A DNA stretch of 27,337 bases, taken from the IMG/VR virus record IMGVR_UViG_3300025684_000056, positions 1-27,337 of that record; one strand, 5' to 3'. Below the pieces are notes generated by a model, which saw nothing but the letters and a program-made list of their open reading frames with translations, did no database searches and was not told the DNA's origin. The stretch's first letter is position 1; each line of letters opens with the position of its first letter. This document shows positions 1 through 27,337 of the stretch, in pieces. This DNA comes from a virus. The position numbers and the translations under genes are program-made.

Positions 1-395
1 AAACCTCTTGAGCTTATTCTACACGAAATAATCCCATTGTAATACTCGTCTTTGAACAACACATCTCTTGAAAACTGCTCACGTGTTTCAAAATAACTCA
101 TTTGATTTTTGTTGGCACACCAATAGAGTATTTTTCTACGAAAGTGTTGATTGCCTATTTCAGCTCTCGCACTGTTGAGTGCATCACTTGATCCCCAATA
201 TGTTTGCCAATCAGTTTCCACACGTCTATGTCTTTTGTTTTTTCTACCTTTAAGAGGTGGTAGTTTTTTAGTGGTCCAAAGTAGTTTCTTGCCAATATAA
301 TACTTCTGATTTAGGGTATCATGTATCTCATACACAAATCCCACATATTCCTCAGGTGCAGTGGTTATTAACTCATTATTATAATACCAACTCAT
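1..395 (-). CDS. SegE-like GIY-YIG protein, 3' end cut by window
   Basis: Leftward frame open from an ATG at 395 to the window edge, 131 residues with no stop. AGGA lies about 8 bases before the ATG. The N-terminus has the GIY-YIG signature in its SegE-like form: FVYEI (20-24) followed by YYIGKK (32-37). Next come a basic stretch (KGRKNKRHRR, 49-58), DWQTYWGSS (62-70), YFETREQF (101-108) with Glu103 as the likely catalytic acid, and DEYYNGIISCRI (116-127). This pattern matches the phage family named after T4 SegE, whose founder is a homing-type DNA endonuclease. Only a few C-terminal residues are probably missing. Activity in free-standing relatives is often unproven, so nuclease function is inferred. 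It lies downstream of a 468-base hairpin-rich gap, and an 8-bp hairpin (427-445) sits in its leader. Confidence 0.85.
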   Translation of the reverse strand, partial: MSWYYNNELITTAPEEYVGFVYEIHDTLNQKYYIGKKLLWTTKKLPPLKGRKNKRHRRVETDWQTYWGSSDALNSARAEIGNQHFRRKILYWCANKNQMSYFETREQFSRDVLFKDEYYNGIISCRISSRG

Positions 396-863
396 TTTAG
401 TTCCTATTTGTTAGTGGTAATCAATAGACCTAACTTCGTTAAGTCTAAAGTGTTGGTTTATTTTCGTTTCGTTTCACTCAACTCAATAAACACAAGCACT
501 TTCTTTTTTTTCTTTTATTTAATCTAATATTATTAAGAGATATTGATCTAGATAGATTCTTTAGTCAGAAGGAACCTGTTGCTAGGTCCCCTCTTTGCTT
601 GATCTGAGTATCATCTCCAGCATATAGGAAGCAGGTATTTTATTATAGACACTATTGCACGGGATCTCACACTCACTCCCTACCTGCTGTGGCCACCTTA
701 CGGTGTGATGACTTCGTTACCTCATATGTCATCTGTTTGTGCAACAAACGTGTCTTTTGCAATGTTCAACAATACATCGTCTTTTTTGGGTGCCATCCAT
801 TGGTCCTAAATGGCCCTTGATCCCAGCGGTATTAAAAACTGGCCCGCTAACCTTAGGTGTTGA
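396..863 (-). other. Gene-free, hairpin-rich intergenic region
   Basis: No convincing gene lies here; the longest sensible leftward frame is a 24-residue peptide starting MAPKKDDVLL. Read leftward, the stretch is a chain of hairpins: CACC-GTAA-GGTG with a GNRA loop (705-694); GATGAC/GTCATC (733-728 with 712-707); a 7-bp stem GCAGGTA/TACCTGC closing a 57-base branched element (687-631); an 11-bp stem with loop AGCAAC (594-567); and an 8-bp stem with a GAA loop (445-427). In the 11-bp and 8-bp stems, G-U pairs exist only on the leftward strand, where the other strand would have A-C mismatches, so the RNA is probably leftward. An A/T-rich tract lies at about 505-560. Function unknown; it could be leader or processing structure between the flanking leftward genes, or one or more small RNAs. 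Confidence 0.45.
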
Positions 864-1067
864 TTATAGATTGCCTTTAGCGTATCTGCCTTTGGATCTG
901 CCTGCTTTACGATCACGGTTTCTGCCTGCGTCTGGATTTTTGCCTGTAGTCCAGCTTATTACCTTGTCTAGTTGATATGTTGATAATGCCTTAAGATCTG
1001 CGGTGCCATAATATTTTAATGCCAGTTGTTTAGCCTTGTTGTGTAGTTTAATACCAGTGTTTGCCAT
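864..1067 (-). CDS. Small basic protein of unknown function
   Basis: A 67-residue leftward frame starting at ATG 1067, with AAGGA about 9 bases upstream (AAAGGAAACAGGCAA). The first 45 residues look folded and helical (HNKAKQLALKYYG, LSTYQLDKVISW). The last 20 are almost all Arg, Lys, Gly and Asp (GRNRDRKAGRSKGRYAKG), a tail that could contact nucleic acid. I do not recognise the family. It is the first protein gene downstream of the leftward promoter at 1184-1212 and lies 36 bases beyond the structured RNA at 1103-1175, so it may be expressed only by read-through of that element. The overlapping rightward frame at 739-975 has no ribosome binding site and looks like its shadow. Confidence 0.65.
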   Translation of the reverse strand: MANTGIKLHNKAKQLALKYYGTADLKALSTYQLDKVISWTTGKNPDAGRNRDRKAGRSKGRYAKGNL

Positions 1068-1102
1068 TTGCCTGTTTCCTTTGTAGTGTTTCCATTGTTT
1101 TT

Positions 1103-1175
1103 AAAAAGTGTAAGGTGGCTAATGGAAACTAAAACGCCCAATCTCGCATGACCAAGATTGTTTTAACCTTACACT
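1103..1175 (-). ncRNA. Compact structured RNA or attenuator
   Basis: Read leftward, a perfect 10-bp stem pairs AGTGTAAGGT (1175-1166) with ACCTTACACT (1116-1107), followed at once by a short U-run (1107-1103). Inside is an 8-bp hairpin, CAATCTTG-GTCATG-CGAGATTG (1160-1139), whose one G-U pair would be a C-A mismatch on the other strand, so the leftward RNA is favoured. The predicted start of the promoter at 1184-1212 falls at about 1177-1175, so the transcript would begin with the closing stem and could end at the U-run as a roughly 73-base RNA. Alternatively it is an attenuator or protective leader for the gene at 864-1067. No known RNA family was recognised. Confidence 0.55.
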
Positions 1176-1183
1176 GTATATTT

Positions 1184-1212
1184 ACTATACTACACTTATT
1201 TATACAGGTCAA
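1184..1212 (-). promoter_or_regulatory. Leftward sigma70-type promoter
   Basis: Leftward TTGACC (1212-1207), a 17-base spacer, and TATAGT (1189-1184). Both hexamers and the spacing are near the bacterial housekeeping consensus. The expected start is about 1177, at the first bases of the structured RNA. It should drive that RNA, the 67-residue gene and possibly the GIY-YIG gene. Confidence 0.75.
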
Positions 1213-1239
1213 CCTAAAACACGTTTTTTTTAGAAACAT

Positions 1240-1259
1240 ATGTTACAGGGTTGTAACAT
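1240..1259. promoter_or_regulatory. Palindrome between divergent promoters, likely operator
   Basis: Perfect inverted repeat ATGTTACA-GGGT-TGTAACAT, two 8-base arms and a 4-base centre. It lies 28 bases upstream of the leftward -35 and 64 bases upstream of the rightward -35, in the 318-base gap between the genes at 1067 and 1386. Size, symmetry and position fit the operator of a dimeric repressor or activator controlling both directions. The binding protein is not identified in this window. The rest of the gap is A/T-rich and holds the two promoters and the structured RNA. Confidence 0.5.
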
Positions 1260-1322
1260 TTCGTTATCACAAGTTTTTTGCAGAAAAATGCTAACCCATT
1301 GATTTCATTAGATCTGTTTTTC

Positions 1323-1351
1323 TTGACTTCTGGTTGCACTAATGCTATAAC
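1323..1351 (+). promoter_or_regulatory. Rightward early promoter P1
   Basis: TTGACT (1323-1328), 17-base spacer, TATAAC (1346-1351). Downstream sequence ATAGGCACAAACAGAAAGGCACTATACAATG resembles that of the promoters at 2594 and 3222; the last part (AAAGGCACTATACAATG) is identical to the one before the gene at 3286. It drives the ATPase gene. Confidence 0.8.
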
Positions 1352-1385
1352 TGTTGTATAGGCACAAACAGAAAGGCACTATACA

Positions 1386-2183
1386 ATGACATATTTTGTA
1401 GATACACTTAACAAGAGTCCAGATCTTGTAGAACCTGCAGAACAGCAAGCAGCAATCAGCCAGCACTACAACAGCATCGCCAATATGGTTAGTTCATTTG
1501 CCAAAGGTGGTTTAGGCAAAAGAGGTCTAATCATCAACGGTCCAGCAGGTGGTGGCAAAACAGAAGTGGTGCGCCAAACATTAGACGCAAATAGCAGCAA
1601 ATATCACTTTCTCAAGGGCACTCTTAGTGCTCCAGAGTTGTTTATCCGCATTTACAAGCACGCCAAAGAAGCTAATCAGATTTTGGTTATTGACGATACA
1701 GATGTATGCTTTGATGATGTAGAAATGTCAGACATCCTTAAGGCAGCATTAGACCCTAGTGGTGGCGAGATGTATTATGGCAAACGCAGTCACTATCTGC
1801 GTCACGACGGTGTTCCGCAAGAGTTCCGTTGCGAAGGTCGTATAATCTTGATCAGCAACAAGCCGTTGAAGGTAGATACACTAAGTGTAAAGGCCCAACA
1901 ACGCATCAAGCCTGTTGTAGATCGTTGCTTGTATGTTCCAGCAGGTCTAAATGATGCTTGGACTGCGGTTGCAATGCGTTTGCTTTATAATGTAGGTCGC
2001 ATCCGTGTTCTTGCCAATAGCACTGTTAAAGATGATGTAAAAGATGCGATTGTAGATTTCATTACAACAGAGTATGAACGGTTCAACGGTATCACTTTTC
2101 GCAGCATCCAAACTTGTTTAGATATGTATGCAGTAGATCCTGCCAACTGGCGTCAACTTGTAATCATGAGTGAGGGCAAATAA
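1386..2183 (+). CDS. AAA+ P-loop ATPase
   Basis: 265 residues. Walker A is GPAGGGKT (52-59), Walker B is ILVIDDTD (99-106), and a sensor-1-like strand RIILISN (152-158) ends in Asn. An arginine-containing segment (KAQQRIKPVVDRC) follows where AAA+ proteins carry their arginine finger, and the C-terminal 70 residues look like a helical lid. This is the first gene after promoter P1; AAAGG lies 9 bases before the ATG. Phage AAA+ proteins of this size may act as helicase loaders, remodelers or packaging-independent DNA-processing ATPases; the sequence does not say which. Its stop is directly followed by the next gene's ATG after one base, so the two are co-translated. Confidence 0.85.
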   Translation: MTYFVDTLNKSPDLVEPAEQQAAISQHYNSIANMVSSFAKGGLGKRGLIINGPAGGGKTEVVRQTLDANSSKYHFLKGTLSAPELFIRIYKHAKEANQILVIDDTDVCFDDVEMSDILKAALDPSGGEMYYGKRSHYLRHDGVPQEFRCEGRIILISNKPLKVDTLSVKAQQRIKPVVDRCLYVPAGLNDAWTAVAMRLLYNVGRIRVLANSTVKDDVKDAIVDFITTEYERFNGITFRSIQTCLDMYAVDPANWRQLVIMSEGK

Positions 2184-2184
2184 T

Positions 2185-2607
2185 ATGGACTTCCTATCAA
2201 CGCCACTGCCGCAATCCTGCGGCAGTGAAGAGACAGTAGAAAAAAGAAATATTGCTTGGAACGCAGGTATGTGTCATTTAAGTGATGACGCAAGAAAACG
2301 CATAAGTGCCGCAAGAAAATACACAACAACTCCAGAAGAAACGAAGGCAAAACGTAGAAATACAATGATAACAAGATATGGTAAGATGGCAACCAACAAC
2401 TCAACTCACTACTTTGAAGGGTTGCCCTGTAAAGATTGGTTAGATGCTAATCGTGAGTTGGTTGAAACTCTTTCATACCACACCAAAAGAGGCGTTGAAA
2501 GACGCAAGGTTATTGACCATATGATTACACTATGTCCAACTGCTACTAGACAGTATCTTGCTGTTGCTATTTGCCATTGGAGTAAAAAACAGGTTGACAA
2601 CACCTAA
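2185..2607 (+). CDS. NUMOD-like DNA-binding protein, cassette copy 1
   Basis: 140 residues from ATG 2185; a GTG at 2170 in the same frame would overlap the ATPase, and GAGGG 9 bases before 2185 decides the start. The first 16 residues (MDFLSTPLPQSCGSEE) match the start of the gene at 2653. Residues 25-45 (GMCHLSDDARKRISAARK) resemble NUMOD3, a DNA-contacting motif of homing endonucleases, with a second similar stretch at 48-60. Residues 76-107 (HYFEGLPCKDWLDANRE...) align with the unit repeated three times in the next gene. No nuclease motif is visible. The last codons overlap the next promoter, so the stop lies inside it. Likely a DNA-binding protein or a remnant of a homing endonuclease. 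Confidence 0.7.
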   Translation: MDFLSTPLPQSCGSEETVEKRNIAWNAGMCHLSDDARKRISAARKYTTTPEETKAKRRNTMITRYGKMATNNSTHYFEGLPCKDWLDANRELVETLSYHTKRGVERRKVIDHMITLCPTATRQYLAVAICHWSKKQVDNT

Positions 2608-2622
2608 CATATATGCTATAAC
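2594..2622 (+). promoter_or_regulatory. Rightward early promoter P2
   Basis: TTGACA (2594-2599), 17-base spacer, TATAAC (2617-2622). The -35 lies inside the last codons of the preceding gene. GGTTGACAACACCTAA is shared with the promoter at 3222, ATGCTATAACT with P1, and ATAGGCAACAACA downstream with the promoter at 3222. Drives the gene at 2653. Confidence 0.85.
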
Positions 2623-2652
2623 TAACACATAGGCAACAACACAGAGGGTATC

Positions 2653-3225
2653 ATGGACTTCCTATCAACACCACTACCTGTAAGCACAGGCACTGAAGAG
2701 AACTTTGTATATAATCCGTATCGTGTTGGTGGCATGTGGGGCTTAAAACAATCACCTGAACACACGGCAAAAATAAGCAAACCAAAATATGTCTTTCAAG
2801 GCAAAAGTGCTGGAGACTGGGCAAAAATACTTGGTGGTGATTATGGTGTTATTAGACATCATATAAAAAATGGCACTATGGAGCAATATAAAACTTATTG
2901 TAAATGGGCTAATATACCATGCACTGCAATCAACAAAAATCTAAAGATAATCTACAAAGGCAAAGCTGTTAAAGAATGGGTAAAAATACTTGGTGGTGAT
3001 CGTGGCACTATTAGACATCATATAAAAAATGGCACCATGCACGAATACAGAACTTATTGCAAATGGGCAAACATACCTTACACGAAAAAAACAGTAATAA
3101 AGCACTACTTCCAAGGTAAAACAGTTAAACAGTGGGCAAAAATACTTGGTGGTGATCCTGGCACTATTAGAAAGAATATGCAAAATGGCACTATGGAGCG
3201 ATATATTGAGAAAAAAACAGGTTGA
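2653..3225 (+). CDS. Three-repeat NUMOD-like DNA-binding protein, cassette copy 2
   Basis: 190 residues. The N-terminus MDFLSTPLPVSTGTEE matches the preceding gene; residues 26-45 (GGMWGLKQSPEHTAKISKPK) are a good NUMOD3-like motif. Three repeats of 52-53 residues follow, beginning near 46, 99 and 151, with core FQGK-x-W-A-K-ILGGD-x-G-x-IR-x6-NGTM; the third is cut short by the stop. The spacing (conserved Trp, Ile-Leu-Gly-Gly turn, then Ile-Arg) suggests a helix-turn-helix fold like those linked to phage HNH and GIY-YIG enzymes. No nuclease domain is present. GAGGG precedes the ATG. Inferred role: sequence-specific DNA binding, target unknown. Confidence 0.7.
   Translation: MDFLSTPLPVSTGTEENFVYNPYRVGGMWGLKQSPEHTAKISKPKYVFQGKSAGDWAKILGGDYGVIRHHIKNGTMEQYKTYCKWANIPCTAINKNLKIIYKGKAVKEWVKILGGDRGTIRHHIKNGTMHEYRTYCKWANIPYTKKTVIKHYFQGKTVKQWAKILGGDPGTIRKNMQNGTMERYIEKKTG
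2788..3222 (+). repeat. Three tandem intragenic repeats (about 156-159 bases)
   Basis: Units 2788-2946, 2947-3102 and 3103-3222 (the last truncated). Identity is high at DNA level, for example ATACTTGGTGGTGAT occurs in all three and ATTAGACATCATATAAAAAA in the first two. The near-identity of silent positions suggests recent duplication. Confidence 0.85.
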
Positions 3226-3250
3226 CAACACCTAAAAACTGTCGTATAAA
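3222..3250 (+). promoter_or_regulatory. Rightward early promoter P3
   Basis: TTGACA (3222-3227), 17-base spacer, TATAAA (3245-3250). The -35 overlaps the stop of the preceding gene. The -10 lies in TATAAATA (3245-3252), a perfect match to the T4 late octamer, so this promoter might be read both early and late. Drives the three small genes at 3286-3940. Confidence 0.8.
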
Positions 3251-3285
3251 TAATACATAGGCAACAACAGAAAAGGCACTATACA

Positions 3286-3477
3286 ATGAAGCACTATTAT
3301 ATCAACGCTCACTACGGACACAACATCAACACACCTGATCACTTTGCACAAGTTGAGATATTGTTCAGCTGTAGAGTTCCAAGTGAGAGAACTGTTAGAC
3401 GAGAACTTAGACTGCAACACAACATTAAAAAACCCATACGCACGTTAGAGTGGATATATGAAGAGGAGGCAGCGTGA
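3286..3477 (+). CDS. Small hypothetical protein
   Basis: 63 residues, start fixed by AAAAGG 9 bases upstream and promoter P3. It is rich in His, Tyr, Arg and Glu (MKHYYINAHYGHN; SERTVRRELRLQHN), with no signal peptide or membrane segment. The middle (VPSERTVRRELRLQ) could be a short helix-turn-helix-like element, but this is weak. The final codons encode EEEAA because the DNA there is the next gene's ribosome binding site. Family not recognised. Confidence 0.7.
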   Translation: MKHYYINAHYGHNINTPDHFAQVEILFSCRVPSERTVRRELRLQHNIKKPIRTLEWIYEEEAA

Positions 3478-3665
3478 TGGATATGATGAAAGTAGAGTGG
3501 AACACCATTGAAGACGGTGCAATGTATTACAATAGTGTTCTATTGCCAGAAGACGAGGCTTGGAACCTTATGTATGAAGTCAATGGCGGCATTGAAAGTA
3601 TGAGTGCCTGGGAAGTAGAAAACTTTACACCACAACGATTTATTGTTGAAGAGGAGGCAGCGTGA
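3477..3665 (+). CDS. Small acidic hypothetical protein
   Basis: 62 residues from ATG 3477, whose first base is the last base of the previous stop (TGATG); a GTG one codon earlier is less likely. GAGGAGG sits 8 bases upstream inside the previous gene. The protein is acidic and Trp/Met-rich (MKVEWNTIEDGAMYYNSVLLPEDEAWNLMY). It ends in VEEEAA, encoded by the same 20 bases as in the gene before it. Family not recognised. Confidence 0.7.
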   Translation: MDMMKVEWNTIEDGAMYYNSVLLPEDEAWNLMYEVNGGIESMSAWEVENFTPQRFIVEEEAA

Positions 3666-3940
3666 TGACTGACAAATATGAAACCATAGAAACACTCAAA
3701 GGCGCCAAAGTCCTAGATATCAATGAATGGATACGCAAACAAGAAGATGATTTGTTTCACTTCAAACAACAGTTTAATGGCCAAACTGCCACTGACGAAA
3801 AGTTTTTCAAAATCAAAGAACTTGAAATACGGGCAAAAAAGGATATAGTTAGGAGTTGGTTGGATCACTTGGAAGAAAACAGCATAGTATTGCACCAATA
3901 CAACATCCGCCTACTAGTAAGCAAAGACACAGAATCATAA
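3665..3940 (+). CDS. Small helical hypothetical protein
   Basis: 91 residues from ATG 3665, coupled to the previous gene by the same TGATG overlap and embedded GAGGAGG. The sequence looks alpha-helical and charged (NEWIRKQEDDLFHFKQQF; KIKELEIRAKKDIVRSWLDHLEE). There is no cysteine, membrane segment or recognised motif. It is the last gene before the terminator-like hairpin at 3959-3996, so it probably closes the early transcript. Confidence 0.7.
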   Translation: MTDKYETIETLKGAKVLDINEWIRKQEDDLFHFKQQFNGQTATDEKFFKIKELEIRAKKDIVRSWLDHLEENSIVLHQYNIRLLVSKDTES

Positions 3941-3958
3941 ACCAACCTGCCTGGGCTA

Positions 3959-3996
3959 AAGCAGTAAAACTGGCCCATTTTACACCCGCTTTTTTA
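3959..3996 (+). terminator. Rho-independent-type terminator after early genes
   Basis: AAGC-A-GTAAAA, an 8-base loop CTGGCCCA, TTTTAC-ACCC-GCTT, running into six T residues. The inner 6-bp stem is perfect and the outer 4 bp pair across a small asymmetric bulge. It lies between the last small gene and terS, where early and late transcription should be separated. Confidence 0.55.
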
Positions 3997-4004
3997 ACAG
4001 TTCG

Positions 4005-4012
4005 CATAAATA
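4005..4012 (+). promoter_or_regulatory. T4-late-like promoter octamer before terS
   Basis: CATAAATA, one mismatch from the T4 late octamer TATAAATA. By T4 geometry the start would fall at about 4018, the A of the terS ATG. The octamer sits mostly in the loop of a 6-bp inverted repeat, ACAGTT (3997-4002) and AACTGT (4012-4017). No ribosome binding site lies upstream of the ATG. Confidence 0.45.
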
Positions 4013-4017
4013 ACTGT

Positions 4018-4488
4018 ATGAAACAAGAAAACAACGATAGACCCAAAGGATGGGGCAAGAGAGGTCCTCTACCCAAAGCCCCAGTAGAAGGTGTAATAAC
4101 AGGCCTTCCAGTTGGTCGTGACAAAACAGTAGTGCCCCAAGATCAAGTTGAAGAACTAGCAGGTCTTGGATGCACCAACAAAGAGATTGCAAACTTCTTT
4201 GGAGTTAAAGAAGATGCAATAAGCAGAAACTTCGCGGTAGAACTTGTAAAAGGCCGTGAAGGTATGAAGATAAAACTAAGGCGTGCAATGTTCAAGAACG
4301 CTGTCGTAAACGAAAACACCACAATGCAAATATGGCTCAGCAAACAGTATCTAGGAATGACAGACCAACCTGTTAACAGCGAAAGCAATGCTGCATTGCC
4401 ATGGAGCAACGAATCATCAACAAGTATAGGAGAAACATATGACGATGAAGAACTCAGGGACGATATCCCTAACACCAGCCAACAGTAA
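4018..4488 (+). CDS. terS: Terminase small subunit
   Basis: 156 residues. The frame is open upstream to 3856, but 4018 is the only plausible start; the extension would overlap the preceding gene and cross the terminator. Residues 43-71 (QVEELAGLGCTNKEIANFFGVKEDAISRN) form a helix-turn-helix like that of small terminases, which recognise the packaging site. Residues 79-117 (GREGMKIKLRRAMFKNAV...TMQIWLSKQYLGMTD) match the typical small-terminase pattern of a GR-x helix followed by W-L-K-x-x-x-G. The C-terminal 40 residues are acidic and Ser-rich, likely the flexible tail that contacts the large subunit. The large terminase lies 1.5 kb downstream. No SD sequence precedes the ATG, so the message may be leaderless. 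Confidence 0.8.
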   Translation: MKQENNDRPKGWGKRGPLPKAPVEGVITGLPVGRDKTVVPQDQVEELAGLGCTNKEIANFFGVKEDAISRNFAVELVKGREGMKIKLRRAMFKNAVVNENTTMQIWLSKQYLGMTDQPVNSESNAALPWSNESSTSIGETYDDEELRDDIPNTSQQ

Positions 4489-4714
4489 AACAGAGTTTAG
4501 TTTAGAAAACTTTATCAAGCAGGCCAAAAATCAACCTGTGCCCAACACTGACGCAGGCATACAAAAACTAGCCAACAACTATGCAGACTTGCTCAAGCAC
4601 AGTGAAATCGTAGTTGACAGTATGTTCAACGAAAACCGCAGAAAAACACCAGGCAAAGACCTGCTGCAAAGTTACCACAACATATTAACACACATCAAGC
4701 GAGGCAGCGAATAA
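4439..4714 (+). CDS. Hypothetical protein overlapping terS
   Basis: 91 residues. ATG 4439 lies 50 bases inside terS in another frame, with a strong AGGAGA 8 bases upstream. Residues about 18-90 are helical (SLENFIKQAKNQ; IQKLANNYADLLKHSEIVVDSMFNENRR; LLQSYHNILTHIKR). The first 17 residues are Ser/Thr/Asn-rich and probably disordered. Family not recognised. Its place between the terminase genes suggests a packaging-linked or host-directed accessory role, but nothing in the sequence confirms this. Confidence 0.7.
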   Translation: MTMKNSGTISLTPANSKTEFSLENFIKQAKNQPVPNTDAGIQKLANNYADLLKHSEIVVDSMFNENRRKTPGKDLLQSYHNILTHIKRGSE

Positions 4715-5199
4715 TGAGTAATCTTGCAAAACTATGTGATGACATGAACGATTACATCAACACCAAAGGTGAACTTCCTAGTAGCACTAGCAACAGCGGA
4801 TTCTTAAACCAATGGCACAACTTAAACAATCAGTATTGGATGGACTTGTTTGGAGATGCGTATGCAGTTCATGACAACACCAAATGGTGTATGCCGTATT
4901 GGCTTGAAGCCCAAGTTAAACAGTTGGTTGATCATCTCAACGCCTACGCAAGCCAGCATCCTAATGTGTTGAATCCTCCAGTAAATGAAATGTATCAACT
5001 TCCAAGGGGTGCATATCTTGAACATCCTAATGTAAAGAAAAGTAAAAGTATAAAAACTATCTTGTGGCACACTATGATGAACTTGCGTGAAGAAGTTTAC
5101 AATCCAGCGATGGGTATCTATTTGCCCAACAAAAACTCTAGCATTGGATTACTTGATCCAGTAACTGCACCAGCACAAACATTATTTGATTGGAACTAA
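4714..5199 (+). CDS. Hypothetical protein, Trp/Asn/Pro-rich
   Basis: 161 residues; the ATG shares its first base with the previous stop (TAATG). The sequence is rich in Trp, Asn, Tyr and Pro (LNQWHNLNNQYWMDLFGDAY, WCMPYWLEAQVKQLVDHLNAY). There is no signal peptide, membrane segment, Cys cluster or recognised catalytic motif. Residues around 60-85 are helical; the C-terminal half looks loop-rich. Family and function unknown; it is part of the small-gene block between the terminase genes. Confidence 0.7.
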   Translation: MSNLAKLCDDMNDYINTKGELPSSTSNSGFLNQWHNLNNQYWMDLFGDAYAVHDNTKWCMPYWLEAQVKQLVDHLNAYASQHPNVLNPPVNEMYQLPRGAYLEHPNVKKSKSIKTILWHTMMNLREEVYNPAMGIYLPNKNSSIGLLDPVTAPAQTLFDWN

Positions 5200-5200
5200 C

Positions 5201-5374
5201 ATGAAGTTTATTTACACCACCAACCAACTACCTGTCTACAACTTCGCCAAACTAGGCGGAGTATTAGCGGAGGACAACACTGTTGAACTCACTGATGATG
5301 CATACCAGCGTTTCTTGTTTGAAACCAAGCTGGACTCACACACTCTAACACTATACAAGGAACCAGGATTATGA
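5201..5374 (+). CDS. Small hypothetical protein
   Basis: 57 residues from ATG 5201, one base after the previous stop; an upstream TTG at 5186 would overlap that gene and has no better binding site. The sequence alternates hydrophobic and polar residues (MKFIYTTNQLPVYNFAKLGG), suggesting a small beta-rich domain. Family not recognised. Its TGA stop overlaps the next start (ATGA), so translation is probably coupled. Confidence 0.65.
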   Translation: MKFIYTTNQLPVYNFAKLGGVLAEDNTVELTDDAYQRFLFETKLDSHTLTLYKEPGL

Positions 5375-5478
5375 AAGAACTGATCAAAAGCACCACACGA
5401 GTAATGAACTTGATTTATTTGTTCTTGTTGATTTGGGGCATTAATGTTGGCATGAGTTGGATAATGAGTTTTGCCTAG
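5371..5478 (+). CDS. 35-residue single-pass membrane peptide
   Basis: The ATG overlaps the previous TGA as ATGA, with AGGA about 8 bases upstream. Residues 1-10 are polar and basic (MKELIKSTTR). Residues 11-31 are an unbroken hydrophobic run (VMNLIYLFLLIWGINVGMSWI) long enough to cross a membrane. The positive N-terminal flank suggests the N-terminus stays in the cytoplasm. Possible roles are a tiny holin or antiholin-like factor or a host-membrane modifier; none is shown. The next frame overlaps its end by 8 bases. Confidence 0.55.
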   Translation: MKELIKSTTRVMNLIYLFLLIWGINVGMSWIMSFA

Positions 5479-5839
5479 AATAAAGTATGTGCCTGCAGTC
5501 AAGGGTCTTAGCCCAAGTGGTAAAGGTCGTGTTAGCGATCCCAACTGTTGGATTACAGGCCCTTGTCTTATCACCAGAGACAAATACTATGCTTACCTAA
5601 AGCACAGAAGCCAAGCAAAATACAGAGGCGAAAGTTATGAACTAACTTGGCAAGATTGGCTTCACATATGGCCACAACACCTTTGGGATAGTAGAGGCAG
5701 ACGATCACATGACCTTTGTCTTACACGCAGAGACTTTGATGGTGAGTGGAGCATTGTAAACACTGTGGTGTGCACCAGACGTGAACATTTTATAATAAAG
5801 AAAGAATACAATGCTCAACAACGATTACGATCCATTTGA
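5471..5839 (+). CDS. HNH-like small phage protein, possibly inactive
   Basis: 122 residues if TTG 5471 is used; this start overlaps the membrane peptide by 8 bases and has only a weak binding site. GTG 5489 is the alternative. The N-terminus is Gly/Pro/Cys-rich (GLSPSGKGRVSDPNCWITGPC). Residues 47-67 (SQAKYRGESYELTWQDWLHIW) and 83-107 (CLTRRDFDGEWSIVNTVVCTRREHF) follow the pattern of the C-terminal half of some HNH proteins, where an L-x-R-x-D turn, a Trp-Ser-x-x-Asn and a T-R-x-E-x end the fold. The full HNH triad is not clear, so catalysis is doubtful. Inferred: a free-standing homing-type or DNA-binding relative. Confidence 0.55.
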   Translation: MPRIKYVPAVKGLSPSGKGRVSDPNCWITGPCLITRDKYYAYLKHRSQAKYRGESYELTWQDWLHIWPQHLWDSRGRRSHDLCLTRRDFDGEWSIVNTVVCTRREHFIIKKEYNAQQRLRSI

Positions 5840-5996
5840 TCAGCTTGAATACCTCAGCAATGGATTTGTTGAACTTGCTGGTTTGCTCAACAGGCAGCAA
5901 ACTCATATGGAAAGTATAATGCGACACATACGAGCACAAGAACGAGCCATGCAAGACCTCAACATGAGATTGACCAACCTTGAGATACAGAAATGA
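5811..5996 (+). CDS. Short coiled-coil protein before large terminase
   Basis: 61 residues; ATG 5811 lies 29 bases inside the previous gene, with AAGAAAGA upstream. From about residue 18 to 60 the sequence is a regular heptad-like helix (VELAGLLNRQQTHMESIMRHIRAQERAMQDLNMRLTNLE), so it probably forms a coiled coil. Its stop overlaps the terL ATG as ATGA. Short coiled-coil proteins near terminase genes could be oligomerisation or adaptor factors, but no family was recognised. Confidence 0.65.
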   Translation: MLNNDYDPFDQLEYLSNGFVELAGLLNRQQTHMESIMRHIRAQERAMQDLNMRLTNLEIQK

Positions 5997-7225
5997 AACT
6001 TGCACCGTGGCAACAAAAGGTCAGTGATGACCCCAGTAGGTTTAAATGTATAAGTGCGGGCAGACGCAGTGGCAAAACGTATCTGGCCATTAGAGAGTTG
6101 TGCTGGTATGCACATCAACCCAACAAGAACGTTTTCTATGTTACAAGTTCATATCGTGCTGCAAAGATGATTGTTTGGAAACCACTCAAAGACAGACTGT
6201 TGGATCTACGTTGGGTAAAGAAGATCAACGAAAGTGAACTGAGTATAACACTAAAAAACAACAGTGTGATTTCACTCAAAGGTTCAGAGAACATTCAAGC
6301 ACTGAGAGGTATCAGCCTTTCATATTGCGTTATAGATGAAGCAGCATTTTGTGATCCTGATTTATTTCCAGAAGTAATCAGACCAGCACTTGCTGACCAA
6401 CGTGGCGATGCTATGTTTATTTCAACTCCTTGTGGTAAGAACAACTACTTCTATGACCTGTTCAATCTAGCCAAAACCACACCAGGCTGGAACAGTTGGA
6501 GCATGACCACACTTGAAGCAGGAATGGTAGACCCTGCTGAGATTGAAGCAGCACGAGCAGAAATGACACTCAGCCAGTTCAAGCAAGAGTTTGAAGCCAG
6601 CTTTGAAGATGTGGGCAACAGAGTGGCCTATTCGTTTGAACGTGATCACAATGTCAAGTCATATGAGGGTCCAAAACCCAAAGAAACTCTTATTGGAGTT
6701 GACTTCAACAGAAATCCTATTAGTGCAACTGTAGGACACAGATCAGGTGATACTTTCTATGTCACAGATGAGATCCTTATATACTCATCAAACACAGACG
6801 AACTGGTGCAAGAAATACATCACAGATATCCCAACCAAAAAGTTTATGTGTTTCCAGACCCTAGTGGCAGTAGACAGCAAACAAGTAGTAGTGGCAAAAG
6901 TGATCACACTATATTGAGCAATGCTGGTTTTCAAGTTAGAGCACCACGCAAGCATGATCCTGTAAAAGATAGAATCAATGCAATCAATGCAAGATTCTGC
7001 AACAGTGATGGAGTTAGAAGATTGTTTGTTGACCCCAAATGCAAGCACACAATAGAAAGCCTAGAAAAACACAGCTACAAACCAGGAACTGTAATACCAG
7101 ACAAGGAAAAAGGGCACGACCATGTTTTTGACGCACTCTCATACTGTATTGCATACCTCTATCCAATAAGAAGACCTGCACCAGAGCCTACAGCACAGAG
7201 TTGGAGTGCCAAAGTCAGCCTTTAA
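5993..7225 (+). CDS. terL: Terminase large subunit
   Basis: 410 residues. The N-terminal ATPase has an adenine-binding motif (APWQQKV, 4-10), Walker A AGRRSGKT (22-29), Walker B YCVIDEAA with Asp115 and Glu116, and coupling motif ISTP (143-146). The C-terminal RNase H-like nuclease has GVDFNRNP with Asp237, FPDPSGS with Asp289, and GHDHVFDALSY with Asp376 and Asp380, the usual metal-binding acids. All key residues are present, so it should be an active packaging motor and headful or site-specific cutter. It works with the small subunit at 4018 and the portal at 7302. The start overlaps the upstream stop by four bases. Confidence 0.95.
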   Translation: MKLAPWQQKVSDDPSRFKCISAGRRSGKTYLAIRELCWYAHQPNKNVFYVTSSYRAAKMIVWKPLKDRLLDLRWVKKINESELSITLKNNSVISLKGSENIQALRGISLSYCVIDEAAFCDPDLFPEVIRPALADQRGDAMFISTPCGKNNYFYDLFNLAKTTPGWNSWSMTTLEAGMVDPAEIEAARAEMTLSQFKQEFEASFEDVGNRVAYSFERDHNVKSYEGPKPKETLIGVDFNRNPISATVGHRSGDTFYVTDEILIYSSNTDELVQEIHHRYPNQKVYVFPDPSGSRQQTSSSGKSDHTILSNAGFQVRAPRKHDPVKDRINAINARFCNSDGVRRLFVDPKCKHTIESLEKHSYKPGTVIPDKEKGHDHVFDALSYCIAYLYPIRRPAPEPTAQSWSAKVSL

Positions 7226-7257
7226 ACACCATTTTATACCAAATATCAACACAAACA

Positions 7258-7265
7258 AATAAATA
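7258..7265 (+). promoter_or_regulatory. T4-late-like octamer before portal
   Basis: AATAAATA in the 76-base gap before the portal gene. It lies in the loop of a 7-bp inverted repeat, ATATCAA (7243-7249) and TTGATAT (7269-7275). By T4 geometry the start would be about 7271, leaving a leader of about 31 bases that contains AAGGA. Confidence 0.45.
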
Positions 7266-7301
7266 CACTTGATATCACAAGACCAACCTTAAGGAAAACA
7301 C

Positions 7302-8759
7302 ATGGATGCTATTGAAACAATAGAAAGCCAGATTGCCTACTATTTGAGTGGCAACCAGCTTTACAGCGAATACAAAGACCATTGGAAGTATATGTTGGAG
7401 AGTTACACAGGCTCTGAAGAATACGAAAATGCAAACCACCTAGTCAAATACAACCTAGAAACAGCAGGTGAATACGCTGCAAGATTGAGAACAACTCCAC
7501 TGCAAAATCACTGCAATAGTATTATTGGAGTTTACACCAGTTTTATTTTCAAACAAAGCCCAGTGAGAGACTTGGGCGTTCTTGCCAACAATCCCGTCAC
7601 AGAAGAAATACTCAAAGACGCAGACTTGGACGGCAGAAGTTTCAACAACTTTATGAAAGACGTGAGTGTTTATGCCAGTGTGTTTGGCCATACATGGGTT
7701 ATTGTAACCAAGCCAGACATTGGAGCAATCACAATCGCAGATGAAATAGCAGCAGGCGTGCGTCCATATGTAAATATTATTACACCTCTTATGGTGTTGG
7801 ATTGGAAATGGGAACGTTCACCCACAGGTAGATACCAACTCTGCTACTTCAAATACATAGAAGAAATCAACGGCGATGTTAAAACCATCAAAGTGTGGAC
7901 ACCAGACACAGTAAAGACAGTTGTGGTAAATGACAAGCAAGTCACAATAGAAACCACAGAAGAAGTAAACGGACTGGGCGAAATACCAGCGGTGTGTGCC
8001 TACAACAAACGTGGCATCATCAGAGGCATTGGTGTGAGTGACATTGGCGACATTGCAGATCAACAAAGATACATCTACAACCTAAGTAGTGAGATTGAGC
8101 AAACCATTAGATTGGATTCACACCCAAGTGTTGTGGCCACTCCAAACACAATCCTAACAGCAGGTGCAGGTTCAATCATTCAAGTGCCAGAAGATTTAGA
8201 TCCAGGACTCAAACCCTACATACTACAAAGTTCAGGTGCAAACATCACCAGCATATTGGCAACAATGGCCAGCAGTGTAGATGCCATTGACAAGATGGCC
8301 AACACAGGAGCAATCCGTGCCACTGAAGCAAAAACAATGAGTGGCATTGCAATGCAAACTGAGTTTATGATGTTGGCAGCAAGACTTGCAGAAAAAGCAG
8401 ATGCACTGGAGCTCACAGAAGAACACATTTGGCGTTGGATCTACAAATACATGGGCGCAAACTATGACGCAACCATTGATTATCCACACGCATACAACAT
8501 TCGTGACAACAGCACAGATTTGGACTTCCTAATCAAAGCAAGAAGTAGTGGAGTAACCAATCCAGTGTTCCAAGAAGAAATCAACAAACAGATTGTTGAG
8601 TTGGTGGTGGAAGACAGCAACCTAATCAATGAAATCCACAACAACATGGCAGCACCACAGTTTGAAACACACACTATGACAAATCCACGCAGTGGTGAAA
8701 CTGTTGAAGTCACCAGTCAAGCACAACACCTTGACCTAGTTGCAAGAGGTTTCGTATAA
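7302..8759 (+). CDS. Portal protein
   Basis: 485 residues, with AAGGA 8 bases before the ATG. It follows terL, precedes a Mu F-like minor head protein, and has the size and pattern of siphovirus portals: an N-terminal helical region (YYLSGNQLYSEYKDHWKYMLESYTG), a segment ARLRTTPLQNHCNSIIGVYTSFIFKQSP typical of the DUF4055/SPP1-type portals, a beta-rich wing, and a long stem helix region (about residues 325-375, IDKMANTGAIRATEAKTMSGIAMQ...) including the clip. The C-terminus NPRSGETVEVTSQAQHLDLV looks flexible. Twelve copies should form the DNA-entry ring where the terminase docks. Confidence 0.85.
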   Translation: MDAIETIESQIAYYLSGNQLYSEYKDHWKYMLESYTGSEEYENANHLVKYNLETAGEYAARLRTTPLQNHCNSIIGVYTSFIFKQSPVRDLGVLANNPVTEEILKDADLDGRSFNNFMKDVSVYASVFGHTWVIVTKPDIGAITIADEIAAGVRPYVNIITPLMVLDWKWERSPTGRYQLCYFKYIEEINGDVKTIKVWTPDTVKTVVVNDKQVTIETTEEVNGLGEIPAVCAYNKRGIIRGIGVSDIGDIADQQRYIYNLSSEIEQTIRLDSHPSVVATPNTILTAGAGSIIQVPEDLDPGLKPYILQSSGANITSILATMASSVDAIDKMANTGAIRATEAKTMSGIAMQTEFMMLAARLAEKADALELTEEHIWRWIYKYMGANYDATIDYPHAYNIRDNSTDLDFLIKARSSGVTNPVFQEEINKQIVELVVEDSNLINEIHNNMAAPQFETHTMTNPRSGETVEVTSQAQHLDLVARGFV

Positions 8760-8760
8760 T

Positions 8761-9612
8761 ATGTCGCAGCACACTGAAGTTTTAGACTCAACAATCAAAG
8801 ACTTTGAAGGTGCGGCAGCTGACACCACCCGTGCATTGGAGAACCGTATTGCGGAGTTGATCTCTGCAGGTGACACCAGTAGAACCAGCATAGTTGGCGC
8901 ATATGAAACAGCTGCCAACATTGCAGCAAGCAACGCAGGCAACTTAACTGCATTGAGTGCAGACACCATAGCAACACAAACTGCCGCAGGCATTGGAACA
9001 GGTGGTGTTCCAGAAGACAGCGGTGTAGAAAATCTATTGGTGGAAGATGCAAGAGGCACCATTAGAGAAACTATTATGAATCACGCTGAAACTGTAGCAA
9101 GTTTGGTGGTTGCAGGCACTGTCACAGGCATAGCCGTAGATGCACTCACAAACCAAGCAAGAGGCAGTGTCAGCGGATTGATGATGAGCACATCAGATCC
9201 TGTTACCACAAGATTACAAACACGCTTTGCCCGTATGGCAACTGATCCAAATCGCAACCCAGAAGAATATCGCAATCTAAGAAAACAGATACAAGATAGG
9301 TTGCCAGGCATTACGACCTCAGGCAGTTTGAGTGATACACTCAGAGGTGTGGCAGAAACAGTGGTGATGAGATTTGATGGTGCATTTACAGCCAACAGAG
9401 GCAAACGGCTGGGCATTACCAAATGGACATACGAAGGTGGAGTTGTAGAAAACACTCGCCCTTGGTGTGCTGACCTAACTGGTATAACCATGGAAGAAGA
9501 TGAAATAAATGATCTATGGGGCGATACATGGGCAGGCAAAAGTGGAGATAATCCATTTGTAGATAGGGGCGGCTACAACTGTCGTCACTATTGGGTGGCT
9601 GTTGATGAATGA
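8761..9612 (+). CDS. Minor head protein, Mu gpF/SPP1 gp7-like
   Basis: 283 residues from ATG 8761; a TTG at 8740 would run into the portal gene, and AAGAGG precedes 8761. The N-terminal 100 residues are Ala/Thr-rich helix. The C-terminal domain (about 160-283) has the head morphogenesis pattern: KRLGITKWTYEGGVVENTRPWCADLTG, then NPFVDRGGYNCRHYW with paired Cys and His. Such proteins sit at the portal and are packaged in the capsid; some aid DNA ejection. Its position right after the portal supports this. The stop overlaps a tiny membrane ORF as ATGA. Confidence 0.8.
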   Translation: MSQHTEVLDSTIKDFEGAAADTTRALENRIAELISAGDTSRTSIVGAYETAANIAASNAGNLTALSADTIATQTAAGIGTGGVPEDSGVENLLVEDARGTIRETIMNHAETVASLVVAGTVTGIAVDALTNQARGSVSGLMMSTSDPVTTRLQTRFARMATDPNRNPEEYRNLRKQIQDRLPGITTSGSLSDTLRGVAETVVMRFDGAFTANRGKRLGITKWTYEGGVVENTRPWCADLTGITMEEDEINDLWGDTWAGKSGDNPFVDRGGYNCRHYWVAVDE

Positions 9613-9671
9613 TATGGATCATACACACCTGGGCGATCACACTGGTGTTAATACTAGTATTCGTCCTATGA
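9609..9671 (+). CDS. 20-residue hydrophobic peptide, possible N-terminal part of a read-through protein
   Basis: ATG 9609 overlaps the previous TGA as ATGA. The peptide is almost wholly hydrophobic (MIWIIHTWAITLVLILVFVL), exactly one membrane span. After its UGA, followed by C, the same frame stays open for 25 codons rich in Lys, Arg and Gly and ends at 9749; that tail contains MAYKKKGKKK with its own possible start at 9717. The TGA also overlaps an ATG in another frame (9668). Tiny ORFs arise by chance, so confidence is limited; the uniform hydrophobicity and ATGA overlap are the support. Confidence 0.4.
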   Translation: MIWIIHTWAITLVLILVFVL

Positions 9672-9784
9672 CCAACGCAGAGCGTGAGGCAAGCAAGGAA
9701 AGGGAAAGGCAAAATCATGGCATACAAGAAAAAAGGCAAGAAAAAGTAAGTTTGAACACCTTATTTGTTCAAACGAATAAATAA
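9668..9784 (+). CDS. Possible small charged protein
   Basis: 38 residues from ATG 9668, whose bases overlap the stop of the hydrophobic peptide (ATGA). The same frame is open further upstream to ATG 9605, giving 59 residues. The sequence is highly charged (MTNAEREASKERERQNHG, then QEKRQEK). The end runs through the hairpin at 9750-9774 and the late-like octamer, which is unusual for a real gene. Either this frame or the frame ending at 9749 is probably the true one, perhaps not both. Confidence 0.35.
   Translation: MTNAEREASKERERQNHGIQEKRQEKVSLNTLFVQTNK
9750..9774 (+). other. Hairpin upstream of scaffold gene
   Basis: Perfect 8-bp inverted repeat GTTTGAAC / GTTCAAAC with a 9-base loop, starting just after the TAA at 9747-9749 and ending one base before the late-like octamer. 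There is no following T-run, so it is more likely an mRNA end-stabilising or regulatory structure than a strong terminator. An alternative pairing TTATTTGTTC / GAATAAATAA would include the octamer. Confidence 0.45.
9776..9783 (+). promoter_or_regulatory. T4-late-like octamer before scaffold/capsid
   Basis: AATAAATA 59 bases before the scaffold ATG. By T4 geometry the start would be at about 9789, giving a leader of about 53 bases ending in a strong AAAGGAGG. Same octamer as before the portal gene; placed to boost the abundant capsid proteins. Confidence 0.45.
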
Positions 9785-9841
9785 CATTACAGTAATATAC
9801 AGTAGAATGTTTACTCACAACACAAAGGAGGAACGCCCACA

Positions 9842-10519
9842 ATGAGCGAAAATACATTGGAACAAAACCAGGCAACTGAGGCCACAGAGAATACTCTAAC
9901 ACAGGAATCAACCAAAACCTATACGCAAGCAGAGTTTGACAACCACATGGCGGGCCTAAAAAAGTCCATCACAAGTAAGTTTGAAAAACAGTTTGCAGAC
10001 CTAGGTGATTTGAATGAACTAAGACAACTCAAAACGCAAGCAGAAGCCACCAAACAGGAAGAAGCTATCAAGCGTGGAGAGTTTGAAAACATACTCAAAT
10101 CATTGGCTGATAAAAAAGATGCAGAAATAGCAGAGAAAAACAAAGTCATTGAAGAATACACAGTGAACACACCATTACTAAGTGCCGCAGCGCAATACAA
10201 AGCAGTGAACCCACAACAAGTGGTTCAACTGATCCGCAATCAAGTTAGACTTGGAGAGAACGGGCAAGCTGAGGTAGTAGATTCAAATGGACAAGTTCGT
10301 TACAATGATCAAGGTTCAAGTCTCAGTGTTGATGCGCTAGTGCAAGAGTTTCTACAAAGCAACCCGCATTTTGTAAGTGCTGCACCAGCAACAACCAACA
10401 CCAAAACTGCCGTAACAGGCAGTGGCAACCTTGAAGACTTTGATATCTCTAAACTGGACCTTAGCAATCCAGAACACAGAAAAGTTTACGCCCAAGCCAA
10501 ACAACGTGGCTTGATTTAG
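9842..10519 (+). CDS. Head scaffolding protein
   Basis: 225 residues, preceded by the strong binding site AAAGGAGG. The N-terminal 30 residues are Glu/Thr/Asn-rich and disordered. Residues about 30-110 are a charged helical coiled coil (FDNHMAGLKKSITSKFEKQF; RQLKTQAEATKQEEAIKRGEF; KKDAEIAEKNKVIEEY). The C-terminus (LDLSNPEHRKVYAQAKQRGLI) resembles the capsid-binding end of GP20/DUF4355-type scaffolds. It directly precedes the major capsid gene by 18 bases, the standard order. It should act inside the procapsid and leave before packaging. No protease gene was recognised in the window. Confidence 0.8.
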   Translation: MSENTLEQNQATEATENTLTQESTKTYTQAEFDNHMAGLKKSITSKFEKQFADLGDLNELRQLKTQAEATKQEEAIKRGEFENILKSLADKKDAEIAEKNKVIEEYTVNTPLLSAAAQYKAVNPQQVVQLIRNQVRLGENGQAEVVDSNGQVRYNDQGSSLSVDALVQEFLQSNPHFVSAAPATTNTKTAVTGSGNLEDFDISKLDLSNPEHRKVYAQAKQRGLI

Positions 10520-10537
10520 TTTTAAAGGAAAAATAAC

Positions 10538-11347
10538 ATGGCAAACGCAGCATACACATCAGGTTTTAACACTGATGCATTATTCGTCGCAGCAAAAGCG
10601 GCAACAGTTTACGCAGCCCACGAGCAATCATTGTTCTTAGGCGGCGGAATGATCCCAGTTGTAAACGCACCAAACGGACTTCTACAAGTTCCTGAGTTGG
10701 CAGCAGTTGCAGCAACTACACTAACAGCAGAAGCATCAGAAGGCGTTGACTTAGACGCAGTTCTAAGTGCAGACACAAAAAACATCATCCAGTGTGATAT
10801 CTACGCAGCTCGTAGTGTTATACGTGACTTGGGTAACATTGATCCAAGTGAGATTGGTAGAGTATTGGGCAACGCAGTTTCAAAAGCATTTGACACAGCA
10901 GTTGTTGCAGCAATGAACGGCTTAACAGCTTCAACTTCAGACTCAGATCCAATGACAGTAGACGCATTGTTTGACGCAGTTGCACAGATTCGTGGCAACG
11001 GTGAAACAGGTGCGCTTATGGGCATTGTTAGCACAGCAGAAGCAGCCAACTTGATGAAAGACATTGGCACAAACGCTTACGGCGGTGGTGACTTCCAAAG
11101 TGAAGCAATGAGAAATGGCTTCTTGGGCCAAATCGCAGGCGTTCGTATGTTCCAAAGTTCATACATCACAGGTGCAAACAAAGGCTTCATCTTTGCAGGT
11201 GACGCAATGCGTATCGCAATGCAAAAAAATGTAGATATTGAAACAGCTAGACGCCCTGAAGCAGTGGGCCAGGACGTTGTCGCAAGTTTACACGCAGGCG
11301 TAGGCGTTATTGATGCAGGACGTGGTGTTAAGTTAGTTAACGTATAA
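10538..11347 (+). CDS. Major capsid protein
   Basis: 269 residues, with AAAGGA about 10 bases before the ATG. It is Ala/Gly-rich, mixed alpha/beta, and lies in the canonical place after the scaffold. Features fitting an HK97-like shell protein include an N-terminal arm (MANAAYTSGFNTDALFVAAKAATVYAAHEQ), a long spine-like helix region (SEIGRVLGNAVSKAFDTAVVAAMNG), and an A-domain-like C-terminal part (GFLGQIAGVRMFQSSYI, FIFAGDAMRIAMQKNVDIETAR). There is no obvious N-terminal delta domain, consistent with a separate scaffold gene. Codons look more uniform than in neighbours, as expected for a highly expressed gene. Confidence 0.85.
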   Translation: MANAAYTSGFNTDALFVAAKAATVYAAHEQSLFLGGGMIPVVNAPNGLLQVPELAAVAATTLTAEASEGVDLDAVLSADTKNIIQCDIYAARSVIRDLGNIDPSEIGRVLGNAVSKAFDTAVVAAMNGLTASTSDSDPMTVDALFDAVAQIRGNGETGALMGIVSTAEAANLMKDIGTNAYGGGDFQSEAMRNGFLGQIAGVRMFQSSYITGANKGFIFAGDAMRIAMQKNVDIETARRPEAVGQDVVASLHAGVGVIDAGRGVKLVNV

Positions 11348-11357
11348 GGGGTAATCA

Positions 11358-11858
11358 ATGGCATTCATTGTTGAAAATAATATTACAATAAGTTTTGCAG
11401 AGTTCACAGATGTCTTTAAGACTGATGTGCGTCTGTTTGACAGCAATGAAAGTCTTACTGATGACACTGTGGAAGCAAGTTTGATAAGATGCACCAGCAG
11501 AATATTAGACAACATTCGCAACACAGATTGGTGGCAGGGCCTGTATTCACAACACACAGGTTCTGTCAACCGCATTGACATTCCCTCTCCTGATCCTGAT
11601 CGCATAAAGAGTAGACTCAATGACTTCACAGACTTGTGTGTTTATTGGGCTCTCAGCGATTATATATTGCCCAGCATTGCAGACTTTGGCGATGTTGACA
11701 GCAACGAAAGACAGAAGATGGGCTACTACAAGAACAGAGCAGATGAGTTGTTTTTGGAGTTGGTTAATGCAGGTGATTGGTATGATTTTGACAATGACGG
11801 TTCAGTGCAAACTGATGAAAAACGTCAGGGTAACCTAACATTGAAAAGGGTGCGATAA
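11358..11858 (+). CDS. Head-tail connector (adaptor) protein
   Basis: 166 residues, 10 bases after the capsid gene, with AAGGGG upstream. The sequence is helical (DDTVEASLIRCTSRILDNIRNTDWWQG; RIKSRLNDFTDLCVYWALSDYILPSIADFGD), with an acidic C-terminal loop (YDFDNDGS). Position and helical pattern fit the gp6-like connectors that bind the portal and form the adaptor ring. The stop shares its last base with the next ATG. Confidence 0.65.
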   Translation: MAFIVENNITISFAEFTDVFKTDVRLFDSNESLTDDTVEASLIRCTSRILDNIRNTDWWQGLYSQHTGSVNRIDIPSPDPDRIKSRLNDFTDLCVYWALSDYILPSIADFGDVDSNERQKMGYYKNRADELFLELVNAGDWYDFDNDGSVQTDEKRQGNLTLKRVR

Positions 11859-12244
11859 TGAGAGATCAAGTTATAGAATATATTACGGCAGCGCCGCTTG
11901 GACGCTATAACTTCAGCAGGGAGATACCATACAGAGAAAATGGTATTCAACTACATCTCAAGAATCCTCTTACAATATATGTGGACGAAGAGGACTTTCA
12001 AACACAAAGTCTTTTTCGCACACTAGGTGGCCACAACATTGACGTCTTAACAACAACTGTTGAAATCAAGTTCAGCAATGATGCAAAGAATACACCCAAC
12101 AACTACGGTGAGATAGTGAGTTATTTACTGGCTGGCAAAAACCTAGGCACTGGCTTCAATGATGCCACTGCAAGTTTGAGCACAGAGATAGTGGAAGATT
12201 TACAAAGCACAACCGTAGAACTACAATATACAAAGCTAATATAA
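11858..12244 (+). CDS. Tail completion/terminator-like protein
   Basis: 128 residues, coupled to the connector gene (ATAATG) with AAGGG upstream. The pattern DQVIEYITAAPLGRYNFSREIPYRENGIQLHLKNPLTIYVDEEDF and a C-terminal VELQYTKLI suggest a small alpha/beta fold like tail terminator proteins (lambda gpU type), which cap the tail tube and join it to the head. Position between connector and tail tube genes supports this; sequence evidence alone is modest. Confidence 0.6.
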   Translation: MRDQVIEYITAAPLGRYNFSREIPYRENGIQLHLKNPLTIYVDEEDFQTQSLFRTLGGHNIDVLTTTVEIKFSNDAKNTPNNYGEIVSYLLAGKNLGTGFNDATASLSTEIVEDLQSTTVELQYTKLI

Positions 12245-12254
12245 GGAAAGCAAC

Positions 12255-12749
12255 ATGGCAAACTATATCTACCCAGCTCCAGGAACTAGCAATGTAGAAG
12301 CAACACTAAAACTAAAAGTGGCTTCTAACGGCGCTGACACTGGACTAACAATACCTAGTTTACAGGATATCACTGTAAACGCTGCCAACGATACGTTTAC
12401 CTGGACACAGCTAGATGAAGGTTCTAAACAACAGATTGCTACAACAGCAACCAACAGTTTGAACACAAACCTAGTGTTGAACCAAACTACATTTTTTGGA
12501 ACAACTGGTTCAGGCGGAACAACAGCAGCAGCACTGGGCGTCTTTGGCGCCTCAACAGACAAAACATTGATGACATTCTCATTGTATATGGGCGACGAGA
12601 GCGATGGCTCTGCAGGCAAATATCTTGAGGGCAACGGATATGTTACTGGTCTGGCTCCAACAGTTAGTGCTGATGAACCTGTATGGGTTTCACCAGTTAC
12701 TATTTCAATCACAGGTGATTACACTGTGGCTGACAGCGGAACATTCTAA
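12255..12749 (+). CDS. Major tail tube protein
   Basis: 164 residues, Ser/Thr/Gly/Ala-rich and beta-rich, with AAGGA before the ATG. It begins MANYIYPAPGTSNVEATLKL and ends with an Ig-like strand pattern (VWVSPVTISITGDYTVADSGTF). Its location before the frameshifted chaperone genes and tape measure is diagnostic for the tail tube subunit. A strong terminator-like hairpin directly after it suits a very abundant message. It should assemble hexameric rings along the tape measure. Confidence 0.75.
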   Translation: MANYIYPAPGTSNVEATLKLKVASNGADTGLTIPSLQDITVNAANDTFTWTQLDEGSKQQIATTATNSLNTNLVLNQTTFFGTTGSGGTTAAALGVFGASTDKTLMTFSLYMGDESDGSAGKYLEGNGYVTGLAPTVSADEPVWVSPVTISITGDYTVADSGTF

Positions 12750-12755
12750 AAACAA

Positions 12756-12784
12756 GAAATAGGGCTCTTTGAGGGCCCTATTTC
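12756..12784 (+). terminator. Strong hairpin after tail tube gene
   Basis: GAAATAGGGC-TC-TTTGA-GG-GCCCTATTTC: 10 perfect base pairs extended by a G-U and a C-G, with a 5-base loop. The T-run is short (TTTC-ATT), so it could be a partial terminator or a structure that protects the tail tube message and lowers downstream expression. Confidence 0.65.
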
Positions 12785-12804
12785 ATTATAAGGTTAAATA
12801 CAAT

Positions 12805-13050
12805 ATGGATCAAAAGAAAGAAGACACACTGAAGGACAACAGTGATCTAGAGTTGTTGAGTGTGTTGTTGCGTGAAATAGCCAAAGCAGGCAATGAAATA
12901 CGCAGCGCAGAAAAAGATGCAAGCAAGGCAAGCCGCAGATTAAGTTTTGCGATTGTTTTGGCAAATAGATTATTAGATAGGAAAAAGATCAATGGATTTG
13001 AGAGCAGCCGCAGTAAAACCCAAACTACAGAAACTCACATTAGACAGTGA
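12805..13050 (+). CDS. Small helical tail-module protein
   Basis: 81 residues from ATG 12805 with AAGG upstream; the longer frame from 12769 would cross the hairpin. The main part is a charged helix (LELLSVLLREIAKAGNEIRSAEKDASKASRRLSFAIVLANRLLDRKK). The last 20 residues are polar and overlap the chaperone gene by 59 bases. Family not recognised; the place suggests a tail assembly accessory. Confidence 0.65.
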   Translation: MDQKKEDTLKDNSDLELLSVLLREIAKAGNEIRSAEKDASKASRRLSFAIVLANRLLDRKKINGFESSRSKTQTTETHIRQ

Positions 13051-13312
13051 ATATGTAACAGCAGAATATGGCGAACCCTTAGACTTTTATATGTGGGATC
13101 GTCAGAGTATGCCAACTTATATCAACCTCAGCACAATCAGCAACGATGACACCGCGGGCATGTTAGATGCAATCCGCGCACTCGTGATGGACGAACATGG
13201 CAAACTGATGTTGGAAGAAGGCATGGAACTGCCACCACAGGTTATGATTGATATGATCAATAAGGTGGTAGAGCACTTGGGAAACTCCGTAGGCCAGACT
13301 TTAGCAAAATAG
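12992..13312 (+). CDS. Tail assembly chaperone, short form (gpG-like)
   Basis: 106 residues, with AGGAAA before the ATG. It has an N-terminal beta part (LQKLTLDSEYVTAEYGEPLDFYMWDRQ) and a helical C-terminal half (LEEGMELPPQVMIDMINKVVEHLGNSVGQ), as in lambda gpG-type chaperones. It lies between tail tube and tape measure. A slippery GGGAAAC near its end lets some ribosomes continue in the -1 frame to 13548, giving the G-T-like fusion of about 185 residues (98 + 87). Both products would coat the tape measure and recruit tube subunits during tail assembly; they do not stay in the virion. Confidence 0.85.
   Translation: MDLRAAAVKPKLQKLTLDSEYVTAEYGEPLDFYMWDRQSMPTYINLSTISNDDTAGMLDAIRALVMDEHGKLMLEEGMELPPQVMIDMINKVVEHLGNSVGQTLAK
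13279..13285 (+). promoter_or_regulatory. Programmed -1 frameshift site GGGAAAC
   Basis: Zero-frame codons are TTG GGA AAC, so the heptamer reads G GGA AAC, the same X-XXY-YYZ form as lambda GGGAAAG. Slipping back one base continues as CTC CGT AGG CCA GAC TTT with no stop until 13548. The zero-frame stop is 25 bases downstream. Confidence 0.9.
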
Positions 13313-13548
13313 ACAAGAACACGGAAATGATGTTGATGCTGGATTTAATCGCCCAGCGTTATGGCACACTTCCAAGCAAAGTCTTAGAGTCTGGCGATAC
13401 AATGGACATGATACTGTGCATCACTGCCTTAGAATACGATGTGTGGAGACAAAAGAAACTTGGTAATGGGCAAACACCCACGCATCACAGTCAAGAATAT
13501 TTACAAGCAAGGATAGACGCAGCCAATGGCAATAGTGGGCAGAAGTAA
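13285..13548 (+). CDS. Tail assembly chaperone frameshift extension (T-like)
   Basis: 87 residues read in the -1 frame after slippage at 13279-13285. It begins LRRPDFSKIDKNTEMMLMLDLIAQRYG and contains TLPSKVLESGDTMDMILCITALEYDVW, the pattern LPS-x-VL-x-x-GDT-x-D typical of the T part of siphovirus G-T chaperones. An internal ATG at 13327 lacks a good binding site, so independent translation is unlikely. The extension should bind the tape measure while the G part binds tube protein. Confidence 0.85.
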   Translation, partial: LRRPDFSKIDKNTEMMLMLDLIAQRYGTLPSKVLESGDTMDMILCITALEYDVWRQKKLGNGQTPTHHSQEYLQARIDAANGNSGQK

Positions 13549-13798
13549 AATAAAAGCTAGAATGGAAGAGGTGGAACGCAAGGTTGGCAAGATCAAAGAT
13601 TTTGCACACGAAGAGTTTCGCAAGATTACTCCTATAAGAACTGGCAACGCAAGAAGCAAAACCAATAGAATAAATGTTGGCGTTGAAGCAGCCTATCCTT
13701 ACGCAAACGCACTCAATGATGGATTTAGTCGTCAAGCCCCACAAGGTATGACAGATCCAACAGTTGAGAAAATCTCAGATTATGTAAGGAAAATGTGA
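13526..13798 (+). CDS. HK97 gp10-like protein
   Basis: 90 residues, starting inside the end of the chaperone extension; AAGGA lies about 12 bases upstream. The pattern is a charged N-terminal helix (IKARMEEVERKVGKIKDFAHEEFRKITP), then RTGNARSKTNR and a beta strand with AAYPYANALNDGFSRQAPQGM, ending in a helix (TVEKISDYVRKM). This matches the gp10-like family acting at the head-tail junction. In most siphoviruses that gene precedes the tail tube; here it follows the chaperones. Its stop overlaps the tape measure ATG (TGATG). Confidence 0.7.
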   Translation: MAIVGRSKIKARMEEVERKVGKIKDFAHEEFRKITPIRTGNARSKTNRINVGVEAAYPYANALNDGFSRQAPQGMTDPTVEKISDYVRKM

Positions 13799-15552
13799 TG
13801 GCAACTACCACAGACAAGTATATTTTAGAACTAGAAACTGCACAAGCAGAACGTGGCATTGATAGAACCCAAAAAGGGTTTGGTGGTATGTTGGCAGGAT
13901 TGGGCAGACTAGGCCCAGCAGCGGCAGCAGCAGGTGCAGCACTTGCAGGTATGGCAGCAGTGCGTGGCATTAGTGACAAAATCACTGAGATGGATGACCT
14001 AGCCAAAGCAGCAAGAAATGTTGGAGCAGCAGCAAGCCCAGAAGCATTTGAAGGATTTCAAGTAGCAAGAAACCTATTGGGCGAAATGGGTTTGAGTGCA
14101 GCAGAAAGCGACAGAGCATTCAAGAACCTAACCACAAGATTACAAGAAGCAGCAGACACAGGCAAAGGTCCAGCAGCAGACGCATTTGCAAAAATAAGAG
14201 ACAGCGTTACAGACGCAAACGGCAACCTAGTTGAAATGCCACAGTTGTTTGAAGCAGTTACACAGGCCTTACAAGACGGCACACTCACTATGACAGACGC
14301 AAGAAAGATACTTGGTGATGTTGTTGGTCCTAAGATACTTGGAGGCTTTGAAGACCTAGCTGCCAAGGGTATGAGTGCCAGTGAAGCCTTAGCAGACGTA
14401 AAAGCCAACAGTGATATTATTTCATTGGAGGGCGCCAACAACGCAGAAGCATTTGGCGATACAATGGGACGCATCAAAGAAGTGCTTGGACAAGTTGGAA
14501 CAACCATTGTGACTGCACTACTGCCTTATTTGAATGAAATGGCAGAAGGTGTGTTGGCAAATCTACCAGCTATTGTTGAAGGTGTTAAAGGTGCATTTAG
14601 TGCGCTAGAGCCAGTGTTCAGCCTCGTAGGAACTGTAATCAAAGACCTATTGTGGCCAGCACTACAACTGATATTTGACATATTGGGTGCAGTTGCAGGT
14701 GCCATAGCACCATTGGTAGAAGCAGCAGTTCCAGCATTGGTTGGAATATTTGAAAGACTTGCAAGTGTTGTGCAAGGCGTAATAGACTTTTTCAAAAGTG
14801 CCATTGAAGTTATGAGCAACATTGCAGCCAAAGTTAGAGAACTTGCAGGAGCAGTAGGCGATGCTTTTGGCAGTGTCAAAGATGGTGCAATAGGCATGGC
14901 CAGAGGTGCATACGATGGTGTCACTGGATGGTTTGGTAAAATGTATGATGAAGTGGTTGGCAATAGTATCATTCCAGATATGGCCAACGGTGTGTTGGGC
15001 GAGTTTGATGGTATGAGCAGTGGCATGGTGGACTTTGTTAAAGGTGCAGTTGGCGGAGTTACCAGTGCAATGACCAACTTGGGCAATGCAGTCAGCAGCA
15101 AGTTTGAAGAAATAACAGGCATTAGTATGAGTGGACTCAAAGATCAAGTAAGTTCAATGAGCAACTATCTAACCAGCAGTGTGAGCAGTCTAGCGTCAAG
15201 CATAGGCAGCAAGTTGAGTGGACTTTGGAATAGAGTAAGTTCAACAGCAAGTGGCATTGGTGATTTGTTTGGAGGATTTAGTTTTTCAAATCCGTTTGAA
15301 AACTTTGCAGGGTTCTTTGCAAAGGGCGGTATGATTCCAGCAGGACAGTTTGGAGTTGTTGGAGAAAGCGGACCAGAACTAGTTGGTGGACCAGCAAATG
15401 TAACACCAATGAGTGGTATGGGCGGCAACGTAACATACAACATCAACGCAGTAGATGCATCAAGTTTTAGAAGTTTGCTTGCACAAGATCCAGAGTTTGT
15501 GCATAGAGTTGTGCAGCGTGGCAGCAACAGTGCAAACATGGGGAGAAGATAA
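13798..15552 (+). CDS. Tail tape measure protein
   Basis: 584 residues from ATG 13798, with AAGGA upstream. Length suggests a tail of about 85-90 nm if the usual 0.15 nm per residue holds. It has an Ala-rich hydrophobic patch near 38-55, helical linker regions, a hydrophobic stretch at about 285-325 (LWPALQLIFDILGAVAGAIAP...), and many Ser/Gly repeats. The C-terminus has the tape measure signature FFAKGGMIPAGQFGVVGESGPELV, then VTYNINAVDASSFRSLLAQDPEFVHRVV. It sets tail length and likely enters the host membrane during ejection. No lytic enzyme motif was seen in it. Confidence 0.9.
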   Translation: MATTTDKYILELETAQAERGIDRTQKGFGGMLAGLGRLGPAAAAAGAALAGMAAVRGISDKITEMDDLAKAARNVGAAASPEAFEGFQVARNLLGEMGLSAAESDRAFKNLTTRLQEAADTGKGPAADAFAKIRDSVTDANGNLVEMPQLFEAVTQALQDGTLTMTDARKILGDVVGPKILGGFEDLAAKGMSASEALADVKANSDIISLEGANNAEAFGDTMGRIKEVLGQVGTTIVTALLPYLNEMAEGVLANLPAIVEGVKGAFSALEPVFSLVGTVIKDLLWPALQLIFDILGAVAGAIAPLVEAAVPALVGIFERLASVVQGVIDFFKSAIEVMSNIAAKVRELAGAVGDAFGSVKDGAIGMARGAYDGVTGWFGKMYDEVVGNSIIPDMANGVLGEFDGMSSGMVDFVKGAVGGVTSAMTNLGNAVSSKFEEITGISMSGLKDQVSSMSNYLTSSVSSLASSIGSKLSGLWNRVSSTASGIGDLFGGFSFSNPFENFAGFFAKGGMIPAGQFGVVGESGPELVGGPANVTPMSGMGGNVTYNINAVDASSFRSLLAQDPEFVHRVVQRGSNSANMGRR

Positions 15553-16157
15553 TGTCGTTTCAACCAGTATTTGACAACGCAAGTGATATGCAAATATCAA
15601 ACAGAAGATTTGTTTCACAAACACAAACACGTTCAGGAGTTGTTCGCAGTGTTGCACAAAACAACAGCATATGGAGATTCACAGTCACACTTGCAGATGG
15701 GCAACCTTGGGAGAACTGGAGAACATACATTTCAGGTTATGAACAACTCAACAGATACACTTCAAACACAATAAACCTTAGCCAAAGCGGATTTGCTTGG
15801 ATGTTTCCTTATCAAGGCGATGAAAGCAACATTGCCAATCTAAGAGTGAGTGTTATCAACGGAGAGTTGAGAGTGCAGAGTGGAGTTACAATAACAAGTG
15901 GTTATTTGTTTCTTGTGGGTGATATCATACAACTGGTAGGTGGTAGAGTTTATCAAGTTACACAGCCAGTGTTGTGGAGTGATACCAGCATCAGCACACA
16001 CAGAGCACCAGTTGATGAAGCTGTGGGCACATACGATACCAACATAGGTGCGCTTGCACAATGGGATGTGGTTTGCACAAGTATGCCCAAGTGGAGATTT
16101 ATGGATCACAAACGAGTTGCTTGGGATGGAGCATTTGAGTTCCAGGAGGTTATGTAA
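15552..16157 (+). CDS. Distal tail / tail-tip protein
   Basis: 201 residues; the ATG shares one base with the tape measure stop, with GGGAGAAG upstream. It is beta-rich (VVRSVAQNNSIWRFTVTLADGQPWENWRTYISGYEQLNRYTSNT...). Position directly after the tape measure and before a DUF2163-like gene and the gpJ-like hub mirrors the tip order of lambda-like and gene-transfer-agent tails, where DUF2460 or distal tail proteins occur. It should form part of the ring that closes the tube. The exact family is uncertain. Confidence 0.65.
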   Translation: MSFQPVFDNASDMQISNRRFVSQTQTRSGVVRSVAQNNSIWRFTVTLADGQPWENWRTYISGYEQLNRYTSNTINLSQSGFAWMFPYQGDESNIANLRVSVINGELRVQSGVTITSGYLFLVGDIIQLVGGRVYQVTQPVLWSDTSISTHRAPVDEAVGTYDTNIGALAQWDVVCTSMPKWRFMDHKRVAWDGAFEFQEVM

Positions 16158-16798
16158 TGACCACTAGCCTACAAAGTCTAGATCATATTCAAAGTGTGTT
16201 GTTGATTAGATGGACCATCTACAACTACAGAGAAGATCCCAGTGACTTTCCAAACACACAGGTGTTGAGATTCAATGACAGCATACGTGACATAGACTTA
16301 ACAGAAGGCGGTGCAAGTGTTACATATTCAGGCTTGGGTCCATTGGTTTCATTTAGCAGCACAAAGAACAGTATTAGAAGCAGTGGTGCAGGAACTGCCT
16401 TAGGACTTGCAGGCGTTCCAGATTATGAAATACAAACACTGTTGGCTTCAGACATCAAAGGCAGCAGAATAGAAATATTTAGATTCCTACAATATCCAGG
16501 TGGCAACAGTGCCATTGCAGATTTAGATTTCACAGGTGGAGCCACAGGTGGAGTGATAGGAAGATTTTCAGGATTTGTAAACACCTACAGCATCAACGAT
16601 GACATCAATCACACCAGTGACACTAGACTGGTTGAAGTGGTGTTGGATTGTGTGAACAACACATATCTTGTGAGCAAGCTGGTTAGAGGTGTTAGAACAA
16701 ATCCCATAGACCTAAGATACTTGAGCACAGACGAAGCAGGATTTGACAATGTTCCAAGTTTACACGAAAGCGAATGGTATTTTGGAGGAAGCAGATGA
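16157..16798 (+). CDS. Tail-tip protein, DUF2163/gpL-like
   Basis: 213 residues, coupled to the previous gene (TAATG) with AGGAGG upstream. It is beta-rich throughout. The C-terminal pattern GVRTNPIDLRYLSTDEAGFDNVPSLHESEWYFGG matches tip proteins where a TNP turn, an acidic loop, F-D-x-V and a terminal W-x-F-G occur. Lambda gpL binds an iron-sulphur cluster; the cysteine set for that is not obvious here. It overlaps the next gene (ATGA). Confidence 0.65.
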   Translation: MTTSLQSLDHIQSVLLIRWTIYNYREDPSDFPNTQVLRFNDSIRDIDLTEGGASVTYSGLGPLVSFSSTKNSIRSSGAGTALGLAGVPDYEIQTLLASDIKGSRIEIFRFLQYPGGNSAIADLDFTGGATGGVIGRFSGFVNTYSINDDINHTSDTRLVEVVLDCVNNTYLVSKLVRGVRTNPIDLRYLSTDEAGFDNVPSLHESEWYFGGSR

Positions 16799-17592
16799 GT
16801 TTCATAACCAATGTAAAAGAACAACTATACAAGATCAATGAGTATGCAAATCTCATACAAGGAGATAGGCTCAACGAACTACTGTTGAATCAACGTGTGA
16901 TCACAGGTGATACCAATGTGATTACAGCACAAACAAACCTAATCAAAACCAGCACAAACCAAGTTGAAGCAGAACAAAAGCCTGTAAACAAGGCTGTGAG
17001 AATACAAGTGTCACCAGATCCAGAATACAAGATTCCAGTGTTGTATGGCAGAACCACAATGGGTGGAGCAGTCACAGATGTTTGCACAGTCAACAACGGC
17101 AACGAACTTCAGTTTTGTGTAACACTAGCAATGACCACAGGGCCTAAGATTGATGGCACAGCAACCACATACGAACTAAAAAATGTTTACATAGACAATC
17201 AAAAACTCAACTTCAACAGTGGTGGACAGATTGCAGCAAGTTTGACTGACACAGAAGGCAACACCAACACCAACTATGCCAACTTGGTTGGAGCATACTT
17301 GTTTGACAGCAGCACCGTATGGGTAAAGCCCGCAGGCTTTGAAGGCTTGGGCAATCTAGATGCAAGAAATGTATTCAACACTTGGACACCAAATCACCTA
17401 ATGCCAAACCTGTTGTTTGGTATTGTAAGAGTTGCTTGGAACCCAGACTTAGGATTACAAAATATTCCAGACGTAAGGTTTGACATACAAAGTTCAATGA
17501 ACCTACCAGGTGATGTGTTGTATGATTACATGCGATCCTCAGTATACGGTTGCGGACTCAGTGATGATTTAATAAAGGCGACTTCAATATGA
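16795..17592 (+). CDS. gpJ-like tail hub, N-terminal part (split)
   Basis: 265 residues from ATG 16795 (GGAGGAAG 6 bases upstream); a longer frame from 16774 overlaps the previous gene. After a helical N-terminus, residues about 66-130 (VRIQVSPDPEYKIPVLYGRTTMGGAVTDV..., FCVTLAMTTGP, ATTYELKNVYIDNQKL) match the start of lambda gpJ-type hubs. The end (GDVLYDYMRSSVYGCGLSDDLIKATSI) is where an intact gpJ would continue to its next domain. The frame stops and overlaps the 746-residue gene as ATGA. The rest of the hub is in the gene at 19839. Confidence 0.75.
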   Translation: MSFITNVKEQLYKINEYANLIQGDRLNELLLNQRVITGDTNVITAQTNLIKTSTNQVEAEQKPVNKAVRIQVSPDPEYKIPVLYGRTTMGGAVTDVCTVNNGNELQFCVTLAMTTGPKIDGTATTYELKNVYIDNQKLNFNSGGQIAASLTDTEGNTNTNYANLVGAYLFDSSTVWVKPAGFEGLGNLDARNVFNTWTPNHLMPNLLFGIVRVAWNPDLGLQNIPDVRFDIQSSMNLPGDVLYDYMRSSVYGCGLSDDLIKATSI

Positions 17593-19829
17593 CAATAAGC
17601 AGTTTACAAGACCTAAACACATACGCACAAACACCTATAACCTACGATGATGTAAGAACTGCACAAGTGATATTTGATAGAGGTGCCACAGTTGATCAAA
17701 CATTGGTCACACCTGAAAATGGTAAGTTTGTTAGCCCTTGGGGTATCAACATAGAAACAATAACACAACCTGATGTTGCAGAAGTAGAATATCATTTAGA
17801 CTACAGTGCATTTGCAGATCCAATAAGTGTAACCTGGGCTTATTTGCCAGCACACATGACTGTAACCAGAACCAACAACACTTGGATTGTCAGCGGAATA
17901 GAAAACAGTGAAGATTGGTTGTATGCAAGAGCTGCAACAGTATTACCACCGTTTGGATTTTCAGGAGTTGTAGCACACAGTGCAGCCATTCACTACTACA
18001 GCGACACACAAGACAGCACAAAAAACATTGCAAGTTGGGACATCAATCTAACAGTTACACAAGTTGAATATTTCAGTGTGCCTGCACCATTAACCTATGT
18101 GAGCAACACACTCTACAGTCAGTTGAACACTTGTCGTATCACTATTGATCCAGAAGATTTTGATCCAGTGTGGGACTTGAGAATATACAGTGCAGATGAA
18201 ACTCTAACACCTGTGGATGCCATTGAAGAAATGTTCTCAGATGGAAGTGCAGCAGAAGCAACTTGGAACAACAACCTCAATCAATACATTGTCACAGGAG
18301 ACACTGGCAGCATCAATGAAGTGTTGGACACATTGGACCTTGAAACAAGAAGATATGCGGATGATTTTAAGTTGGTGTTTAGACTTGCCAACAACTTTAC
18401 AAACGACTTGGAATATCAAATACAAAGTTTTGCCAGTAGAGACATGATCAGTGATCCAGTTGTTGCAGCAGGGTTAAGCAGCACTCCTAACTATATATTT
18501 GGTGGTATTGCAAATCCAGTGAGTCATGCAACAAGCAGCACAACCTACAACTTGATTAGAGATCCAAATCCAACAGAAATAACTGCAACTTCTAATGCCA
18601 GCACTGTTCCAAATGCAATATGGGATCCAACTTCAACCTTAGACAGCGCATTTGACATAGTTCCAAATGGCGGATATTTGCTTGAAGGCGGTGCAACTAT
18701 AACTGCTGAGTTTGGCATAGTTCCAAATGGCGGATATCTATTAGAGCACGAAGCATCAGGCATGACTACAAATGCAAGTGTTCAGAGTTGGCCAATACAA
18801 TACACCAGCGAAGATCTAGTTATTACGTTTGACCGCACAGGAATCACAGGTTCATCAGGAGATCCAGCACAAGAAATATATATGAAATCGTTTTCTCAAA
18901 ACACCCCTAGCCAGAACATTCCAAGCGGCTTTAGCATACTATGGGATACGCCAGGCGGAAATCAAGCAACACAAATAGTTGGCACCTCGCCTGTAAAGTT
19001 TCCAAATGCACTACAAGACAATCGCACATATGCAACAGCAGTTATATCACCATACACTAATAGTGGAACAACTTACTACCCTTATGGCATTGAATACAAT
19101 ACTGATGGCAGTGTAAAGTATGCAACAGGTATAGTATATGGCGGAAGTTCTATGATTGCAAGCGTGGACAGTTGGGGCAACTTAAACCCAGAAGCATACG
19201 CAGGTATTTGTGAGGGCGGCACTATCACAAGCATTAATAGCAATGCTCCAACTGGAAGTATAAATCTAACATCTGCATTTGAAAATGCAAGTATTTCAAG
19301 CAGTGTTGTAACCACACTTGAAAGTTTTGATATGAGCAATGCGACAACTATTGAGAGTATATTTAAAAATACAAACTTCAACAGCAATACATTAGATTCT
19401 AGTGCTTGGGACACCAGCGGCCTAACTTCATTGCGTAATGCGTTTAACTCATTGAGCATCAGCGAACTAACTGGAATGGGAAGCTGGGATACCAGTAATG
19501 TAACTGATATGAGTTATGCGTTCTTTGGAACAGACTGCACAGTTGGCGAAGCAGGTATTGCTAACTGGGATACTAGCAGTGTAACCAACATGGAACGTAT
19601 GTTTAGAAACAATGAAAGTTTCAACAACAATATAAGCGGTTGGGATGTGAGTGCAGTTACAAACATGGAAGAAATGTTTATGAATACTACTCCGTATTTG
19701 AATCCAGGCAGCAGTGGATTTGATCAAGACATAAGTGGTTGGGATGTAAGTGCAGTTACAAACTACACAAACTGGGATACAGACAGCAACCCCAACTGGA
19801 CCAGCGATGAAAAGCCAACATTTACATAA
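17589..19829 (+). CDS. BspA-type LRR protein inserted in the tail hub locus
   Basis: 746 residues. The first 19 (MTISSLQDLNTYAQTPITY) read as a continuation of the hub's middle. Residues 30-290 are beta-rich, Ig-like modules with no clear family. Residues 358-385 hold a duplicated IVPNGGYLLE. Residues about 556-726 contain BspA/DUF285 leucine-rich repeats: SWDTSNVTDMSYAF, NWDTSSVTNMERMF, GWDVSAVTNMEEMF, GWDVSAVTN. These repeats are known from bacterial surface proteins and mediate binding. AAGG precedes the ATG and ATGA overlaps the previous stop. I infer a host-binding tail-tip subunit or a large insertion that split gpJ. Confidence 0.75.
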   Translation: MTISSLQDLNTYAQTPITYDDVRTAQVIFDRGATVDQTLVTPENGKFVSPWGINIETITQPDVAEVEYHLDYSAFADPISVTWAYLPAHMTVTRTNNTWIVSGIENSEDWLYARAATVLPPFGFSGVVAHSAAIHYYSDTQDSTKNIASWDINLTVTQVEYFSVPAPLTYVSNTLYSQLNTCRITIDPEDFDPVWDLRIYSADETLTPVDAIEEMFSDGSAAEATWNNNLNQYIVTGDTGSINEVLDTLDLETRRYADDFKLVFRLANNFTNDLEYQIQSFASRDMISDPVVAAGLSSTPNYIFGGIANPVSHATSSTTYNLIRDPNPTEITATSNASTVPNAIWDPTSTLDSAFDIVPNGGYLLEGGATITAEFGIVPNGGYLLEHEASGMTTNASVQSWPIQYTSEDLVITFDRTGITGSSGDPAQEIYMKSFSQNTPSQNIPSGFSILWDTPGGNQATQIVGTSPVKFPNALQDNRTYATAVISPYTNSGTTYYPYGIEYNTDGSVKYATGIVYGGSSMIASVDSWGNLNPEAYAGICEGGTITSINSNAPTGSINLTSAFENASISSSVVTTLESFDMSNATTIESIFKNTNFNSNTLDSSAWDTSGLTSLRNAFNSLSISELTGMGSWDTSNVTDMSYAFFGTDCTVGEAGIANWDTSSVTNMERMFRNNESFNNNISGWDVSAVTNMEEMFMNTTPYLNPGSSGFDQDISGWDVSAVTNYTNWDTDSNPNWTSDEKPTFT

Positions 19830-19838
19830 GGAACCAAT

Positions 19839-21098
19839 ATGGGACAACAACAAATCTTTACCATCAACGGATTGGTAGACACAAACAAAACAGTTTGGCA
19901 AAACTTGGAAGAACTTGCAGGTGCAAGTGCAGCCTATGTAACTTGGGATCCATACACATTTAAATATGGAGTGGTGATCAACCAACCTGGCAACAGTATT
20001 AGAAGCTTCAACGACAACAACATCATTGGTGCAATCAGCATCACTGAAACACCCTTTGATGAACTCTACAACAGTGCAGAAATAAGATTCCCCAACAAAG
20101 ACATACGTGACAAAACAGACACCATACTTTATACTCAACCACCTGCAGAAAGATTTGACAGTGAACCAGACAACAAACTTTCAATACAGTTTGATTTTGT
20201 AAATGATCCTATTCAAGCAGATGTTATTGCAAGAACAGAACTCAAGCAAAGTAGAGTCAGCAAGACCATCAGCTTTACCACTGACTTTCAACAGTTGGAC
20301 ATGGCACCAGGTGACATCATTGACTTGACCAATCCTTACTGGGGTTGGAATGCCAAACTGTTTAGAATAGTTGAAATCACACAAACTGACACAGTGCAAG
20401 GTGAGATATTTGTGGACATAGTTGCAGTTGAATATGATGCAGATGTCTACAACTACAATGATCTCACAAGACTTGAAAGAACTGTAAACACAGGTGTTCC
20501 AGCAGTTAAAAACAATGCGGCAGTTCAAACCAAAAGCGATGAAGTGTTGGGCACACAGGTTAGTAGAGCAACTGTTACAGATGCCACAGGCACACAAACC
20601 ACAGCGTTTCCAAAACTTGCCAACTATGAAGTCACACAAACAACCACTGTATTGGATACCAAACTAAACAGTGCCACACCATATGGAAGTATACTAACAC
20701 TTGATGCAGTCAGTGGTGGTGCAAAACTATTGCAAATAATGATAGAAGGTCCAACGGCAGTGGTAGATTACACAACTTACATTGACGAAGTCAGCACAGC
20801 ACGTCAATACACAGGCAGCGTTCCGTTGTTTGTTCAAGTTGAATACAGTGTGGACAATGTAACATACAGCTTGATAGGTCAAAGATTTTTGGAGTGGACC
20901 AACAACACCACAAGTTTCAACTTTACAGATGTTGACAATGGATACTACAGAGTGAGTTGCAGCAAAACAGACACATTGGTGCTGGACCAAGATGACGGAA
21001 CAGCAGGCATTGGAAGCACCGTTGCCATTGGCACAGTTGCAACAATAGCAACACCAACTGGATATGGTGCAAAAGAAACATACATAATATTGGAGTAA
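19839..21098 (+). CDS. gpJ-like tail hub, C-terminal part (split)
   Basis: 419 residues with its own AAGGAACC site, 9 bases after the BspA-type gene. It starts in mid-domain for a gpJ: FTINGLVDTNKTVWQNLEELAGASAAYVTWDPYTFKYGVVI matches the Phage-tail_3-type hub domain, followed by NNIIGAISITETPFDELYNSAEIRFPNKDIRD, EPDNKLSIQFDFVNDPIQADVIARTELKQSR and DMAPGDIIDLTNPYWGW. The last 150 residues are fibronectin-like beta strands. It probably assembles with the product of 16795 to form one hub, completing the tail tip that contacts the receptor. Confidence 0.8.
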   Translation: MGQQQIFTINGLVDTNKTVWQNLEELAGASAAYVTWDPYTFKYGVVINQPGNSIRSFNDNNIIGAISITETPFDELYNSAEIRFPNKDIRDKTDTILYTQPPAERFDSEPDNKLSIQFDFVNDPIQADVIARTELKQSRVSKTISFTTDFQQLDMAPGDIIDLTNPYWGWNAKLFRIVEITQTDTVQGEIFVDIVAVEYDADVYNYNDLTRLERTVNTGVPAVKNNAAVQTKSDEVLGTQVSRATVTDATGTQTTAFPKLANYEVTQTTTVLDTKLNSATPYGSILTLDAVSGGAKLLQIMIEGPTAVVDYTTYIDEVSTARQYTGSVPLFVQVEYSVDNVTYSLIGQRFLEWTNNTTSFNFTDVDNGYYRVSCSKTDTLVLDQDDGTAGIGSTVAIGTVATIATPTGYGAKETYIILE

Positions 21099-21101
21099 AA
21101 T

Positions 21102-21263
21102 ATGTGGTATTACTATTACGACAGCAACTCAGGAGAGTTTACAATGGGATCAAACAAACCATACGCTTTCACAGACGATCCTCATATTCGTGAGAACAAG
21201 AAGTTCAACATGGAAACACACCGTGTAAACCTGGCAACACTTGAGCCTGAACCAAAGAACTAA
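21102..21263 (+). CDS. 53-residue hypothetical protein
   Basis: ATG 21102 is preceded by GGAG about 7 bases upstream, at the end of the hub gene; stop TAA 21261-21263. The sequence starts MWYYYYDSNSGEF and ends in a charged tail (VNLATLEPEPKN), with no membrane segment or cysteine. Codon choice fits the neighbours. Family not recognised; the position between hub and fibre genes suggests a tail-tip accessory. Confidence 0.6.
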   Translation: MWYYYYDSNSGEFTMGSNKPYAFTDDPHIRENKKFNMETHRVNLATLEPEPKN

Positions 21264-21281
21264 ACTTTTTTAGCCTTTTTT

Positions 21282-21299
21282 AAACGATTTTTTTCGTTT
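21282..21299 (+). terminator. Weak hairpin in T-rich gap
   Basis: AAACGA-TTTTTT-TCGTTT, a 6-bp stem with a 6-base T loop, in a T-rich tract after the 53-residue gene. It could end transcription of the hub operon, but the T-run after the stem is absent. Confidence 0.35.
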
Positions 21300-21302
21300 T
21301 GG

Positions 21303-21310
21303 ACTAAATA
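21303..21310 (+). promoter_or_regulatory. T4-late-like octamer before fibre genes
   Basis: ACTAAATA, matching the last six bases of the late-like octamers at 4005, 7258 and 9776. By T4 geometry transcription would start at about 21316, the second base of a strong hairpin. Weaker match than the others. Confidence 0.35.
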
Positions 21311-21314
21311 ACAG

Positions 21315-21337
21315 AGCAGACAAAGTTGTCTGCTTTT
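21315..21337 (+). other. Hairpin: 5' leader structure or terminator
   Basis: AGCAGACA-AAGT-TGTCTGCT, a perfect 8-bp stem with a 4-base loop, followed by TTT. It could be a terminator, or, since it starts where the octamer at 21303 predicts transcription to begin, a 5' hairpin that protects the fibre message. AAGGAG follows at 21357-21362 before the ATG. Confidence 0.6.
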
Positions 21338-21369
21338 GTAACAAATCGCAGCACAACAAGGAGACACTC

Positions 21370-21759
21370 ATGTCAGCAGCATCAGATTATTTAGAAGACA
21401 AACTATTAGACCACACACTAGGCAACACAGCCTACACACAACCAACAGTATATGTTGGACTTTACACAGCAGTCACAGGACTTGAAACAAACTCGCCAAG
21501 TGCAGAAGTTTCAGGCAATGGCTACACACGCAAAGCAGCTTCTTTTGGCGCAAGTTCAGGCGGTAGTTGCAGCACAGACGCAACAATCACATTTGACGCA
21601 GCCACAGGCAACTGGGGAACTATCACACACGTGGCAGTCACAGACGCAGCCAGCTCAGGAAACGTATTGTTCTACGGTGCAGTTACTAGTAGTAAAACCA
21701 TTGAAACAGGTGATACATTTCAAATCTCAAGTGGTAACTTAACTATCACACTTGCTTAA
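21370..21759 (+). CDS. Tail fibre-associated protein
   Basis: 129 residues with AAGGAGA upstream. The pattern SDYLEDKLLDHTLGNTAYTQPTVYVGLYTAVTG, SGNGYTRKAASFG, ATGNWGTITHVAVTDAASSGNVLFYGAVTSSKTIETGD is that of a small phage family often annotated as tail fibre protein, with a beta-rich body. It is the first gene of the fibre block. It probably forms part of, or caps, the fibres at the tail tip. Confidence 0.75.
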   Translation: MSAASDYLEDKLLDHTLGNTAYTQPTVYVGLYTAVTGLETNSPSAEVSGNGYTRKAASFGASSGGSCSTDATITFDAATGNWGTITHVAVTDAASSGNVLFYGAVTSSKTIETGDTFQISSGNLTITLA

Positions 21760-21803
21760 TGCGAAGTAAAAACAACGGGGGTGCAAGTCCCCCAACATCG
21801 CAT
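21759..21803 (+). other. RNA element with T-arm-like hairpin
   Basis: A 6-bp stem ATGCGA / TCGCAT (21759-21764 with 21798-21803) encloses a second hairpin GGGGG-TGCAAGT-CCCCC (21777-21793). Its 5-bp stem and 7-base loop equal tRNA T-arm geometry, and the loop TGCAAGT differs from the T-loop consensus TTCRANT at one base. It lies 17 bases before the next ATG, in the leader. It overlaps the preceding stop by one base. Function unknown. Confidence 0.5.
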
Positions 21804-21820
21804 CAAACAAGGAGAACCAC

Positions 21821-22801
21821 ATGGTAACGATAGTAACAAGAGCATCAAATGGGGCAGCACTCAGCACTGCTCAAATGGACCAAAACCTAACAAATCTCAA
21901 CACCAAGGTTGAACTTGATGACATCAGTGTAACAACTGGTGCAGGTGCAGAAACTGCCGCATTGAGTTACAACAACAGCACAGGTGTTTTTACTTTTACA
22001 CCAGTATATACAGGTGATTTAACAGCACTAGATGACTTTAGTGTAACAACAGCAAGTGCAAGTGGAGCAGGAAGTTTAAGCTACAACAACACCACAGGCG
22101 TGTTTACATTTGCACCAGCAGACACAAGTTTACTGCCTTTCATTGAAACCATAGACGAAGACACAACTCCACAACTGGGCGGCAACTTGGATGTGCTCAC
22201 AAATGAAATCACAACCAGCACCACCAATGGGCATATTGTTATTAGACCTATTGGCAGTGGCACAGTAAAAGCATTTGGTGCATTGGACACAATAAGTGGC
22301 ACACTAACCACAAGCACAACAAATGGCAATCTCAATATCAGTGCAAACGGCACAGGAAAGATTAGATTTGGTCAGAGCATCACGCATATAAACACAGATG
22401 CTGATTTAGATATTGATGCCAACGGCGATGGAATGATCAAGCTAAATGGCCCAGTTCATATAGATGACCTGACTTCGTTTGCAGAAACCATAGACACACT
22501 AGCAGGCGTTAGTGGAACACTCAGCATCAACGCCGCAAACGGACCAATCAAATATGTGGTTCCAAGTGGTGCAATGACCATCAACGGATTTGCATCACCT
22601 GTAGATGGACAAACTGTAACAATGTTGGTAGACAACGCAACAAACAGCAGCAACTACGGCATCACACTTGGATCAGGATTGCTAACACCCGCAGGTAATG
22701 GCGTAACTGTCACAGACAGTGGATACGATGTTGTAACAATAACTTGTATTGATTCAACCAACGGTGTTTATGTTGTAACTGCAATCAACGACTTCCAGTA
22801 A
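21821..22801 (+). CDS. Tail fibre protein, repeat-rich
   Basis: 326 residues with AAGGAGA upstream. The N-terminus (MVTIVTRASNGAALSTAQMDQNLTNLN) is the short start typical of phage fibres and collar-type proteins. The body has repeats such as ALSYNNSTGVFTFTP and SLSYNNTTGVFTFAP, then long runs of short beta-strand repeats (STTNGHIVIRP, STTNGNLNISANGTG, DLDIDANGDG), as in trimeric beta-helical fibres. The last 80 residues (TLSINAANGPIKYVVPSGAMTING...) resemble a fibre end domain. No catalytic motif was seen. Confidence 0.75.
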   Translation: MVTIVTRASNGAALSTAQMDQNLTNLNTKVELDDISVTTGAGAETAALSYNNSTGVFTFTPVYTGDLTALDDFSVTTASASGAGSLSYNNTTGVFTFAPADTSLLPFIETIDEDTTPQLGGNLDVLTNEITTSTTNGHIVIRPIGSGTVKAFGALDTISGTLTTSTTNGNLNISANGTGKIRFGQSITHINTDADLDIDANGDGMIKLNGPVHIDDLTSFAETIDTLAGVSGTLSINAANGPIKYVVPSGAMTINGFASPVDGQTVTMLVDNATNSSNYGITLGSGLLTPAGNGVTVTDSGYDVVTITCIDSTNGVYVVTAINDFQ

Positions 22802-22810
22802 GGGGATACT

Positions 22811-23701
22811 ATGCCATTTGGATCAATGAGACACGGATACACATTTCAAGCAGGTGGTGGTGCATTCACAGGCATGACTGCCACAGGTGGAACCACTGAA
22901 GACATCACTTACGACAGTGTAGATTATAGAATACACAAGTTTACCAGTAGTGGCACATTTACCATTTCAGACCTTGGCGATGCTACAACACTTGATGTGT
23001 TGATAGTAGGTGGTGGAGCAGGTGGTGGCGGCAATGGTGGCTACGGTGATTATGGTGGTGGTGGTGGTGGCGCAGGCCGTGTTTACACTGCCACAGGAAT
23101 CAGTGTTAGCAACACAAGTTATACAATAACTATAGGCGCTGGCGGAGCAGGTGCAAGAGCCAGTGGCGCAAATGGTGGCAATAGTAGTGCATTCAGTCTA
23201 ACTGCTGGTGGTGGTGGCTATGGCTCATACCATAACTCCAGCGGCGGTGGCGCTCCAAGCACAACATACAATGGCTCAGGTGGTGGTAGTGGAAGCACCG
23301 CCAGCAGCACTAGAAGCGGTGGTTCAGGTTATAAAAACGGCGGTGGCGCATCAACCACTTACGATGGAGCAGGTGGCGGTGGCGGTAATAGTGCTGCGGG
23401 TGCCAATGCTAGTGGAGCCAGCGGTGGTGCTGGCGGAGCAGGTGTAACTGTAAATGGATTTGCGTCAAGTGCTATCACATTAGGTGGTGGCGGTGGCGGC
23501 GCTCCGTTTCAATCAAATAGTGGCAATGTAGGTGCTGGCGGATCTGGCGGTGGTGGCGCAGGCGGCAAGGATCAAAGAGGCACTGAAGGCACTGCCAATA
23601 CTGGTGGTGGTGGCGGCGGAACTGCCAAAGTTGGTTATATTACAGATGCTTGGGGTGCTAATGGCGGATCAGGCTATGTGGTAGTGAGGTATGCAATATG
23701 A
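22811..23701 (+). CDS. Polyglycine-rich tail adhesin
   Basis: 296 residues with AGGGG upstream. Residues about 35-70 (DYRIHKFTSSGTFTISDLG...LDVLIVGGGAGGGG) start a very Gly-rich body of many G(n) blocks separated by short Ser/Thr/Ala or aromatic segments, ending GGSGYVVVRYAI. Regular Gly runs like these form polyglycine type II helix sandwiches, as in gp38 adhesins of S16-type phages. The segments between runs would be the receptor-facing loops and are usually the variable part. Likely the host-recognition tip of a fibre. The stop overlaps the next ATG. Confidence 0.75.
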   Translation: MPFGSMRHGYTFQAGGGAFTGMTATGGTTEDITYDSVDYRIHKFTSSGTFTISDLGDATTLDVLIVGGGAGGGGNGGYGDYGGGGGGAGRVYTATGISVSNTSYTITIGAGGAGARASGANGGNSSAFSLTAGGGGYGSYHNSSGGGAPSTTYNGSGGGSGSTASSTRSGGSGYKNGGGASTTYDGAGGGGGNSAAGANASGASGGAGGAGVTVNGFASSAITLGGGGGGAPFQSNSGNVGAGGSGGGGAGGKDQRGTEGTANTGGGGGGTAKVGYITDAWGANGGSGYVVVRYAI

Positions 23702-23904
23702 GTCATTTTGCAAGAATAGAAAACAACACAGTTGTAGAAGTAATAGTTGCAGAACAGGATTTCATTGATAGTGGTGCAGTTGGTGATCCCACACAATGGA
23801 TTCAAACCAGTTACACAAACAGCATCAGAGGTTGTTTTGCAGGCGTAGGTTATACCTATGATCCAGTTGCAGACCAGTTTGTTGCACCAGTTGAGGAAGA
23901 ATAA
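23698..23904 (+). CDS. Small tail-fibre-linked protein
   Basis: 68 residues, overlapping the adhesin stop by four bases (ATGA). The sequence (MSHFARIENNTVVEVIVAEQDFIDSG, GDPTQWIQTSYTN, GVGYTYDPVADQFVAP) matches a small family I associate with marine cyanophages and pelagiphages near fibre genes. Function is unknown; its location suggests a fibre assembly factor or a short structural part. The final GAGGAAG codes for EEE and doubles as the next gene's binding site. Confidence 0.7.
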   Translation: MSHFARIENNTVVEVIVAEQDFIDSGAVGDPTQWIQTSYTNSIRGCFAGVGYTYDPVADQFVAPVEEE

Positions 23905-26265
23905 ATGAGTCTAACACCACAGGAAGAATATGTAGAAGCAGGCTACTTTGCAGATGCAGACTATGTTGGCGGCATTGCAGATGTGGTTGTGGGCATTTCA
24001 CCCTATGTGGTAGAAGACTATATTGAAGCAGGTTATTTTATACCAGGCGGAAGTTTTGCAAGTTTAACTGCAACACTAGAACTTGCAATACAGTTTGGTG
24101 AAGCAACCATAAACAGCACCACTGGTATGAACATTGATGTTGTGAGAATCAAACAGTTCGTCTGCACTATGAACAGTGAGTTTGGATTTGAACATCCAGA
24201 CAACGGTGGCAGTTCACCAGGTGTAAATGTAGAGGTGGGATTTGTCTCATCAGCAACATTTACAGTTGAATCAACTATGAGTGTGACACCCAGCAAAATA
24301 CTTTCAGCCAATGCAAACATCTCAGGTGCATTTGCTGCAACAATGAACGTGATTGCAACAATGACAGGCGAAACATTGATGCAGAGCGCAACTTCAATGA
24401 GCACCAGTGCAGAACTGATTGTGGACAGCAGTGGATTGTTGGAATACTTTGCAAACTTGAATGCTCAAGCTGATGCAACAAGAACTGTGGCAGCAACTGT
24501 CAACAGTGATTTCAGTGTAACCAGTCAACCAGGCGTTTCCTATCAAGGTGCGTCTGAAATAGTTTCTACCACATTGTTGCAGGTGTTTGAGCCAGGTGTT
24601 AGACCACTAATACCTATAGACTCTAACCTGTCAGGTGCCTTTCCAACAATACAAGCAGCGTTTGGAAACAACAGCAGCCAAACATTAGACAACAATCTTT
24701 ACTATATTGAATATCAAGAAACTTCACTGGTGCCCAACAACACTGATGAATGGGTGTTTGAAAGTTTTGTGTATTTTGGCAGTTTTGGCAACAGCGCAGA
24801 CAACTGCGAAATCATTACTATAGCACCAACCAACTATAGTAATCTCAATGACCCTACATTACGAGTAAACACTGATCGTCATCAGGCCAAAAATGTGTTG
24901 CGACTAACAGTCTACGATGACAATGATGTTATTGGCGGCGGGTTGGGCACCACAGATCTAAGTTTGGGAAGCAATCACATCAGTGTGGCATACAAACCTG
25001 GAACTGGCATAAAACTATGGCTAAATGGTAGTTTAGAAATAACACACAGTTTCACTGGAGATTTGCGACCAATCACAGATCCAAGTGTATGGTTTGGCTG
25101 GGCTGAACTTGACACAGGATCAATAAGTCATTATTTTTATTTAGATGAAACTAGAATACTGCAAAGTTCAACTGCCATAACTGATGCAGGTTTAACTTTC
25201 GCCAATAGTTCACAAACTGTCCCAACTAGTGCATACGTGAACAACACCAGCACACAACTATTGTTGCACTACGAAGGCAACTACATAGATGATGACAGTG
25301 GTGTAAAACTATATGACGCAACCATCAACAGTGTGAGCAGTGTCAATGCTGATGGCACAAAGGTTGTTGAAGCGAACAGCAACATCAACAGCACAGTTGG
25401 GTTGAGCAGTGCAGTTGGACGCATTAGAAGCGACAGTGCAAACTTGTCAAGTGCATTTGGTTCAACTGCAACTGGATTTAGAATCAAAACCACTGATGCA
25501 AGCCTTGCTAGTGCATTTGGCAGCAACATCACTGAAAACTACATACGTGGAGCCACTGCAACCGCAGGTGTGATTGCTGCAATGTCCTGCAGTGTTGGTG
25601 TAATAAAACAGGCTGCAATGATTGCAGACAGCATTGCCAGCAGTTTAACTGCCGCAGGTAGAGTGGGTGATTACTTTGCAAACGCAGACATCAACAGCAC
25701 ACTAACCAGTGAAGTTGTTGTGACAAGAGGTGCAAACAGCACCCTCAACGTCAGCACCACAACCAGTGCCACTCCAAACTACACTCGTGGTGCTACCAGC
25801 ACTGTAGCGGCGGTTATATCGCTGGACAGCAGCCTTGTAACCATTAAGGATCACAACATAGTTGCAAACGCATCAAGTGGTTTAACTGCAACTGTAGGTG
25901 AAATAACACAGGGTGAAGTCAACGTCAACAGTGTTGCAGGTTTGAGTTGTAGCGGCAATAGATTAACTGTAGAAGTTGCAAACTTTGGGGCAACCTTTGG
26001 TATTGATGTTGTGCCTAATAGTATTGCAAGTGGTGGCAGTGAGTTAAACGTCAACAGTGGTGCAACTGTTCTTGCAGGAGTAAACTATGAAGCCAGTGCA
26101 ACCATGCAGGGCTTTACAGCAATCATCAGCATCAACAAAATCCTACACGTTGATCAATACATCTACATCGTGCCCAAAGAAACAAGAAGTTGGAGCATAC
26201 CCAAAGAAACAAGAAGTCACGTGATTGACCGTGAACTTAGAAGTTATAGTATAAAAGGAACATAA
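23905..26265 (+). CDS. Large repeat structural protein with LamG-like domain
   Basis: 786 residues. The N-terminus repeats YVEAGYF / YIEAGYF. Residues about 265-420 (NNLYYIEYQETSLVPNNTDEWVFESFVYFGS, GIKLWLNGSLEITHSFTGD, YFYLDETRIL) resemble a LamG/concanavalin-type lectin fold, a common sugar-binding module in phage tails. Residues about 60-220 and 488-725 are short repeats of roughly 20-30 residues with Ala/Ser/Asn and a terminal hydrophobic-Arg. The C-terminus has three ETRS/ELRS units (PKETRSWSIPKETRSHVIDRELRS), seen at the end of marine phage virion proteins. Likely a long side fibre or adhesin. No enzyme motif was seen. Confidence 0.7.
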   Translation: MSLTPQEEYVEAGYFADADYVGGIADVVVGISPYVVEDYIEAGYFIPGGSFASLTATLELAIQFGEATINSTTGMNIDVVRIKQFVCTMNSEFGFEHPDNGGSSPGVNVEVGFVSSATFTVESTMSVTPSKILSANANISGAFAATMNVIATMTGETLMQSATSMSTSAELIVDSSGLLEYFANLNAQADATRTVAATVNSDFSVTSQPGVSYQGASEIVSTTLLQVFEPGVRPLIPIDSNLSGAFPTIQAAFGNNSSQTLDNNLYYIEYQETSLVPNNTDEWVFESFVYFGSFGNSADNCEIITIAPTNYSNLNDPTLRVNTDRHQAKNVLRLTVYDDNDVIGGGLGTTDLSLGSNHISVAYKPGTGIKLWLNGSLEITHSFTGDLRPITDPSVWFGWAELDTGSISHYFYLDETRILQSSTAITDAGLTFANSSQTVPTSAYVNNTSTQLLLHYEGNYIDDDSGVKLYDATINSVSSVNADGTKVVEANSNINSTVGLSSAVGRIRSDSANLSSAFGSTATGFRIKTTDASLASAFGSNITENYIRGATATAGVIAAMSCSVGVIKQAAMIADSIASSLTAAGRVGDYFANADINSTLTSEVVVTRGANSTLNVSTTTSATPNYTRGATSTVAAVISLDSSLVTIKDHNIVANASSGLTATVGEITQGEVNVNSVAGLSCSGNRLTVEVANFGATFGIDVVPNSIASGGSELNVNSGATVLAGVNYEASATMQGFTAIISINKILHVDQYIYIVPKETRSWSIPKETRSHVIDRELRSYSIKGT

Positions 26266-26267
26266 AC

Positions 26268-26603
26268 ATGGCTATTAACAGAACAGGTTTCCTGTCAACA
26301 AACACAGGACTAACCATAGACAAAGACCCAGAGGCAACTCTAACATACACACTGGATTGGGGCACTTGGCTTGAAACCAATGACACCATTGCAACTGGCA
26401 CTTGGACGGCAGCTGCAAGACGCAATGATCCAACACCACTCACCATAGTAAGTTCAGGCATTGCAGACAACACAAAAACCTATGTGGAGCTCAGTGGCGG
26501 ACAAAGCGACAAAACTTATGTGGTTACAGTAGAAGTTACCACCAGCGATGGATTGGTTGACAGAAGAAACTTCAGAGTAAACTGCGTGAACAGAAGTGCA
26601 TGA
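26268..26603 (+). CDS. Fibre-tail adaptor-like protein
   Basis: 111 residues with AAAAGGA upstream. The pattern TIDKDPEATLTYTLDWGTWLETNDTIATGTW, VELSGGQSDKTYVVTVEVTTSDGLVDRRNFRV matches a small Ig-like phage family thought to link fibres to the tail or decorate the virion. It lies after the large adhesin, so an adaptor role is plausible. It has no signal peptide or membrane segment. Confidence 0.65.
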   Translation: MAINRTGFLSTNTGLTIDKDPEATLTYTLDWGTWLETNDTIATGTWTAAARRNDPTPLTIVSSGIADNTKTYVELSGGQSDKTYVVTVEVTTSDGLVDRRNFRVNCVNRSA

Positions 26604-26604
26604 T

Positions 26605-26817
26605 ATGACAGATATGGATGTGAGGATAAGTTTGGTGGAACAGAACTATCAAAACCTAGAAAAACGACTGGACAAGGTTGAGAACAAACTTGATGGCATC
26701 AAAGAACAGATGGCAAGTAGTCAAACCAGTCTTACAAAAGTAATCATAGGTGCAACCAGCAGTATTCTTGTTGCACTAATATCCACGATTGGAATAATGC
26801 TCACGCAAATGCCTTAA
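26605..26817 (+). CDS. Holin-like coiled-coil membrane protein (XhlA type)
   Basis: 70 residues from ATG 26605; a GTG at 26596 would overlap the previous gene. Residues 5-45 form a heptad-rich coiled coil (VRISLVEQNYQNLEKRLDKVENKLDGIKEQM), and residues 46-66 (VIIGATSSILVALISTIGIML) one membrane span near the C-terminus. This layout is that of XhlA/haemolysin-type phage proteins that act with holins in lysis. No endolysin was recognised in the window, so the lysis partner must lie elsewhere or be novel. Confidence 0.65.
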   Translation: MTDMDVRISLVEQNYQNLEKRLDKVENKLDGIKEQMASSQTSLTKVIIGATSSILVALISTIGIMLTQMP

Positions 26818-26825
26818 GTATTTGT

Positions 26826-27116
26826 ATGAGGGACCGCATACCAAAAGAAATATTAGATCGCTGTGAGTTTCGCAGCACTGCACAGGACAGCACTGAATAC
26901 CTAGTTCGCATAAAGCCCATTGACCCCTGTCCTTGTGGCAAAGAACTAGATGATATAAGACGGGTAAGACTTGCACAAACAAAAGAACCACAACCACATT
27001 GGCGTGAGTATTGCACCACTTGTAGACTGGTTAGCATTGCTGGTGCTAACGATTGGATGTTGGCAAAAGAGCTAAACGCACAAATGAGGCAAATAAAAAT
27101 CACAGAAGATAAATAA
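26826..27116 (+). CDS. Small zinc-ribbon protein
   Basis: 96 residues. Paired cysteines C35-P-C37 and C63-T-T-C66 would bind one zinc ion in a ribbon fold, with the segment between them rich in Arg and Asp. The C-terminus is helical (ANDWMLAKELNAQMRQIKI). No binding site of note precedes the ATG. Possible roles include nucleic-acid binding or transcription control; family not recognised. It is the last protein gene before the structured RNA. Confidence 0.65.
   Translation: MRDRIPKEILDRCEFRSTAQDSTEYLVRIKPIDPCPCGKELDDIRRVRLAQTKEPQPHWREYCTTCRLVSIAGANDWMLAKELNAQMRQIKITEDK
27108..27115 (+). promoter_or_regulatory. T4-late-like octamer before terminal RNA
   Basis: GATAAATA overlapping the end of the zinc-ribbon gene. 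By T4 geometry transcription would start at about 27121, within one base of the closing stem of the RNA element at 27120-27205. Confidence 0.45.
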
Positions 27117-27119
27117 AAC

Positions 27120-27205
27120 GTAAGACAACAGTTAGGGCTGTCACCCAAGTGTTTCCAAACAAAACAAAACATAGCCATATGTTTCTCCGTTGGAAGTTGT
27201 CTTAC
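27120..27205 (+). ncRNA. Structured RNA with 10-bp closing stem
   Basis: GTAAGACAAC (27120-27129) pairs perfectly with GTTGTCTTAC (27196-27205). Inside, TTCCAA (27153-27158) pairs with TTGGAA (27190-27195) directly next to the closing stem, and encloses AAACATA-GCCA-TATGTTT (27167-27184), a 7-bp hairpin with a tetraloop. A short ACAG/CTGT hairpin can form near the 5' side. No tRNA pattern fits. A late-like octamer lies just upstream and a terminator follows, so a free transcript of about 140 bases is plausible. No protein frame covers it. Family unknown. Confidence 0.5.
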
Positions 27206-27218
27206 ATCCTACTGTATT

Positions 27219-27258
27219 AGCCCTTGTGTGTTCCTAGTAGTTCTGCACAAGGGCTTTT
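27219..27258 (+). terminator. Rho-independent terminator
   Basis: AGCCCTTGTG (27219-27228) and CACAAGGGCT (27246-27255) form a perfect 10-bp stem, ending in TTTT. It ends the structured RNA and perhaps the fibre/lysis transcript. The remaining 79 bases hold no gene I can support; TTGACA at 27292 has no good -10 partner, and a possible start at ATG 27316 is cut by the edge. Confidence 0.8.
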
Positions 27259-27337
27259 CATTAAAATGGCGTCAAATCATCAACAGAGTTTTTGACACAA
27301 CATAGTGTATACGAGATGGTGAAAAATCTACGAAATC

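Follow-up and report, generated by a model that had tools for sequence, protein, structure and literature searches.

Phage tails are least conserved in where and how their receptor-binding modules attach. The hub locus of virus record IMGVR_UViG_3300025684_000056, a contig analysed over its full 27,337 bases (hereafter the window), raises this question, as the domains of its gpJ/pb3-type hub, the protein that closes off the tail tip, are spread over three open reading frames instead of lying in one polypeptide, and the middle frame encodes a 746-residue protein ending in repeats of the kind found on cell surfaces (Table 1). Is this a working hub, and how does the protein encoded between its pieces relate to it?

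Three genes in place of one hub gene

The contig encodes terminase, portal, scaffold, major head protein and tape measure upstream of the hub genes. PHROG searches recovered the expected gene order, with the tape measure (13795) followed by two tail proteins (15552, a weak distal tail match, and 16157) and then the hub; neither a second copy of gene 3 nor another hub was found in the 27,337-base record. The second tail protein gene (16157–16798) overlaps gene 1 directly, and the window lacks the gene that P19250A, HTVC112P, DSL-LC06 and CRP-823 have immediately ahead of the hub. Directly after gene 3 lies a gene for a conserved 53-aa tyrosine-rich protein (MWYYYYDSNSGEFT...; 21102–21263), also present in the close three-gene relatives L001 (from 9257), L005 and L057. 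Elsewhere in the window, an HNH-endonuclease-like gene (2653–3225) harbors a 159-base imperfect tandem repeat of 2.4 copies (2818–3195).

Gene 3 matches PF13550 (Pfam, E = 1.7e-9), phrog_31 'central tail fiber J' (E = 6.5e-27, from profile position 580) and, in a search of PDB sequences, the T5 pb3 chain (E = 1.3e-12, from pb3 residue 522), with hub homology covering residues ~1–226. Gene 1 alone gave zero hub matches in Pfam, PHROG and NCBIfam; it is assigned to the hub because relatives hold the gene 1 sequence and gene 3 within one ORF. By this route the original prediction, which took gene 1 for the first part of a gpJ-type hub and had gene 3 begin in the next hub domain, is borne out, for gene 3 by all three matches. 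Profile searches likewise returned DUF285 for gene 2, whereas the continuous hub coverage anticipated across genes 1 and 3 is gapped: besides the missing family match for gene 1, ~20–25 hub residues are absent between the two genes and are encoded by the start of gene 2.

Searches with gene 1, and then with its family alignment, collected about 85 hub loci, of which 67 non-identical hubs formed the counting set. The gene-1 and gene-3 regions lie in one ORF, ~20–25 residues apart, in 38 of these 67; four hubs consist of two genes, two are cut off, and 23 are of the three-gene (insert) type, a number that includes contigs with gene 3 cut off as well as the fused locus L034; ~20 distinct relatives have three genes. 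L001 shares the layout of the window at 46–61% protein identity, and a search with the single middle protein retrieved only two near-identical contigs in the collection. A single hub gene is present in all the cultured relatives examined, namely Methylophilaceae phage P19250A, the two pelagiphages HTVC111P and HTVC112P, phage DSL-LC06 and roseophage CRP-823; searches of cultured phages and genomes found the three-gene form in no cultured phage, and a search of bacterial genomes for a host gave one pattern match and zero relatives.

The first break falls after GDVLYDYM...YGAGI....., at the same place in every split hub, and its junction is nearly always a short stop–start overlap; in L037 the stop precedes the start without ATGA. 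The two-gene loci (L025, L026, L028 and L029) have the same first break and carry the intervening hub segment on the C-terminal chain, and in L034 a single ORF (3966–5255) comprises gene 1, this segment and the insert and ends at a stop ahead of the C-terminal hub gene. The tree of hubs needs at least four changes of split state. Because a single clade for all split hubs is disfavoured (AU p = 0.02, quick tree), splitting or re-fusion has probably happened more than once. One uninterrupted hub, that of L031, is followed by a separate BspA-type LRR_5 protein (11645–13057).

Estimates of dN/dS were 0.14–0.31 for genes 1 and 2 (0.18–0.31 for gene 1, where computable) and 0.21–0.22 for gene 3, indicative of purifying selection on all three. 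Since the arrangement is found again in diverged phages and all three genes bear this mark of selection, it is not an assembly error; an assembly or frameshift artefact is ruled out by the recurrence of the split in many contigs and samples, the low dN/dS and a dedicated ribosome-binding site. Upstream of the second gene, anti-SD pairing averaged −6.5 kcal/mol in 24 split loci vs. −1.7 for 33 single-gene hubs at the homologous position (p = 2e-8, kinship uncorrected), the typical split-site SD sequence, GCGGAGATT, lying within gene 1. Ahead of gene 3 stands TAAGGAACCAATATG, where TAAGGA precedes the third ATG, and a TAAGG-type site precedes nearly all third genes checked. Judged from these comparisons, a ribosome-binding site has arisen at the split, which appears to be a working arrangement. 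The ATGA overlap and fresh SD from which three translatable genes had been predicted are present at the expected junctions. Uninterrupted relatives, which might have pointed to one gene broken by frameshift or misassembly, do exist, yet the split is recurrent and selected.

Table 1. Features of the divided hub locus, in window coordinates.
Feature	Position	Strand	Basis
Gene 1, N-terminal part of J/pb3-type hub, 265 aa from ATG 16795, ends ...GDVLYDYMRSSVYGCGLSDDLIKATSI	16795..17592	+	Relatives with one ORF
AAAGG, weak ribosome-binding site for gene 2, inside gene 1	17574..17578	+	Anti-SD pairing −4.4 kcal/mol
ATGA, gene 2 start overlapping gene 1 stop	17589..17592	+	Sequence; most split relatives overlap likewise at this position
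Gene 2, middle protein, 746 aa, proposed hub-anchored receptor-binding protein	17589..19829	+	
Anchor, gene 2 residues 1–22 (MTISSLQDLNTYAQTPITYDDV)	17589..17654	+	Homologous to the hub segment that neither gene 1 nor gene 3 encodes
Two beta-sandwich (Ig/cadherin-like) domains, residues ~24–160 and ~168–284	17658..18440	+	AlphaFold2, Foldseek
Low-confidence linker with two 20-residue repeats (IVPNGGYLLE at residues 357 and 377)	18441..19268	+	pLDDT ~30
DUF285 / TIGR02167 (PARCEL) repeats, proposed binding tip	19320..19778	+	PF03382, 7.4e-32; TIGR02167, 5.9e-12
AAGGA, ribosome-binding site of gene 3, overlapping gene 2 stop	19828..19832	+	Sequence
Gene 3, hub from INGLVDT strand on, 419 aa, short C-terminal part	19839..21098	+	PF13550, phrog_31, pb3

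A hub segment at the start of the middle protein

In single-gene hubs, the two regions are linked by the sequence SLTALNTYSxxxVTYTD, after which come a short turn and YQINGLVDT; the INGLVDT strand is where gene 3 and its counterparts start. A profile built from single-gene hub linkers only was run on all 2533 ORFs and had its top match at the start of the post-split gene in 24 of 27 split loci (a few of which are near-copies of one another), where ~1 would be expected by chance. In the window it found MTISSLQDLNTYAQTPITYDD (E = 0.013), ranking first of 112 ORFs, and at the starts of two-gene C-terminal chains it scored 2.7e-8 (L026) and 4.9e-9 (L028); matches were weak (E above 10) in L020, L023, L033, L035, L044 and L075. 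The sole residues invariant across 15 middle proteins, L6, L9, N10 and D21, all fall within this anchor. On this sequence evidence, the N-terminus of the middle protein is homologous to the missing hub segment. Separate chains and an inserted module, originally posed as alternatives, both seem to apply and need not exclude each other, with the breaks flanking one short hub segment. Locus L007 encodes two tandem middle genes (5908–6324 and 6327–7172) whose bodies are homologous (7e-10; 31% identity over 111 aa); the hub anchor is present on the first (E = 0.03), and the match on the second is not significant.

The segment was placed in the hub fold using an AlphaFold2 model of the uninterrupted relative L060 (residues 1–599), in which most 10-residue blocks from 81 to 490 reached pLDDT 77–94. 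This model resembles lambda gpJ (8xcg_F; Z = 21.8, 2.9 Å over 337 residues) and T5 pb3 (E = 3.5e-25), and also matches RcGTA and R4C. It contains a helix at 259–269 and strands at 273–277 and 281–285 (L060 sequence index), the helix and first strand corresponding to the anchor: the first break lies ahead of the helix, and the insert sits at the hairpin turn between the two strands, a site that by sequence equates to about pb3 485–523. The turn is probably surface-exposed, to judge from the large inserts accepted there. The anchor alone has low AlphaFold2 confidence (pLDDT 55–59), as would fit a segment that docks on partners.

Body and exchangeable tip of the middle protein

The two beta-sandwich domains behind the anchor were modelled at pLDDT mostly 70–95 and are conserved among close middle proteins; Foldseek matches of the middle protein were generic, of Ig/cadherin-like type. 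The DUF285 repeats, confined to the last ~170 residues and modelled at low AlphaFold2 confidence, clearly exceed curated cut-offs (PF03382, 110 bits vs. 25; TIGR02167, 45 vs. 30). LRR_5 (PF13306, BspA-type) is absent among the Pfam matches of gene 2 up to E = 1, so that of the original description of this protein as a DUF285, BspA-type LRR protein, the DUF285 assignment holds and the BspA-type LRR_5 does not. Codon fit is lower in residues 330–746 than in residues 1–330. No inverted repeat at the repeat periodicity was found in the repeat-coding DNA, the published dyad-symmetry test having used a motif search instead. The repeat family is shared with PARCEL/DUF285 (TIGR02167) surface proteins. 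Its known members are chiefly cellular membrane proteins or lipoproteins, whereas in the window the repeats form the end of a protein from a phage tail operon; other phages are known to encode DUF285-like proteins as well, though not in a hub. PARCEL repeats are reported to be abundant in marine sequence (PMC2996958).

Middle proteins range from 550 to 1080 aa, and their tips differ: DUF285 in the window and L001, LamG in L005, L022, L044 and L047, RCC1 in L033, FG-GAP in L057 and weakly in L023, and Gly-rich in L020 and weakly in L005 and L042. The middle proteins of the window and L057 are 43% identical over their first ~360 residues, with no significant similarity beyond, although identity reaches 52% for gene 1 and 61% for gene 3. 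Because L057 keeps these ~360 residues under an FG-GAP tip while genes 1 and 3 remain alike, tips are exchanged on a conserved base. The middle protein is thus most likely a receptor-binding module, presumably docked by completing the hub fold, and domain exchange and position make the DUF285 tip a putative host-binding element. Receptor binding could also reside elsewhere, since other fibre-like genes lie downstream (21821, 22811 and 23905).

The C-terminal hub part has a median of 504 aa in three-gene phages vs. 786 aa in single-gene ones and measures ≤633 aa in 15 of 15 three-gene phages (p = 5e-4, kinship uncorrected), and some single-gene clades have an equally short one. A shorter C-terminal part would fit a relocated binding function, a reading that is only suggestive.

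A probable hub of three chains, its rivals and its known counterparts

We consider it probable that the locus encodes a gpJ/pb3-type hub of three polypeptides, in which the middle protein is docked by its hub-derived anchor and displays an exchangeable tip. The N-terminal hub domains would come from gene 1, those after them from gene 3, and the short helix–strand element in between from the opening ~20 residues of the middle protein. This element would dock the middle protein non-covalently, presumably in three copies per trimeric hub, so that the hub displays two Ig-like spacer domains and an exchangeable C-terminal tip, here DUF285/PARCEL repeats, that may recognise the host surface. Translation would pass from gene to gene through the stop–start overlap and the dedicated ribosome-binding sites.

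A different, rather unlikely role for the middle protein is that of a separately translated assembly, plug or decoration factor of the tail tip, with the anchor merely tying it to the hub. The precedent is lambda gpI, a separate chain encoded between L and J that augments the gpJ sheets and plugs the tube or tip lumen (PMC10721106), and the part conserved among close middle proteins is indeed the N-terminal ~285 residues. Neither the size of these proteins nor their variable tips resemble a plug, however; the tips are known binding or display folds swapped between relatives, and gpI, which corresponds to the HDII insertion, has a different insertion point.

Continued production of a fused hub, with frameshifting at ATGA or protein splicing joining genes 1 and 2 so that the hub is partly covalent, seems very unlikely. 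The overlap does place gene 2 in a neighbouring frame, and L034 offers a natural fusion of gene 1, anchor and insert, but reading of the junctions revealed no slippery heptamer, Pfam scans of gene 2 and of the middle proteins of relatives no intein or Hint domain, and Rfam no known RNA element or intron in the window (zero matches). A dedicated SD at the split and junctions such as that of L037 also speak against it. Least credible of all is a decayed or misassembled hub that a selfish or foreign ORF has inactivated: horizontal spread is known for DUF285/PARCEL repeats (PMC2996958), and the weaker codon fit of the distal part of gene 2 would suit a foreign origin, but the layout recurs over many contigs and samples with conserved break points, dN/dS is low for the genes concerned, and no other hub was found in the record.

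The proposed three-chain hub with a docked middle protein has partial counterparts in known tails. T5 pb3 (7zhj; PMC10038345) and the hub part of lambda gpJ (8xcg, 8k35) probably share its fold and hub domain order, as gene 3 and the uninterrupted relatives indicate by sequence and L060 by model, but both are unbroken across the segment where the window hub chain is cut twice, around a helix–strand element, with the middle protein in between. Lambda gpL, gpI and gpJ together correspond to T5 pb3, with a similar case in RcGTA gp13/gp15 (PMC10721106); as in the window, the hub scaffold is distributed over several ordered chains with an extra gene between. There the break separates HDI and HDII-insertion from the rest, whereas the window break lies further downstream, just after GDVLYDYM...YG, and the intervening protein of the window, unlike theirs, carries a hub piece and an exchangeable tip. 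Binding domains within the hub are known as well: the roseophage R4C megatron has a carbohydrate-binding domain within the hub chain (PMC10276861), and in HTVC112P (L054) the gene-1-like and gene-3-like regions of the hub are separated by an in-frame PA14/GLEYA domain (residues 293–399). Both hubs thus contain a domain of sugar-binding type, in HTVC112P within the same inter-domain segment as the window insert, but as one unbroken chain without a separate gene. Divided hubs and hub-inserted binding domains are already known; the window hub differs from them in where its chain is broken and in that a hub segment has moved to the N-terminus of an adhesin whose gene lies between those of the hub pieces. 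Among open-access papers we found no report of this break with the shared anchor.

It is an evenly balanced possibility that the hub is structurally incomplete without its adhesin, in which case the ~20-residue hub piece would be a portable docking tag that completes the hub fold in trans and lets tips be swapped without touching the hub. If so, two or more tagged proteins could vie for the same slot, a situation to which the two tandem middle genes of L007 may correspond. More generally, uninterrupted hubs, two-chain hubs and three-chain hubs with an adhesin between the pieces are visible in one set of relatives. The adhesin's hub fragment predicts docking site and stoichiometry, making the modular exchange of host-recognition parts testable, and the short motif may let annotators spot hub-anchored adhesins in uncultured aquatic phages.
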